From Ignavibacteria bacterium (GTDB taxonomy: Bacteria > Bacteroidota > Ignavibacteria > Ch128b), in NCBI GenBank assembly GCA_013177855.1, contig JABLYA010000001.1, positions 1,349,231 through 1,413,230 of the forward strand: DNA of 64,000 bases, read 5' to 3'. The number at the start of each line of letters is the position of its first letter. Positions within the stretch are counted from its first letter, which is position 1. Positions 1 through 64,000 of the stretch are shown one piece after another. Made by a program: the position numbers and the translations under genes. Under the pieces are notes generated by a model. It was not told where the DNA came from. It made no database searches and saw only the letters and a list, made by a program, of their open reading frames with translations.

Positions 1-960
1 TTCCATTTCGTGCTGAGCGACATTATCCATTCCAATTTTTTCAAGCATTTGAATCGCACAAGCTAAAGCGACTGCGCCGATTAGATTTGGAGTTCCAGCT
101 TCTTCACGATCTGGAAGATGAGTCCATTTGACTTCTGTTTCTGAAACAAGATCAACTGTTCCACCGCCAACCTGATCAGGATCGCCTTCATTGAAGATAG
201 ATTTTGGACCAATTAAAACGCCTGTTCCAAAAGGTGCATACATTTTGTGAGCTGAAAAAACAAGAAAATCTATGTGCTGTGCATCTTCGTCTGGCTTCAT
301 ATCAATCTTTCGATGTGGGATTAATTGAGCAGCATCGACTAAAATTTTTGAGCCATATTTATGTGCCAGCTCGGCAATTTGATGAATTGGATTCACAAGT
401 CCAGTTACATTGGCTGCACCTGTAATGGCAACAAGTTTAAGTTGTTTCTGATATTTTTTGATTTTTTCTTCAAGGTCATTTAAATCAAGAGTCCCGTCTT
501 CATTAACATTGGAGTGAATTAAAGTTGAGTATTTTCTCCACGGCAAATCATTTGAGTGATGATCCATCAAAGAACAGATTACAACATCATCTTTTTGAAG
601 ATTTAATCGATTAGCTACTTTGTTAATAGCTTCAGTTGTGTTCTTTGTGTAAATGACTGTATTGTTCTCAAGATTTGCATTCACAAATCTGGCGACAATC
701 TCTCGACTATCGTCATAAGCTTTTGTTGCAACAAGTGATTTTATTCCAGCACCACGATGTACTCCCGAATACCATTCAAGAATTTCGTTAACAGCGTCTC
801 TGATAAAAGTAAAAGTCGGAGTGCTTGCAGCGTTGTCAAAGTAAATGTATTGTTTTTCAGTTCCATCGAGGAGTTTGACTTTTTTATTGATGCCAACTAA
901 GTAGTTTCGGACATTTTGAATTGAAAGATCGGAGGGAAATAAGTTTTTTGAACAACACAT
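1..960 (-). CDS. Aminotransferase class V, cysteine desulfurase-like (3' end outside window)
   Basis: The reading frame starts at an ATG at 960 on the minus strand and runs off the left edge, giving 320 visible residues. It has the fold-type I PLP aminotransferase pattern: an N-terminal YFDNAAST motif (about residues 40-46), a DHHSNDLPW segment (133-141) typical of SufS/Csd-like enzymes, VDAAQ (208-212) for the PLP-contacting Asp and Gln, and FSAHKMYAPFGTG (235-247), where Lys239 should form the Schiff base. The family either takes sulfur from cysteine for Fe-S or thio-cofactor assembly, or uses other amino-acid substrates. The catalytic Cys region lies beyond the window, so cysteine desulfurase activity cannot be confirmed. 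A 126 bp gap separates it from pabC upstream, so it may be the last gene of that operon or independent. Confidence 0.85.
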   Translation of the reverse strand, partial: MCCSKNLFPSDLSIQNVRNYLVGINKKVKLLDGTEKQYIYFDNAASTPTFTFIRDAVNEILEWYSGVHRGAGIKSLVATKAYDDSREIVARFVNANLENNTVIYTKNTTEAINKVANRLNLQKDDVVICSLMDHHSNDLPWRKYSTLIHSNVNEDGTLDLNDLEEKIKKYQKQLKLVAITGAANVTGLVNPIHQIAELAHKYGSKILVDAAQLIPHRKIDMKPDEDAQHIDFLVFSAHKMYAPFGTGVLIGPKSIFNEGDPDQVGGGTVDLVSETEVKWTHLPDREEAGTPNLIGAVALACAIQMLEKIGMDNVAQHEME

Positions 961-1086
961 ATATCACTCGATTTAGTTCAACATCTAATTCAAAAATAAG
1001 AAAGTGAACAATTAAAATTTTTTTGATTAAGAGAAAAATAAAGGTAACAACGAACTATAGAATGGACTATTAATCAAAGGCAGAAT

Positions 1087-1878
1087 TTAAATTGTGAAGT
1101 ATCTTTTTTCAAAATTTTGTTTGAGCTTTTTTGTCTTTACTGTTGAAAATGTTTTGAGGTTTGAAATTGATTTAACCGGAATAATGCCGTGCAAAGAGTT
1201 GGTTAGAAAAACTTCGTCTGCTTTCTCAAGTTCATCTTTATGAACGGTTGTTTCAATCACCTGAATATCTTTTTCCTTTAGAAAATCAATTAATATTTTT
1301 TTGGCAATTCCAGGTAAAACACCGCACTCAGTTGCTGGGGTTTTAATTGTAAAACTTTTTTTATCATCATCATCAAAAATTAGAAAGATATTTGTTCTCG
1401 AACCCTCAAGTATATGATCTTCGTTATCCAAAAAGATTACTTCATCGAAATTTTGTGTGCGAGCTTTATTAAATGCATAAATATAATGGAAAGCGTTTGT
1501 TGTCTTATATTTTCTAATTTCATCTCCATGTAATAAAATGTGATCAAAGTCTATCATTATCTTCGCTTTATCTTTAAATGTTGGTTTGAATGGAAGGATT
1601 TCATAAGTCACCACTGGCTTCGTCGGTTCACCCTGTAATGAATATGTTATTCGAATTCGAGCATCGTTTAAACTTTTTTTGTTTAATTGCATCATTATTT
1701 TTTCATAGACTTCAGGCGGATCAAGCGGCTGTAGATCAAAAACTGAAAGTGTATAATTCAACCTGAGCATATGTTCGGTAAAGAAAATAATGTTCTTATT
1801 AATTGCCCGCATTGTTTCATAAAAGCCAAAGCCAAATTTGTAAGCTGAATTTGTATATGGATCTATTACCTGTTTCAC
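1087..1878 (-). CDS. pabC: Aminodeoxychorismate lyase (class IV aminotransferase)
   Basis: This is a 263-residue fold-type IV PLP enzyme. The family splits 4-amino-4-deoxychorismate into p-aminobenzoate and pyruvate in folate synthesis. Visible signatures are GFGFYETMRA near the N-terminus, a central YKTTNAFHYIYA stretch holding the probable PLP lysine, LEGSRTNIFLI for cofactor phosphate binding, and TPATECGVLPGIAKK. The length is normal for PabC. Class IV members include branched-chain and D-amino-acid aminotransferases, and sequence alone separates them poorly. The 4 bp overlap with the upstream pabB gene is the main argument for PabC, since the two enzymes catalyse consecutive steps and are probably translationally coupled. 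Confidence 0.85.
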   Translation of the reverse strand: MKQVIDPYTNSAYKFGFGFYETMRAINKNIIFFTEHMLRLNYTLSVFDLQPLDPPEVYEKIMMQLNKKSLNDARIRITYSLQGEPTKPVVTYEILPFKPTFKDKAKIMIDFDHILLHGDEIRKYKTTNAFHYIYAFNKARTQNFDEVIFLDNEDHILEGSRTNIFLIFDDDDKKSFTIKTPATECGVLPGIAKKILIDFLKEKDIQVIETTVHKDELEKADEVFLTNSLHGIIPVKSISNLKTFSTVKTKKLKQNFEKRYFTI

Positions 1879-3242
1879 TTTGAATCTAAAATTGCTGCAA
1901 AAATTTTTTTCCCTTTTTGAAGAGTTTCTTCGTATTCTTTTTCTGAATCGCTGTCGTAGACTATTCCGCCGCCTAAATTGAAATAAAGTTTTCCATTATC
2001 ATAAACTATAGTTCTGATTGCAATATTAAATCTTGAATTTCCATTTAAGTCAATGTAACCAATTGAACCTGTGTAAACTCCTCTTTTACATTTTTCAAGT
2101 TCATCAATTATCTCCATTGATCTTTTCTTTGGTGCCCCGGTTATTGATCCGCCAGGGAATATTGCCTCAATTAAATCAAAAACATCTTTCCCTTCTGCTA
2201 ATTCGCCCTCAATTTCTGAAACAAGATGATGTACCGACGCATAAGTTTCGATTTTTTTCAAAGAATTTACTCGAACACTTCCTGCCTTTGAAACTTTACC
2301 CAGATCATTTCTTTCGAGATCAACTATCATTGTAAGTTCTGCCGTGTCTTTTTCACTATTCAATAGTATTGATTTTAATTCATTGTCTTCTTCGGTTGAT
2401 TTCCCTCGCCGTATTGTGCCTTTAATTGGTTTGGTAATTACTTTTTTATTAACTAAATCAAAAAGTAATTCAGGTGAAGAGCTCAATATCCATTGATTTT
2501 CGTCAACGCATATTAAAGCACTGAATTGCGCTGGATTGGTCTCCCTCAGTCTTGAATAAATTTGAATTGGATCTTCATCTGTTTCACAAAAAAATTGCTG
2601 CGAAAGATTTACCTGATAAATTTCGCCCGCTTCGATGTATTCCTTTGCTTGTTTAACTGTACTGATATATTCTTCTTTTGAAAAATTTGATTTGATTTCC
2701 GGTTTGCGTCGGCTTGATGTAAAATTTTTTTTCTTTTCAAATCTTCTAAAAATAAAATCTAAAAATTCCTTTGGCTCTCTTATTGAATAAACGGTGTATT
2801 TAGTTGTAAGGTGATCATAAACTAAAACTGACTCAAAAAATCCGAAGAAGAGATCTGGTAAATTTGTGTTTGATGGTTTAGTACTCTGAACATTTTCGAG
2901 CATCATTCCAAAATCATAAGCAATATATCCTGCAAATCCGATTTGAAATTTTTCATAATCAGAGATTAAAGCAGGATGTTCTTTTTTCAATTGATAATAA
3001 GTTTGCTTGATTATCTTAATCGGGTTAGTTGTTTCAAAGGTTTCTGTGCTTTGATTCTGTTTGGTTAGAAGGTTGTTAGTGAACGAGAAAATGAAAGATG
3101 GTTCAATCACTAAGATTGAATAACGATTGTAAGGAACATTTTGAAGTGCAGAGTCAAAAAACATCCAGCCTCGTTCTGGTTTTATTCGGCTGAAAAGTTC
3201 AAACGGAGTGATGTTTAAACTTACTTCAAACTTGTTTATCAT
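1875..3242 (-). CDS. pabB: Aminodeoxychorismate synthase component I
   Basis: This 455-residue chorismate-binding enzyme uses ammonia to convert chorismate to aminodeoxychorismate for p-aminobenzoate and folate. The C-terminal chorismate-binding domain (about residues 185-455) has the PIKGT motif at 272-276. Lys274 there is the residue that marks PabB and forms a covalent intermediate, whereas anthranilate synthases have Ala. Also present are VDLERNDLG, FPGGSITGAPK and GGGIVYDSD near the C-terminus. The N-terminal part (1-160) is the divergent non-catalytic lobe. No PabA glutaminase gene is in the window. It follows the hemerythrin gene by 8 bp and overlaps pabC by 4 bp. Confidence 0.93.
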   Translation of the reverse strand: MINKFEVSLNITPFELFSRIKPERGWMFFDSALQNVPYNRYSILVIEPSFIFSFTNNLLTKQNQSTETFETTNPIKIIKQTYYQLKKEHPALISDYEKFQIGFAGYIAYDFGMMLENVQSTKPSNTNLPDLFFGFFESVLVYDHLTTKYTVYSIREPKEFLDFIFRRFEKKKNFTSSRRKPEIKSNFSKEEYISTVKQAKEYIEAGEIYQVNLSQQFFCETDEDPIQIYSRLRETNPAQFSALICVDENQWILSSSPELLFDLVNKKVITKPIKGTIRRGKSTEEDNELKSILLNSEKDTAELTMIVDLERNDLGKVSKAGSVRVNSLKKIETYASVHHLVSEIEGELAEGKDVFDLIEAIFPGGSITGAPKKRSMEIIDELEKCKRGVYTGSIGYIDLNGNSRFNIAIRTIVYDNGKLYFNLGGGIVYDSDSEKEYEETLQKGKKIFAAILDSK

Positions 3243-3250
3243 AGTTGTGA

Positions 3251-3745
3251 TTAAACTTCTGGCAATTGGCAGGAACCAGATTCGTATTTATTGCCATATC
3301 GAGCAAAAATTTCTTTTTGAATTTCATTAAAATCATCGATACTCAGAATTGCCTGTGAATGTTCAAAAAGCTCTCTTTCCTCGAATCTAATATGTTCATT
3401 TAATGCTTTTGCAATTTCTTTTAAGATTGATTTAATCTTTTGAAAATCTGAATTTTCTTTTTTTAAGAGCAGAAACAGACTATGAATTAAAATGTGATCA
3501 TCAAGGGTTTTTCTAATCAAATCTGAGTTTACATTTTGATTAAGAATCATTCTTGGCAAAAGACATTCTTCTTCTGCTCTGAAGTGAGGAAGCAAATCTT
3601 TCTCATAATGATTTATAGTTTCAATCCTTTTTTGTGAAATTTCCTTATCTGACAATGTATCGATATACTTTTGAATATTAAATGCTTCTAAAAGAGTATT
3701 CCGATGATCCCAGGAGAGATAATGAATTTGTTCAAAGCGTTTCAT
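3251..3745 (-). CDS. Hemerythrin HHE-domain protein
   Basis: This is a soluble 164-residue all-helical protein of the hemerythrin family, which binds a non-haem di-iron centre and senses, stores or detoxifies O2 or NO. Candidate ligands are spaced as expected: DH in the first helix (about residue 14), HFRAEEE (about 52-58), DDHILIH (about 95-101) and NEHIRFEERELFEH (about 122-135). There is no signal peptide. It is inserted between mqnC (7 bp upstream) and pabB (8 bp downstream), so it is almost certainly cotranscribed with menaquinone and folate genes. A role in protecting oxygen-labile radical SAM enzymes MqnC and MqnE is a reasonable inference, but nothing in the sequence proves it. Confidence 0.85.
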   Translation of the reverse strand: MKRFEQIHYLSWDHRNTLLEAFNIQKYIDTLSDKEISQKRIETINHYEKDLLPHFRAEEECLLPRMILNQNVNSDLIRKTLDDHILIHSLFLLLKKENSDFQKIKSILKEIAKALNEHIRFEERELFEHSQAILSIDDFNEIQKEIFARYGNKYESGSCQLPEV

Positions 3746-3752
3746 AAGAAAA

Positions 3753-4856
3753 TCAGGATTGAGTAACCATTTCTTCTTTTCTATAAACTTTCAAAATGTT
3801 GTAAAGCGTATCTCTTTGTGCAGCATCAAAGCCAGCACCATGAATAAGATCAATTACTTCGTCAGTTGAACTTTTATTAATGAAATTTGCTGCGGCGTGA
3901 ACATTTTCTTCTTCAAGTGTTCCGCCAAAATCATCGGCACCAAAGTGTAAAGCGACCTGACCAATTTTCTTACCTTCACTGAACCAGCTCGCCTGTATGT
4001 GTGGAAAATTATCGAGATAAATTCTTGAAATCGCTATCATCTGTAAATAACGATATGGCGAAGCAAAAGATTTTATATGTTTTTCGAGGGGAGTATTTTC
4101 AGGTTTGAAACTCCAGGGTATGAATGCTGTAAATCCACCAGTTTCATCCTGAAGTTTTCGAATACTATCTAAATGAATGACAATATCTTCATCAGTTTCG
4201 ATGTGACCAAACATCATTGTTGCTGTCGTTTTATATCCGAGCAAATGAGCTTCTCTCATCACATTGAGCCAATCGGCACTTGTACCTTTTTTCTTGCTGA
4301 TTTTTCTTTTAACTCGATCACTTAAAATTTCTGCACCACCGCCAGGAATTGTATTCAAACCTGCTTCTTTTAATTTCACGAGAACTTCACGCACTGATAA
4401 ACCGCTGACTTCACTCATTCCAATAATTTCGGATGTTGAAAAGAAGTGAGGATGAATCTCTGGAACTTCTTTTCGAGTTCTTTCAACAAGTTCAAGATAA
4501 TAATCGAATGGTAAATCGGGATTTACTCCGCCCTGAAGCAGAACAGTAGTTACTCCTCTTCGTGCAGCATCTTTAAATTTTTGAATCATTTCATCTACTG
4601 AGTAAGTGTAAGCATCGGGTTCATCACGATGGCGATAAAATGCACAGAAAGTACAATCGATTTCGCACACATTTGTATAATTTGGATTGGTATCGATAAC
4701 AAAGGTCACATAACTTTCCGGATTATGTCTGAAACGAATTTCGTTTGCCGTTTCACCGAGTTCAAGTATATCGTTGTATTTAAGAAGTTGTAAACATTCA
4801 TCATTCGTAATTCTTTCACCATTCAATGCTTTCTGAAGTATATCTTTTGTGTTCAT
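3753..4856 (-). CDS. mqnC: Cyclic dehypoxanthinyl futalosine synthase (radical SAM)
   Basis: This 367-residue radical SAM enzyme belongs to the futalosine route to menaquinone, where it cyclises dehypoxanthine futalosine. The [4Fe-4S] ligands are Cys64, Cys68 and Cys71 (C-x3-C-x2-C) within NVCEIDCTFCAFYR. The preceding YVTFVIDTNPNYTN segment, the GGVNPDLPFDYY glycine motif, the NTIPGGGAEIL segment and FIPWSFKPENT fit MqnC rather than MqnE. The length is normal. It lies 75 bp downstream of the mqnE-mqnA fusion and leads into the hemerythrin gene. MqnE and MqnC share a fold, so the paralogue assignment comes from motif resemblance; the second paralogue next door being MqnE supports it. Confidence 0.93.
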   Translation of the reverse strand: MNTKDILQKALNGERITNDECLQLLKYNDILELGETANEIRFRHNPESYVTFVIDTNPNYTNVCEIDCTFCAFYRHRDEPDAYTYSVDEMIQKFKDAARRGVTTVLLQGGVNPDLPFDYYLELVERTRKEVPEIHPHFFSTSEIIGMSEVSGLSVREVLVKLKEAGLNTIPGGGAEILSDRVKRKISKKKGTSADWLNVMREAHLLGYKTTATMMFGHIETDEDIVIHLDSIRKLQDETGGFTAFIPWSFKPENTPLEKHIKSFASPYRYLQMIAISRIYLDNFPHIQASWFSEGKKIGQVALHFGADDFGGTLEEENVHAAANFINKSSTDEVIDLIHGAGFDAAQRDTLYNILKVYRKEEMVTQS

Positions 4857-4931
4857 AAAACAATATCCTTAAGTTGATAATTAAAACAATTAAAGTCTGA
4901 AATGTAATTTTCTATTAACCTCAATAATGCT

Positions 4932-6815
4932 TCAATTAAAAGATTTTTCCTCGATCAAATTTTTCTGATTAAGTTTCAGATACAAATCTTTGAAAATATT
5001 AATAGCTCTTAATTCATCTTCGCCTAAACGATAAACTATATTATTTAAATAATCTTTAATCTCTTCTTTGCTCAAACCAATTTTTGAATTGTAAAATTCT
5101 TCGATAACAGTTTCTGTAGAGAAGAATTTATTCAGTGCGTCATTAAGCAATTCATTCAATGCATCGACTTTTTGTTGAGCGATATCTTTCTTAAAAGCCC
5201 ATACTGCAAAAACAAATGGGAGCTTTTGCCATTCATACCAGAGTTGTGCAAGGTCATAAACATAATCAAAGCCTTCAATTTTATGTTTCATAAATCTAAG
5301 TGCATCGTCACCAATTGTTAAGAAAGCATCAAAGTTCGGTAGATTTTTTTCTCGAGCTGATATCTTTTCTCTAACATAAACAACATCTAATCCATATCTC
5401 ATTTCAAGCAGAACTTGAAGCAATCGAAACGAAGTGGAAGTTTCGTCAGTTACAGCGATGCTTTTCTTGTCGAGTTTTTCGATCGGATGTTTTGAATAAA
5501 GAATTACACTTTTAACATTTTTATTTCCAACAATTCCGTATTTAAGAAAAGAATAATCATTTTCTCGTTCAAAGTAATCAACAAGTGAAACAATTCCAGC
5601 ATCAATGTTTCCATCTTTAAATAAAAATCCAAGTTGACGAGGTGGAGCAGGAAAAATTTTATATTCTCTGTTATCTAAAAATTTAAAGAATGGCAATGTG
5701 TTCAAATAAGATACTCGCCCAATGATATTGTTTGAATGCAGCTTTACTGGTTTATAGAAAATATCTCGTTCAACCGGAATTTTATTGGCATCGTTAATGA
5801 TTTTAATAAGTTTGTTTTTAGCAAGTTGCATTGGCGAGATTGCACCGGCATCGTGAGCAATCCTTTCTCCGCCAACTGTCCCATCCATATCATCAGCACC
5901 AAAATTTAATGCAACAGCTGCAAGTTCTTCGGTCAACATAACCCAGTAAGCTTTAATGTGATCAAAATTATGAAGCATCAATCTCGAAACAGCAATTGTT
6001 TTTAAATCATCAATTGCAGAAGTGAATTGATTTCTCGGTTTAATTCCAGTATCGCCGGGTTGAAAAGCGAGCGGGATGAAAGATAAAAATCCACCTGTTT
6101 CTTTTTGTAAATCTCTTAATAAGAGAAAATGTTTTACTCTTTCTTCAATTGTTTCGATGTGACCGTAAAGTAAAGTTGCATTCGACCTAATTCCAAGTTG
6201 ATGGGCTGTTTTATGAATCTCGAGCCAGCGTTTTGCGCCGATTTTCTGATTGAAAAGAAGCCGTCGAACTCGTTCGGAAAAAACCTCAGCGCCACCACCG
6301 GGCAAAGTTCTTAAACCAGCTTCTTTTAATTCAAGTAAAACTTCTTCGATAGATTTTTTAAATTTCTTCGAAAAGAAATCAATCTCAACTGCTGTAAAAG
6401 CTTTAACATCAATTCTTGGAAAATGCTTTTTAATCTCGCGAACCATATTTACATAGTAATCCCATTCCCAATCTGGATGCAATCCACCGGTAATGTGAAC
6501 TTCGAGCAGTTCCGGATTTAATTTTTCTAAAATTGCTTCAATTGTCATCTCATAAGCTTCGGGAGAATTTTTCTTAACAGCAAAATCACAGAATTTACAC
6601 GAAAGGACACAGATATTAGTCGGTTCAATTTTCTGATTTACAACAAAGTAAACCGCCTCACCACTTTTTTCTCTTTGAAGCCAGTGAGCCATCTTGCCAA
6701 TTGAAAGTAAATCAGGTGAATTATAGAGAGTAATTCCATCTTCAAATGTTAACTCCTGACCACTCTGAACTTTTTCCCAAATTGGAATAAGACTTTTATC
6801 CTTAAAGTTTATCAT
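4932..6815 (-). CDS. Fused aminofutalosine synthase (MqnE) and chorismate dehydratase (MqnA)
   Basis: One uninterrupted 627-residue frame carries two complete enzymes. Residues 1 to about 350 are a radical SAM domain of the MqnE type: Cys69, Cys73 and Cys76 form C-x3-C-x2-C, followed by HITGGLHPDWEWDYY and RTLPGGGAEVFSERV. Residues from about 363 to 627 match a full-length MqnA: GRVSYLNTLPFF, then NIDAGIVSLVDYF, then SFRLLQVLLEMRYG. MqnA dehydrates chorismate to 3-[(1-carboxyvinyl)oxy]benzoate, and MqnE joins that product to SAM to give aminofutalosine, so consecutive steps are joined in one chain in reverse N-to-C order. A linker of about 12 residues separates the halves. It is the first gene of the minus-strand run mqnEA-mqnC-hemerythrin-pabB-pabC. 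Confidence 0.92.
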   Translation of the reverse strand: MINFKDKSLIPIWEKVQSGQELTFEDGITLYNSPDLLSIGKMAHWLQREKSGEAVYFVVNQKIEPTNICVLSCKFCDFAVKKNSPEAYEMTIEAILEKLNPELLEVHITGGLHPDWEWDYYVNMVREIKKHFPRIDVKAFTAVEIDFFSKKFKKSIEEVLLELKEAGLRTLPGGGAEVFSERVRRLLFNQKIGAKRWLEIHKTAHQLGIRSNATLLYGHIETIEERVKHFLLLRDLQKETGGFLSFIPLAFQPGDTGIKPRNQFTSAIDDLKTIAVSRLMLHNFDHIKAYWVMLTEELAAVALNFGADDMDGTVGGERIAHDAGAISPMQLAKNKLIKIINDANKIPVERDIFYKPVKLHSNNIIGRVSYLNTLPFFKFLDNREYKIFPAPPRQLGFLFKDGNIDAGIVSLVDYFERENDYSFLKYGIVGNKNVKSVILYSKHPIEKLDKKSIAVTDETSTSFRLLQVLLEMRYGLDVVYVREKISAREKNLPNFDAFLTIGDDALRFMKHKIEGFDYVYDLAQLWYEWQKLPFVFAVWAFKKDIAQQKVDALNELLNDALNKFFSTETVIEEFYNSKIGLSKEEIKDYLNNIVYRLGEDELRAINIFKDLYLKLNQKNLIEEKSFN

Positions 6816-7179
6816 AATTTTTCCATTTTTAACTTTACAAAATTCTTGAATAATTGGTAACTAAATCAATTTACAAATTTTTCCATATAAAAAAGTTTTT
6901 GATAAAGCATAACTTATTTTGATACTAAAAAATTCCAATTTTAGAAGGTTGAAATATCAAGCTATCGTCGATAAGAAAAAATCTTGATTGAAAATCAGTT
7001 ATTAATGATGAACTATTAGTCCAGAGTTATCAAATAGTTCCAAGCTATAACCAAAAAAAATCATCAGATCAAATTAAAATGACTCCAAAATTTATTTCAC
7101 AAATGTTTATTAGTTTAACTTGTTCGAACAATACTTTTTTAAGAAATTTGTTTCAAGACTCACCAATTTAGAGAGCATT
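6816..7179. other. Divergent AT-rich intergenic region
   Basis: This 364 bp spacer separates the minus-strand mqnEA start from the plus-strand gene at 7180, so it must hold promoters in both directions. It is very AT-rich. No open frame with a good ribosome site, no stable hairpin and no recognisable riboswitch was seen. GAGAG at 7171-7175 is the probable ribosome site for the downstream gene. Confidence 0.6.
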
Positions 7180-8970
7180 ATGAAAAAGATTTTTATTGTT
7201 TTACTTTTAAGTCTTTTATTGACATTACATTTACAAGCTCAGTATCCAAAACGTGAATTTAGAGCTGTCTGGATTGCAAGCGTATCAAACATCGATTGGC
7301 CATCCAGTAAATATCTCTCGACCACTCAACAAAGAACTGAATTCACTTCAATGTTGGATTATCTTAAATCGTGCGGATTTAATGCGGTTATAGTTCAAAT
7401 AAGACCTTCGTGTGATGCATTTTATGCTAATGCTAAGGAACCATGGTCGGAATGGTTGATGGGAACTCAAGGACAAGCTCCGATTCCTTTTTATGATCCA
7501 CTACAATTTATGATTACAGAAGCTCATAAGAGAGGAATGGAATTTCATGCCTGGTTTAATCCTTATCGATCTCAGGTAAGCGCATCAAGTTCGATTCATC
7601 CAACTCATATTACACAAACTAAACCAGAATGGAATTTAAGATTTAATTCGCCATACAAAATGCTCGACCCTGGCTTACCTCAAGTGCGTGAATATGTTGT
7701 GAGTGTAATTATGGATGTTGTTCGAAGATACGATATTGATGGAGTTCACTTTGATGATTATTTCTATCCTTACGAAGGAATTCAAAATCAGGATAGTGTC
7801 TCCTGGTCTTTATATTCAGGAGGATTTACAGATAAAGGAGATTGGAGAAGAAATAATGTCAATACCCTCATAAGAATGGTTTATGACAGTATAATGTCAG
7901 TCAAACCAAAAGTAAAATTTGGAGTAAGTCCTTTTGGCATCTGGAAAAATTCAGCGGCTGGGACGAGTGGATTTGAAGCTTATTATGGAATTTATTGTGA
8001 TGCTGTTACCTGGTTACAGGAAAGTAAGGTTGATTATATAATGCCTCAGATTTATTGGGCATTTGCAAGAACAGCCGCACCTTATGGTAATCTTGTTCCA
8101 TGGTGGTCAACCGTTTTGAATGGAAGACATTTATATGTTGGTCACGGTGCCTATAATATGAGCAAATCAGATCCTTTCCCTGTTGGAAGTTGGCCCTCAA
8201 GTGAATTGTGTGATCAGATAAGATTTAATCGATTGTTTAATAATGTTCATGGGAGTTGTTTCTTTAGCGCAAAACATATCAAAAACAATGTAAAGAATTT
8301 TGCTGACTCATTGCGATTAAATCTTTATAAATATCCTGCTTTACCACCCGCAATGCCGTGGAAGGATTCAATACCACCTCTTCCGCCAGTTAATTTAACT
8401 GCGAATGGAAATTCGGTCAGCATTGTTCTTAGCTGGGAAAAACCTGATACTGCAATTGACGGTGAGAAACCAAGTTATTTTATTATTTACAAAGCTGTTG
8501 ACACAGATTCAATTGATGTTAATGATCCAAAAAACATTTTAAAAGTTCTTCCAAATGATACAACTGTCTATTACGATGTCTTCCCTGTTCAATTCAATAA
8601 AAAGTATACTTACATTGTCACCTCCGTCGATAGACTTCATAATGAGAGCAAACCTGTTGCAAAAGTCCAATTTATTCTAACCGATGTTGCTGATATTTCT
8701 GAAAAATTTGATTATCAACTATTTCAGAATTATCCAAACCCATTTAATCCTGTCACAACGATAGAATTCAGCTTGCGTGAAAGAGCATTCACCGAATTAA
8801 CAGTTTATGATCTGCTTGGCAGAGAAATCAAAAAACTCATTTCTGAAGAATTGAACAAAGGCAAGCATTCAATCGAATTTGATGGAACTGATTTACCAAG
8901 CGGAGTTTATTTTTATCGTTTAAAATCAGGTGATTTTGTTCAAACTCGAAAGATGATTTTGCAGAAGTGA
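7180..8970 (+). CDS. Secreted GHL10/DUF187-type glycoside hydrolase-like protein with type IX sorting domain
   Basis: The start at 7180 is preferred over an in-frame ATG at 7120, because a classic signal peptide (MKKIFIVLLLSLLL...LQA) begins there, just after GAGAG. The 596-residue product has three parts. Residues about 23-390 are a YngK/DUF187 TIM-barrel-like domain, with FRAVWIASVSNIDWPS near its start and HFDDYFYPY in the middle; such proteins are thought to act on glycans or peptidoglycan. A fibronectin III-like domain spans about 400-495. A Por/type IX C-terminal domain (about 509-596) contains NYPNPFNP and GREIKKL and ends in a RKMILQK-like strand. It should therefore cross the outer membrane by T9SS. 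The substrate is unknown. The gene ends 4 bp from the convergent neighbour. Confidence 0.87.
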   Translation: MKKIFIVLLLSLLLTLHLQAQYPKREFRAVWIASVSNIDWPSSKYLSTTQQRTEFTSMLDYLKSCGFNAVIVQIRPSCDAFYANAKEPWSEWLMGTQGQAPIPFYDPLQFMITEAHKRGMEFHAWFNPYRSQVSASSSIHPTHITQTKPEWNLRFNSPYKMLDPGLPQVREYVVSVIMDVVRRYDIDGVHFDDYFYPYEGIQNQDSVSWSLYSGGFTDKGDWRRNNVNTLIRMVYDSIMSVKPKVKFGVSPFGIWKNSAAGTSGFEAYYGIYCDAVTWLQESKVDYIMPQIYWAFARTAAPYGNLVPWWSTVLNGRHLYVGHGAYNMSKSDPFPVGSWPSSELCDQIRFNRLFNNVHGSCFFSAKHIKNNVKNFADSLRLNLYKYPALPPAMPWKDSIPPLPPVNLTANGNSVSIVLSWEKPDTAIDGEKPSYFIIYKAVDTDSIDVNDPKNILKVLPNDTTVYYDVFPVQFNKKYTYIVTSVDRLHNESKPVAKVQFILTDVADISEKFDYQLFQNYPNPFNPVTTIEFSLRERAFTELTVYDLLGREIKKLISEELNKGKHSIEFDGTDLPSGVYFYRLKSGDFVQTRKMILQK

Positions 8971-8974
8971 TTCT

Positions 8975-9682
8975 TCAGAAGAATTCTCTTAAATAAAATT
9001 CGAGTTCTTCAATTGTCTTCTCACCAAGAATTATTGTAACAAATTCTGCAAAATTATTTAGAATGATAAGCGAATTAATACTTGCGTCTTTATTTGCAAG
9101 ATTAACAATCTTTTTTGAAACAGAATGATTTAATTGTCTTACGTCTTCGTAAATCTCTTTCAATTTTTTCATTTCCCAATCTGGTTCTTCACCCTTCAAC
9201 ATTTTGACATATTGAGCAAGTAAATAAAACGCTAACGCTCGAACCTCCGTTTCTTCGATTGAAGCAAATGGAAGATGAAAATAAAGGAGAGGTTTTAATT
9301 TGCCCATAATAGGACAACCAGAGCTTACCATTAAAATACCAAGCAAGCTGCTCACTCCCTGTTGTAATGAAGTCTTTTTCTCATAATTTCGACTTGCCGT
9401 TTCAACATATACTCTTACCGCTTCAAATGAATTTTTGTCATTGAATTCAGAGAGTATCAATTGAAGATTAAGAGCGAGAGGGCAGTATTCATTTGTTTTT
9501 TCATCGAGTGGACAATGTGGACATTTGAAATTACTTAACTTTGCCCAATCAGGATAATATTTACAGGTTGGTTCAATGATTGAAAGATCTTTTTTATCAA
9601 CCAGAACAGTAATCAACTTTTCAGAATCATCTTTGAAATAGAAATGGTATTTAAAGATTATTTTCTCTTCCCGTTGGGGCAT
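8975..9682 (-). CDS. Conserved protein of unknown function with N-terminal Cys-rich segment
   Basis: This is a 235-residue soluble protein with no signal peptide. The N-terminal third looks like a small beta domain (KYHFYFKDDSEK). It is followed by a cysteine cluster with CKYYPDW, then CPHCPLD, then CPLAL, which could hold a metal. The remainder is helical and includes LLGILMVSSGCPIMG and FHLPFASIEETEVRALAFYLLAQY. The pattern resembles a conserved family seen in many Gram-negative bacteria that carries only a DUF label; I am not certain of the number. The gene is transcribed alone and is divergent from the AlkA-like gene. No function can be assigned. Confidence 0.75.
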   Translation of the reverse strand: MPQREEKIIFKYHFYFKDDSEKLITVLVDKKDLSIIEPTCKYYPDWAKLSNFKCPHCPLDEKTNEYCPLALNLQLILSEFNDKNSFEAVRVYVETASRNYEKKTSLQQGVSSLLGILMVSSGCPIMGKLKPLLYFHLPFASIEETEVRALAFYLLAQYVKMLKGEEPDWEMKKLKEIYEDVRQLNHSVSKKIVNLANKDASINSLIILNNFAEFVTIILGEKTIEELEFYLREFF

Positions 9683-9829
9683 AAATTATCTTTCAGCTTT
9701 TAGTTTAATTTATGATTTAAAATTTTTATTTAAAACCAATGTAGACATTTTTCAAATTACATTAAACTCTAAGTCAAAATTCAACTAATTGATAGACAGC
9801 CTTAAAATTTTTTCATATATTAAAATCCT

Positions 9830-10492
9830 ATGAAACAATACAATGAAAGCTTAAAAATAAATTCTAAAGATTCCTTCGACAAAAGAATAATTAAAGCGGT
9901 AAATCATCTCAAAAGAAACGATAAGATACTAGCTAAAGTTATTAATGAAGTCGGATCCTGCACATTAAAACCTCAGACTGATCCGTTCGAATCAATTATT
10001 GATGCAGTAATTTCGCAGCAATTATCAATGTATGCGGCACAATCTATCTTTAATCGTTTTGTTGACTTTTACAAACCAAAGACTTTTCCAACTCCCGATG
10101 ATATTCTTAAAACAGAAGATGATGATTTAAGAAAAATTGGTATTTCGAATGCAAAAATTCGTTGCATTAAAGATTTAAGTGAAAAAATCAAATCAGGCAA
10201 AATTCATTTAAACCAAATTCATAATCTTAGTGATGAAGAAATAGTTAAAGAACTTACTCAGGTCAAAGGAATTGGCAGATGGACAGCTCATATGTTTTTA
10301 ATCTTTTCACTTGGCAGATTAAATGTTCTACCAACTGAAGATCTTGGCATCAGAAAAGGGATTATGAAATTATATCGTTTGAGAAAACTTCCAGACGAAA
10401 AGAAAATTCGTGAAATTGCAAATAAAAATAATTGGTTTCCTTATTGTTCTATTGCCAGCTGGTACATCTGGCGAAGCCTTGAATTAAAATGA
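9830..10492 (+). CDS. DNA-3-methyladenine glycosylase II-like (HhH-GPD) protein
   Basis: This 220-residue HhH-GPD superfamily base-excision enzyme should remove alkylated bases. The glycosylase core begins with DPFESIIDAVISQQLS. The helix-hairpin-helix is LTQVKGIGRWTAHMFLIFSL, and the catalytic Asp is expected in LPTEDLGIRKG just after it. There are no C-terminal Fe-S cysteines, so it is not an endonuclease III or MutY type. It lacks the N-terminal AlkA domain of the E. coli enzyme and is closer to short AlkA/Mag1-like forms. Its stop codon overlaps a possible ATG of the next gene, so the two may be coupled, though their functions appear unrelated. Confidence 0.88.
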   Translation: MKQYNESLKINSKDSFDKRIIKAVNHLKRNDKILAKVINEVGSCTLKPQTDPFESIIDAVISQQLSMYAAQSIFNRFVDFYKPKTFPTPDDILKTEDDDLRKIGISNAKIRCIKDLSEKIKSGKIHLNQIHNLSDEEIVKELTQVKGIGRWTAHMFLIFSLGRLNVLPTEDLGIRKGIMKLYRLRKLPDEKKIREIANKNNWFPYCSIASWYIWRSLELK

Positions 10493-10500
10493 GGTCAAAA

Positions 10501-11160
10501 ATGCTGAAAAAATATTTCATCATCTTTTTAACATTTTCAGTTCTTATTGGATGTTCATCATCAAAAGAGCCAAGAAATCTTTATTATGCCAAACAAGAAG
10601 TTAGAGTTTATATTGACGATACCACTCGATATTTAAGAGATATTCGAAAAGTTGTTGAAGAAGCGAAGAAATATGTTGAAAAAAACTTTGACCCAACAAA
10701 AAACAATGCAGCTATTTTTGATATTGATGAGACTTCGCTGAATAATTTCGAATATATCAAGCATTATGATTTCGGTTTTACAATGGAAAGCTGGGAAGAT
10801 TGGATTGATTCAGCAAAAGCCACTGCTATTGAACCGGTTCTTGAACTTTATAAATTCATTAAACAAAAAGGCATTAAAGTTTTCTTTATCACTGGTCGAT
10901 ATGAATCAAAAAAGATTAAAAATCCCGACCCAACAGTTAAAAATTTAATCGATGTAGGATTCAAAGACTTCGACGGAATTTTCTTCAAACCCAGAACTCC
11001 TAAGATGAAAACTTCAGAATTCAAATCATCAATCAGGAAAAAATTGGTCGAACAGGGTTACTACATTTTTATTAACATCGGCGATCAATTTTCAGACTTT
11101 GAGGGAGAATATCCGGGAAAAACTTTTAAGTTGCCTAACCCAGCTTACTTAACTTTTTAG
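10501..11160 (+). CDS. HAD-superfamily (subfamily IIIB, class B-like) acid phosphatase lipoprotein
   Basis: ATGs exist at 10489 (overlapping the alkA-like stop) and at 10501. The later one is chosen because GAGG lies just upstream and it gives a clean lipoprotein signal, with lipobox VLIGC. The 219-residue product carries HAD motif I as AIFDIDETSLNN (two catalytic Asp), motif II as FFITGR, and a C-terminal NIGDQFSDF with the acidic motif. The family includes lipoprotein e(P4)-like and plant acid phosphatases. It is probably a periplasm-facing nucleotide or sugar phosphatase; the substrate is unknown. Its 3' end overlaps the convergent STAS gene by 4 bp. Confidence 0.87.
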   Translation: MLKKYFIIFLTFSVLIGCSSSKEPRNLYYAKQEVRVYIDDTTRYLRDIRKVVEEAKKYVEKNFDPTKNNAAIFDIDETSLNNFEYIKHYDFGFTMESWEDWIDSAKATAIEPVLELYKFIKQKGIKVFFITGRYESKKIKNPDPTVKNLIDVGFKDFDGIFFKPRTPKMKTSEFKSSIRKKLVEQGYYIFINIGDQFSDFEGEYPGKTFKLPNPAYLTF

Positions 11161-11510
11161 AAGAAAGATTTTTTTGCTTCATCTATGTTGTTGTAAATTC
11201 TTAAAAGTTTATCGAGTTGAGATACTTCAAATCTTTCGTAAACCGACTGAGATTTCACGACCAGATTCATTTTGCCGTTTATCATAATCAGTGATCTGTA
11301 AGTCTCCACTATCACACCTATCAATGAACTTTCGATAAATTTCAAATCCGATAAATCCAGGAGTATCTGGTAAAATTTCTCAACATCAATTAATTCTTTT
11401 AGTATTTCTTTCAACTTTATTGAAGTCGAAAGGGAAACAATTTCTCCTGAAATTTTGACAATGCAATATCTTTCTGATTTTTCAATTGTAATCACATTGT
11501 TGTTATTCAT
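11157..11510 (-). CDS. STAS-domain protein (anti-sigma factor antagonist-like)
   Basis: This 117-residue single-domain protein resembles SpoIIAA/RsbV. The fold is indicated by ERYCIVKISGEI at the start and LLDLSDLKFIESSLIGVIVE in the middle. The Ser pair in ESS occupies the place where the family is phosphorylated by its kinase. It would act in a partner-switching circuit controlling a sigma factor or another output, but no anti-sigma kinase or PP2C phosphatase gene is in the window. It lies 71 bp downstream of an MBL-fold hydrolase gene on the same strand, so cotranscription is possible. Confidence 0.8.
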   Translation of the reverse strand: MNNNNVITIEKSERYCIVKISGEIVSLSTSIKLKEILKELIDVEKFYQILLDLSDLKFIESSLIGVIVETYRSLIMINGKMNLVVKSQSVYERFEVSQLDKLLRIYNNIDEAKKSFF

Positions 11511-11581
11511 TTTTCTCTCTTTTATTCAAAATTTTTTACCAAACATTACAGCATTAAAAATAGTTCTGAAAAAATACACTT

Positions 11582-12451
11582 TTAAATTAATATTTCTAAC
11601 TGATCGTAAGACGCAAAACAATTTACATTACTACCTAAACTTTTTAAGTAAGATTTTGTCTCATCGACAAATTTATCAATAAATTCATCATCATAATCCG
11701 GATCGTAATGAAACAAATATAAATTCTTAACCTTTGCGAGATTTGCAAAAATTGCAACTGCCAGATTGCTCGAGTGCCCCCAGCCAATTCTTCTGTTATA
11801 ATCATCAAATGAATAGCTTGAATCGTGAATCAAAACATCCGCATCAAGACAAAAATCAATCAAGTTCTTATGATTTGTCAGAATTAATTTTTCAATGTCT
11901 TCAACAGAATGATTGTTTTGAATTAATTCATTATCAGTAAAATAAACTATCTTTTTATCACCATTGGTTACTTTATAACCAAGCGTTGGATTGGGATGAT
12001 GAAGCTTGATCGTTTCTATCTTAAACTTCTGGGTTTCATATACAAAATTGCTATCAATATTGTGAAATTGAAATTTAGATTTGAAGTAATCTTTTGTAAT
12101 AGAAAAAAGAGGAGGACTTAAAATTAAATCCAAAATGTCTTCAGTATTTTTCAATGTATAAGGTTGAGCAAGAATCTCAATATTAAATTCATCATTATAC
12201 AAAGGAGCAAAAAAAGGCAATCCAACAATGTGATCGGTGTGAAAGTGAGATAGAAAGATCTTTATGTTTCGATAATTTCTGTTAATTAAATCAATTCCCA
12301 GTTCACGAATGCCTGTGCCCGCATCAAGAATAATCAACTCATCAGAATCGTCGAATGAAACTTCAATGCATGGAGTATTACCTCCATACTTGCAATAATT
12401 CTTGCCCGTTACCGCGATGGAACCTCTTGTTCCCCAAAATTTAAGTTTCAT
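11582..12451 (-). CDS. MBL-fold metallo-hydrolase
   Basis: This 289-residue metallo-beta-lactamase fold protein starts with MKLKFWGTRGS, a beginning typical of PhnP/cyclic-phosphodiesterase-like MBL proteins. The zinc motif HxHxDH is at residues 69-74 (HFHTDH). Further candidate ligands are the His of IETIKLHHPNP, an Asp in DADVLIHDSSY and a His in GWGHSS. It is cytoplasmic, with no signal. MBL proteins of this subgroup hydrolyse phosphodiesters such as cyclic nucleotides or RNA ends. The adjacent STAS gene suggests signalling, but this is inference. Confidence 0.85.
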   Translation of the reverse strand: MKLKFWGTRGSIAVTGKNYCKYGGNTPCIEVSFDDSDELIILDAGTGIRELGIDLINRNYRNIKIFLSHFHTDHIVGLPFFAPLYNDEFNIEILAQPYTLKNTEDILDLILSPPLFSITKDYFKSKFQFHNIDSNFVYETQKFKIETIKLHHPNPTLGYKVTNGDKKIVYFTDNELIQNNHSVEDIEKLILTNHKNLIDFCLDADVLIHDSSYSFDDYNRRIGWGHSSNLAVAIFANLAKVKNLYLFHYDPDYDDEFIDKFVDETKSYLKSLGSNVNCFASYDQLEILI

Positions 12452-12580
12452 AGTAAAAATTAAGAAAAATATTTATGTGAAAGAATTACAAATCAAATTA
12501 TTCTGCGATTTAAATCTAATAATTGGTCTGGCTATTCACCAATTCATTTTTTTAATCAAGATTTTTTCTTAAATTAAATC

Positions 12581-12594
12581 AGATAAAATTATCT
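12581..12594. promoter_or_regulatory. 14-bp palindrome just upstream of the Rrf2 gene (possible operator)
   Basis: AGATAAAATTATCT is a perfect 6-bp inverted repeat with a 2-bp centre, ending 11 bp before the ATG of the Rrf2 gene. A second, looser repeat (AATTGGT at 12521-12527 with ACCAATT at 12538-12544) lies upstream in the same divergent spacer. Rrf2 regulators commonly bind AT-rich palindromes and control themselves. In DNA this AT-rich, chance palindromes are frequent, so confidence is low. Confidence 0.3.
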
Positions 12595-12605
12595 TATTAT
12601 AAAAT

Positions 12606-13037
12606 ATGTCAGTGATATTTTCTAAAAAATGTGAATACGGTTTACAAGCAATTCTTTATCTGGCGAGCAAAAACGATAAAGAATTTTTTTCGGCTAAAGA
12701 AATAGCCAGCGACTTAAAAATTCCAAAAGAATTTGTTTCCAAGATTTTACAATCACTTGTGAATTACAAAATTGTCGGTTCAAAAAAAGGTAAAAACGGA
12801 GGTTTCTTTCTCGCCAAAAAACCAAGTCAAATTAGATTGATTGACATTGTTGAGGCTATTGATGGCTTGAAAGTTTTTGAAACTTGTGTCCTGGGATTCC
12901 CTGATTGCAAATCAGATGTTCCTTGTCCGGTTCATTATCAATGGGGGAAATTAAGAAGTATGGCGTATGAAATGCTCAGCGCCGAAACCATTGATAAATT
13001 CACTGATAAGGTTCTCGAAAAAATAAAAACTCTATAG
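12606..13037 (+). CDS. Rrf2-family transcriptional regulator with three cysteines (Fe-S type)
   Basis: This 143-residue regulator has the Rrf2 winged-helix start (SKKCEYGLQAILYLA), a recognition region with AKEIASDLKIPKEFVSKILQ and the KGKNGGFFLAK wing. Cys94, Cys101 and Cys107 (C-x6-C-x5-C) stand where IscR, NsrR and RirA hold their Fe-S cluster; the first spacing differs by one or two residues from those proteins. It is therefore likely to sense NO, iron or redox state through a cluster. It is the first gene of a plus-strand run leading into nrfHA, 30 bp before the next gene. Control of nitrite respiration in the manner of NsrR is the natural inference. Confidence 0.87.
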   Translation: MSVIFSKKCEYGLQAILYLASKNDKEFFSAKEIASDLKIPKEFVSKILQSLVNYKIVGSKKGKNGGFFLAKKPSQIRLIDIVEAIDGLKVFETCVLGFPDCKSDVPCPVHYQWGKLRSMAYEMLSAETIDKFTDKVLEKIKTL

Positions 13038-13067
13038 TCAGAAAATTTTAAATCTTGTGGTTTTGAT

Positions 13068-14171
13068 ATGCGGACAGAAATTGAAGCAATCACAAAAATC
13101 AATTCTCAAAAGTTAAATCAGCCAAAGAAATTAAAAAACAAAATTATAAAGAACGAGGAAAGATCAATTCAGAAGGTAAGATTTATTATTCAAATCTTAT
13201 CCGTTTTACTTTCAATCTGGATCGGAATTGAGTTTATTCTATTCGTTAAATTTTTAGAAAGCGGTGGTCAGTCAATTTTTGTCGAAAGGCCACCTGGTGT
13301 TGAAGGCTACCTTCCAATTAGTTCACTAATGTCGTTGAGATATTTTCTGGCAACCGGAGAAATTCACTGGGCACATCCAGCTGGAATGTTTATTTTTTTA
13401 GCAATAGTAATGATGTCACTTGTGATCGGAAAATCTTTTTGCAGCTGGTTCTGTCCAATTGGATTTCTATCTGAAAATCTTGGGGATTTTGGAGAAAAGA
13501 TTTTCAAAAAAAGATTAAGGATGCCAAAATTTTTGGACATACCTCTTCGAAGTTTAAAATATCTTCTTCTCGGATTTTTCCTTTATGTGATCTTTTTTGC
13601 AATGGATATTATTTCCCTCAAACTTTTTCTCGATAGCCCATATAACCAAGTAGCTGATATTAAGATGTATTATTTCTTCGCTCGAATTTCAAAATTCTCT
13701 CTCAATGTAATAATAATTCTTGCAGTTCTCTCAATTCTTTTCAGAAATTTTTGGTGCAGATACTTATGTCCTTATGGTGCATTACTTGGATTGGTTGGGC
13801 TTCTTAGTCCAATTAAAATTAAACGAAATATCAAATCCTGTATCGACTGTAATAAATGTTCTAAAGTTTGTCCAAATTTTATCGATGTGGCTCACAAAAA
13901 ATATGTAATTTCTGATGAATGCAACTCTTGTATGAATTGCGTTGATGTTTGCCCGGTAAAAGACACTCTTTATTTAGAAATTCTTCCAGCCAAAAGGAAG
14001 TTTTCTAAGAAATTTGTTGCTGCTGCTGTAGTTGGATTATTTATGTTAATCACTGGACTAGGTATGATTACAGGCAACTGGAAAAATAAAATCAAACTGG
14101 AAGATTATTTCTACCATATTCAAAGAATAGAAACTTCTGATTATTCACATCCAACAGGAGTAAATAAATAA
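13068..14171 (+). CDS. NapH-like polytopic 4Fe-4S ferredoxin
   Basis: This 367-residue membrane protein has about five hydrophobic helices, two membrane-proximal cysteine motifs (SFCSWFCPIGF and FWCRYLCPYGA) of the NapH/CcoG type, and two classical [4Fe-4S] ferredoxin motifs (CIDCNKCSKVCPN and CNSCMNCVDVCPV). Family members are thought to pass electrons between quinol and periplasmic or cytoplasmic partners, or to help maturation of periplasmic metalloenzymes. The soluble N-terminal stretch of about 40 residues is lysine-rich. Its place between an Rrf2 gene and porin-nrfH-nrfA suggests an accessory electron-transfer or maturation role in nitrite reduction. Confidence 0.85.
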   Translation: MRTEIEAITKINSQKLNQPKKLKNKIIKNEERSIQKVRFIIQILSVLLSIWIGIEFILFVKFLESGGQSIFVERPPGVEGYLPISSLMSLRYFLATGEIHWAHPAGMFIFLAIVMMSLVIGKSFCSWFCPIGFLSENLGDFGEKIFKKRLRMPKFLDIPLRSLKYLLLGFFLYVIFFAMDIISLKLFLDSPYNQVADIKMYYFFARISKFSLNVIIILAVLSILFRNFWCRYLCPYGALLGLVGLLSPIKIKRNIKSCIDCNKCSKVCPNFIDVAHKKYVISDECNSCMNCVDVCPVKDTLYLEILPAKRKFSKKFVAAAVVGLFMLITGLGMITGNWKNKIKLEDYFYHIQRIETSDYSHPTGVNK

Positions 14172-14235
14172 TTCCTTATGTAAATTGAATCAATAACTTC
14201 AATCAAACAAATCAAAAAACAAAAAGGAGAGAAAA

Positions 14236-15207
14236 ATGAAAAAATTACTAACGATATTCTGTTTCACTCTGCTCTTACTTTCCAATTTAAATTCGCAAAG
14301 CTTAACAAAAATCTCCGGTCTTGCATACTATGACTATTACTACAATTTAAAAAATAACGACATTACCAAAAGAGACCAGCAAGGTTTCCAATTCAGACGC
14401 GTGTTTTTAACTTTTGATTTTGATGTAACAAATAAACTCTCTGCAAGATTAAGAATTGAACCAGAGTATCAAGGAATAAAAGATAATAACAAGCAATTTC
14501 TCTTTTTGAAAGATATGTTCTTTCAGTACAAATTCGATCAATTCCAGCTATTTGCGGGACTAATGCCTACTCCAAATTTCGAAGCTGAAGAAAGATACTG
14601 GGGATATCGCTCAGTTGAAAAGACCCAATCCGATTTAAGAAATTGGATAACAATCCGTGATTTAGGATTATCTATTAAGGGGAAAGCCAGCGAAAGCTTG
14701 AATTATGCAGTAATGATTGGTAATAATAGTTTTCATGGAACAGAAACTGACAAATACAAGAAATTATATTTTCATCTTTTCAATTCCTTTGGTAATAATA
14801 TTGGCGCATCATTTGACTTTAACTTTGCAAATGGTCCTCAAAATAAAAATGTTCTTTACTCTAAGTTTGGATTATACCGATCGACTAACAGTTATTCAGG
14901 AGGCTTAACGTTTGTTTATGGACTAAGACAGAAATATTTGAGCAATAATGAAAGTTTAAATGAACTCGGCTTATCAGTTTTTGGTAACTATAAACTTTCA
15001 GATAGCTGGAAAACATTTCTTCGATTTGATTATTACGAACCAAATACTAAAAACTCTTTAGATCAAGAGTTTACACTCATTGGTGGTATTGACTATATGC
15101 TTGATAAAAATTTAAATATCATTCCAAACTTTATTTATAATGATTATGAAAACCGAAACTTTCAGGATGACTTAACATTTAGATTAACATTTCATTATCA
15201 ATTTTAG
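14236..15207 (+). CDS. Outer-membrane beta-barrel (porin-like) protein
   Basis: The ATG follows a strong AAAGGAGAG site. The 323-residue product has a signal peptide (MKKLLTIFCFTLLLLSNLNSQ). It then has alternating aromatic/polar strands, such as GFQFRRVFLTFDFDVTNKLSARLRIEPEY and FQYKFDQFQLFAGLMPTP, typical of phosphate-selective-porin-like barrels. The C-terminus ends in FRLTFHYQF, a terminal aromatic as required for BAM-mediated insertion. It sits 8 bp before nrfH, so it is probably the nitrite or anion entry channel of this cluster. That role is inferred from position only. Confidence 0.78.
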   Translation: MKKLLTIFCFTLLLLSNLNSQSLTKISGLAYYDYYYNLKNNDITKRDQQGFQFRRVFLTFDFDVTNKLSARLRIEPEYQGIKDNNKQFLFLKDMFFQYKFDQFQLFAGLMPTPNFEAEERYWGYRSVEKTQSDLRNWITIRDLGLSIKGKASESLNYAVMIGNNSFHGTETDKYKKLYFHLFNSFGNNIGASFDFNFANGPQNKNVLYSKFGLYRSTNSYSGGLTFVYGLRQKYLSNNESLNELGLSVFGNYKLSDSWKTFLRFDYYEPNTKNSLDQEFTLIGGIDYMLDKNLNIIPNFIYNDYENRNFQDDLTFRLTFHYQF

Positions 15208-15215
15208 GTAGAAAT

Positions 15216-15815
15216 ATGAAAAGTGGAGTAAAAAAATTAATTGATTACATAATTCCACCTCACAACTGGATTGTTGCTGTATCTTTGATTGTCGGGCTTT
15301 TTGTTGGAATTGCGATGTTAATCCTTTACATTTCAAATGCACCATCATATCTATCCGATAGACCAGAAGCTTGTATAAATTGTCATGTTATGACGCCTCA
15401 ATACATCACCTGGAGAAATTCAAGTCATTTTAGAGTTGCAACCTGTAATGATTGTCATGTTCCGCAGGATAACTTCGCAAGGAAATTATATTTCAAAGCA
15501 AGTGATGGGCTAAGACATACAACCGTATTTACTTTTAGAATGGAACCTCAGGTAATTCAGATCAAAGAAGCAGGGAAAAAAGTTGTTCAGGAAAATTGTA
15601 TTAGATGTCATCAGAATCTTATTGATCAAACTGAGTTGATTAATGTTAGTTATACAAAATTCTCACACGGTAAGGATAAATTATGCTGGGATTGTCATCG
15701 AGAAACACCTCATGGCAGAGTTAATAGTCTTGCATCTACGCCTTATGCTCGTGTTCCAAAATTAAATCCTGTATTACCCGATTGGCTTAATAAATTTTTC
15801 CAAACAGAGAAATAA
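15216..15815 (+). CDS. nrfH: Cytochrome c nitrite reductase small subunit (tetrahaem quinol oxidase)
   Basis: This 199-residue NapC/NirT-family protein has one N-terminal membrane anchor (about residues 18-40) and four CxxCH haem sites: Cys53-His57, Cys77-His81, Cys128-His132 and Cys157-His161. The first is followed by Met59 (CINCHVM), the CxxCHxM arrangement used by NrfH haem 1. It oxidises menaquinol in the membrane and passes electrons to NrfA. nrfA follows after 15 bp with its own strong ribosome site. The menaquinone it needs would come from the futalosine genes at 3.7-6.8 kb. Confidence 0.95.
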   Translation: MKSGVKKLIDYIIPPHNWIVAVSLIVGLFVGIAMLILYISNAPSYLSDRPEACINCHVMTPQYITWRNSSHFRVATCNDCHVPQDNFARKLYFKASDGLRHTTVFTFRMEPQVIQIKEAGKKVVQENCIRCHQNLIDQTELINVSYTKFSHGKDKLCWDCHRETPHGRVNSLASTPYARVPKLNPVLPDWLNKFFQTEK

Positions 15816-15830
15816 AAAAAGGAGAGAACT

Positions 15831-17285
15831 ATGAAACCAATAAGAGAACTAATTAAAGAAAAACCCTGGACTGGTTGGTTATTATTTACATTAACTGCTA
15901 TTATAGTTTTTCTTCTTGGACTTTTTGCCTCCTCAATTGTCGAACGAAGAAGCGAATCAATGATGCTTCAGCAAGTAAAACCAATTAATGAATGGGAGCC
16001 AAGAAATGAAGTCTGGGGAGAAAATTATCCAAGAGAATATGAAACTTACTTAATGACAAGCGACACAACTTTCTTTTCAAAATATGCTGGAAATGGTCAT
16101 ATCGATTTACTCGAAAAATATCCATCTATGGTTATCTTGTGGGCAGGTTACGCTTTTTCAAGAGATTATAATCAAGCAAGAGGTCACTATTACTCTGTAG
16201 AAGATGTTAGAAAAACTTTGAGAACTGGTGTTCCACAACCTGCAACTTGCTGGACTTGTAAAAGCACCGATGTTCCAAGATTAATGAGTGAAATGGGAGT
16301 CGCAAACTTCTATAAAGCTAAATTAACTGATCTGGGCGCTGAAGTGTTGAATCCAATTGGTTGTCAGGATTGTCATGATCCAAAAACAATGAATTTAAGA
16401 ATTACAAGACCTGCATTAGTTGAAGCTTTCCAAAGACAGGGGAAAGATATTACAAAAGCTACTCATCAAGAAATGCGTTCACTTGTTTGCGCTCAGTGCC
16501 ATGTTGAATACTACTTCAAAGGCGAAGGCAAATATCTTACTTTTCCCTGGGATGATGGAATCTCCGTTGAAGCAATGGAAAAATATTATGACGAAATTGA
16601 ACATGTTGATTTTGTTCACGCTTTGAGTAAAGCTCCTATAATTAAAGCACAACATCCCGATTGGGAACTTGCCCAATTTGGAATTCATGCACAAAGAGGC
16701 GTAAGCTGCGCTGACTGCCATATGCCATACAAAAGCGAAGGTGGAGTAAAGTTTACAAGCCATCATGTGGTCAGTCCATTGAAAAATATTTCTGGTTCCT
16801 GTCAGGTCTGTCATCGTGAAAGCGAAGAAACATTAAGACAAAATGTTTACGACAGGCAAGATAAAGTTCGAGAATTATTAGACATCGTTGAAAATAGTCT
16901 CGTTAAAGCTCATATTGAAGCAAAGATTGCATGGGATAATGGTGCAAAAGAAGAAGATATGAAACCCATATTAAAATTAATTCGTCAAGCTCAGTGGCGA
17001 TGGGATTACGTTTCAGCAAGTATTGGAGGAGCCTTCCATGCACCACTTGAATGCGCAAGAATTCTTGGTAACGCAATTCAAAAAAGCGAACTAGCCAGAA
17101 ACGAACTAACCAAACTTTTGATAAAACTTAATGTGAAGTTACCTATTCAATATCCCGATGTTTCAACAAAGGAAAAAGCTCAAAAGTATATAGGGCTTGA
17201 TATGCAAAAACTCTTTAAAGAGAAAGAAGAATTTCTAAAAACTGTTGTTGCTGAATGGGATAAAAAAGCAAAGAAGAATTATTAA
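15831..17285 (+). CDS. nrfA: Ammonia-forming cytochrome c nitrite reductase catalytic subunit
   Basis: This 484-residue pentahaem enzyme reduces nitrite to ammonium with six electrons in the periplasm. The catalytic haem is the special CxxCK site at 140-144 (CWTCK). Four CxxCH sites follow at 178-182, 220-224, 293-297 and 324-328. The FGIHAQRGVSCADCHMPY stretch around haem 4 is characteristic. An N-terminal hydrophobic helix (about 15-36) serves as signal or anchor, which is common where NrfA stays with NrfH. Downstream are a 13-bp-stem terminator at 17321 and a second hairpin at 17457, marking the end of the rrf2-napH-like-porin-nrfH-nrfA unit. Confidence 0.96.
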   Translation: MKPIRELIKEKPWTGWLLFTLTAIIVFLLGLFASSIVERRSESMMLQQVKPINEWEPRNEVWGENYPREYETYLMTSDTTFFSKYAGNGHIDLLEKYPSMVILWAGYAFSRDYNQARGHYYSVEDVRKTLRTGVPQPATCWTCKSTDVPRLMSEMGVANFYKAKLTDLGAEVLNPIGCQDCHDPKTMNLRITRPALVEAFQRQGKDITKATHQEMRSLVCAQCHVEYYFKGEGKYLTFPWDDGISVEAMEKYYDEIEHVDFVHALSKAPIIKAQHPDWELAQFGIHAQRGVSCADCHMPYKSEGGVKFTSHHVVSPLKNISGSCQVCHRESEETLRQNVYDRQDKVRELLDIVENSLVKAHIEAKIAWDNGAKEEDMKPILKLIRQAQWRWDYVSASIGGAFHAPLECARILGNAIQKSELARNELTKLLIKLNVKLPIQYPDVSTKEKAQKYIGLDMQKLFKEKEEFLKTVVAEWDKKAKKNY

Positions 17286-17320
17286 TAATTCAGGTTGATC
17301 ATTTCAAGATTGTAGTAACA

Positions 17321-17364
17321 AGACATCCTGATTAAAAATTATATGAAAATCAGGATGTCTTTTC
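17321..17364 (+). terminator. Intrinsic terminator of the nrf operon
   Basis: AGACATCCTGATT (17321-17333) pairs perfectly with AATCAGGATGTCT (17348-17360), a 13-bp stem with a 14-nt AT-rich loop, followed by a short T run. It begins 36 bp after the nrfA stop codon. Confidence 0.85.
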
Positions 17365-17456
17365 GCTGTTAATTCAGAATTAAAAGCTGGAGAGATACAC
17401 AGAGTAAAAGAGTGTTAAAATAGAAGTGAGACCAATTAATTGCTTTTAGAGAAAGG

Positions 17457-17478
17457 GCGGTCAACTGACCGCTTTTTT
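17457..17478 (+). terminator. Second plus-strand terminator-like hairpin
   Basis: GCGGTC (17457-17462) pairs with GACCGC (17467-17472) around a tetraloop and is followed by TTTTTT. It is 93 bp beyond the first terminator. It may be a back-up terminator or end a small untranslated transcript. The rest of the 412 bp spacer 17286-17697 shows no gene. Confidence 0.65.
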
Positions 17479-17697
17479 AATTAGATTTTTTTATTTAGCT
17501 AGTAAAATCGATATTTCTCATTAAGTTTTCAATCATTCTTAAACTGTTGGAGTTTAAAATTTCGGCTGCTTATGAATTGATAAAAAATCTCTGTACATTT
17601 TTATGAATGAACGGGAACTCTTCTTCTTTTTTTTTAAATTTCTACTAATCTCAAAGTTTTAATGATTTATTAAAAATATTTTTGATTATTTGGTTTT

Positions 17698-18195
17698 TTA
17701 ATCAAACTCAAAATCACGAATAAAATAAGGAACAAAAAACATAAAAAGGAAACTAAAAATTGCCATTGCTACGAACGCATAACCAATCTCTTCAGCATAT
17801 TCAATAATATTTAATTTATTTAATATCCAGTTCCAATCATGAGCGCCACCGATAATTCTAAGTTTCATCTTGTTTGCATCATCAACATAAACACTTATGT
17901 TAATAAAATTATGACCGAGCCAGAAGAAAAAAATTTGAGAAAGATATCTTTGACCTTTTAGAAAAAATACAACCCCAACACTAAACGGTAAAATAATCTG
18001 CATTAAAGTCCCACCAAGAAATTGAATGAATTCTCCAAACAAACCAAAAATTAAATGACCTGGTTCATGAATAAATAAATCTATCAAATCCAAAAAAGTG
18101 TAGTTGCCCCGATTAAGAAGGAAATAAATTGCCGCAAATGATAAAAGATAACTTAACCAATAATTCTTAAAGTGACTCTTTAAAGTATCATTCAC
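17698..18195 (-). CDS. Small integral membrane protein with HExxH motif
   Basis: This 165-residue protein has about four hydrophobic segments. The motif HEPGH at residues 43-47 (LFIHEPGHLIFGLFGEF) lies at the edge of the second segment, as in site-2-type (M50-like) intramembrane metalloproteases. A second conserved-looking segment (GGAHDWNWILNKL) could supply an Asp or His. It is shorter than typical S2P proteases and lacks an obvious NPDG motif, so protease activity is uncertain. It may be a pseudo-enzyme or a family not yet named. It is the last gene of the minus-strand run, 12 bp after the amidase gene. Confidence 0.72.
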   Translation of the reverse strand: MNDTLKSHFKNYWLSYLLSFAAIYFLLNRGNYTFLDLIDLFIHEPGHLIFGLFGEFIQFLGGTLMQIILPFSVGVVFFLKGQRYLSQIFFFWLGHNFINISVYVDDANKMKLRIIGGAHDWNWILNKLNIIEYAEEIGYAFVAMAIFSFLFMFFVPYFIRDFEFD

Positions 18196-18207
18196 AAAAA
18201 AGTGAAC

Positions 18208-19863
18208 TCATTTCGTTGCGAGTTTTTCATAATAATTTTTGTAATCAACTACAGCTTTGAAAATTGCTTCTGCAATTTCTTGTTGACCTTTTTCGCTTCG
18301 CAAATAAAGCTCATCTTCAGGGTGATTAATGTAACCTGTCTCAATTAATACACTCGGCATTGATGCACCAACAAGGACAAAGAATCCAGCCTGTTTAACT
18401 CCATTATGCTTAAGAGGCAAACTTTTGTGAAATTTTTCTGAAAGTAGTTCAGCAAATTTTTCGCTGTGTCTTACATTTGCTGTTGACGCCATTGCGGTTA
18501 AAATAAAATTCTCATCGCTTAAATACTTATATCTTTCCTGATAACCTTCTTCAAGCTTAATTACACTATTTTCTTTTTCTGCAATTCGAATTGCATCTTC
18601 AGTTCTTCCAGGTCGAAGTATATAAACTTCTGAGCCTTTATTTAATCCAGGCTTATCATCTGTTGAATTACAATGTATCGAGATAAATAATTTTCCATTA
18701 TTTTCATTTGCAATTTGTCCACGACGATAAAGCTCAACAAATTGATCATCTTTTCTTGTGTAGATAACTTTTACATCTTTTAATTTATCCTCGAGTAATT
18801 TACCCAGCTTTAAAGCTATTCCAAGATTTACATCTTTCTCTTTTATTCCTCGATAACCAATTGCGCCTGGATCCCTCCCACCATGTCCAGCATCAATTAC
18901 TATAACATCGAACTTGGAGTTTTTATTTTTTGCCTCAAGTATTTTCTTGCTTTCTTCTTTTAATTTCTTGATAATATCCGATGAAACATGTAACAATAGC
19001 AAAACATCATTTGTTTTCTTTTCACTGACTATTTCTTGAGATTGAATCTTTTCTCTTAATGTAATCTTCAAATCAGCATCTTTCCCATTTTGAATTGAGT
19101 TGACTGCTGAAATTATACCAGAACTTAATTCAGTATTAAATCTATCAGTATCAATTGTTGAGTTAGGAATTCTTAAATAAAGAAAATTTCCCGACAGATT
19201 TTTCGAAACACTTTTAATTTGTTTCCTGGATTTTATTCTGAGGATATATCCATTCGCTTTCTCTTCCATGGTAAAATCATACAAATCAAAGTTCGTTTTT
19301 GGCGGAGATGTTTCATAAGTTATTTGGGAAGACCGCGGTAAGTTCACATCTGCTCTGGAAGATGTAACCATTTGTTGTGGGATATTTTCAACTGGTTTTG
19401 AAGAGGCTAATTTTCTCTCTGATTTATTGTATTTGATATTGATTAAAAAAACTTTTTCGTTGATCTCAACCTGAATTGATGTATACTTATTTAAGAAATT
19501 TGATATGCCTTTTGCTGGAATAAACAACTTTCCGTATCTATAATCAACATTCTGCTGCAATTGAATAGTAAACTTTTTCCCATCGTTTTGAACAAAAAAC
19601 AAAAATGGATTATAAGCTGTAATAAATAAGTTGCCTTCGTTCAGCGAAATTTGTCCTCTTAAAACTTCTGAATCAAAATTCAATGGTATTTCAAGAACAC
19701 TAAGTAAATCTTCAATTGCAATAAAAGTTGCATTTGATTGATAAGCCCGTATCATCAATTGAGATGGTTTGCCATTTAAATTAACAGAGAAAGAATAAAG
19801 TTGTGCAAATAGCTTATTCCAGAGAGCTAAAATCAAAAAAGCTATTATAACTACTTTTTTCAT
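18208..19863 (-). CDS. N-acetylmuramoyl-L-alanine amidase (AmiC-type)
   Basis: This 551-residue exported enzyme has a signal peptide (MKKVVIIAFLILALWNKLFA) and an N-terminal region (about 20-330). That region contains a copper-amine-oxidase-N-like/AMIN-like beta domain (GKLFIPAKGISNFLNKY) and a low-complexity linker. The C-terminus is an Amidase_3 zinc domain (about 325-545) with VIVIDAGHGGRDPGA (zinc His), FISIHCNS (zinc His) and VLIETGYINHPEDE (catalytic Glu). It cleaves the amide bond between MurNAc and the stem peptide, probably in cell separation. It begins 3 bp after mfd and belongs to the mnmE-to-HEPGH run with murQ, which handles a wall-recycling product. Confidence 0.92.
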   Translation of the reverse strand: MKKVVIIAFLILALWNKLFAQLYSFSVNLNGKPSQLMIRAYQSNATFIAIEDLLSVLEIPLNFDSEVLRGQISLNEGNLFITAYNPFLFFVQNDGKKFTIQLQQNVDYRYGKLFIPAKGISNFLNKYTSIQVEINEKVFLINIKYNKSERKLASSKPVENIPQQMVTSSRADVNLPRSSQITYETSPPKTNFDLYDFTMEEKANGYILRIKSRKQIKSVSKNLSGNFLYLRIPNSTIDTDRFNTELSSGIISAVNSIQNGKDADLKITLREKIQSQEIVSEKKTNDVLLLLHVSSDIIKKLKEESKKILEAKNKNSKFDVIVIDAGHGGRDPGAIGYRGIKEKDVNLGIALKLGKLLEDKLKDVKVIYTRKDDQFVELYRRGQIANENNGKLFISIHCNSTDDKPGLNKGSEVYILRPGRTEDAIRIAEKENSVIKLEEGYQERYKYLSDENFILTAMASTANVRHSEKFAELLSEKFHKSLPLKHNGVKQAGFFVLVGASMPSVLIETGYINHPEDELYLRSEKGQQEIAEAIFKAVVDYKNYYEKLATK

Positions 19864-19866
19864 TTT

Positions 19867-22800
19867 TTAATTAACTCCGAAATTCCTTATTAATTCTTTA
19901 GCATCTTTATTCTTTTCTCTTTCGATTATAAGAATTATCTCGTTTAAAAACTTGCGTAGAAATTGCATAGACTGAAATGCACTAATTACTTCAATTTTGA
20001 ATTCAATCAATAGATTGTCTTTTATTTCCTTAAGCTGACTCTTATCTCCATAATATTTGACAATGAAATTAATAATCTCATTAAAATATAAATCATAGTA
20101 TTGCGTTTTTTCTTTTCTCGGAAAACTTAAAGCAATTCGATGCTTTTGAATTATTACTTTCTCAAAAAATGCACTTTGAGCGAGTAAACGAATTTTAGCA
20201 ATTTCAAAAAGGTTAATCACACTATCGGGGAATTCACCAAATTGATCCCGCATTTCATAAGCGATTTCGTCAAGTTGTAATGAATTATTTGACGAGAAAA
20301 TTCTTGAATAATAATTAAGCCGAATTTCCTGATCGTAAATGTAATCATCAGGAATTGTGTAATTGAAAAATACTTCAAGAGTAGTTTCTATATTTTCTTT
20401 TTCAAGTGTCAGTTTGATGATATCAGGATACTCCTGCTGCTTAATTTCACTCACTGCCTCTTCTAAAATTTTCATATACATATCGAAACCAACTGCATTA
20501 ATAAATCCGCTCTGTTCTGTACCGAGCAAATTTCCAGAGCCGCGAATTTCCAGATCTCTCATTGAAAGAGAGAATCCACTTCCAAGTTCGGAAAATTCTT
20601 CAAGTGCTTGAATTCTTTGAATCGCGTCTTTCGTAATTGTTTTTAAAGATGGAACAACAAGATATGCATAAGCTTGTTTGTTAGTCCGTCCGACTCTCCC
20701 CCGAAGCTGATAAAGTTCAGCAAGTCCAAATCTATCAGCACGATTGATTATGATTGTGTTTGCATTAGGAATATCGATGCCTGATTCGATTATTTTAGTA
20801 CTTACAAGAACATCATATTTTCTTGAAAGGAATTGATGCAGCACTTCTTCTAGCTTGGATGGTTTCATCTGACCGTGAGCAACTATAAACTTCGCGTCAG
20901 GAATATGGGATTGCAGATAATCTGCTATTTTTTGAATTGATTTCACTCTATCGTGGACAAAAAATACCTGACCGCCTCTGCTTATTTCAAATCTTATAAT
21001 CTCCCTAATTCTATTAATATCGAATCTCATTACTTCCGTAATTATTGGCAAGCGGTTCGGAGGCGGAGTTGTAATTAAAGAAATGTCCCTTAATCCGCTT
21101 AATGCCATATTCAAAGTTCGAGGTATCGGTGTTGCTGTTAAATAAAGCGTATCAACATTCGATTTAATTTTTCTAATTTTTTCTTTTGCAAGGACTCCAA
21201 ATCGATGTTCTTCGTCAATTATCAAAAGACCAAGATCTTTAAATTGAATATCCGATGAAAGAAGTCTATGAGTTCCAATTATAATATCAATCTCACCTTT
21301 TTTTAATTTCTCGACGATTTTGGTTTGTTCTGATTTTTTAATAAATCTTGAGAGTATTGCAATTTCGACTGGATATTTCTCAAGACGGTCTTTGAAAGTA
21401 TTGTAATGCTGCTCAGCAAGAATTGTCGTGGGAACAAGTACTGCAACTTGTTTACTATCCATCACTGCTTTGAATGCAGCACGGATAGCAACTTCTGTTT
21501 TTCCAAACCCAACATCACCACAAATTAGACGATCCATTGGAAAATCCGATTCCATATCTCGTTTTATTTCTTCTGTAACTTTTATCTGGTCAGGGGTATC
21601 TTCATAATAAAAACTTGCTTCCAGTTCTTTTTGCCAGACAGTATCCGCTGAAAATTTAAAACCTTTAGAAGCTTTTCTCTCAGCGTAAAGTCGAATTAGC
21701 TCCTGAACTGCATCTTTAATCTTTTCTTTTATTTTCTCTTTTGTGTTTTTCCATTCAGCTGTTCCAGGTTTTGATAATTTTGGAACAGCTCCTTCTTTTG
21801 AAGAATACTTTTTAACTTTATGAAGATAATTGATATTTACATAAACTATGTCGTTATCCGCAAAAGCGATTTTAATAGCTTCATGAGTTGTATCATCAAA
21901 TTTTATTTGTTCAAGTCCAAGAAATTTCCCGATACCATAATCTGAATGAACAACATAATCGCCAATTTGAATCGTTTTTAAGAATTGTGTAGAAGATGTT
22001 TTTGGTTTTTTAACTGATCTTGAAGAAATAAAGAAAGGTCTTTCAAAAATTTGATGCTCAGGAAAAATTGCAACTTTGTTCTCTTCAAGGATAAACCCAT
22101 CAAGAACGGGAATTAATTCGAATTTTATTGTACCATCATCAATTCTTTCAAGGAAAAATTCTGAGTATTCCAGTAATAGATCCTTCACCCTCTGCAATTG
22201 TGATTCTTGATCAGATGTAATAACTATTCGATAATTTTCCTTAACTAATTTTTTTAATTCGTATTCAAGTATTTCTAAATTTTTATGAATAGATGGAATG
22301 GAGCGAATCCTAAAATCAATTAACTCTTTTGAATGAAATTCTTTTTCAACGATCAGTTTGTAAGTTCGTAATTCATCTGCCCGATCCAATAAAAATATTT
22401 CCCTTGTAATTAATATCGGATTACTGGCATAGTCAAATAACGAACTATCCTTCTCGACAAATTCACTTAAATTGGTCGAATAAATAGGATATTCATTAAT
22501 AATTTGAAAAGATCTCTGACTTTCTGGATCAAATAGTCTTAATGATGATATTTCATCCCCATCAAATTCGATTCTAACTGGAGTGGTGTGGGAATAAGAA
22601 AAGATATCAATGATAGAACCTCTAACTGCAAACTCTCCTTTTGATTCAACGAACTTTTGTCGGCTATAATTTAATTCTTCGAGCAATTGAATAAGTTCGT
22701 TATAAGATAGTTTGGTATCCTTACTAATTAGTATTTGATTGCGTTCAAATACGTCTTTTGATTGGACTTTAATATCTAATGTTTTTGGAGTGGTAACTAT

Positions 22801-23124
22801 TATAAATTTATCTTTTTGAATTTGTGTCAAAAATTCTTCTGTACTCAACGAATGAATATCTTCTTGCTCGAAGGTGAAAAGGATAGATTGTTCTACCAAG
22901 CCCAATAATTCTAATTCAGATTTTATTTGTCGGGCTTGAATGTAATTTTCGCAAATTAGAAATGGTGTGAAATCTTTCTTGAATAATTCAATTGTAAGAT
23001 ATGTTTTTAAGCTTAATGGTAATTTTAAAATCGAGAATGTACTTTCCCCTTCCAATCTTTGAATGATTGGCTCAAATAGCAAATGATATTTTGTAATTAT
23101 TTTTATTGTGTCTAAGTATTTCAA
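19867..23124 (-). CDS. mfd: Transcription-repair coupling factor
   Basis: This 1085-residue SF2 translocase frees RNA polymerase stalled at DNA damage and recruits UvrA. The UvrB-homology region lies in the N-terminal third (SKGEFAVRGSIIDIFSY). The RNAP-interacting CarD-like domain (QIGDYVVHSDYGIGKFLGLEQI) comes at about 390. The RecG-like motor has Walker A GDVGFGKTEVA and Walker B IIDEEHRFG, then LTATPIPRTL and QLRGRVGR. The C-terminal D7 TRCF domain (FGEFPDSVINLFEIAKIR) is present. The length is slightly short of the E. coli enzyme but all core parts are visible. It lies 3 bp after murQ. Confidence 0.96.
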   Translation of the reverse strand: MKYLDTIKIITKYHLLFEPIIQRLEGESTFSILKLPLSLKTYLTIELFKKDFTPFLICENYIQARQIKSELELLGLVEQSILFTFEQEDIHSLSTEEFLTQIQKDKFIIVTTPKTLDIKVQSKDVFERNQILISKDTKLSYNELIQLLEELNYSRQKFVESKGEFAVRGSIIDIFSYSHTTPVRIEFDGDEISSLRLFDPESQRSFQIINEYPIYSTNLSEFVEKDSSLFDYASNPILITREIFLLDRADELRTYKLIVEKEFHSKELIDFRIRSIPSIHKNLEILEYELKKLVKENYRIVITSDQESQLQRVKDLLLEYSEFFLERIDDGTIKFELIPVLDGFILEENKVAIFPEHQIFERPFFISSRSVKKPKTSSTQFLKTIQIGDYVVHSDYGIGKFLGLEQIKFDDTTHEAIKIAFADNDIVYVNINYLHKVKKYSSKEGAVPKLSKPGTAEWKNTKEKIKEKIKDAVQELIRLYAERKASKGFKFSADTVWQKELEASFYYEDTPDQIKVTEEIKRDMESDFPMDRLICGDVGFGKTEVAIRAAFKAVMDSKQVAVLVPTTILAEQHYNTFKDRLEKYPVEIAILSRFIKKSEQTKIVEKLKKGEIDIIIGTHRLLSSDIQFKDLGLLIIDEEHRFGVLAKEKIRKIKSNVDTLYLTATPIPRTLNMALSGLRDISLITTPPPNRLPIITEVMRFDINRIREIIRFEISRGGQVFFVHDRVKSIQKIADYLQSHIPDAKFIVAHGQMKPSKLEEVLHQFLSRKYDVLVSTKIIESGIDIPNANTIIINRADRFGLAELYQLRGRVGRTNKQAYAYLVVPSLKTITKDAIQRIQALEEFSELGSGFSLSMRDLEIRGSGNLLGTEQSGFINAVGFDMYMKILEEAVSEIKQQEYPDIIKLTLEKENIETTLEVFFNYTIPDDYIYDQEIRLNYYSRIFSSNNSLQLDEIAYEMRDQFGEFPDSVINLFEIAKIRLLAQSAFFEKVIIQKHRIALSFPRKEKTQYYDLYFNEIINFIVKYYGDKSQLKEIKDNLLIEFKIEVISAFQSMQFLRKFLNEIILIIEREKNKDAKELIRNFGVN

Positions 23125-23127
23125 GCC

Positions 23128-24057
23128 TTAATCAAATTTACCTTCAATAGCTTTTCTTACAAAACCATCACTTAATTCTAGTCTGCGAACTGCTTCTTCA
23201 TAATCTACATTAGCAAGAATCATTACAAGAGCAGTCTTAACATTTCCTTTTGCTTCTTTTAGATATTTTTCTGCTTCTTCGTAACTGACGCCGGTAATAA
23301 TCATCACAATTCGTTTCGAACGTTCAACTAACTTTTGATTTGTCATCTGTAAATCAATCATCATATTCTCATAAACTTTACCAATTCTAATCATTGCTGT
23401 AGTGGTTATCATATTAAGAATTAACTTTTGTGCTGTCCCACTTTTCATTCGTGTCGAACCCATAATTACCTCTGGACCAACCTCTGGACAAATAGCAACA
23501 TCAACCTCTTTAATATTAAATTCCTTTCTCGGATTAGAAGTTATAAAAACCGTCTTTGCTCCTAACTCTTTAGCTTTTTTTATTGCACCGACGACATAGG
23601 GAGTTCTTCGACTTGCTGCAATTCCTACAACTGTATCTTTTGATGTAACATTTGCTTTTAAAACATCATTGGCTCCATTTTCTTCTTTATCTTCTGCACC
23701 TTCTTGTGCAACAAACATAGCTTCACGACCACCTGCAATGAACCCCTGAACCAATTCGTGAGGAGTCCCAAATGTTGGAGGGCACTCTGCCGCATCTACA
23801 ACACCAAGCCTGCCACTTGTTCCAGCCCCGAAATATAAAAGTCGTCCTCCTTTCTTGAAGGAATCGACAACAAATTCAACTGCTTGAGCAATGTATGGTA
23901 TTTCCTTTTCAACAGCATATGGGACTTTTTTATCTTCTTCATTTATAATTCTAAGAATTTCAGTTGTTGATTTTGAATCGATATCCATACTGTTTGGATT
24001 TCTTTGTTCAGTAAGAAGATTTTTTATTTCTTCAAATACTTTTTTACTTCCTTCCAT
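23128..24057 (-). CDS. murQ: N-acetylmuramic acid 6-phosphate etherase
   Basis: This 309-residue SIS-domain enzyme cleaves the lactyl ether of MurNAc-6-phosphate to GlcNAc-6-phosphate in cell-wall sugar recycling. The SIS region has YFGAGTSGRLGVVDAAECPP and FITSNP. The signature GSTRMKSGTAQKLILNMITT is near residue 200-220, and a C-terminal UBA-like helical domain carries AKGNVKTALVMI. The length is normal. It overlaps the 3' end of rsmG by 14 bp. No MurNAc kinase or PTS transporter is nearby. Confidence 0.96.
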   Translation of the reverse strand: MEGSKKVFEEIKNLLTEQRNPNSMDIDSKSTTEILRIINEEDKKVPYAVEKEIPYIAQAVEFVVDSFKKGGRLLYFGAGTSGRLGVVDAAECPPTFGTPHELVQGFIAGGREAMFVAQEGAEDKEENGANDVLKANVTSKDTVVGIAASRRTPYVVGAIKKAKELGAKTVFITSNPRKEFNIKEVDVAICPEVGPEVIMGSTRMKSGTAQKLILNMITTTAMIRIGKVYENMMIDLQMTNQKLVERSKRIVMIITGVSYEEAEKYLKEAKGNVKTALVMILANVDYEEAVRRLELSDGFVRKAIEGKFD

Positions 24058-24724
24058 TTATCCTCTCCACAATTACTATATATTTTTTGTTTATGTTATC
24101 TGGATTTTCTGGTAAATAAATTAAAGGAATTTTTTGAACCACAATATAATTAAATCTCTTTTTTGCTTCTGTTATTTCTTGATCAAGTTCATCACCGCCT
24201 TTCATTACTGCGATCTTTGATTCTTTTGCTTTTAAAAGAGGTAAAGAATATAATATAAGAGTTTTCAAATCGGCAACTGCTCTTGAGATAATTAAATCAA
24301 AACTTTTTCCATATTTTTTTATAAAATTTTTATCTTCTGCCCTTGTCCAAACAACTTCAACATTGTCCAATCCAATTATTTGAACAATCTCTTTAACAGC
24401 CAATACTTTTTTATTGATTGAATCTATCAGTGTAATGCGAGATTTTGGATTTTCAATTGAAAATGGGATCCCCGGCAATCCGCCGCCTGTCCCAATATCC
24501 AGAACATTCCCTTCAAAACCTTTGAACAATGTTGAAAAAATTAAACAAGGGATAATATGCCTTTCAATGATGTTATTTTCATCTTTTCTTGAGATAAGAT
24601 TTATTTTTTTATTAAAATTTAACAATTGTTCAACATAATTAAGACAAACAAGCCTGGAATTCTCAGGCAAAACTATTGAGTTTAACCTTAAAAGTTCATC
24701 GAATTTGTCTATAAGATTTTTCAC
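24044..24724 (-). CDS. rsmG: 16S rRNA (guanine-527-N7) methyltransferase
   Basis: This 226-residue Rossmann methyltransferase (GidB family) has the SAM-binding motif VLDIGTGGGLPGIPFSIENP, then ITLIDSINKKV, and DLIISRAVADLKTL, where the family's conserved RAVA motif lies. It makes m7G527 in the 530 loop of 16S rRNA. It sits 8 bp after mnmG, and the mnmE-mnmG-rsmG order is the conserved gidA-gidB neighbourhood often seen near origins. No parAB, rnpA or dnaA genes accompany it here. Confidence 0.95.
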   Translation of the reverse strand: MKNLIDKFDELLRLNSIVLPENSRLVCLNYVEQLLNFNKKINLISRKDENNIIERHIIPCLIFSTLFKGFEGNVLDIGTGGGLPGIPFSIENPKSRITLIDSINKKVLAVKEIVQIIGLDNVEVVWTRAEDKNFIKKYGKSFDLIISRAVADLKTLILYSLPLLKAKESKIAVMKGGDELDQEITEAKKRFNYIVVQKIPLIYLPENPDNINKKYIVIVERINGRK

Positions 24725-24732
24725 GTGAAAAA

Positions 24733-26589
24733 TTATTTTAGATGTACTAAAAGGATTGATAAATCAGTTATTCTAATACCAGAGATTCGGCTTGCCTGTC
24801 CAAAAGAAGAAGGCCTGATTTTCTCGAGTTTTTCTCTGCTTTCCATGGAAAGCGCTTTTACTTTTGAATAGTCGAAATTTTTAGGGATTGTGATATTTTC
24901 ATTTTCAAGAAATTTTTGAATATCCTCATTCTGGCGTTTTATATAACCCTCATATTTTAGTTCAATCTCTGCTTGAAAAATTGCCTCTTTGCTTATTTTT
25001 TGATCGTTTATAAAATTATATCCCGATCGATGAAGCAGTTCTAATAATGTAATATCTTTCCTTTTAACTAACTTCGAGATTGATTCATTCTGATTAATTT
25101 CGCTTTGTTCATACTTTCTAAGTAAGTCATTTACTTGTTCAGGTTTTAAATATATTTTATTTGACCAATCCAGTATTCTGTTAATTTCCTGTTCTTTCTT
25201 AAGTACCTGTTCATATGCCCAGGCCGGAATCAACCCAAGTTGATATCCGTATTTCATTAATCTTCTATCCGCGTTATCTTGTCTTAAATTTAATCGATAT
25301 TCTGCTCTTGAAGTGAACATTCGATATGGCTCATCAGTGCCTTTATTTACAAGATCATCAATCAAAACGCCTATATATGCTTCATGTCTTTTTAAGATTA
25401 AAGGATCGTTGCCTAATATTTTAAGTGCTGCATTTATTCCAGCCATAATTCCTTGTGCTGCAGCTTCTTCGTAACCTGATGTTCCATTAATTTGACCAGC
25501 AAAATATAATCCTTCAACAAGCTTGGTCTCTAAAGTCAAATCAATTTGATATGGTGGGAAGAAATCATATTCAACTGCATATCCTGGCCTGATCATCTCA
25601 GCTTTTTCAAGTCCTGGAACTGTTCGTATAGCTTTTAATTGAATATCTGCTGGTAAGCTTGATGAAAAACCATTTACATAAATAACATCCGTATTTAACC
25701 CATCAGGCTCCAGAAATAAATGATGTCTTTCTTTATCACTAAATCGATAAATTTTATCCTCAATTGATGGGCAATAACGAGGTCCAACACCCTTTATTAT
25801 TCCAGTGAAAAGCGGAGAATCTACAAATCCCATTCTGAGTATATCGTGAGTCTTTTGATTTGTGTATGTAATAAAACAAGAGACTTGCGGTAAAGAAAAA
25901 GATGTTGTTTTATAAGAAAAGAAAGATGGTTCCTCATCACCTTTTTGTTCTTCCATTACAGAGAAATCAATTGTTTTTCTATCAAGTCGTGGTGGAGTTC
26001 CTGTCTTTAATCTTCCACTAACAAAACCGATTTCCTGAAGCATTTCAGTTAACCCGGTTACCTTAGGTTCGCCATATCTCCCTCCTTCCATCTGAGTTCT
26101 GCCCGTGAACATTTTACCATTTAAAAAAGTCCCTGCAGCTATTATCACAGCTTTTGAGAAAATTTTAATTCCATTAAGTTCAACACCTTGAACTTTATTA
26201 TTTTTCACTAAAATTTTTGTGACAATTCCTTCTAAAATTTCTAGATTTCTGATTTCAGAAAGTAACTGTAATGCTACAATAGAATAAAGTTCGCGATCAT
26301 TTTGTGTTCTCGGTGACCAGACTGCTGGCCCTTTTGATCGGTTAAGCATCTTAAATTGAATTGCTGTTTTATCTGCAATTTGACCGATCAAACCACCGAG
26401 CGAATCTATTTCTTTTACTAAATGTCCCTTTGCCGTTCCTCCTACCGCAGGATTGCAGGACATTCTGCCTATTGCCTTTTTGTCCATAGTTATTAAAGCA
26501 ACCTGAAGTCCCATATTGGCACCTGCTGCGGCAGCTTCAATCCCGGCATGACCGCCGCCAATAACAATTATATCATACTTTTCTTTCAT
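24733..26589 (-). CDS. mnmG: tRNA uridine-5-carboxymethylaminomethyl modification enzyme MnmG
   Basis: This 618-residue FAD enzyme works with MnmE to put cmnm5 groups on U34 of several tRNAs. Visible are the FAD dinucleotide motif [19 protein letters not shown], the [19 protein letters not shown] signature, [22 protein letters not shown] with its cysteine-free loop, and the C-terminal helical domain beginning about residue 520 ([13 protein letters not shown]). The length is normal. mnmE lies 32 bp upstream in the same operon. Confidence 0.97.
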
Positions 26590-26621
26590 AAAAGCAATCC
26601 TTAAATTTTCACGTGAAAAAT

Positions 26622-27977
26622 TTACTTACCTATGCAGAATTTTGAAAAGATTGAGTTTAAAATTTCCTCGGATGTGATTTCTCCGGTTAATTCTTTAAGT
26701 GAATTTGCAGCCTTTCTTAAATCTATTGCAACAAATTCATTTGATTGGTTTTCAATTAAGCTCTGTTTAGCATTTAAAAGTGCATCTTGGGCCGATTTTA
26801 ATGAATTATAATGTCTAATATTTGAAATAACAGCAACATCCTCAGAATAAATTTGATGATCAATTACGTAGTTCTTAAACAATTCAAATAATTTATCAAT
26901 TCCATCACCCGTTTTCGCAGAAATCAAAATAATGTTTTGATACTGCATCAAATTTTTTCGTTGTTCATCTGAAATTAAATCTGATTTATTCAATACTTTA
27001 AAAACCGTTTTATTTGATGCATAAATTCCAAAATCGTTTAATTGTTCTTCAAGGTTATCAAACTCAACAAGATGAAGAATTATATCTGATTTTTCTACAA
27101 GATTCTTTGCTCTTTTTATGCCTTCTTCCTCAATTACATCTGAAGAAATTCTCAAACCAGCGGTATCAAAAAATCTAAAGAGAGTTCCATCTATAAATAT
27201 CTCTTCCTTAATTACATCTCTTGTTGTTCCTGGAATATCGCTCACTATGGCTCTTTCATCATTGACAATTTTATTTAAAAGACTTGACTTACCAACATTT
27301 GGCTTTCCAATGATTAAAACATTGATACCTTCGTAAATTAATTTGCCTCTATTAAAAGTTGATAGCAATTTATCGATGAGATTTTTAATATTTTCAATCT
27401 TTGCAATTAAAATTGTTTTATCAACTAATTCTATATCATCCTCAACAAAATCTAGTTCAAGTTCAAGTAGTCCAATTACTTCGACCAGGTAATTTTTAAT
27501 TTCTCTGATTTTATCGGATAAAATTCCGTCCAATTGCTTTCGAGCACTTTGTACAGCAATGTCCGACCTTGATTGAATTATTTCGGACACTGCTTCCGCT
27601 TGAAGCAAATCTATTTTACCATTAAGGAAAGCTCTTTTTGTAAACTCACCCGGTTCGGCAAGTCTTGCTCCATTTTCTAAAAGTAATTGAATGATTTTTC
27701 TTGTGATCAAAAAATTTCCATGATGTGAAATCTCTATTGAATCCTCCCCAGTATAAGAATGTGGTTCTCTAAACACAGAAATTAGTACATCATCAATGTT
27801 ATTTAATAACCGACCGTAATATATCCTGTGAGTTGGCGAATCAGAAAGTTTATGTTTGCCAACAAATATTTTATCACCAATTTCGAGTGCTTTAGGACCA
27901 CTTACTCGAACTATTGAAACTGCGCCAATTCCATAGGCGGTTATTGCAGCACAAATTGTATCATTATTTTTCTTCAT
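26622..27977 (-). CDS. mnmE: tRNA modification GTPase MnmE
   Basis: This 451-residue partner of MnmG has three parts. An N-terminal formyl-THF-binding domain ([22 protein letters not shown]) comes first. A Ras-like G domain is inserted in the helical domain, with G1 [13 protein letters not shown]2/G3 [11 protein letters not shown] and DTAGLR, and G4 NKSDL. The protein ends in CIGK, the obligatory C-terminal Cys motif. It is the first gene of the seven-gene minus-strand run and is divergent from the DUF3109 gene across a 115 bp spacer. Confidence 0.97.
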
Positions 27978-28092
27978 ATCGAAATCAAATTTAGTGAATT
28001 ATTTAACTTTTGACATCCGAGCATTTTACTTTAAATTGCAAATTCAAGCTCCAAAAAATCAATAAAAAGTTCAATTAATCAATTTTTACCCA

Positions 28093-28677
28093 ATGAACGA
28101 AGAAAATCTTTATTTTATTAAAGTAGATGATGTAACCGTTAGCAGTACTGTGATTGATGAATACTTTCAATGCGATCTTGAGAAATGCAAAGGTGCTTGT
28201 TGTACAATTGAAAACGCTTATGGCGCTCCAATTACTCTTGAAGAAGCAAATATTCTAGTAAAAATTCAGGATAAGCTTTTCAAGTATCTTCCGGAAAAAC
28301 ATATTCAAATTTTACAAAAATACGGACCTTACGAGGTTCATAAAGGATTTTATCATACAAGGACATTTGAAGATAAAGAATGTGTTTTTGTCTACTATGA
28401 TGGTGATATTGCAAAATGTGCAATTGAAAAAGCTTTTTTAGAAGGTGAGATTGATTTTAGAAAACCAATTTCTTGTCATCTTTTCCCAATTCGAAAAATA
28501 AATTTTGGCAGTGATGTTTTAAGAGCAGAGTTTCTTTCAATCTGTGAAGCTGCTTTGACTCGTGGACTTGATTCGAAAATACCCGTTTATGAATTTTGTA
28601 AGGACTCTTTGATACGTTTATACGGTAAAAGTTGGTTTGAAAAATTAAAACAGGCTATTAATAAACTGAAAAAATGA
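28093..28677 (+). CDS. DUF3109 family protein
   Basis: This 194-residue soluble protein has the conserved cysteine pattern of the DUF3109/YkgJ-like group: FQCDLEKCKGACC near the N-terminus, KECVFVYYDGDIAKCAIEKAF in the middle, KPISCHLFPI, and SICEAAL. These eight or so cysteines suggest a metal or Fe-S site. Function is unknown; the family is common in Bacteroidetes and relatives. It starts a plus-strand operon and ends 3 bp before rpoN. Confidence 0.85.
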   Translation: MNEENLYFIKVDDVTVSSTVIDEYFQCDLEKCKGACCTIENAYGAPITLEEANILVKIQDKLFKYLPEKHIQILQKYGPYEVHKGFYHTRTFEDKECVFVYYDGDIAKCAIEKAFLEGEIDFRKPISCHLFPIRKINFGSDVLRAEFLSICEAALTRGLDSKIPVYEFCKDSLIRLYGKSWFEKLKQAINKLKK

Positions 28678-28680
28678 GTT

Positions 28681-30141
28681 ATGCTAACATTAAATCAGAA
28701 ATTATCTCAACAACTTCAACTTCTTCCACAACAAATTCTCTACCAAAAGTTATTACAATTAAATAACCTATCACTTGAACAAAAAATCAGAGAAGAATTA
28801 CACTTAAATCCTGTTCTTGAAGAAGTCCCTATTGAAGAAAACATTCAAACTCAGGAAGAAGATAGAATTTCCTCTGAAACAGAAAGTTTAGCAGATCAGC
28901 ACGAGGATCAAATTGAAGAAATTGAATCTTTTACAATCGAAGATTTTATGAATGATAATCCTGAGTCTTTCTCTCCAGATTATCAAGGTGGAGATGAAGA
29001 AGTAATCGAAATACCATCACCTGAAAAACAAAGTCTTTATGAACAATTATTAAACCAATTAAGTTTGCTAAACCTTTCACCAGATCTTTTCAGATTAGGC
29101 GAAGAGATTATTGGGAATATTGATGAAGATGGTTATTTAGCTGTTAATCTAGAAGATATCTTAAAGGATCTTGAGCTCTTTGAAAATATCAAAATTCCCT
29201 ACGAAAAGGCAGAAAAGTTATTAAAACAAATTCAACACTTTGAACCACTTGGTATTGCATCCAGAAATCTTCAAGAATGTTTACTTATCCAGCTTGAAGA
29301 AAAAGATATAAACCCGAAAGTAAAGAATATTGCAAGGAAAATTTTATCAGAACATTTTGATGATTTTACTTCAAAGCGATATGAATCAATAGAAAACAAA
29401 TTAAAAATTACCCGCGAAGAACTTAAAGAAGCTTTGAATGTAATTCAACATTTAAATCCAAAACCAGGTGAAGGAACATTAACTAACACCGATTTACAAC
29501 AAATCACTCCCGACTTAATTGTAGAAAAAGTTGATAATAAATTTGTTGTCTATCTCAATGACAGAAATATACCACAACTTCGTATAAATCCTGAATATGA
29601 GATTATTTTTAAAAAGAAATTAAAAAAGATTAAATCAGGTGACGAAAAAGAACTCAAGAAATTTATTAAAGAGAAACTGGACGCTGCTAAATGGTTTATT
29701 GATGCCATTGAGCAAAGGAAGATAACATTGCTTAGAGTTATGAATATGATTGTAGAAAAGCAAAAAGACTTTTTTGAGTATGGTGAGAAACATCTTAAAC
29801 CGATGATCTATAAAGATATTGCTGAGCCGCTCAATCTCGATATCTCAACTATAAGCAGAGTCGTTAATGGTAAGTATGTGCAATCACCCGTTGGAATTCA
29901 TGAATTAAAATACTTTTTCTCAGAAGGGCTTGAAACCGAAAACGGAGAAGCTATTTCGAACAAAAATGTAAAAATCAGAATAAAAGAAATAATTGATAAC
30001 GAAGATAAAAGTAATCCTTATAACGATGATGAAATTGCTAAAATTCTAAATAAGGAAGGCATCAAAATTGCCCGCCGTACCGTTGCCAAATACAGGGAGC
30101 AACTTGGTATCCCTGTTGCTAAACTCCGACGGCAAATTTAA
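28681..30141 (+). CDS. rpoN: RNA polymerase sigma-54 factor
   Basis: This 486-residue alternative sigma factor recognises -24/-12 promoters and needs AAA+ activators. The N-terminal region I is Gln/Leu-rich (QKLSQQLQLLPQQILYQKLLQL), which is the activator-responsive segment. An acidic region II follows (about 50-110), then the core-binding domain, a helix-turn-helix (DISTISRVVNGKYVQSP) and the RpoN box ARRTVAKYREQLGIP near the C-terminus, close to the consensus. No bacterial enhancer-binding protein is in the window. A weak ribosome site and the 3 bp spacing suggest translation coupled to the DUF3109 gene. Confidence 0.96.
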   Translation: MLTLNQKLSQQLQLLPQQILYQKLLQLNNLSLEQKIREELHLNPVLEEVPIEENIQTQEEDRISSETESLADQHEDQIEEIESFTIEDFMNDNPESFSPDYQGGDEEVIEIPSPEKQSLYEQLLNQLSLLNLSPDLFRLGEEIIGNIDEDGYLAVNLEDILKDLELFENIKIPYEKAEKLLKQIQHFEPLGIASRNLQECLLIQLEEKDINPKVKNIARKILSEHFDDFTSKRYESIENKLKITREELKEALNVIQHLNPKPGEGTLTNTDLQQITPDLIVEKVDNKFVVYLNDRNIPQLRINPEYEIIFKKKLKKIKSGDEKELKKFIKEKLDAAKWFIDAIEQRKITLLRVMNMIVEKQKDFFEYGEKHLKPMIYKDIAEPLNLDISTISRVVNGKYVQSPVGIHELKYFFSEGLETENGEAISNKNVKIRIKEIIDNEDKSNPYNDDEIAKILNKEGIKIARRTVAKYREQLGIPVAKLRRQI

Positions 30142-30146
30142 TTAAT

Positions 30147-32627
30147 ATGCAGCTTGTTATTGAAATCATTCAAATTATTTTTTTCTTTTCCATATTTGCC
30201 ATCATCCATTCGGTGCTTGCAAGTCTCAGAATTAAAAATTTTATCAGGGAAAAATTTGGGAACTTAATCGCTTTTTATAGAATGGGCTATAATTTTTTAA
30301 GTATAATTTCGTTTGGTTTATTCCTTTACTTTGCTCCTAAGCCACATCAAATTGTATTTGAAATCCCTTATCCTTTTGATTTAATTGTATACATTTTTCA
30401 AATATTATCTCTTATCGGAATACTCTGGTCTGCTAAAAATACAGATTGGAAAGAATTTCTTGGTTTAAGTCAAATAAAAAGATACTTTAATGGAAATTAC
30501 AATGATCAATTTGATGAGAACTATAAATTAAAAATTAACGGAGCTTATAGAATTTCTCGGCATCCAATTTATTTATTTTCGATTTTATTTCTGGCACTAA
30601 GACCTTATATGACTGTCTTTTATTTTGTCACTTTATTGTTAATAATTTTGTATTTCTATATTGGATCAATTTTTGAGGAAAAGAAATTAGAAAAAATATT
30701 CGGAATTGATTACATAAACTATAAAAAAGAAGTTTCACGCATCTTTCCTTATAAATGGTTAGTAAAAGGATTCACCATGAAGAAAATTTTGGCATTTTTA
30801 ATTTTTGCAGCATTATTTTTCACAGCGGAAAATGTTTCCGCTCAATCGAAAGATTCAATTTTAGTTGACATGGGCAATAAAGTCATAACTGTTGATGAAT
30901 TTGTAACTCGTTTTGAGTTTACACCCTGGCCAAGAAGAAACATCAGATACATTGATAATGAATTGAAACTTGAATTCCTGAAAACATTAATGGCAGAAAA
31001 ACTACTTTCGATTTATGGCAATGAGATAAAAATTGATACAAGCTTCGACTTAAATCAGACTTTTAATAATCTCGAGAAAATGATAGTGCGAGATGCTCTT
31101 TACAGGAAAGAAATTCTTGGGAATATCAAGATAGACCAAAACGAATTAAACAATGCAATCGCTAAAAGCCAAATAACATTATTTGTCAGATATATTTTTG
31201 ATCCCGACTCCTCCGAAATATATTCAATCTTTTATAAGCTTTTAAGCGGATCGAATTTCGATTCAATATTATCAACAAGAGCTGAGAGTGAAGACCAGAA
31301 GTTTCCGATGCCAGTAACATACGGGACTTTAATCGAAGACTTTGAAAATGTTGTTTATAAAACTCAGCCGGGAGATTTTACTTATCCATTAAAATCAACT
31401 CTTGGGTATTATATTTTCAAAGTAGACAGTTCAAAATTCGAAGTCGGGCTTGGTCCAAAAGAATTCAGTGATGCAGCAAGAAAAGCAGAAAAGATTCTCA
31501 AACAAAGAATCGAAGAAAAACTTTATCAAGAATATTTCAAAAAATTTTTCTCGAAAAAAAGAGGCGAGGCTGATGGAGAAGTTTTTTGGAAATTTGTTGA
31601 TGCTGCAGCAAAAAGATTTAAATGGAAATTTGAAAACCAAAATCCTGTCAGAAATAATGAGTACATTATTGATGTTGAAGATGTAAGACAAATTGAAAAT
31701 GAGCTGGGTGAGTTGAAAAATCAGGTTTTAATCAAGCTTGAAAATAGGAATGCAACGGTCAGTGAATTTTTGAGATCACTTTTATTCAAAGGTTTTACAG
31801 TAACTGTTTCAAGCGAAAGATATATTGCCGCAAGATTAAACAAAGCAATCAAAAATTTTTTAGAGGATGAATATCTTGCAGAGGAAGGGTTCAGGCAGGG
31901 CTTGCATCTTAAACCAGAAGTCAAAAAAGATATTGATATGTGGCGTGACTTCTATTATGCAAACTGGTACACATTAACCTTGAAAAACAATATCCAGATC
32001 ACTGATGTTGAAATTGAGAATTACATCAAAGAAAGAAGCATTAAATCGGAAGAAGTCATTTTTGTAAATGTCCAGGAAATTTTAGTCGATAGTCTTGAAC
32101 AAGTTGAAGTTCTTCTGAACAAACTAAGAAATGGTGAAGATTTCGGAGAACTTGCACGGAAATATTCAAAACGGAAATGGGCAGCCGAAAAAAACGGCGA
32201 GCTTGGATTTTTCCCATCCTCAATGTATGATGAAATTGGAAATACTGCTGAGAGAATGAATGTAGGTGAAATTTTTGCACCCGTTGAAACAAAAGATGGT
32301 TTTTCTATTATTAAACTTTTAGACAAAAAAATAGAACGCCCAGACACTGTGAATGTTCAAGATTTTTCTGATTTAAAAGAAAAAATTCGTAACGAATTAA
32401 AACAAAAAAAGTTCGATAAAGAAAGAGATAAACTTGTAGCTGAACTTGCTCAGAAATATGTGAAAAACATTAATGTCGACTTATTAAACTCTATTAAAGT
32501 TACAAATCTGAATATGTTTGTTTATCGTTATATGGGATTCGGGGGAAAAATGACAGCGGTACCTGTAATCGCACCGTACATTTCATGGTACGAAGAATGG
32601 AAAAAAATTAACAAAACTTTGCCATAG
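30147..32627 (+). CDS. Fused frame: ICMT/NnrU-like membrane methyltransferase plus SurA-like peptidyl-prolyl isomerase
   Basis: This single 826-residue frame joins two normally separate proteins. Residues 1-210 form a polytopic membrane protein with the isoprenylcysteine-methyltransferase/NnrU signature: [17 protein letters not shown], then [25 protein letters not shown]. At residue 211 an internal Met opens a complete signal peptide ([15 protein letters not shown]...VSA), followed by a periplasmic SurA/PpiC-type chaperone. Its parvulin domain spans about 639-725 ([16 protein letters not shown] to FSIIKLLD). AAAGGA sits 6 bp before that internal ATG, so the second protein is probably also made separately. 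Either a stop codon was lost, a real fusion exists, or a base is wrong in the assembly. It lies between rpoN (5 bp) and hslV (8 bp). Confidence 0.8.
30765..30779 (+). promoter_or_regulatory. Internal ribosome-binding site and start for the SurA-like part
   Basis: AAAGGA (30765-30770), then a 6-nt spacer, then ATG at 30777. The codons that follow encode a textbook signal peptide, [10 protein letters not shown] onward, with a likely cleavage after VSA. This is the start an annotator would choose for a free-standing chaperone of 616 residues. Confidence 0.65.
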
Positions 32628-32635
32628 GAGCCGGT

Positions 32636-33169
32636 ATGAAAGAAATTCATTCCACAACAATTATTGGACTTGTTCACAATGGTCAAGCAGCAATGGGAGG
32701 AGATGGACAGGTTACTCTCGGTCAAACTGTTATGAAACACAACGCCAGAAAAGTTAGAAAACTTTACAACAATACAGTTCTTGCTGGATTTGCTGGTGCA
32801 TCAGCCGACGCATTCACTTTGCTTGAGAGATTCGAAGACAAACTTGAACAATACAAAGGGAATCTTTCGCGTGCGGCTGTTGAACTTGCAAAAGACTGGC
32901 GAACTGATAAATACTTACGAAGACTCGAAGCAATGCTTGCCGTTGTTTCAAAAGAGAAAGCATTAATCATCTCTGGAAATGGAGATGTAATCGAGCCAGA
33001 TGATAATATTGTTGCCATTGGTTCAGGTGGAAGTTATGCGTTGGCTGCTGCAAAAATGTTAATTAAACACAGCAATCTTTCTGCAAAAGAAATTGTCGAA
33101 GAAGCATTAAACACTGCTGCGGATATTTGCATTTATACCAATAAGAATTTAATCATCGAGGAGCTTTGA
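32636..33169 (+). CDS. hslV: ATP-dependent protease subunit HslV
   Basis: This 177-residue Ntn hydrolase is the peptidase of the HslUV protease. The [12 protein letters not shown] start shows that the catalytic Thr (residue 7) is exposed after removal of six residues, as in ClpQ-type enzymes. It continues with [36 protein letters not shown] and [11 protein letters not shown]. The length is normal. An ATG follows GGAG at 32628-32631. hslU begins just after its stop. Confidence 0.96.
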
Positions 33170-33174
33170 ATTTT

Positions 33175-34590
33175 ATGAAAACTAAAAAGAACAAAAACAA
33201 TCAATACGAAATCAAAAGTCTGACACCATCCGAAATAGTACGTGAGCTGGATAAATATATAGTCGGTCAAGATGCTGCAAAAAAAGCTGTTGCTATTGCT
33301 TTAAGAAATAGATGGAGACGACAGCAGGTAAAAGAAAATCTTCGTGAAGAAATTTTACCTAACAATATTATTTTAATAGGACCAACTGGTGTTGGGAAAA
33401 CCGAAATCGCGCGGAGGCTGGCAAAACTTGCAAACGCTCCATTCCTGAAAGTTGAAGCATCAAAATATACAGAGGTTGGTTATGTTGGCAGAGATGTAGA
33501 ATCAATGATTAGAGAGATTACAGACATTGCTGTTAATATGGTCAAGCAAGAACGAATGGAAGAAGTTCGAGAAAAAGCACAGAAATTAGCCGATGAAAAA
33601 ATCCTTGATATTTTGCTTGAACCAGTAAGAAAAACTGTTCGCGAGCCTCTCCCTCTTATCTCCGATCAAGAAATTAAACCCGTAGAAGAAATCGAACAAC
33701 CAAAAAAATCTGCTCGAGATTATTACAGAGAAAAATTAGTAAAAGGAGAACTCGACGATACTATAATTGAATTTGATACTCAGGCAGATACAAGCGGCCC
33801 AGTTATGCAGATACTTGGTCCATTTGGTCCTGATGATTTAGGAATCAATATTCAGGAAATGCTCGGTAATATTTTACCGAAGAAGACAAAAAAGAAAAAG
33901 ATGACAATTAAAGAAGCTCGTCAATACTTCCGCGAAGAAGAAGCAAAAAAATTAATCGATATGGACGCGATAATTAAAGAGGCAATCTTTAGAGTTGAGA
34001 ATACAGGTATCATATTTATTGATGAAATTGACAAAATTGCAGGTCCTCCATCTAAAGTTGGTCCCGATGTTTCAAGAGAAGGTGTTCAAAGAGATTTACT
34101 ACCAATTGTAGAAGGTTCAACTGTTAACACCAAATATGGACCAGTAAAAAGTGATCATATTTTATTTATTGCTTCAGGTGCATTTCATGTATCAAAGCCG
34201 TCAGACTTAATTCCCGAATTGCAGGGAAGATTCCCAATCAGAGTCGAGTTGCATAGTTTAACAGAAGATGATTTTGTGAAAATCCTCACACTTCCAGAAA
34301 ACGCACTAATTAAACAATATGCAGCTTTATTAAAAAGCGATGGGGTTGAAATTGAATTTGATGAAGGCGCAATAAGAGAAATTGCAAAAACAGCCGCAGA
34401 AGTGAATGAGCAGGTTGAAAACATTGGAGCAAGAAGACTTCACACAATTCTTACAACTTTACTGGAAGATATTTTGTATGGTGTACCTGATTTAATCAAA
34501 GAGAAAAAAATTAAAATCACCAAAGAAATGGTAAACGAAAAATTAAGCAAGATTGTGAAAAACAGAGATTTAAGTAAGTATATTCTGTGA
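33175..34590 (+). CDS. hslU: ATP-dependent protease ATPase subunit HslU
   Basis: This AAA+ unfoldase of about 471 residues partners HslV. An in-frame TTG at 33166 overlaps the hslV stop, but ATG at 33175 is preferred because GAGGAG (33158-33163) would be only 2 nt from the TTG. Motifs seen are [22 protein letters not shown], Walker [16 protein letters not shown], an I-domain insertion (about 140-240), Walker [13 protein letters not shown], and sensor 2 [20 protein letters not shown]. The C-terminus ends in SKYIL, the tail that inserts into HslV. Confidence 0.96.
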
Positions 34591-34745
34591 TTTATTATTT
34601 GAGCTCACAAGAAGTGTAGAATATCACAGTCGGGAAATAAAATTAAATTTGATATTTTTTCTAAAGCTCAAGAGAGAATTAACATTTAATTGTATTAAAA
34701 GCAGAAACCCAGTAATAAAAAAAGAAATCACCAATTTTTTTACAA

Positions 34746-35717
34746 TCAGGTATTTATAAAGCCAAGATTAACCAGATCATGCAGATGAACCATTCCTACC
34801 GGACGATTTTCATCATCAATGCAAATTAATTGAGTGATTTTATATGTTTCCATTAATTGAATTGCATAAGATGCAAGCACATCCGGTTTAATTGATTTTG
34901 GATTTTTGCCCATTACATCTTTTGCTTTAAGAATTGAAAGATCCTGAAATTTTTCCATTGCACGTCGAAGATCGCCATCAGTAATTATTCCGACTAATTT
35001 CCCTTCATCATTAACGACGCAGGTTGCTCCAAGTCTTTTTGTTGTCATTTCAAGTATCGCTGAATGCAAATCAATGTCTTGATGGACAACGGGGACATTT
35101 TCACCTTTCGTCATAATCTCTTCCACTTTAAGAGTCAGTCTCCTTCCAAGCGTTCCACCTGGATGATAAAGCGCAAATTGTTCTTTTGTAAAATTTTTTG
35201 CCTTAAGCAAAGCGATTGCAATTGCATCACCCATAACTAACGTTGCTGTGGTTGAAGATGTTGGTGCAAGGTCATACGGACATGCTTCTTCATCAACTGA
35301 AACATCCAATGCAATATCAGCTTCTTTGGCAAGATAAGATTTCATATCCCCCACAAGAGCAATTATTTTTGTTCCTATTCTTCTTAAAACAGGAAATATT
35401 CTAATAATTTCTGGAGTTGAACCTGATTTAGAAATCAGAATTACAACATCATCCATTTTTACCATTCCAAGATCACCATGAATTGCATCACTTGGATGCA
35501 TAAACAAAGCAGGTGTCCCTGTTGAATTCATAGTTGCGACAATTTTTCGAGCAATTATTCCCGATTTACCAACTCCTGAAATAATCACCCGTCCTTTTGT
35601 ATTTAAAATCGCTTCGACAGCTTTTGCAAAATTTTCGTTAATTCTTTCTTCGAGTTTTTTGACCGCTTCGGTCTCAATTCTTACAACTTCTTTTCCATCC
35701 TGAATTATTTTTTCCAT
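34746..35717 (-). CDS. kdsD: D-arabinose 5-phosphate isomerase (KdsD/KpsF type)
   Basis: This 323-residue enzyme converts ribulose 5-phosphate to arabinose 5-phosphate, the first step of Kdo synthesis. It has an N-terminal SIS domain (about 38-175) with RVIISGVGKSGIIARKIVATMNSTG, FMHPSDAIHGDLG and LISKSGSTPEIIRI, and two C-terminal CBS domains (about 205-320). It ends the kdsA-kdsC-unknown-kdsD run and overlaps the unknown gene by 13 bp. kdsB is not in the window. Confidence 0.94.
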   Translation of the reverse strand: MEKIIQDGKEVVRIETEAVKKLEERINENFAKAVEAILNTKGRVIISGVGKSGIIARKIVATMNSTGTPALFMHPSDAIHGDLGMVKMDDVVILISKSGSTPEIIRIFPVLRRIGTKIIALVGDMKSYLAKEADIALDVSVDEEACPYDLAPTSSTTATLVMGDAIAIALLKAKNFTKEQFALYHPGGTLGRRLTLKVEEIMTKGENVPVVHQDIDLHSAILEMTTKRLGATCVVNDEGKLVGIITDGDLRRAMEKFQDLSILKAKDVMGKNPKSIKPDVLASYAIQLMETYKITQLICIDDENRPVGMVHLHDLVNLGFINT

Positions 35718-36481
35718 AAAAACCTCTCAAAAATTTTTTTGAAAAAGTTTTTCTTTTTCGGTTTCATAGGGATTTCTTTTTTCAATTCAAATTTTTTCCA
35801 GTATCGATTATAATTTATAAAAGCAGAACGAATTTGTTCATCAGAAAATTTTTTAAGATTAGTAAAGAAATAGTTTATATCAGTTATTTTACTTGCATCT
35901 TTAATTCCTGCAACTTTCAAAAGCTCCTGATAGAAATTTGTAACTGGAATAAACTTGTTGAATTTCAGATTATAATCATAAATCCATAAACGTTTATGTT
36001 TTGGAGAGATTACAAAATCAAATTCATCTTTTTGAATTTCAATTACTCTTAGTTCAGAGTTATCGAATGGATGATTTTGACCAGGAGACCAATTCGAATA
36101 AGTAAACCAATTCTTTTCTTTATTGATCAGCTCAGAAGATTTAATTTGGAAATAATCAAAACCTTCGGATTGAATATCAACTTCAATTTGATTTTCAAAT
36201 TCCTCGAAAATTGAAATTGTAACGGATCCCAATTCATAAAAAAATTTTCCAGTTGCGATTAAAGGTTGAATTGGAATTGTTGGATCAGGTTTATCATCTT
36301 TTTTGCCTAATATTAAATTGTAAGGTGGGAACTTTCCATAACCAATTACAAATAAATCTTCAAGTTTATCGTGATAAAGCTTATAACCTGGCCTATCTTC
36401 GGGCAGAATTAATCTCAACCAGTATCTTTCCAATTCATTTAATCTTCGAGGAAAATCCTGTCCATTAAAATAAAAACTCAT
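35705..36481 (-). CDS. Unrecognised protein in the Kdo operon
   Basis: This is a 258-residue soluble protein with no signal peptide or transmembrane segment. The first 170 residues look beta-rich and aromatic (KLYHDKLEDLFVIGYGKFPPYN, ELGSVTISIFEEFENQIEV). A helical segment follows (about 195-230), then a basic C-terminus (KPKKKNFFKKIFERFLWKK) that could bind a membrane surface or nucleic acid. I do not recognise a family. It is locked into the operon: 11 bp after kdsC and overlapping kdsD by 13 bp. A role in Kdo or LPS synthesis is inferred from this position only. Confidence 0.75.
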   Translation of the reverse strand: MSFYFNGQDFPRRLNELERYWLRLILPEDRPGYKLYHDKLEDLFVIGYGKFPPYNLILGKKDDKPDPTIPIQPLIATGKFFYELGSVTISIFEEFENQIEVDIQSEGFDYFQIKSSELINKEKNWFTYSNWSPGQNHPFDNSELRVIEIQKDEFDFVISPKHKRLWIYDYNLKFNKFIPVTNFYQELLKVAGIKDASKITDINYFFTNLKKFSDEQIRSAFINYNRYWKKFELKKEIPMKPKKKNFFKKIFERFLWKK

Positions 36482-36492
36482 TTCAGTACTTG

Positions 36493-37005
36493 CTAATCAA
36501 AGTTTTTGCCTTTCTTTTGAGCATCAAGAATTAAGTCGATTACTTCTCTTACAGCTCCTTTCCCACCTTCATTTTTTGTTACATAATCTACAATTCTTTT
36601 AACTTCTTTTCGGGCATTCTTTGGTGCACAGGAAAATCCAACTTTTTGAAGTAATGGAATATCAAAAAGATCATCTCCCATAAAAGCGATTTCATCAAAA
36701 GTAATGTTATATTTTTTTGCGAAAGATTCTGCGGCAGGCACTTTATCAATTGTTCCCTGAACAAGGTCTTCAATTTTTAAATCCTTTGCACGAGTTTCAA
36801 CAATCTTTGAATTCCTTCCTGTTATAATTGCAACAGGAATTCCTGATTGTCTAAGCATCTCTATTCCATAACCATCGTGCACATTGAAAGTTTTTATTTC
36901 TTCACCTTGAGAAGAATAGACTATGCTTCCATCAGTTAAAACACCATCAACATCAAGAATTAATAACTTGATTCTTTTGAGTTTTTCTTTTAGTTCTTTT
37001 TTCAT
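36493..37005 (-). CDS. kdsC: 3-deoxy-D-manno-octulosonate 8-phosphate phosphatase
   Basis: This 170-residue HAD phosphatase of the C0 (capless, tetrameric) type removes phosphate from Kdo-8-phosphate. Motif I is LLILDVDGVLTDGSIVY, motif II is AIITGRNS, and motifs III/IV are in IAFMGDDLFDIPLLQKVG. The C-terminal GGKGAVREVIDLIL tail is a KdsC hallmark. It is 34 bp after kdsA. Confidence 0.95.
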   Translation of the reverse strand: MKKELKEKLKRIKLLILDVDGVLTDGSIVYSSQGEEIKTFNVHDGYGIEMLRQSGIPVAIITGRNSKIVETRAKDLKIEDLVQGTIDKVPAAESFAKKYNITFDEIAFMGDDLFDIPLLQKVGFSCAPKNARKEVKRIVDYVTKNEGGKGAVREVIDLILDAQKKGKNFD

Positions 37006-37039
37006 AGTTGAATAATTTATTTTTTTTTGTGGAGTAAAA

Positions 37040-37870
37040 TTATTTCAAATTTATTTCACTGAAATTTTTTACAAGCTCATCAATTTGTTTTACTTGAATT
37101 AAAAGAGTCTCAAGAAAATTAAGTGGCAGTTGGGAATCAGCATCGCTTAAAGCTTTTGAAGGTTCTGGATGTGTTTCGAGAAAAAGACCAGCAATTCCAA
37201 TAGAAATTGCTGCTTTTGCAAGATACGGGATAAACTCTCTTGCTCCACCAGATTTACCTCCAACTCCAGGAATTTGAACAGCATGAGTTGCATCCATTAT
37301 TACAGGATATCCTATCTTTTTCATAATCACAAGTGAACGCATATCAACAACAAGATTGTGATAGCCAAAAGTTGTTCCTCTTTCAGTTAAAAGAATTTTT
37401 TCATTCCTGGTCGATTTAACTTTATCAGCAGCGTACTGAATTTCATCAGGTGCGAGAAATTGTCCTTTTTTAATGTTAACTACTTTCCCCGTCTTGCCAG
37501 CTTCAAGAAGCAATTCTGTTTGTCTGCATAAGAAAGCTGGTATTTGAAGTATATCGACTACTTCGGCTGCTAATTTTACTTCATCAACAGAGTGAACATC
37601 CGTAAGAACTGGTACGCCAAAAGTTTTCTTTATCTCATCCAAAATTTTGAGAGCTTCCTGATCACCAATTCCAGTAAACGAATTCACAGAAGTTCGATTT
37701 GCTTTTTTATATGATGATTTGAAAATGTATGGGATGTTTAATCTCGAAGTAATTTCAATAATTTTTTCGGCAGTTGAAAATACAAGATCTCTGCTTTCAA
37801 CCACACAGGGACCCGCGATTAAAATGAATGGAAGATTATTATCAATTTTAATTCCGTTTAGTTCAATCAT
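37040..37870 (-). CDS. kdsA: 3-deoxy-8-phosphooctulonate synthase
   Basis: This 276-residue TIM-barrel enzyme condenses phosphoenolpyruvate with arabinose 5-phosphate to give Kdo-8-phosphate. Signatures are LIAGPCVVESRD, FKSSYKKANRTSVNSFTGIG, VLTDVHS, DILQIPAFLCRQTELL, LTERGTTFGYHNLVVDMRS and MDATHAVQIPG. The Cys of AGPC at the metal position suggests a metal-dependent class II enzyme. It is the first gene of the Kdo run. Confidence 0.96.
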   Translation of the reverse strand: MIELNGIKIDNNLPFILIAGPCVVESRDLVFSTAEKIIEITSRLNIPYIFKSSYKKANRTSVNSFTGIGDQEALKILDEIKKTFGVPVLTDVHSVDEVKLAAEVVDILQIPAFLCRQTELLLEAGKTGKVVNIKKGQFLAPDEIQYAADKVKSTRNEKILLTERGTTFGYHNLVVDMRSLVIMKKIGYPVIMDATHAVQIPGVGGKSGGAREFIPYLAKAAISIGIAGLFLETHPEPSKALSDADSQLPLNFLETLLIQVKQIDELVKNFSEINLK

Positions 37871-37972
37871 ATAAAATTAGATATAAGTGCTTAGTCTAAA
37901 TTCAATTCGTTAAAAATTTGTTACTAACTTATTGATTTTCGTGGAATAATTCTTTTGGGTTTTTGATAACGA

Positions 37973-38009
37973 CAAAAAAAAGGAGTTTTACCCGAAGGCA
38001 AAACTCCTT
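37973..38009 (-). terminator. Intrinsic terminator after the copA-small protein unit
   Basis: AAGGAGTTTT (37980-37989) pairs with AAAACTCCTT (38000-38009). The inner bases give a CC-UUCG-GG type loop when read on the minus strand, and the minus-strand transcript then runs into a T tract (A run 37973-37980 on plus). It lies 31 bp after the small Cys-rich gene. Confidence 0.88.
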
Positions 38010-38039
38010 AACAACTGAAGTGGGCAATATTGATGGAAA

Positions 38040-38339
38040 TTAGTTTTTACTTTCTTTTGATTTTGAAGAATTGGTTTTATCTGTCTTGCAGCAATCGTCT
38101 GATTTTACTTGATCTTTTTCAGCATCATGGCTGTGATCTTTTGATGCTTTATCTTTTGTATCGCAAGACTCTTTTTTCTCAACCTTCGCTTCTGATTTTT
38201 CGGTTGAACAGCAGGCATCTTTCTTTTCAACTTTTTCAACTTTGGTTTCTTTTTTGACGGTTTGCTTTTCCTGAGCCTGAGAAAAAACAACTATTGTTAA
38301 AAAGAAAACTATTGTTAATGCACTTATTAAGTATTTCAT
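38040..38339 (-). CDS. Small exported Lys/Glu-rich protein with Cys-Cys and His motifs
   Basis: This 99-residue protein has a clear signal peptide (MKYLISALTIVFFLTIVVFSQAQ) and a ribosome site (AGGAGAGACC). The mature part is low-complexity and Lys/Glu/Asp/Ser-rich, with Cys43-Cys44, Cys59, His69-x-His71 and Cys83-Cys84. I recognise no family. It lies 57 bp downstream of the copper ATPase gene copA, on the same strand and before a shared terminator. A periplasmic copper or soft-metal buffer is therefore a plausible inference, and the paired cysteines and HSH support it. The rest of the chain is probably disordered. Confidence 0.75.
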   Translation of the reverse strand: MKYLISALTIVFFLTIVVFSQAQEKQTVKKETKVEKVEKKDACCSTEKSEAKVEKKESCDTKDKASKDHSHDAEKDQVKSDDCCKTDKTNSSKSKESKN

Positions 38340-38396
38340 AGGTCTCTCCTAATAGATTATTAATTGTTGTTAATTACTTATTAAACTTGCAACAAT

Positions 38397-40637
38397 TTAA
38401 AGATTTTTCTTCCTAATTCGCAATGAATTAGTCACCACCGAAACAGAACTTAGAGACATTGCGGCTGCAGCAATCATTGGGTTCAAAATTCCAGCGGCTG
38501 CGAGTGGAATTCCAATTACATTGTAAATAAAAGCCCAGAAAAGATTTTGTTTAATCGCTTTAATTGTTAAATGCGATAATTTTATTGCTTTATAAACATC
38601 CATCAAATCGTTTTTCATTAATGTGATATCTGCAGTTTCCATCGCTATATCTGTTCCACTCGACATTGCAATGCTTACATCAGCTTCGGCAAGAGCCGGC
38701 GCATCATTAATTCCATCACCAACCATCGCAATAACTTTATTCTGTCCTTTTAATTCACGAATAACTTTTGCCTTTCCGTCTGGTAAGACTCTCGCAAAGT
38801 ATTTATCAATTCCTGTTTGTGCTGCAATTGCACGAGCAGTCTCTTCGTTATCACCAGTTATCATCATCACTCTAATTCCAAGCGACTTTAATTTTTCGAT
38901 TGCCTGAATGGAATTTTTCTTAATTGGATCACTAACCGAAATTAATGCTGAAGGATTTTTATTGATAGAAACAAAAACTAAAATTTTACCTTCTGTGAAA
39001 AGCGTTTCTATCAACTTTTTATGAGTGGAAAAATCAATCCCTTCTCTTTTCATTAAATCTTCTGTTCCTATTAAAATTTTGTCTTCACCAAAATCAGCTT
39101 CAATACCAAAACCTGGAAAGTATTTAAAATTATCCGGTTCAACCAATTCAATTCCGTTTTCCTTAGAATGATCTCTAATTGCCTTAGCAATTGGATGTTC
39201 TGATTTATTTTCAGCAGATGCAATTAACCTCAAGTTTAATTCATTGTTTGTCTCATTCAGAAAAATTATTTCATTAACTTTTGGTTTACCTTCGGTGATT
39301 GTTCCTGTTTTATCCAGAACAAGATCTGTAATTTTATGAGTAAGTTCGAGACTTTGAGCATTCTTAATTAAAATTCCATTATCAGCACCAATGCCAGTTC
39401 CCACAATCAAAGCAGTTGGAGTTGCAAGGCCCAAAGCGCAAGGACAGGCAATAATTAAAACAGCAACAAAATGAATTAAAGCTGTAGAGAAATTTGAACC
39501 GCTTAAAATCCAGGCAATGAAAGTCAAAGTTGCAATAAGAATAACAACAGGGACAAAAACCGAAGCAATTTTATCTGCAAGATTTTGAATCGGCGCCTTG
39601 GATGCTTGTGCTTCCTCAACCAGTTTAATTATCTGCCCAAGAATTGAATTCTTCCCCGTTGCAGAAACTCTGAAATTAAAGCTTCCTGCAAGATTAATTG
39701 TACCACCAATAACTTTATCCCCTTCTTTTTTCTCAACGGGAAGACTTTCTCCTGTTATCATTGATTCGTCAATAGAGGATAAACCATTCACAATAAATCC
39801 ATCAGCAGGAACTCTCTCGCCAGGTCTTACGACTACTAAGTCATTAATCTTTAATTCTTCAATTTTTATTGTTATTTCAATCCCATTTCTGATAACATTT
39901 GCAGTTTTCGGTTTCAATCCAATCAGTTTTTTGATTGCTTCAGAGGTTTTGGATTTCGATTTTGCTTCAAGGTATCTTCCAAAAAGAATTAAAGTAATAA
40001 TTACTGCTGATGTATCATAATAAACTTGCTGATGAGCAGGATGTCCACTAATTCCCAAAAGTTCAGGGAAGAAAGTTACTATAGTACTATACAAGTAAGC
40101 CGAGCCCGTACCAACTGCAACGAGAGTATTCATATCGAAAGAAAAATGTTTTAGTGTACTCCAGGCAATCTTGAAAAATCTTTTACCGCTTTTAAAGACC
40201 ACAGGTGTTGTTAATATAAAAAGCAAGTATGATGAATAATTGAAGAAGCTCCCAATTGCTTTTTGAAAAGGCTCATACATTATAAGCATACTTATCAGGA
40301 AAACTGGTAATGTAAATATGAGCGAGAATTTTAAGTCATTTTTTAAATCAGATAAATATTTCTCTCTTTCTTTATCAACAAAATCTTCAACCGAAAGTTT
40401 ATCTTCATTTGATTCAATTACACTGTAACCTGCTTTTTCAACTGCTTCTTTTAATCTCTCAAAATCAACTTTAGACGGGTCAATTTTAACTTGAGCCTGT
40501 TCCGTTGCGAGATTTACAATTGCCTCTTGAACTCCTTCTACTTTTTTCAAAGCTTTTTCCACTCTTAAAACACAGCTTGCACAGGTCATTCCTTCAATTG
40601 GCAGAGTTATGATGTCCGTTTTAATTTTATTCTCCAT
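38397..40637 (-). CDS. copA: Copper-translocating P1B-type ATPase
   Basis: This 746-residue heavy-metal exporter has one N-terminal HMA domain with GMTCASC (Cys19, Cys22) and a transmembrane CPC motif in [18 protein letters not shown] (about residue 397). The phosphorylation motif is [11 protein letters not shown], with SEHPIAKAI for nucleotide binding and [21 protein letters not shown] in the hinge. The CPC plus the C-terminal [19 protein letters not shown] helix fits Cu(I) export (CopA type); silver is also possible. It heads the unit with the small Cys-rich protein. A 154 bp spacer separates it from the CDF transporter gene upstream; no CueR or CsoR regulator is visible. Confidence 0.95.
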
Positions 40638-40791
40638 TTTTCACCAAAGTTTTTCAATTAAACAAAACTAAAACAATGAAAGTTTTAAATTTTGAATTTA
40701 TTAAGCTCAAGTGAATTATTTAAGAATATTATCTGATATCCACTGAACAAAATTTTTGAAAAGTAAAAACTATAATTCCTTGCTAAAAACT

Positions 40792-41790
40792 TCACTCCAT
40801 CAACGGAATAACAACTGAGTTACTGATACAATTTTCCTTATTCCATTCAAGTTTGTTAATAAAATCTGAGCTTCGAATTGAACAATCTTTTTTCTCACAA
40901 TACTGACAATGGTCAGGTTTACAGGGATCAAAGTGAAGCATTGTTTGGAGTTCTGCTTCAAGATTTTGTCGTAAGGATTCTGTAATGAATTTCTGAATTT
41001 GATGAGATTGTTCAATGGTATAGTAAGACGGAATTATTAAATGAAAATCCACATAATGATGATTGCCTGCACTCCATGTTCTTAATTTATGAATTTCGAT
41101 AAAATCATCATGTCTTATTTTGTTAAGGGCAGGAATTAATTTTTCAAGGAATTGATCGTCTCGTTCTTGCATTAACCCGCGAATTGAATGACGAACGAGT
41201 TTATAACCTGTTACAATTATATTTAATGCAACAAAAATTGCAATAAGTGGATCGAGGATCTTAAAATCTGTTATCATCACTACCACAATAGATATAAGAA
41301 CAGCAATGCTGGTAACTGAATCTGTCAAAATATGTTTTCCATCTGCTTCAAGAATTAATGATTTTGTTCTTTTACCAACTCGAATCAAAAACAATCCAAG
41401 AAACAAATTAATAGCTGATGCAGCAAAAATTAAATAAGCACCAACATCAAGTTGTTGAAGTTCAATTCCAAAAATTAAATCTTCAATTGCGAAAAATATT
41501 ATTGACAAAGCAGCCACAATTATTAATCCACCTTCAAAACCAGCTGAAAAGTACTCAATCTTTCCATGTCCATAAGGATGAGTTTCATCGGGAGGCTTTA
41601 ATGAAATAAGCAAACTTATAAATGCAATTGATGTAGCAAAAATGTGGACAATCGATTCAATAGCATCGGAAAGGATGGCAGATGAACCTGTTATTGCAAA
41701 CGCAAAAATTTTCAGGAAGAACATTAAAAAGCCAATTAAAAGAGAGAGGAGCGCCGCTTTTTTCTTATCACGTTCAAAATTGTTTATCAT
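40792..41790 (-). CDS. Cation diffusion facilitator metal transporter with Cys-rich tail
   Basis: This 332-residue CDF-family efflux protein has six predicted membrane helices. The metal sites are recognisable as SDAIESIVH in TM2 and HILTDSVTS in TM5. The cytoplasmic domain starts about residue 205 and includes the HKLRTWSAGNHHYVDFHLIIP metal-binding region. After the usual CDF end comes CKPDHCQYCEKKDC, a Cys/His cluster not standard in FieF or CzcD. It probably exports Zn, Fe or Mn; specificity cannot be read. It follows the TonB-like gene by 40 bp and precedes copA. Confidence 0.9.
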   Translation of the reverse strand: MINNFERDKKKAALLSLLIGFLMFFLKIFAFAITGSSAILSDAIESIVHIFATSIAFISLLISLKPPDETHPYGHGKIEYFSAGFEGGLIIVAALSIIFFAIEDLIFGIELQQLDVGAYLIFAASAINLFLGLFLIRVGKRTKSLILEADGKHILTDSVTSIAVLISIVVVMITDFKILDPLIAIFVALNIIVTGYKLVRHSIRGLMQERDDQFLEKLIPALNKIRHDDFIEIHKLRTWSAGNHHYVDFHLIIPSYYTIEQSHQIQKFITESLRQNLEAELQTMLHFDPCKPDHCQYCEKKDCSIRSSDFINKLEWNKENCISNSVVIPLME

Positions 41791-41830
41791 TTATTACTCC
41801 TTCAATATCTCAAAACTATCAATTTTATTT

Positions 41831-42556
41831 TTAATATGAATAACCGGCATTAAAAGAGCGAACCATTGCAAAAAACACCGGCTGAAATTTTTTGAATTCA
41901 TTTTCATTGGGCGAAGTTAATTTAATCACAAAATCAGCTTTGAATGCACCTGTTCTGATGTATACAACCTGGGTTACTTGTTCGTGAGTTTTCTGTGGTT
42001 TTGATATGTAATATTGCGCTCGATTATAAGTAAAAGATGAATCATACAAAGATGGATTGAAAAGATTTTTGTTTGTATTTACCTGAATTAAAACCGATAG
42101 CCTTTTATCATAATTGGAGTTCTCTCCGGGAATAAAAATTACACCATCGATTATTTCCTTCACACGGTTATCAAAAAAAATCCATCCGTCTGGAAATAGT
42201 ATTGAAACATTCAAGGTATTTTCTTCATAACGATTGATGATATCTGTAGTGTCAATTTCAATTCCAGCAAAAAAAATTTTTTCAGGTTTAATTTCCAGAG
42301 TATCCTTTTGTGGTAATCCTTGAACGACGACCTGAGGTTTTGGTTCTTCAATTTGTTTAAGCTCAACTGCAAATAGTTTTATTTTTTTTATTCTAATTTT
42401 GGTTGATTGGTTGAAATTAAGCCCAAGCAAAATTTGAATTACAATGATAAAGATCAGGTGAGAGACAAAAGAATAGTAAACTCCACGCTTCAGACCTTGA
42501 TACCATTCAAATTTTAATTTCTTGATTTTACTTTGAAAGTCAATATAACTATTCAT
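41831..42556 (-). CDS. Single-pass membrane protein with TonB-like N-terminus, unknown function
   Basis: This 241-residue protein has a short cytoplasmic N-terminus and one hydrophobic helix (about residues 28-46, VYYSFVSHLIFIIVIQILLG). A basic segment and VELKQIEEPKPQ follow, resembling the start of TonB or TonB-like proteins, and then a periplasmic beta-rich domain (about 95-241). The C-terminal domain lacks the usual TonB YP/VDG motifs, so I do not call it TonB. It sits 1 bp after the sfsA-like gene and 40 bp before the CDF gene. Confidence 0.65.
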   Translation of the reverse strand: MNSYIDFQSKIKKLKFEWYQGLKRGVYYSFVSHLIFIIVIQILLGLNFNQSTKIRIKKIKLFAVELKQIEEPKPQVVVQGLPQKDTLEIKPEKIFFAGIEIDTTDIINRYEENTLNVSILFPDGWIFFDNRVKEIIDGVIFIPGENSNYDKRLSVLIQVNTNKNLFNPSLYDSSFTYNRAQYYISKPQKTHEQVTQVVYIRTGAFKADFVIKLTSPNENEFKKFQPVFFAMVRSFNAGYSY

Positions 42557-42557
42557 C

Positions 42558-43733
42558 TTAAAGGTTGTACTTTTTTATAAGTCGTCCCATTCTAAAGTCC
42601 AGAATTAATTCAATAAAATCCTTTCGTTCCAAAGGATTTTGATAGAAATAGAAAAGATGAGAATTGCAATTACAATCACTTGAACCAAAATTTTTAATTT
42701 CCCCATCGGCGATTTTACTTAATTCAGAAGCAACTTCACATTCGAGTTTTTCGTTGCTTCTAATTTCGATTGATTTATGAATTTTCGTTTTATCGAGCAA
42801 GTAATCAATATGCCAGTGAAAATTTTTTATTTTTCGTTTATGTCTTTCGACTCTCTTTGAAAGATTTTGCATTGCACTTCCGATGTAACAATAGTATCCT
42901 TTTTCAAAAGAAATTTTGCCTAAACTTCCAATTTCAATTTTTTGTTTTCGATTATTATAAATTACAAGAACATAAGTTCCAGAATCTTCTAACTCTCTTT
43001 CCAGAACATTAAATGGAATTTTAACCTTTTTTATATTCATTGGATCAAGAGATAAAGTATAATCCCAATCAAGAGAATAGACAAAAAATCTCAGTTTATC
43101 TTTCAAATGAAAAAAGTTTCTTGCAAATTTTAAGTCAGTATGAAACTCAGGCAAAAAATATTCGACATTCTTATTATGAACTAAAAAAAGAACACCACCA
43201 ATTTTATCATCAGAATTCAATTCAGCGAGTTCATTTAAATGCTTTGTCCCTCTTTCTGTAATTGCATCGGGGAACATTGCAAGTTTTTTATGAAATAAAG
43301 TACAGGATTTGACCTCTAAGAAAAGTTCTTGCCTTCCATTGGTGAGATGAAAGTCAATTCTGCTGTTGTTTAAAGTCTTTTCTCTTGAAATAATATTAAA
43401 ATCTTTTAAATCCTCAATTAAATGATTTTTAAGAAGCCACTCAGCTACAGAATTTGTTTCGGAAGTATGAAGTAAAACTGGTTCTGAGTTTTTAAAAACA
43501 GCTGCAACCGTATAATTCAAATTTCGATCTTCTGAATTTGTCTTGTATAGAAGAATTCTAGAACCTTTAAAGAGCAGTTCCCACAACCTTCCTGGATTTG
43601 GCAGATGAGCAAGTTGTTTTTTGCCTTCAATTAAGCATTCAACAACAAAACGATTGAGTCTTCTGATGAAAATTCCTTCAATCAATTTTTCTCTTGTAAA
43701 ATTAAATATTGAGTAGTTTTTTGACTCATTCAT
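42558..43733 (-). CDS. SfsA-family protein fused to a DUF123 (GIY-YIG-like) domain
   Basis: This 391-residue protein has two domains. Residues about 14-232 match SfsA: FVVECLIEGKKQLAHLPNPGRL at the start, VLLHTSETNS, then SRIDFHL and LFLEVKSCTL, whose Asp, Glu and Lys resemble a PD-(D/E)xK nuclease site, and FPDAITERGTKHL. Residues about 252-375 match DUF123/Uri endonuclease-like proteins: GTYVLVIYN, KGYYCYIGSA, LSKRVERHKR and the FHWHIDYLL segment, with FGSSDCNCNSHLFYF near the end. SfsA was named for sugar fermentation stimulation and has nucleic-acid-binding properties; the fusion favours a nuclease or DNA-related role. It is the first gene of a three-gene minus-strand run. Confidence 0.87.
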   Translation of the reverse strand: MNESKNYSIFNFTREKLIEGIFIRRLNRFVVECLIEGKKQLAHLPNPGRLWELLFKGSRILLYKTNSEDRNLNYTVAAVFKNSEPVLLHTSETNSVAEWLLKNHLIEDLKDFNIISREKTLNNSRIDFHLTNGRQELFLEVKSCTLFHKKLAMFPDAITERGTKHLNELAELNSDDKIGGVLFLVHNKNVEYFLPEFHTDLKFARNFFHLKDKLRFFVYSLDWDYTLSLDPMNIKKVKIPFNVLERELEDSGTYVLVIYNNRKQKIEIGSLGKISFEKGYYCYIGSAMQNLSKRVERHKRKIKNFHWHIDYLLDKTKIHKSIEIRSNEKLECEVASELSKIADGEIKNFGSSDCNCNSHLFYFYQNPLERKDFIELILDFRMGRLIKKYNL

Positions 43734-43972
43734 AATTACAAATTAAAAGATTGAAAACTTTCAATGAAAGTTTCTTTACTTGTTTCAAGCATTAGATTTT
43801 GAATAAGAATTTCTAGAAGAATGATCATCCAAGCGAAATAGATTTTGTTACGAAGTTATTAAACAGGGAATTAACTTGAACGCTTGATTATAATGAGCAA
43901 ATTTAAAGGGAGGTAAATTAATTTTATGAATTGAATGACTTGCTGAACAAATTAATCAGATTGTTGCTTCGT

Positions 43973-44557
43973 TCAATTACAATACAATTCAAGTTCGACC
44001 ATTTCGCAAATAATGTGTTCGATTGTCAGGTGTCCTTCTTGAATTCGCTGAGTGTTTTCTGAAGGAACTTTGATAATCACATCGCAAAGATTACTCATCT
44101 TTCCGCCAGTTAATCCACTCAAACCTAAAACATACATTTTTTTGCTTTTAGCCATTTCAATTGCTTTGATAATATTCGGAGAGTTGCCGCTTGTCGAGAT
44201 TGCCCAGAGAACATCTCCTTCATTTCCAAGGCCTTCAACATTTCTTGCAAAAACATTCTCGTAACCAATATCATTTCCGCCGGCTGTTAAATTTGATGTG
44301 TCGGTTGTTAATGCAATCGCTGGTAATGCTGGCCTTTTAATATGATGACTCAGTCTTATCATTAATTCAGTTGCAATGTGTTGACAATCAGCAGCGCTTC
44401 CACCATTTCCAATCAATAAAAGTTTTTTTCCGCTCTTAAAAGCATTAACAAGCAAATCAACTGCTCTTAAAATATCCTGTTCACAATTTTCCAAAATTTG
44501 TCTTTTAAGATTTGCACTCTCGTTTAATGATTCTTTTATGAATTTTGATTTATCCAT
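43973..44557 (-). CDS. gmhA: Phosphoheptose isomerase
   Basis: This 194-residue SIS enzyme converts sedoheptulose 7-phosphate to D-glycero-D-manno-heptose 7-phosphate for LPS core or S-layer glycans. Signatures are LLIGNGGSAADCQHIATELMIRL, ALTTDTSNLTAGGNDIGYENVFARNVEGLG, STSGNSPNIIKAI and TQRIQEGHLTIEHIICEMVE with the metal-binding Glu and His. The start codon directly abuts the GGGPS stop codon. The other heptose genes (hldE, gmhB) are not in the window. Confidence 0.94.
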   Translation of the reverse strand: MDKSKFIKESLNESANLKRQILENCEQDILRAVDLLVNAFKSGKKLLLIGNGGSAADCQHIATELMIRLSHHIKRPALPAIALTTDTSNLTAGGNDIGYENVFARNVEGLGNEGDVLWAISTSGNSPNIIKAIEMAKSKKMYVLGLSGLTGGKMSNLCDVIIKVPSENTQRIQEGHLTIEHIICEMVELELYCN

Positions 44558-45328
44558 TTAAACCTCTGTTGTTTTTTTGATCTTGTAATGAACCGCCGAA
44601 GTAAATTCTTTTAAGTACTTAAAATTTTCAGGATTATCGAAATGATTTCCTACAACGATAATTTTTGCCCCTGCTTCAACTTTTTTTCTTGCTTCTTCCG
44701 GAGATCGAATACCTCCGCCAACAATCACTGGAACAGAAACAGTTTTACTTACTGCATAAATCATTTCTTCGGGAACAGAAAGTTCAGCACCGCTTCCCGC
44801 TTCAAGATATATTAATTTCATTCCCAGATATTCTGCCGCAAGTGCGTGAGCTGCTGCAAGATCTGGTTTGTGTCTCGGGATTGGTTTGCTGTTACTCAAA
44901 AATTCAGCTGTTGTTGCTTTGCCCGATTCAACCAAAATGTAAGCAGTTGATATAGGTTCTAATTTAATTCTTTTTATGAGGGGTGCAGCAATTACATGTT
45001 TACCGATTAAATTTTCCGGATTCCTTCCACTAACGATAGATAAAAACAGAATCGCATCAGCATAAGGACTTACCTGTTCAACACCACCAGGGAAAATCAC
45101 TACAGGAATTTTGGTTTTTTCTTTAATCACTTTTACAAATTGATTGAAATCTGAATCCAGAATAAGACTGCCGCCAATTAATAAAACATCGACATCGGCA
45201 TTTTCAAAGACCGGAATAAGTTCATCAAGTTTTTCAACTTTGGTTTTATCCGGGTCAAGTAGAAGGAAAAAAAGCGAGCCCTTCTTTTCTATATTTTCAA
45301 GAATATAATTATAAACTTTTGTGTTCAA
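44558..45328 (-). CDS. Geranylgeranylglyceryl/heptaprenylglyceryl phosphate synthase-like (GGGPS/PcrB family)
   Basis: This 256-residue TIM-barrel prenyltransferase has SLFFLLLDPDKTK at the N-terminus (Asp for Mg-diphosphate), DVLLIGGS, PVVIFPGGVEQVSPYADAIL, KLIYLEAGSGAEL for glycerol-1-phosphate, and PVIVGGGIRSPEEARK for phosphate binding. The family joins a polyprenyl group to glycerol-1-phosphate, the archaeal ether-lipid step. Bacteroidetes relatives contain group II GGGPS enzymes whose lipid products are poorly known. It is 13 bp after alaS and abuts gmhA. No glycerol-1-phosphate dehydrogenase or UbiA-type gene is visible here. Confidence 0.9.
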   Translation of the reverse strand: MNTKVYNYILENIEKKGSLFFLLLDPDKTKVEKLDELIPVFENADVDVLLIGGSLILDSDFNQFVKVIKEKTKIPVVIFPGGVEQVSPYADAILFLSIVSGRNPENLIGKHVIAAPLIKRIKLEPISTAYILVESGKATTAEFLSNSKPIPRHKPDLAAAHALAAEYLGMKLIYLEAGSGAELSVPEEMIYAVSKTVSVPVIVGGGIRSPEEARKKVEAGAKIIVVGNHFDNPENFKYLKEFTSAVHYKIKKTTEV

Positions 45329-45341
45329 TTTTCAGCTGCAT

Positions 45342-47903
45342 TTAGTTTTTAACTAATCTCTGAACAATTTTATCGAATTGATTTAGGGCATCATTCAGTT
45401 TCGAAAGATCTTTCCCACCAGCTGTTGCGAGATGAGGCCGTCCGCCGCCGCCACCGCCTACAATCTTAGCAACTTCGCCAACGATCTTTCCAGCATTCAA
45501 TTTTTTCTCTTTAATCAAATTATCAGTCACAACACACACAAATTGTACCTTATCTTCAATTGTTGATGCAAGAAGTCCAACACCGCTTTTCAGTTTTTCC
45601 CTGAGAACATCACCAAGCTCTTTTAATTGATCAATGTTGTCAACATTAACTACGCCCGAAACAACCGCAAAACCATCTATTTGTTTTTTATTGGTGACAA
45701 ATTTTTCGATATCATGGATTTTTTCTTGAAGCTTAAGCTTTGCAATTTCTTTTTCAAGCTGAAGTTTTTCTTCTAATAATTTTTCATACTTCTCGGAAAG
45801 TTCATTTAATTTTTGCAATTGTTCATCAATGTATTTTTCAACGCCTTCTCCTGTAACAGCTTCAATTCTTCTGACTCCACTGCTAATACTTCCTTCGGAA
45901 ATAATTTTCAACAAACCAATTTCTGATGTATTTGAAACATGCGTTCCGCCGCAAAATTCCATAGAGTAATCTCCAAATTGAACAACATTAACTCTATCAC
46001 CATACTTATCACCAAAAAACATTAAAGCGCCCATTTTCTTTGCTTCTTCAAAAGGAATATTTCTGTGATGAATCAGAGGAAGAGCTTCTCTTATTTTTTC
46101 GTTGATTAATTGTTCAATTGCTTCAAGTTCTTCTTTTGAAAGTTTTTTGTAATGAGTGAAATCGAATCTTAATCTTGACGGTTCGACAAGTGAGCCAGCT
46201 TGTTTTACATGATTACCTAAAATATCCCTTAAAGCTTTGTGGAGTAAATGAGTGGCGGAATGATTTCGCATAATTGATTTTCTTCGGAGTTTATCAACCA
46301 CAGCTTTTACAGTTTTATCCATCAAATCAAAATCAATTTCACTTACTTTGTGAATTATTAAATCACCTTCTCGTTGGGTATCGATTACATCAATCAAATA
46401 ATTATCGTAAATAATTTTTCCAGTGTCGCCAACCTGACCGCCGGCTTCACCATAAAATGGAGTTTGATCTAACACAACCAAATCTTTTTCCTGAGCAATG
46501 ACTTTGCTTTCAGAATCGAGTTTATCATATCCAACGAATTCAACTTTTTGTAATTTATCGGTATCGATTTTGCCAACAATAGCTGGTGCACCAAAAAATT
46601 TTTTCGTCTCCCTCGAGCGCGTTCTTTGCTCTTCCATTAATTCGTCAAATTTCTTACGATCAACACTAAAACCAATTTCCCTCGCCATCAACTCGGTTAA
46701 ATCAATTGGAAAACCGTAAGTATCGTAAAGTTTGAAAGCATCTTCGCCGGGAATAACCTTTGAATTTTCTTGTTGAAGTTTTTTCACAATCGAATCAAAA
46801 ATTTCAAGTCCGCGATCAAGTGTTTCACCAAAGGATTCTTCTTCAGCTTTAATTACTTCTTCAACTTGTTTTTGATTCTGTTTGATTTCCGGAAATACAT
46901 CGCCCATTGTTTCGACTAAAGTTGGGACAATTTTATAAATCATAGGCTCGTGCATTTCAAGCTTACGAGCAAATCTCGATGCTCTTCTTAAAATTCTTCT
47001 CAAAACATAGCCACGCCCTTCGTTCGAAGGAAGTGCGCCATCGGCAATTGCAAATGTAAGAGTTCGAATATGATCAGCGATAACCCTCATTGCAATTTGA
47101 TTTTCGTTTGAATCATATTTTTTGCCCGTTAACTCTTCTATTTTTTTTATCAACGGCGTAAAGATATCTGTATCATAATTTGACCTTTTATTTTGCAGAA
47201 CAGCACAAATCCTTTCGAAGCCCATCCCTGTGTCAACAAATTTATCTTTTAAAGGTTCAAGCGAACCATCTGGTAAACGATTGTATTGAATAAAAACTAA
47301 ATTCCAAATTTCGATGCAATCGGGAGTTCCTGCATTCACAAGGGAGGCATCATCAGGATTATCAGATAGATTAATATGAATTTCTGAACAGGGACCGCAG
47401 GGACCAGTATCTCCCATTTCCCAGAAATTGTCTTTTTCTCCAAATCTTAAAATATGATCTGGATTAATATCTGTTAGAGTTTTCCAGCAGTTAAACGCTT
47501 CATCGTCTGTTTTATAAACAGTTGCGTAGAGTCTTTCTTTTGGTAATTTCCAAACTTCAGTCAGTAGTTCCCAAGCCCATTGAATTGCTTCTTTTTTATA
47601 GTAATCACCAAACGACCAATTGCCGAGCATTTCAAAAAAAGTGTGGTGATAAGTATCGAAACCTACTTCCTCTAAATCGTTGTGTTTACCAGATACACGA
47701 ATACATTTTTGAGTATTAGCTGCTCGTTTATATTCCCTTGTTCCAATCCCAAGAAAAACATCTTTGAATTGATTCATTCCTGCGTTTGTAAATAGAAGGG
47801 TTGGATCGTCAAAGGGTATTACTGGTGAACTAGGGACAATTCTATGGTCTTTTTCTTTGAAAAAATCCAAAAATTGCTGTCTTATTTCTCTTGATGTTAA
47901 CAT
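45342..47903 (-). CDS. alaS: Alanine-tRNA ligase
   Basis: This class II synthetase has about 853 residues. The frame is open 14 codons further upstream (to 47945), but the start at 47903 is preferred because MLTSREIRQQFLDFF is the conserved AlaS N-terminus and GGA lies just upstream. Catalytic-core motifs include LFTNAGMNQFKD and HHTFFEMLGNWSFGDYYK. The editing domain has HSATHLLHKAL and FCGGTHVSNTSEIG (Zn ligands HxxxH and CxxxH). The C-terminal DHHA1/C-Ala domain has GGGGGGRPHLATAGG. It is the first gene of alaS-GGGPS-gmhA. Confidence 0.96.
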   Translation of the reverse strand: MLTSREIRQQFLDFFKEKDHRIVPSSPVIPFDDPTLLFTNAGMNQFKDVFLGIGTREYKRAANTQKCIRVSGKHNDLEEVGFDTYHHTFFEMLGNWSFGDYYKKEAIQWAWELLTEVWKLPKERLYATVYKTDDEAFNCWKTLTDINPDHILRFGEKDNFWEMGDTGPCGPCSEIHINLSDNPDDASLVNAGTPDCIEIWNLVFIQYNRLPDGSLEPLKDKFVDTGMGFERICAVLQNKRSNYDTDIFTPLIKKIEELTGKKYDSNENQIAMRVIADHIRTLTFAIADGALPSNEGRGYVLRRILRRASRFARKLEMHEPMIYKIVPTLVETMGDVFPEIKQNQKQVEEVIKAEEESFGETLDRGLEIFDSIVKKLQQENSKVIPGEDAFKLYDTYGFPIDLTELMAREIGFSVDRKKFDELMEEQRTRSRETKKFFGAPAIVGKIDTDKLQKVEFVGYDKLDSESKVIAQEKDLVVLDQTPFYGEAGGQVGDTGKIIYDNYLIDVIDTQREGDLIIHKVSEIDFDLMDKTVKAVVDKLRRKSIMRNHSATHLLHKALRDILGNHVKQAGSLVEPSRLRFDFTHYKKLSKEELEAIEQLINEKIREALPLIHHRNIPFEEAKKMGALMFFGDKYGDRVNVVQFGDYSMEFCGGTHVSNTSEIGLLKIISEGSISSGVRRIEAVTGEGVEKYIDEQLQKLNELSEKYEKLLEEKLQLEKEIAKLKLQEKIHDIEKFVTNKKQIDGFAVVSGVVNVDNIDQLKELGDVLREKLKSGVGLLASTIEDKVQFVCVVTDNLIKEKKLNAGKIVGEVAKIVGGGGGGRPHLATAGGKDLSKLNDALNQFDKIVQRLVKN

Positions 47904-48014
47904 AGTGTCCAATTTGTTTATTGATTGATTTTTATTAATAATCAAATATAAGTTTAAGATGAGTTTTATTCAATTTGCGGGAAAAGAAATGAATGATTAA
48001 AGCTTCGATATTAT

Positions 48015-48048
48015 AAAAATTGCCAGACTGAAACTGCTCAGCCTGGCA
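48015..48048 (-). terminator. Terminator after the duplicated helical protein gene
   Basis: TGCCAG (48021-48026) pairs with CTGGCA (48043-48048), with a further CTGA/TCAG pairing inside and one mismatch. On the minus strand it is followed by a T run (AAAAAT at 48015-48020 on plus). It lies about 65 bp beyond the stop of the gene at 48115. Confidence 0.75.
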
Positions 48049-48114
48049 TTAAAAATTTTTTGTTGTTTTATTTCTTAGGAATGACAGTATGATAGTAATT
48101 AAATCATATAATTT

Positions 48115-48825
48115 TTATTCAAACAAATCCTGAAGTGCTTCGTACTTCGAATGCATATTTTCAACAGCATTTTCCATGTCTTTATCTTTTGCTTTACAAA
48201 GCTCGTTAACGGATTTAATTAATTCCTGAGCGAGCTTTTTGTATTCGTCTGTCTTGTTTTCGAGTTTCTTTGGCAGTTTTGCTTCATACACTTTTTGTGA
48301 TTTTTCTTTCAAAGCTTCACATTCTTTTCTGATTTCTGCCCATTTTTTATCAGGCAAATAACGATGGTAAATTACATATAAAACTTTGTGGAATTCATCA
48401 AGTTCTTTCACGATTGGACGAATAATGCGGACAAGATTTTCATACTTTGCATGAAGTTCTTCTGCTGCATCTAAAAGAGCTTGGTCGTCTGAACCTTGAG
48501 CAGCTTCGTTATATTTTTCTACTGATGCTTTAAATTCTTCTACTCCCTTTTTCCATTTAGCTTCTTTTTCACGAAGGATACCTGGAAGTTTAACATTATA
48601 AATTTTTTCTGCTTTTTGATTTACTTCTTCGACAAAACTTCTTAACATCTCAATATCTTTAGCAGGATAGGCTGTATGCCAGATTGGATAAATTACTTCG
48701 TGAAACTCAGCAAGTGCTGGAATGTTTGTATTTGTTTCGTCAGCACATTCTTCTTCTTGAGCTGATAAATTAACTGAGAAGCAAAAAGTAAGTGCAATTA
48801 TCAGATACATAAATTTTTTAGTCAT
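48115..48825 (-). CDS. Exported helical protein made of two tandem repeats with conserved histidines
   Basis: This 236-residue protein has a signal peptide (MTKKFMYLIIALTFCFSVNLSAQ). The mature part holds two homologous repeats, about 38-130 and 142-231. Each begins FHxVxYxIxH, has a Kx(E/A)KLP segment in the middle, and ends (L/M)HxKYExL. Equivalent histidines are 42/146, 50/154 and 125/225, which suggests a metal or haem-like site in a helical bundle. The rest is Lys/Glu-rich helix. I do not recognise the family. It is flanked by its own promoter region and terminator, so it is monocistronic. Confidence 0.78.
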   Translation of the reverse strand: MTKKFMYLIIALTFCFSVNLSAQEEECADETNTNIPALAEFHEVIYPIWHTAYPAKDIEMLRSFVEEVNQKAEKIYNVKLPGILREKEAKWKKGVEEFKASVEKYNEAAQGSDDQALLDAAEELHAKYENLVRIIRPIVKELDEFHKVLYVIYHRYLPDKKWAEIRKECEALKEKSQKVYEAKLPKKLENKTDEYKKLAQELIKSVNELCKAKDKDMENAVENMHSKYEALQDLFE

Positions 48826-49060
48826 TTTTAACCTCCGATTTATGTTAATGATGTTTTATTTCAATTATAAAGTCCTAACCGTGTTGCAATATAACAAAGA
48901 AAATTTGTTTTTTAAGTTATTCAATCAAACTGGAATATTGACAAAATTAAAAGAGAGAAAGTTTAATTTTCTTCGTCTCTAAATTTTTCGATTTTTTTCG
49001 ATTGCTTTATAAATAAAAAGCTCTTTTTCTAAATAATGCGAGTTGAGGCAAGATTTTAAA

Positions 49061-49091
49061 ATAAAAAATCCCCGACGCGTGTCGGGGATTT
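49061..49091 (-). terminator. Terminator after gap
   Basis: AAATCCCCGAC (49066-49076) pairs with GTCGGGGATTT (49081-49091), an 11-bp stem with a GCGT loop, followed on the minus strand by a T run. It lies 21 bp from the gap stop. The spacer 48826-49060 beyond it is AT-rich and shows no gene. Confidence 0.9.
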
Positions 49092-49111
49092 ACTCTGAAG
49101 AATAACAATTC

Positions 49112-50140
<1,029 letters not shown>

Positions 50141-50150
50141 TTATTTTTAA

Positions 50151-50948
50151 TTACTTTGCGGCGTATTTCCACCAGTAGAAATACTTTGTTTCTAAATCTT
50201 CAATTGATGGCATTGGGTAAAATACCATTTCATCACCATCAACAAACCAGAAACCATGACGAATTAGTGAGAAGGAAATATCCTTTAATACAGATCCAAG
50301 ACTTATTGTCTTTGTTAATTTTTCTGGATTAGATTTTAATTCTTCAATACATTCTTTAACACGATAGGGATTGACATTTGGAATTGCACAGGTGATAATT
50401 GATTTTCCTTTGTTCTCTTCAAAGAATTTATCAATGTTAAAATCAATTTGAGTAAATAAAATTTTTGGTGCACCTTTTGCTTTTGTTCCTCTTGTAATCC
50501 ATTTACCAAATGCTCTTTGATCAAGTGTTGATGCAACCAATGTTTCAAGAGGACAAATCTCTTGATAAATTCTAATCAATCCAGGTTGATTAACAGCAGT
50601 ATACTCACCTTTTTCGAGTGGAAGGACTTTTCCATTTGGATGTACCAAATACAAGTCCTTTAATACATTCAAAGGAACGTGCTCAAGAACAGCATAGGAA
50701 CTGATAAACTTTGTTCTTTTTGGTCTTCCTGTCACCGGATCTGCTTTTGTTTCTTCAAGATATTTATCAATCTCAAAGTATGGATCACGGAAATTAATAT
50801 CCAGTTCTACAAAAATTACTTTACCACTGTAATGTTTTGTGCTTCCAACAGCGTAGTGCATTCCAAAATCTTCTGGTTCAAGCTGGGAAGCTACAAGCGC
50901 GTTTATTGGAAAAACAATCATATACAAATGTTTTGGATAATCAGCCAT
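50151..50948 (-). CDS. Conserved protein of unknown function, upstream of gap
   Basis: This 265-residue soluble protein has no signal peptide; the start is supported by GAGGT upstream. Notable segments are HLYMIVFPINALVASQLEPEDFG, HYAVGSTKHYSGKVIFVELD, ICPLETLVASTLDQRAFGKW, KILFTQIDFNIDKFF and HGFWFVDGDEMVFYPMPSIEDLE. The two KV(I/L)F-type strands suggest a pseudo-repeat. I recognise no family and no catalytic motif. Its position 31 bp before gap, as first gene of a two-gene unit beside the DnaA-box region, hints at a housekeeping role. Confidence 0.75.
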   Translation of the reverse strand: MADYPKHLYMIVFPINALVASQLEPEDFGMHYAVGSTKHYSGKVIFVELDINFRDPYFEIDKYLEETKADPVTGRPKRTKFISSYAVLEHVPLNVLKDLYLVHPNGKVLPLEKGEYTAVNQPGLIRIYQEICPLETLVASTLDQRAFGKWITRGTKAKGAPKILFTQIDFNIDKFFEENKGKSIITCAIPNVNPYRVKECIEELKSNPEKLTKTISLGSVLKDISFSLIRHGFWFVDGDEMVFYPMPSIEDLETKYFYWWKYAAK

Positions 50949-51159
50949 AAATACCTCGTTCTTGATTATATTAAAATCTTAATTTTACTTTCACAAAGTT
51001 ACTGATATTAAATTCTTATATCAATTGACAAAACACACACATTTTGAATAACTCTTATTTAGTTTTTAAAAGAGTTTTAAATCTTAAATAGTAAATATAA
51101 TGAGGTTTAATTGTGGAAATTTCGAAAGATTAATAAAACAAATGGATTTTTTTATAAAG

Positions 51160-51270
51160 TTATCAACATAATGTTGTGGATAAGTAAAATTAATTCACAT
51201 TATTTTGTTGCAGTGAACTATTAAAAATTTAATTAACACATTATCCACATCTTTTAAAAATTTATCCACA
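51160..51270. other. DnaA-box cluster: candidate replication origin or DnaA-regulated site
   Basis: The 445 bp spacer 50949-51393 between divergent genes is strongly AT-rich and holds three perfect TTATCCACA boxes: 51241-51249 (+), 51262-51270 (+) and 51175-51183 (-). A one-mismatch box TTATCAACA lies at 51160-51168 (+), with two-mismatch variants at 51191-51199 and 51112-51120. The two plus boxes are 21 bp apart start to start, about two helical turns, and the left pair converges. AT-rich flanks (51051-51160 and 51280-51345) could serve as unwinding elements. I noticed no other perfect box in the window. dnaA, dnaN and gyrB are absent, so it may be oriC, a DnaA-titration site or a regulatory site. 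Confidence 0.5.
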
Positions 51271-51393
51271 TCAGATCAACATAATTTCATTCAAAAAAAT
51301 AGTTTAATTTTGTATTGTAAAAATTAATTAAGAATGAAAACCAAGACATTATTCAATCAGGGGATAAACAAAAACAAATAAGTGAGAGGAAAA

Positions 51394-52785
51394 ATGGAAT
51401 ACAGAATAGAAACCGACAGCATGGGCGAAATGAAAGTCCCAGCTGATAAATACTACGGAGCTCAAACTGCTCGTTCGTTGATGAATTTCAAAATCGGTGG
51501 TGAAAAATTTCCACCAGAATTTATTCGTGCTCTGGCTATTGTAAAAAAAGCAGCAGCTTTAACAAACAAAGAACTAGGAGTCTTAGCTCCTGAAAAAGCA
51601 GAATTAATTGTAAAAGCAGCTGATGAGATAATTGAGGGCAAATTAAATGATCATTTTCCTCTTGTTATCTGGCAGACCGGAAGTGGAACTCAAACAAATA
51701 TGAATGTTAACGAAGTTATTGCTAATCGAGCTATTGAGATGGCTGGCGGTGTAATGGGAAGTAAAAAACCAATCCATCCCAACGATGATGTTAATAAATC
51801 TCAATCGACTAATGATGCTTTTCCAACAGCAATGCACATTTCTGCTGTTGAAGAAATTCATCGAAGATTAATTCCAATGGTTACAAAACTCAGAGACGCT
51901 TTGAAACAAAAAGCAGAAGAGTTTAAAGACATAATTAAAATTGGAAGAACTCATTTAATGGATGCGACTCCATTAACTCTTGGTCAGGAATTTTCTGGTT
52001 ATGCTCAACAATTAACAAATGGACTTGAAAGAATTGAATCATGTTTACCACGACTTTATGAAATTCCTCTCGGAGGAACTGCTGTTGGAACAGGATTAAA
52101 TAGTCATCCAAAATATGCTGAAAAAGTTGCCGAAAAAATTTCTGAAATTACCGGAAAGCCTTTCAAAACAGCACGAAATAAATTTGAAGCAATGGCTGGA
52201 AAAGATGCAATGGTTGAATTGCATGGTGTTCTGAAGACTCTTGCTGCGTCATTAATGAAAATAGCAAATGATATCCGCTGGCTTGCATCCGGTCCAAGAT
52301 GTGGTATTGGCGAAATAAATATTCCAGAAAATGAACCTGGAAGTTCGATAATGCCAGGCAAAGTTAATCCGACCCAATCTGAAGCTATGACAATGGTTTG
52401 TGCTCAGGTTTTTGGAAATGATGTAACTGTAAACTTTGCTGGTGCAAGTGGAAATTTTGAGTTAAATGTATTTATGCCTGTAATTATTTTTAATGTTTTA
52501 CAATCGATCAGATTGTTAGCTGATGCTTGTGAGAGCTTCACTGATAATTGTGTTGTTGGTATAACTCCTAATTATGACAGAATTAAAATGCATTTGAATA
52601 ATTCTTTAATGCTTGTGACTGCATTAAATCCAGTTATTGGTTATGATAATGCTGCAAAAGTTGCTAAAAAAGCACACAAAGAAGGAAAAACTTTAAAAGA
52701 GGCTGCAGTTGAACTTGGACTTTTAACACCTGAAAAATTCGACGAAGTGGTAAGACCCGAGAAAATGATTGGACCGAATTTATAA
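51394..52785 (+). CDS. fumC: Class II fumarate hydratase
   Basis: This 463-residue oxygen-stable, iron-free fumarase interconverts fumarate and L-malate. The start at ATG 51394 (after GAGAGG) is preferred to an in-frame GTG at 51382, since [28 protein letters not shown] is the usual N-terminus. Signatures are [54 protein letters not shown] and [16 protein letters not shown]. It is transcribed alone, rightward from the DnaA-box region, and ends at a hairpin terminator. Confidence 0.97.
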
Positions 52786-52821
52786 GATTTAAAAGCCAAA
52801 CTAATTCCAATTTAAAACTAA

Positions 52822-52850
52822 AAATCCCGACGCAGGTCGGGATTTTTTTT
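52822..52850 (+). terminator. Bidirectional terminator between fumC and tRNA-Lys
   Basis: AAATCCCGAC (52822-52831) pairs with GTCGGGATTT (52836-52845) around GCAG, followed by a T run to 52850 on plus and by a shorter T run on minus. It serves fumC and probably also the convergent tRNA. It is nearly the same sequence as the gap terminator. Confidence 0.9.
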
Positions 52851-52851
52851 G

Positions 52852-52924
52852 TGCACCCTGCGAGACTCGAACTCGCGACCCACTGATTAAGAGTCAGTTG
52901 CTCTACCAACTGAGCTAAGGGTGC
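52852..52924 (-). tRNA. tRNA-Lys, anticodon CTT
   Basis: The 73-nt cloverleaf on the minus strand has acceptor GCACCCT/AGGGTGC, D arm GCTC-AGTTGGTA-GAGC, anticodon arm ACTGA-CTCTTAA-TCAGT with anticodon CTT (reads AAG), T arm GCGAG-TTCGAGT-CTCGC and discriminator A. CCA is not encoded. It is isolated between fumC and the TPR gene. Confidence 0.97.
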
Positions 52925-53118
52925 AATGCAATTTAAAAAATTTTGTAGTCTCTAAAAAATTTGGAAATTTCATCAAAACGAGAATTGATAATAAATTAAA
53001 TAGATATGGTGAGGGTATTTATCTTCTTTTTGACTTAACAAGCAGTTGAATAAGCTTTATAAAAATTTTTTTGATGATATCTTTAATTCAAAGGATATTC
53101 TTTTTTTTAAAAAGATTA

Positions 53119-53201
53119 AACCTCTCAGCGAATTTGGAATTAGGAGTAAATGAATTTTAAAATCTTTTAATTAAAAATATCCAAAAACCCGCTGAGAGGT
53201 T
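53119..53201 (-). repeat. Long-loop perfect inverted repeat after the TPR gene
   Basis: AACCTCTCAGCG (53119-53130) and CGCTGAGAGGTT (53190-53201) are perfect 12-bp reverse complements with 59 nt between. TTTGGA (53133-53138) and TCCAAA (53080+100 to 53185, i.e. 53180-53185) can extend the stem. On the minus strand a TCTTTTT tract follows 5 nt after the stem. It begins just beyond the TPR gene stop, so a terminator with an unusually large folded loop is most likely. A small structured RNA is an alternative. Confidence 0.5.
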
Positions 53202-53212
53202 CTGCTAAGGAT

Positions 53213-53989
53213 TTACTTATTCTTTATTTCGTTTAGCAGTTTCCTTGCTTCAGCTCTATACTCGTCATCATCTTCATCGAGTTTTGGTAGATTTGGAATT
53301 ACACTCAAATGCTCTTTTGCTTTTGCATAGTTTTCCATTTCGATATAATTTTTTGCTGCTTCAAGTCTGTACATTATAAAGTTCGGTCTCATTTTTATTG
53401 CTCTTTCAAAAAGTTTAGCTGCTTCTTCTCTATCACCCCAACCAAGTCCAATTATTGATCGTGCAAATTTTGGTTTTTCGCAGACTTTAGAGTGAGCTCG
53501 TGCAAGTACATAAAGAGCAACACTTTGATGAATTTCACCGCCATTATTTAAACTAATGGCTTTTTCACAATCAGCTTTAACGGAATTCACCAAACTAATA
53601 GTTTTGAAGACTCCTTTAAACAATGCAATTTTACCATTTGCAATAGCTCTTCTAATGTAACCAATGGATGAATTTGGGTTAACTTTAATAGCTTTTTCTG
53701 CATATTCAAGTGCTTTCTCGAACATTTTTAGTTGTTCTTCTTTTTCTTTATCATTTCTTGCAGGTAGATGTTCGCCGTAATCTACATAAGCACGAGACAT
53801 TCTCCACAACACTTCAAAATTATTTGGTTCGAGTTTATAAGCCTGTTCGATAGTTTTTAGTGCGTTAACATTGTCGAATTTTTCTTCGATGTATTCGTCA
53901 CATTTTTTGATCAGCTCCTGCACCGATTGTGCTTGTATTAATCCTGCTGATACAAGGATTAAGAAAAATGTTTTGAAAAATTTTTTCAT
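53213..53989 (-). CDS. Exported TPR-repeat protein
   Basis: This protein has about 258 residues from ATG 53989. A further ATG at 54004 is in frame, but GGGAG lies right there and serves as ribosome site for 53989, which opens a signal peptide (MKKFFKTFFLILVSAGLIQAQ). The mature part holds about four to five TPR-like helical pairs: ALKTIEQAYKLEPNNFEVLWRM, ALEYAEKAIKVNPNSSIGYIRRA, ALYVLARAHSK and AAKLFERAIKMRPNFIMYRLEAAKNY. It resembles the regulator-of-microtubule-dynamics-like TPR proteins seen in Bacteroidetes relatives. It is probably a periplasmic scaffold; partners are unknown. It is 27 bp after the DUF2721 gene. Confidence 0.82.
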   Translation of the reverse strand: MKKFFKTFFLILVSAGLIQAQSVQELIKKCDEYIEEKFDNVNALKTIEQAYKLEPNNFEVLWRMSRAYVDYGEHLPARNDKEKEEQLKMFEKALEYAEKAIKVNPNSSIGYIRRAIANGKIALFKGVFKTISLVNSVKADCEKAISLNNGGEIHQSVALYVLARAHSKVCEKPKFARSIIGLGWGDREEAAKLFERAIKMRPNFIMYRLEAAKNYIEMENYAKAKEHLSVIPNLPKLDEDDDEYRAEARKLLNEIKNK

Positions 53990-54016
53990 TGAAGTTACTC
54001 CCATTTTGTTTGTTGA

Positions 54017-54502
54017 TTATTCCTCTGCTTTAATTTCGAGTTCAATAATTTTATGCCCTCTTGTAATTTCTTTTAATGCATTTAAAATTCCGATGCCAAC
54101 TGAAATCATTCCAGTGATGAAAGTAATCATCATCAAAACAATCCCCGAGCGAAGGTCAAAAATAAAGTCGAGACCAATCAAAAATGATGTTAAGATAAAA
54201 AGAAAAATTCCAGTAGAGTAAAAAACAACGCAATTCTTCACGAAACCTAATCGGCAAAAAAGTTGATCAAGTTGCTTTTTAATACTGGCTAATCTATTCG
54301 ATTCCAGATAATCTAACTCTTTTCCATCTTTGATTTTAAGAATCAATCTTCTTCTTTCATCGTTTAGAAGTCTAATTCTATTTGCAATTGAAGAGTATCT
54401 ATTATTGATTCCCAAAAGAAGCAGCCCGCAAGCAGAAATCATCACCGCTGGTGCAAGCATAAATTGAATCATTTTCACAAACATTTCAGATGTCAAGTTC
54501 AT
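54017..54502 (-). CDS. DUF2721 family membrane protein
   Basis: This 161-residue protein has an N-terminal hydrophobic helix carrying MLAPAVMISACGLLLLGINNRYSSIANRIR in successive parts (residues 15-44), the hallmark of DUF2721. A charged cytoplasmic helical stretch follows (LNDERRRLILKI), then two C-terminal membrane helices (about 88-110 and 118-142). Its function is unknown. It is first in a two-gene unit with the TPR protein. Confidence 0.85.
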   Translation of the reverse strand: MNLTSEMFVKMIQFMLAPAVMISACGLLLLGINNRYSSIANRIRLLNDERRRLILKIKDGKELDYLESNRLASIKKQLDQLFCRLGFVKNCVVFYSTGIFLFILTSFLIGLDFIFDLRSGIVLMMITFITGMISVGIGILNALKEITRGHKIIELEIKAEE

Positions 54503-54840
54503 AGTATACCTTTCAATTTTTGAACTATAACAAAAATATTAAAATCATCTATAGATTGAAATTGGAAAGTATCTCATAAACACGGTATCTATGTTAAAAG
54601 AAATCAAGTTCACTAATAGATAAAAAATTCAAGTTTGATTTGTTTTTGATTGATCTAAATAGAGCTGTAAAAAAATACTTAGATATTTTTTTCTAAAGTA
54701 TTAACAGAGCTAAAATCAGTCTACTCAATTTTTTGTTTTTTTATTTAGTTATTGTTATAAGAAAAACACCTGATAAATTAGAACATAAAGGATTAATCTA
54801 AAATTAAAACTCATTATCTTTGAAAAATTTTATTTGAATA
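54503..54840. other. Divergent AT-rich intergenic region
   Basis: This 338 bp spacer lies between the DUF2721 gene (minus) and lptB (plus). It is extremely AT-rich. A weak hairpin (AATACTTAGA with TCTAAAGTATT, about 54677-54706) is present. No gene, known riboswitch or clear operator was recognised. Confidence 0.5.
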
Positions 54841-55578
54841 ATGATGGATATTCTTAGAGGCGAAAAGTTAATTAAGCGATATAAGAAAAGAAATGTGGTA
54901 AACGGAGTTTCCCTTCAAGTTCAAAAAGGGGAAGTTGTTGGTTTACTTGGTCCGAATGGTGCAGGTAAGACAACTACTTTTTATATGATCGTTGGAATGA
55001 TTAAACCTAATGCTGGCAATGTTTTCCTCAATGATGTTGATATTACAAAAATGCCAATGTATAAAAGAGCCAGACTCGGGATTGGTTACTTACCACAAGA
55101 AGCATCTGTATTCAGACGTTTGACAGTTGAACAAAACATTCTTGCTGTGCTCGAGTTTATGAATTTATCAAACAGAGAAAGAAAAGAAAGATGCGAGCAA
55201 TTGCTTGAAGATTTAGGAATTACTAAGATTAGAAAAACTTACGGCTATCAACTCAGTGGTGGTGAGCGACGAAGGACAGAAATAGCGAGAGCTCTCGCAA
55301 CAAATCCGAAATTTATTCTGCTTGATGAACCTTTCGCAGGAATTGATCCAATCGCTGTTGAAGATATTATGAAGATAGTCGCAAATCTTAAGAATCGAGG
55401 TATTGGCGTTTTAATTACAGATCATAATGTTCATGAAACTCTGGCAATTGTAGATCGTGCTTATATCTTGATAAACGGAGAAATTTTACGAAGCGGTATT
55501 TCAGAAGAACTTGCAAACGATGAGCTTGTAAGAAAACTTTATCTTGGTGAGAAATTCAAACTTGAAAGATATCTTTAG
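54841..55578 (+). CDS. lptB: LPS export ABC transporter ATP-binding protein
   Basis: This 245-residue ABC ATPase powers LptFG to extract LPS from the inner membrane. Walker A is [19 protein letters not shown], the Q loop is [17 protein letters not shown] (characteristic of LptB), the signature motif is [18 protein letters not shown], and Walker B is [19 protein letters not shown], followed by H-loop [11 protein letters not shown]. Two adjacent ATG codons (54841, 54844) could start it. LptC- and LptA-like genes are 3.5 kb away on the opposite strand; lptF, lptG and lptD are not in the window. Confidence 0.95.
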
Positions 55579-55615
55579 TTAATTCAAATTCTTGCAAAAA
55601 ATTAAAACAAAATCT

Positions 55616-56734
55616 CTATTGCTTGCCCAAAAGACTTTTATACAATTCAACAATTCTCTCGTTATATTTATCAAAACTAAATTCCTTCGCTCTTTCAATT
55701 GATTTTGTACTCAGGTGTTTTCGTAGTGCTTCATCAAATATAATTCTTAAAACGTTTTCAGAAAGTTTTTGAATATCATCTCTTTCAAAGACAAGAGAAG
55801 TTTCGTTTTCAATAATAATATCTAAAACACCATCAGCTTTACAGACGATGTTTGGTAACCCCATTGCCATCGCTTCAACCAAAGAAATTCCAAATGCTTC
55901 AGCATAAGATGGAAAAATAAAAGCGTCACTTGCAGAAAGAAGTTCAGGAACGTCTTTTCTAAATCCTAAAAACTTAAACATTCCTTCAAGTGAATTTTCT
56001 TTTACAAGATTGTGAAGATATTCTTCATAGAACTTTTCTGAAGGTTCTGCTTCGCCAACGAATATGAAGATTGTATTTTGAAGTTTTTCCTTAATTGAAG
56101 CAATCGCCTTGATTATGATATCCTGCCCCTTCCCTGGTGAAAGTCTTGCAATATTTGTAAAGATAAATTGATCTTTATCAAATCCAAGTTTTAATCTGAT
56201 TAATTCTTTATCATATTTTGATGGATTAAATTTTTCTAAATCGACCACATTTGGAATGATTACAATCTTATTTTTTTCAAGAGGGGTTGTCTCAATTAAA
56301 TTTTGTTTTATAACTCTGGAAATGGCAATTGCTTTATCAACTTTTTTATAGATAAACTTATGAAACAAGTCTTTCTTTTTTACAAACGAACCGAGTTGTT
56401 TGGTTAGTACGAGAGGGATTTTCTTATCAATTATCATTAATGATGGTGAGATTGTCCATAAATCTCTTGAAAATTGAGTGTGTATTAAATCAATATCATT
56501 TTGAATTAGAAATCTTTTAAGCTTTAGAATGTTTTTAATGTTGAAATAGGAATTTGATTTTACTTTTAATTTTTTTTGTTCAGGTATAAAATTAGAGTTT
56601 AAATCTATCTTTGAATCTTCAATGCAAAAAAGGTAAACATCAAATTCATTCTTTATCAACTGATCAGCCGATTGAACAGTGAACATTTCCATTCCACCCC
56701 AGGAACGAGATAAACAGGAAATTAATATTCTCAT
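55616..56734 (-). CDS. Glycosyltransferase family 4 protein
   Basis: This 372-residue GT-B enzyme has CLSRSWGGMEMFTVQ at the N-terminus (acceptor domain) and a C-terminal GT4 domain. That domain carries NIARLSPGKGQDIIIKAI, FKFLGFRKDVPELLSASDAFIFPSYAEAFGISLVEAMAMGLP and VCKADGVLDII, including the EX7E-type motif (E-A-F-G-I-S-L-V-E). It has no signal peptide. It probably transfers a sugar from an NDP donor in LPS or exopolysaccharide synthesis; donor and acceptor are unknown. It is monocistronic, convergent with lptB. Confidence 0.9.
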   Translation of the reverse strand: MRILISCLSRSWGGMEMFTVQSADQLIKNEFDVYLFCIEDSKIDLNSNFIPEQKKLKVKSNSYFNIKNILKLKRFLIQNDIDLIHTQFSRDLWTISPSLMIIDKKIPLVLTKQLGSFVKKKDLFHKFIYKKVDKAIAISRVIKQNLIETTPLEKNKIVIIPNVVDLEKFNPSKYDKELIRLKLGFDKDQFIFTNIARLSPGKGQDIIIKAIASIKEKLQNTIFIFVGEAEPSEKFYEEYLHNLVKENSLEGMFKFLGFRKDVPELLSASDAFIFPSYAEAFGISLVEAMAMGLPNIVCKADGVLDIIIENETSLVFERDDIQKLSENVLRIIFDEALRKHLSTKSIERAKEFSFDKYNERIVELYKSLLGKQ

Positions 56735-56871
56735 ACTTAAACTTTTTTAAGGCAAATTAATCGAGATCTTGTATTTGAACAAAATTCAAGTGAGATATTA
56801 GAATATCTGCCTAATGACATTGTTAATGGTAAAAAACTTTTTAATTTTTACACAAAAGTTTGAGGTGAATT

Positions 56872-57882
56872 ATGGTTGAAGCAAAATGGTGGAAAACATT
56901 AGATAATGGAAAAATCTTATGCACTTTATGTCCGAGATTTTGCACAATTGGGGAAGGACAATACGGTTTCTGTTATGTCCGTCAAAATCATAATGGGAAA
57001 CTGTATTCGATTGCTTATGGAAGACCGACAGGATTTGGTATTGATCCCGTTGAGAAAAAACCTCTTAATCACTTTCTTCCCGGCACAACCATTTTAAGTT
57101 TTGGAACAGCTGGTTGTAATCTTGGATGTAAATTCTGTCAGAACTGGAGTATCAGCAAGGCTCATCTTGACGATACAAACGCAATGCAAGTTTCTCCTGA
57201 AGGTGTTGTTAAACTAGCTTTGAAATATAAAACACCAAGCATCGCATTCACTTACAACGAACCGACAATTTTTGGCGAATATGTAATCGATATTTCAAAA
57301 ATTGCTCACCAGTATGGAATTAAAACTGTAATGGTTACAGATGGATATATTACCGATGAAGCTCGAAGAGAAATCTATCAGTACATTGATGGCGCTAATG
57401 TTGACCTGAAAGCATTTACAGAAAGGTTTTATCACAAATTAACTTTTTCTCATTTAGAACCTGTCCTTGACACTTTAATCTGGCTGAAGAAAGAAACTAA
57501 TGTATGGTTTGAGATCACAACTCTTTTAATTCCAGATGAAAATGATTCAGATGAAGAGATAAATGCGATGTGCGATTGGATACTCGAAAATCTTGGCGAT
57601 GAAGTCCCGCTTCATTTCACAGCATTTCATCCTGATTTTAAGTTGAGAGATAAACCGCCAACTCCACCATCAACACTTAAGCGTGCAAGAAGAATAGCTT
57701 TAAATAAAGGATTAAAATATGTCTATGTTGGAAATGTTTTTGATCGTGAAGGTCAGACAACATACTGTCCAAATTGTAAAATGAAATTGATAGAAAGAGA
57801 TTGGCATTCAGTAATTTCAAATAGATTAAGAGATGGAAAATGTCCAGCTTGTCAAACCAAAATAGCTGGTGTATTTAGTTAA
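56872..57882 (+). CDS. amrS: AmmeMemoRadiSam-system radical SAM enzyme
   Basis: This 336-residue PflA-like radical SAM protein opens with a cysteine cluster (CTLCPRFCTIGEGQYGFCYVR). The radical SAM motif follows as GTAGCNLGCKFCQNW (C-x3-C-x2-C), then AFTYNEPTIFGEYV and VDLKAFTERFYHKLT. The C-terminus has a zinc-ribbon-like CPNCKMKLIERDW and CPACQTKIAGVF. These fit AmrS, usually encoded with Memo- and AMMECR1-domain proteins. Those partners are not visible here. The activity of the system is not established. The gene stands alone, with ribosome site GAGGTG before the ATG. Confidence 0.88.
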   Translation: MVEAKWWKTLDNGKILCTLCPRFCTIGEGQYGFCYVRQNHNGKLYSIAYGRPTGFGIDPVEKKPLNHFLPGTTILSFGTAGCNLGCKFCQNWSISKAHLDDTNAMQVSPEGVVKLALKYKTPSIAFTYNEPTIFGEYVIDISKIAHQYGIKTVMVTDGYITDEARREIYQYIDGANVDLKAFTERFYHKLTFSHLEPVLDTLIWLKKETNVWFEITTLLIPDENDSDEEINAMCDWILENLGDEVPLHFTAFHPDFKLRDKPPTPPSTLKRARRIALNKGLKYVYVGNVFDREGQTTYCPNCKMKLIERDWHSVISNRLRDGKCPACQTKIAGVFS

Positions 57883-58199
57883 ATATGATCAGCCACGAAT
57901 TTTATTCGATGTAAAGAATACGAAGAAAGATTTTCAACACTGATGGGATTGAATTTGAAAACAAACACTTTAAGCGGAAATGTTTTTTAGAAATGAAACT
58001 TATTACTCAACACAAATCTTATATAACTCTTATCGAATTCTTTGATTTTTTATTACTTATTCTTTGTCTAATTCGAAAACCCAGCCAATCAGATTGAAGT
58101 TTAAATTAATTTTCTTCTTCTACTTTTTGATTGTATTCGATGTTAATTTGGGATTTCTTTGCTTGATTGATCATCTCGATGTATTACTTCGATATTTAA
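57883..58199. other. Convergent intergenic region without recognised features
   Basis: This 317 bp spacer lies between the convergent amrS and OstA-like genes. It is AT-rich with no strong hairpin followed by a T run. An open frame at 58064-58246 runs into the OstA-like gene on the other strand and lacks a ribosome site, so it is not called. Confidence 0.5.
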
Positions 58200-59579
58200 T
58201 CAGAATAAAAAATTTCCTCTCCTTGCAAGGAGATTTTCCTTTTTAGGTCTATTTTCGATCCACTTAAATCCGCTTAACAAAAATTCTTTCTCTTTGCCTG
58301 CGATTTTTTCTTCGGGGTGATATTCCCCTTCTGGTGAACCAAAAAGTTTAACTTCCGTTACTTTGTTTTCTTCAATTACTATTAATGCACTATCACTGCT
58401 TGACTTGTTCAACCCACTTGGTTCGTTTTCGTCATACAAAAAATAAATACTCAATGCATTGCCGACAATAAAAACTTCTTTTAATTTGTTTTTCTCTGAA
58501 AGTTCATCAGTTGCAAATCTTAATTGAATGAAATTTCCATTCATCTGGTTGAATCGATTTTCCATAACAGTGTCTTTTGAAATTAGAAAAGCATTCTCAT
58601 AAATGTTGACAAATTTTATTTTGTTTTCGTCCACAAATATTTCAACTGAATCACCATAGGAGAAATTTTCACTATACCAGAAGAGAGGTTGAAAATTGTT
58701 TGGTGTTGATGTTGTAATCTTTCCTTCGCTTTTATTATAAACAGCATAATCGCAAACAGCAGACAGTTCGTTTCTCCAGATTTTAACAGAATCGATTGCA
58801 AAAAATATATCCGATGTATCTCGATATGATTCCATTTTTTCAGCTGAAATTACGAGAGTATCGATTTTATTTTCTGAAGTCGTATCAATTTGAATTAAAA
58901 TTGGATTGCCAGTTACATAAGTATATTTTTTGTTTTCATCGTTTTCGAGATAATCAGAATAAATCTTTAGATTATCTTTCGTGCTGAAAGCAATAACATT
59001 ACCGCGAGCTATTGAAAATCTTCTTTTGCGGAAGTAATCAAGAGTGTCTGAGTAGATTTTATTTTCAAACTGGGTTACCTGAACATTGCCAATAGCTATT
59101 GCTCGCTCTTCTTCTGTGTAATAAGTCAATATATTTGCTTTCAGTTCAGTTGTATCATCATACAAGATAACTCTCCCTTTGAAAATGGCTTTCTTCTGAT
59201 CAAAGAAATATTCGCCGCTGTCAGCTTTCAATGTGATTTTCCCATCGTAAAGAGTGATACCTTTTGTTCCAAACGCGGTTTTCGTATTTCCAAAATAAAA
59301 ACCTTTCTGCGTTGTCAGAACCTGATTGCCCTGAATTATTTTAATATTACCTTCGAGTTCTGCTTTGTTAGATTGAAGATATTGAATCCCTTTATCGCAA
59401 AAAATTCGAATGTCTTCGTGAATTAATTGAACATTTCCAAAAAGAATTCTTACTCTTTCGTTATTGACAACTGTACCTATTAGACTATCTGAATTAATTA
59501 ATTGAACAACTTTTATTTCTTGAGCTTTAAGAAATGAAATTGAAGCGAACAACAAGAAGATGAGCAATATTTTTTTCAT
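58200..59579 (-). CDS. OstA/LptA-like periplasmic LPS-transport protein
   Basis: This 459-residue exported protein (signal MKKILLIFLLFASISFLKAQ) is built from repeated beta-jellyroll units of the OstA kind: VRILFGNVQLIHEDIRIFCDKGIQYLQSN, LEGNIKIIQGNQVLTTQKG, ADSGEYFFDQKKAIFKGRVILYDDTTELKANIL, and IAIGNVQVTQFENKIYSDTL. It would form the periplasmic bridge for LPS between LptC and LptD. It is more than twice the size of proteobacterial LptA, as is common in the FCB group. It lacks the LptD barrel. It overlaps the lptC gene by 4 bp. Confidence 0.85.
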   Translation of the reverse strand: MKKILLIFLLFASISFLKAQEIKVVQLINSDSLIGTVVNNERVRILFGNVQLIHEDIRIFCDKGIQYLQSNKAELEGNIKIIQGNQVLTTQKGFYFGNTKTAFGTKGITLYDGKITLKADSGEYFFDQKKAIFKGRVILYDDTTELKANILTYYTEEERAIAIGNVQVTQFENKIYSDTLDYFRKRRFSIARGNVIAFSTKDNLKIYSDYLENDENKKYTYVTGNPILIQIDTTSENKIDTLVISAEKMESYRDTSDIFFAIDSVKIWRNELSAVCDYAVYNKSEGKITTSTPNNFQPLFWYSENFSYGDSVEIFVDENKIKFVNIYENAFLISKDTVMENRFNQMNGNFIQLRFATDELSEKNKLKEVFIVGNALSIYFLYDENEPSGLNKSSSDSALIVIEENKVTEVKLFGSPEGEYHPEEKIAGKEKEFLLSGFKWIENRPKKENLLARRGNFLF

Positions 59580-60127
59580 TGTTTTGTTTCAATTCTCCCG
59601 CTTACTCTGAAGATTACATAATCTTTTAATGATTGATCTGACTCAAGGCCATAGCCTCGTATTTCTTCTGTTGGAGAAGTAATTTCAACATATTTATCTG
59701 TTACGATTTTTCTTCGAGCATTAATCCATTTCAATTCTTCTGTTTTCAAAACAACTCCGCTGTCAGACCGAGCGATGACATTCCCGAAAGCGTAAAGATC
59801 TTGTGTTAAATCATCTACTCTGCCTCTATCTGCAATTAAATTGCTTGTATGATTTCCATCTCGATCGTAAAAATCAACTTCAATTCCTCCATCGAGAAGA
59901 GTTTCATTTCTTGAAGAATAAACTGCGATATGACCAGCTCTTAAAATTGCTTTAACAATTCCCGAATCGGAAAAGACAACTTTTGAGTTAAATGACTCTT
60001 GATCAGGGAGCTCTCTGGTTTTAATTGAAATAACTTTTGGTTTTACGCTTTGATCTGAGCAGCCAATCATAAAAAGTGAAAAAACAGACAAGATCAAAAA
60101 AACAATATGATGAAAGTCTTTTTTCAT
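59576..60127 (-). CDS. lptC: LPS export system protein LptC (lipoprotein form)
   Basis: This 183-residue protein has a lipoprotein signal (lipobox FMIGC at about 19-23) instead of the transmembrane anchor of E. coli LptC. The mature domain (about 45-180) is a beta-jellyroll with IVKAILRAGHIAVYSSRNETLLDGGIEVDFYDRDG and SNLIADRGRVDDLTQDLYAFGNV, the LptC pattern of paired strands. It would receive LPS from LptFG and pass it to the OstA-like protein encoded directly downstream. Confidence 0.85.
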   Translation of the reverse strand: MKKDFHHIVFLILSVFSLFMIGCSDQSVKPKVISIKTRELPDQESFNSKVVFSDSGIVKAILRAGHIAVYSSRNETLLDGGIEVDFYDRDGNHTSNLIADRGRVDDLTQDLYAFGNVIARSDSGVVLKTEELKWINARRKIVTDKYVEITSPTEEIRGYGLESDQSLKDYVIFRVSGRIETKQ

Positions 60128-60697
60128 ATTTCTGGGTTAATTTTGCTTCGTTGTTTCTTTCAGGTAAACCATTAAACCTTAAATTAATAATTACAAATTT
60201 AATTTAAGACTTTTGGAAAATTTATTTATTTCTTGATCGGAAGTTAATTTCTAAATAGCTAAAGAGAGAGATTAAAACTCTCCAGATTTATGTAGATTAA
60301 TTTAAAGAATGATGAATATGCTCATAAAGCTCTGGATTTTGTTTTGATTTGTGTTGATGTTGGTTGGATGAAGTTGAAGAGGCCCCTTCATTTCTAAGCT
60401 AACAAATTTTTGCTTCACGTTACTGTATTATCAATCCATTAGAATTAATTGTTTCGTTTTATTCTAAAATTTTGTTTGCGAATCAGGGCTATTCGTATTC
60501 AATCCTTTCGGTGTTGATTAACTTTTTCTCCGTCATCACACATTTTTAATTTACAAATGAATTAGGAATGTAAAATTTATTATGAATATCGAGAAGTGAA
60601 TAATAAAAATTTTTGATCAGGCGCTTTTAATTTTTTTATTAAATTAGTTTCAAATTTTAAAGACAATCTTACCAAAAGAATAAAAACTTGTTGAGTT
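60128..60697. other. Large divergent intergenic region without a recognised gene
   Basis: This 570 bp spacer between lptC (minus) and the permease (plus) is the longest empty stretch. A small hairpin (AGAGAG...CTCTCC, about 60265-60283) and a GC-richer patch (GAAGAGGCCCCTTC, about 60374-60388) stand out in otherwise AT-rich DNA. No open frame with a ribosome site, tRNA or known RNA was recognised. It could hide a small RNA. Confidence 0.45.
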
Positions 60698-62185
60698 ATG
60701 GAAACAATTCAATTGATACTCCTTCTTTTTGTTTTTCTACTGATGTCAATACTAATGTTCCTTAGAAAAATTCCTGCATTGCTTGCTTTACCAATTATGT
60801 CTTTTTTGATTCCGCTAATTGCAGGTGTTCCTGTTTTAGATATTCTCCAATATGTTATTGGAGAAGGAGCGGTTAAGCTCAGCAAAGCATACACAATAGC
60901 AATCTTTGGCAGTATGCTAAGTGTTTTTCTTCAAAAGACAGGAATTGCTGAAAGTTTTATCAAAAAAGGTGCAGAGCTTTCGGGAGATAAACCCTGGACA
61001 GTTGGTGTCTTAATGCTCACAATAATTGTCCTCCTTTTCACAACCCTGGGTGGACTTGGTGCAATAATTATGGTTGCAACTATTGTATTACCAATTATGT
61101 CTTCAGTAGGAATTGGTCCTTTAACAATTGCAGGTATTTTTCTTCTTGGATTAAGCATTGGAGGAACTTTAAATGCAGGCAACTGGGCTCTTTACATTGA
61201 GATTTTGAGATTAACTCCGGATGAGGTTAGAGAATTTGCAGTTATAATGTTTTTGATAACATTTTTAACGGCAATTGTCTATTTAACAATCCAACTCTAT
61301 CGGGATGGTCATCAGTTGAATTTTATAAAGATAATTTTATCTACTCTGGTCTTACTTTTTCTTATTGGGCTTTCTCTTTTGATTTATAATTCGATAGATG
61401 AAAATTCACAAAAAAAAGTCACCGATGTTATACTAATGGTTTATCAATGGTTTAAATATTTAATTGGCATAGGAATAATTGGATTGATCGCATTAAATCT
61501 TATCAGAATAATTTTAAGAAAATCCAATCACAAAAATTTTAAAGAGCGAATTCACTGGAGTTCATATTTTACTCCTTTTATTCCATTAATATTGATTTTA
61601 TTCTTCAACTTTGAATTTATCACTGCATTTATTTGTGGATTGATTTATGGAGTTTTATCTGTTTATAGAAAAGGAATAATGAACATTTTCGTTAAATCAG
61701 CTTTCGAAGGTGGAAGTATGGTAATGCCAGCAGTTGTTTTGATGTTTGGAATTGGAATGCTTTTAAATTCGATAATTGGTCCAGGTGAAAGCTGGACTAA
61801 ATTAAATCCACAGGGTTGGCCTGTTTTAAATCTACTTCAACCATTTTTGAAACAAATTGTACCAGAAAATTTTTTGAGTTATGTTTTTACCTTCACTCTT
61901 CTTGCACCACTGGCTTTATATCGTGGTCCGCTTAATGTGTGGGGAATGGGTTATGGCCTCGCAGGAATTTTACTTGCAAGTGGTATGAATCCTGGTGCAA
62001 TAATGGGACTACTATTAGGTGTAGGTCAGATACAGGGAGTAAGCGACCCAACAAATACACAAAATGTCTGGCTCGCAAATGAATTGAAAATTGATGTTCA
62101 AAAGATTTTGTGGAATACTCTACCATATACATGGGCTGTTGCTCTCTTTGGATTAATAGCCGCAGGATTAAAATATATGATTTGA
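60698..62185 (+). CDS. Polytopic permease of the ion transporter (GntP/CitMHS-like) superfamily
   Basis: This 495-residue membrane protein has about 12 hydrophobic helices. The paired motifs LGGLGAIIMVATIVLPIMSSVGIGPLTIAG and, in the second half, RGPLNVWGMGYGLAGILLASG with VGQIQGVSDPTNTQNVW resemble the re-entrant loops of the IT superfamily (gluconate, citrate, dicarboxylate, lactate or H+ antiport). Substrate cannot be read from the sequence. It is monocistronic, and a weak TCTTC/GAAGA hairpin with a T run follows at about 62204-62232. Confidence 0.7.
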   Translation: METIQLILLLFVFLLMSILMFLRKIPALLALPIMSFLIPLIAGVPVLDILQYVIGEGAVKLSKAYTIAIFGSMLSVFLQKTGIAESFIKKGAELSGDKPWTVGVLMLTIIVLLFTTLGGLGAIIMVATIVLPIMSSVGIGPLTIAGIFLLGLSIGGTLNAGNWALYIEILRLTPDEVREFAVIMFLITFLTAIVYLTIQLYRDGHQLNFIKIILSTLVLLFLIGLSLLIYNSIDENSQKKVTDVILMVYQWFKYLIGIGIIGLIALNLIRIILRKSNHKNFKERIHWSSYFTPFIPLILILFFNFEFITAFICGLIYGVLSVYRKGIMNIFVKSAFEGGSMVMPAVVLMFGIGMLLNSIIGPGESWTKLNPQGWPVLNLLQPFLKQIVPENFLSYVFTFTLLAPLALYRGPLNVWGMGYGLAGILLASGMNPGAIMGLLLGVGQIQGVSDPTNTQNVWLANELKIDVQKILWNTLPYTWAVALFGLIAAGLKYMI

Positions 62186-62504
62186 TTGTCTTTGTCATAA
62201 AAAATCTTCAATAAAAAGAAGAAAGTTTTTTAATTTTTGAGTAAATATTTTTCAATGGAAAATCTAAAGTTGTTGAATTAACAGTTTAATTATTTCATTA
62301 TGTTTAAGCCTTTTTAGATAAAATCATTTTTGCTTCAATTAAATTTTTCATAATCCACTTCTTCTGAGTTTTTATTCACTTTCCACATTCACATTCCGGA
62401 ATCGTATTAAATAAGATTTAATATTAATGAAACGGTAAGTTATGAAGAGATTTGAGATTGTATTTTTCCCCTACACGAATTTGAAGGAAATTAAAGAATG
62501 TTTA

Positions 62505-62539
62505 AAAACAAATCAGGCTAAGACTTGCTTAGCCTGATT
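62505..62539 (-). terminator. Terminator after the aconitase gene
   Basis: AATCAGGCTAAG (62511-62522) pairs perfectly with CTTAGCCTGATT (62528-62539), a 12-bp stem with a 5-nt loop. The minus-strand transcript then reads TGTTTTTAAAC. It lies 38 bp beyond the aconitase stop. The rest of the 392 bp spacer 62186-62577 is AT-rich with no gene seen. Confidence 0.88.
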
Positions 62540-62577
62540 ATTGAACTAATTCAAAATTAGATTCTAATCAAAGAAAA

Positions 62578-64000
62578 TTATTTTTTCTTTGATGTCTTCG
62601 TCTTACTCACAGATTTCTTTGCGGTTGATTTTTTGCTTGTGACTTTTGCTTTCTTTACAGCAGATTTCTTAGCCTTTGCCTTCGTTAATTTCTTCTTCGT
62701 TGATTTCTGTGCTTTTACCTTTTTCGCAGCAGCTTTTTTCTCAACTTTCTTTGTCTTCTTGCCCTTAGTCTGAGTTTTTTTGCCAGCCGCAGATTTTTTA
62801 ACAGCTTTCTGCTTGGGCTTTACATCAACTTCTTGTTTCTCCTCTGCCGGTTCTTGTTTCACCTCAACTGGAGCCGTCTCAATTGCTTTCTTGTGAAATT
62901 GTTCTGCAACAAGATTGAGCGCACCACCTGCTTTGAACCACTCAATTTGATTTTCGTTGTATGAGTGATTTAACCAGATTTCGTCCGTTGTACCATCCGA
63001 ATGTTTAACAATCATTTTCAACGGTTTATTCGGAGCAAAATCATTCAAACCGACAATGCTAACTCTATCATCTTCTCGTATCTTATCATAATCTTCTGGA
63101 TTTGCAAATGTTAATGCTAAAATTCCCTGCTTCTTCAAATTTGTTTCGTGAATTCTTGCAAATGACTTAACTATGATGGCTTTACCGCCAAGATATCTCG
63201 GTTCCATTGCAGCATGTTCTCTTGAAGATCCTTCACCATAATTCTCATCACCAATCACAACCCAGCCGATGCCATTCTTTTTATATTCACGAGCAACTTC
63301 AGAAACATTTTTGTATTCACCGGTAAGAATATTTTTTGTTTTTCCTGCTTCTCCAGTGAAATAATTGATTGCGCCTAAGAACATATTATCAGAAATTTTA
63401 TCGAGGTGTCCACGATATCTTAACCACGGTCCAGCAGGTGAAATGTGATCGGTTGTACACTTACCTTTTACTTTTAATAAAACAGGCAAATCAATAAAAT
63501 CTTTTCCATCCCATTTTTCAAAAGGAGTTAATGCTTGAAGTCTTTCGCTATCTTCTTTTATCATAACCTGAATATCAGAACCATCTTCAGCAGGCGGAAC
63601 ATATCCTTTTTCATCAACAACAAATCCATTTTCCGGAAGCTCTTTCCCTTCTGGCGGATCGAGCTTTACTTCTTCTCCAGCTTCATTAATTAATGTATCT
63701 GTTAGTGGATTAAATGTCAGTTTTCCTGCAATTGCAAGAGCTGTAGTAATTTCTGGACTTGCAACAAATGCAAGTGTTTCAGGATTTCCATCATTTCTTT
63801 TTGCAAAATTTCTATTAAATGAAGTTACGATCGTATTTCTTTCGCCAATCTTAACATCCATTCTTTTCCACATTCCAATGCAAGGACCACAGGCATTAGC
63901 CAAAACAACACCTCCGAGATCTGTCAATATTTTCAATTGACCATCTCTTTCAATTGTCGCTCGAATTTGTTCAGAACCAGGGGTGATGGTGAACTGAGTT
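62578..64000 (-). CDS. Aconitate hydratase, C-terminal part, with lysine-rich histone H1-like tail (5' end outside window)
   Basis: The frame enters from the right edge; the TTG near 63936 is an internal Leu, not a start. About 473 residues are visible. They begin in [15 protein letters not shown] and the cluster-ligand motif [10 protein letters not shown] (two of the three [4Fe-4S] cysteines). [35 protein letters not shown] and the swivel-domain segment [17 protein letters not shown] follow. The enzyme interconverts citrate and isocitrate in the TCA cycle. After the normal end ([16 protein letters not shown]) come an acidic linker ([15 protein letters not shown]) and an 80-residue basic tail (62581-62820) in which 37 residues are Lys, in AKKxxAKK-type repeats like bacterial histone H1-like proteins. 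Such a tail is not a feature of known aconitases. Confidence 0.9.

Follow-up and report, generated by a model that had tools for sequence, protein, structure and literature searches.

The divergent intergenic spacer between fumC and the operon formed by a conserved 265-aa gene and gap is, with high probability, the oriC of this Ignavibacteria lineage, the site where chromosome replication begins; both initiation and DnaA binding there are inferred from sequence. The sequence-only reading had raised an origin here as one possibility, and this is supported by the position of the strand-composition switch, by the retention of DnaA boxes in two congeners and by the lack of a switch at dnaA. In the mechanism that we propose, DnaA would occupy the perfect boxes toward fumC as well as the weaker ones toward gap and would open the very AT-rich DNA at 51049-51155, and two forks would depart from the site, one leftward via the gap operon and the other rightward via fumC toward the rRNA operon.

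The Ignavibacteria genome studied here (G000) comprises 3.66 Mb in 10 contigs. The window, i.e. the whole 64-kb stretch of DNA that was analysed, covers C1:1,349,231-1,413,230, and the predicted origin lies at C1:1,400.4 kb (1.4004 Mb). For comparison we used the congeners G002 (JAOAHM01) and G003 (CALDZP01) and the sister genera g2 (including G001) and g3; the family comparison comprises six genomes, and order-wide searches returned the same six or fewer.

Organization of the box-bearing spacer

The spacer contains three perfect copies of TTATCCACA and a single-mismatch box within 111 bp, all four at the coordinates and on the strands first claimed for them (Table 1). The three perfect copies are the only ones in the 64-kb window. 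A count across the 3.66-Mb genome, as the sequence-only reading had advised, gave 70 perfect boxes (32+38) as against 22 for a reversed-sequence control, and a simple Poisson estimate from this genome-wide density predicts ~1e-4 triplets like that of the spacer in the entire genome, which upholds the view that the cluster is not due to chance. The sole genome-wide case of two plus-strand boxes in the same orientation 3-30 bp apart is in the spacer, and a family-wide search for tandem perfect boxes recovered matches in the G000 genome alone. Further, at least three perfect boxes within 300 bp occur at only two places in the genome, the spacer and the region upstream of dnaA, and no rival box cluster was found in the scanned stretches of 1.254-1.538 Mb.

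Table 1. Features of the predicted origin, its flanking genes and the dnaA upstream region (positions are those of the window unless a contig is given)
Feature	Position	Strand	Basis or remark
Predicted oriC: divergent intergenic spacer, 445 bp, 78.9% AT	50949-51393		boxes, switch in congeners, common gene block
gap, glyceraldehyde-3-phosphate dehydrogenase	49112-50119	-	leftward operon, after the 265-aa gene
Conserved 265-aa protein, no Pfam match	50151-50948	-	gene adjoining the spacer
Best-conserved spacer block, holding TAACTTTG	50980-51036 (motif 50994-51001)	-	alignment; match to Bacteroidota-type -7 promoter
Least stable spacer DNA, candidate unwinding element	51049-51155		duplex stability
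DnaA-trio-like repeat TTA TAT TTA CTA TTT	51086-51100	-	11 nt beyond the weak box
Weak DnaA box ATTTCCACA, 2 mismatches	51112-51120	-	aligns with TTTTCCACA in G003 and TTATCCACT in G002
DnaA box TTATCAACA, 1 mismatch	51160-51168	+	also in both congeneric spacers
DnaA box TTATCCACA, perfect	51175-51183	-	motif match
DnaA box TTATCCACA, perfect	51241-51249	+	motif match
DnaA box TTATCCACA, perfect	51262-51270	+	motif match
fumC, class II fumarase	51394-52785	+	rightward from the spacer
dnaA upstream cluster, four perfect boxes and two TTTTCCACA	G000:C1:1878301-1878541 (L002:809-1049)		within ~240 bp

Duplex instability in the spacer is greatest at 51056-51155, a 100-bp stretch that is among the top 0.03% for the window and overlaps the weak minus-strand box at 51112-51120. 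The trio-like repeat beyond this box is reminiscent of the box-spacer-trio layout in the basal unwinding system (BUS), for which we required a DnaA box with at most two mismatches, a spacer of 0-16 nt and at least three trios with a central A. Such an arrangement was found in G003 by program (aligned sequence TTA TTA TTA CTA CTC) and in G002 as read from the alignment (TTG TTG CTA CTA CTG), while G000 displays either three consecutive trios from 17 nt or five from 11 nt with one break. The repeat is suggestive because its spacing is identical in the three species, though at most suggestive because runs of at least three trios turn up in 33-59% of shuffles of such AT-rich DNA, so that a trio run is weak when taken alone. 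On the gap side, the best-conserved block of the spacer probably serves as promoter for the 265aa-gap operon, a reading drawn from its promoter-like motif.

Every gene in the ~16 kb to the left of the boxes (34.7-50.9 kb) is indeed directed leftward, as had been stated. The description of the site as adjoining fumC and gap is right in substance, except that the hypothetical 265-aa gene intervenes between gap and the spacer. The 265-aa protein is strongly conserved and adjoins gap in all six family genomes; searches with it retrieved relatives from Ignavibacteria/Ignavibacteriales MAGs, and it also has relatives in Verrucomicrobia MAGs at 41-49% identity.

Strand-composition switch in three species

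GC skew was taken in 20-kb pieces along contig C1, with sampling amounting to 1.14 Mb and unbroken coverage confined to 1.254-1.538 Mb. In these samples it is negative from 0.26 to ~1.43 Mb and positive onward as far as 2.6 Mb; it does not shift at dnaA (1.879 Mb). Because skew may mimic gene orientation, we split the skew at third codon positions (GC3) by strand, thereby separating the replication signal from gene direction. On the left arm the GC3 skew is -0.098 for plus-strand and +0.058 for minus-strand genes, and on the right arm the corresponding values are +0.045 and -0.129. As each strand has opposite skews on the two arms the switch is independent of gene direction, and it is associated with replication and not with transcription alone.

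The direction-corrected GC3 skew changes sign near 1.39-1.45 Mb. A changepoint model, in which sites were compared by log-likelihood and an interval was obtained by bootstrap, has its optimum at 1.391-1.393 Mb, with the spacer 3.6-7.1 log-likelihood units worse. Placing the switch at dnaA costs 191-235 units and placing it at dnaN 129-160, such that both are rejected by more than 125. The bootstrap is broad, its 95% interval spanning ~1.30-1.45 Mb and its modes falling near 1.39 and 1.446 Mb, and G000 by itself locates the switch to tens of kilobases only; its local skew signal is blurred because genes adjoining the spacer have changed arms. The idea that the GC-skew minimum would fall at the boxes is accordingly borne out in part: the strand composition switches in this region, not at dnaA, but the raw cumulative minimum is at C1:1,423.4 kb, 23 kb to the right of the spacer.

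The congeners give a sharper position. In G002 the maximum-likelihood switch falls exactly within the orthologous spacer, and in G003 it is 2.2 kb away, with the spacer 3.7 log-likelihood units worse; a 140-kb stretch around dnaA in G003 showed no strand switch. Across the three species, gap-265aa-spacer-fumC is the one block of genes always found at the switch, and the box-bearing spacer is the single divergent intergenic region within it. Neighbours that trade arms are what one would expect from inversions around an origin (cf. PMC9584773). The alaS-region genes are situated to the left of the spacer in G000 and on the fumC side in G002, and a TPR/161-aa gene pair to the right of fumC in G000 lies toward gap in both congeners.

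Comparison of the region upstream of fumC in these relatives, one of the checks proposed earlier, revealed that boxes are kept in both congeners, though fewer of them are perfect: the G002 spacer contains TTATCCACA, TTATCAACA and TTATCCACT, and that of G003 TTATCCACA, TTATCAACA and TTTTCCACA, with one perfect box in each. In G003 an insert of ~3 kb parts the boxes from fumC and they remain on the 265aa side, which implies that the cluster is not simply a fumC promoter element. This insert (G003:C78, L116:1100-4340) encodes a two-component system and is located within the predicted origin spacer. Of the two halves of the G003 spacer, the one next to fumC shows a weak alignment to the other, from which it may have arisen by a duplication followed by decay.

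With respect to polarity, a 16S-23S-5S operon on the plus strand at C1:1,497-1,503 kb, 97 kb from the spacer, reads outward, and most genes on either arm point away from the spacer; these orientations argue strongly against the switch being a terminus. The rRNA operon was used for this purpose in place of highly expressed protein genes, none of which were found in a motif scan of the sampled stretches. When compared with the features by which an oriC is recognized, the spacer combines an intergenic DnaA-box cluster with AT-rich, easily melted DNA beside the boxes, a lagging-to-leading switch in strand composition that is broad in G000 and at or within 2.2 kb of the site in two congeners, conservation at the orthologous place in both of these, and an rRNA operon transcribed away from it. 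Two further features, common in origins and optional, are absent, namely adjacency to dnaA/dnaN and a nearby parS or parAB.

The parAB operon is often found near origins. In G000 a parA-parB operon is present at C1:217.6-219.3 kb (L172), near the skew maximum and 1.18 Mb from the predicted origin; this proximity to the opposite skew switch is an oddity for a chromosomal par operon. Nothing convincing as a parS was found near the spacer, where the only candidates were two-mismatch palindromes occurring at about control frequency, and in view of this and of the distant parAB we rejected parS as an origin marker. One perfect palindrome two mismatches from parS, TTTTTCACGTGAAAAA, is common to G000 (C1:1373947-1373962) and G002 (C42:62603-62618), 14-27 kb from the predicted origin.

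Alternative locations and functions

The site that would classically be favored is the region upstream of dnaA, at C1:1,878.3-1,878.5 kb, in which case the cluster in the window would be a mere DnaA-binding regulatory or titration site. Many bacteria have oriC beside dnaA, and this region holds the richest DnaA-box cluster that we found, with its four perfect boxes position-conserved in G003 (L112). Yet the strand composition does not change there in either G000 or G003, and the log-likelihood falls by at least 191 units when the switch is moved to this point. The genes that classically accompany a dnaA origin (dnaN/recF/gyr) no longer adjoin dnaA in G000, and dnaA itself (C1:1,878.5 kb) is in mid-arm, 478 kb from the spacer, in keeping with the earlier statement that the boxes are far from any dnaA gene. 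We therefore rejected the dnaA upstream region as oriC and regard an origin there as very improbable. A richer cluster near dnaA had been named in advance as something that would refute an origin at the spacer; such a cluster does exist, but it is unaccompanied by a skew switch in the two genomes. Its most likely role is in DnaA autoregulation or titration, and it may be what is left of an older origin linked to dnaA; the titration or regulatory role that the sequence-only reading had offered as its alternative for the spacer fits the dnaA upstream cluster better. We likewise rejected dnaN as an origin marker, as it is in mid-arm at C1:1,067.8 kb (C1:1,068 kb), 332 kb from the spacer.

An origin elsewhere within a few tens of kilobases of the spacer, for example at ~C1:1,423 kb, where the raw cumulative skew has its minimum, or at ~1,446 kb, near the second bootstrap mode, is unlikely, though the least so of the alternatives. 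Neither position has a DnaA-box cluster, and the genes present there are not at the switch of the congeners, to which gap-265aa-spacer-fumC alone is common. That the boxes might instead constitute a DnaA-dependent transcriptional switch or a datA-like titration locus for the gap and fumC operons, unrelated to initiation, is suggested by their location in a divergent promoter spacer whose best-conserved block is promoter-like, and by the occurrence of datA-like box-cluster loci in E. coli (PMC4585315). Such a role would leave unexplained both the replichore switch on the spacer in three species and the retention of the boxes after an insert severed them from fumC; further, a datA-like locus is a DnaA-box cluster off the origin, whereas the spacer coincides with the replichore switch. 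We consider this function as the sole explanation to be no more credible than an origin at dnaA. Least probable by far is a reversed polarity, with the ~1.40 Mb switch as the terminus and the origin near parAB at ~0.22 Mb. The position of parAB at the other skew switch of C1 is in its favor, but it would require leading strands rich in C and a head-on orientation for most genes, the rRNA operon among them, and there is no perfect DnaA-box cluster near 0.22 Mb. The spacer as oriC hence remains the strongly preferred reading.

Proposed origin relocation within the family and relationship to known origins

In the sister genus g3 the dnaA-dnaN-recF-gyrB-gyrA cluster is intact and the spacer at the gap-265aa locus is short; the sister genera have no box cluster at this locus. 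The placement of the g3 origin at dnaA-dnaN is an assumption from gene order, the GC3 skew around these genes being too weak on a 15-16 kb contig to reveal a switch, and the contigs of G001 from g2 are too short for placing an origin. Within the same class, the predicted oriC of Melioribacter roseus is a 303-bp region between dnaA and dnaN (PMC3534657); like the G000 spacer it displays DnaA boxes at a GC-skew switch, and it differs in its neighbours, the spacer being located between the 265aa-gap operon and fumC. Given that g3 retains the dnaA-dnaN cluster and that M. roseus has its predicted origin there, whereas in the genus of G000 these two genes are separated and the strand switch is away from both, the simplest reading of these gene arrangements would be that the origin and dnaA parted company within this family. 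It is somewhat more probable than otherwise that the origin itself moved, with a new site arising at gap/fumC, dnaA and dnaN drifting apart, and a box-rich relic or control site being left behind at dnaA.

The literature searched contains no published origin for the G000 lineage. Origins separate from dnaA are already known; the gap/fumC instance and the contrast within one family appear to be unreported in that literature. To our knowledge, transitions between a dnaA-dnaN setting and a separate origin have rarely been caught between genera of a single family. If the prediction is true, this lineage represents a natural experiment on origin relocation, in which the congeners narrow the new origin to one 445-bp spacer, such that relocation, the role remaining to the boxes at dnaA and the indispensable parts of an oriC become testable. 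It would also mean that prediction rules which take dnaA, or the richest cluster of boxes, as their anchor pick the wrong site in this genus.

The oriC of E. coli is likewise apart from dnaA (PMC8287927), and shares with the spacer an intergenic location, TTATCCACA boxes and an AT-rich unwinding region. The G000 spacer has other neighbours and is at a far greater distance from dnaA, and the likeness rests on the shared features named above and not on 13-mers, GATC clustering or IHF/Fis sites. The basal unwinding system of Bacillus subtilis consists of a DnaA box, a spacer and DnaA-trios (PMC8287927, PMC6669920). The candidate element in G000 is similar in that a trinucleotide repeat lies 11 nt beyond a box, beside the least stable DNA, and this spacing is kept in three species; it differs in carrying two mismatches in the box and a break in the pattern at one of the five triplets. 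The datA and DARS loci of E. coli are intergenic DnaA-box clusters away from dnaA (PMC4585315) and share this with the spacer; however, they mark no replichore switch, whereas the G000-type spacer marks one in three genomes.
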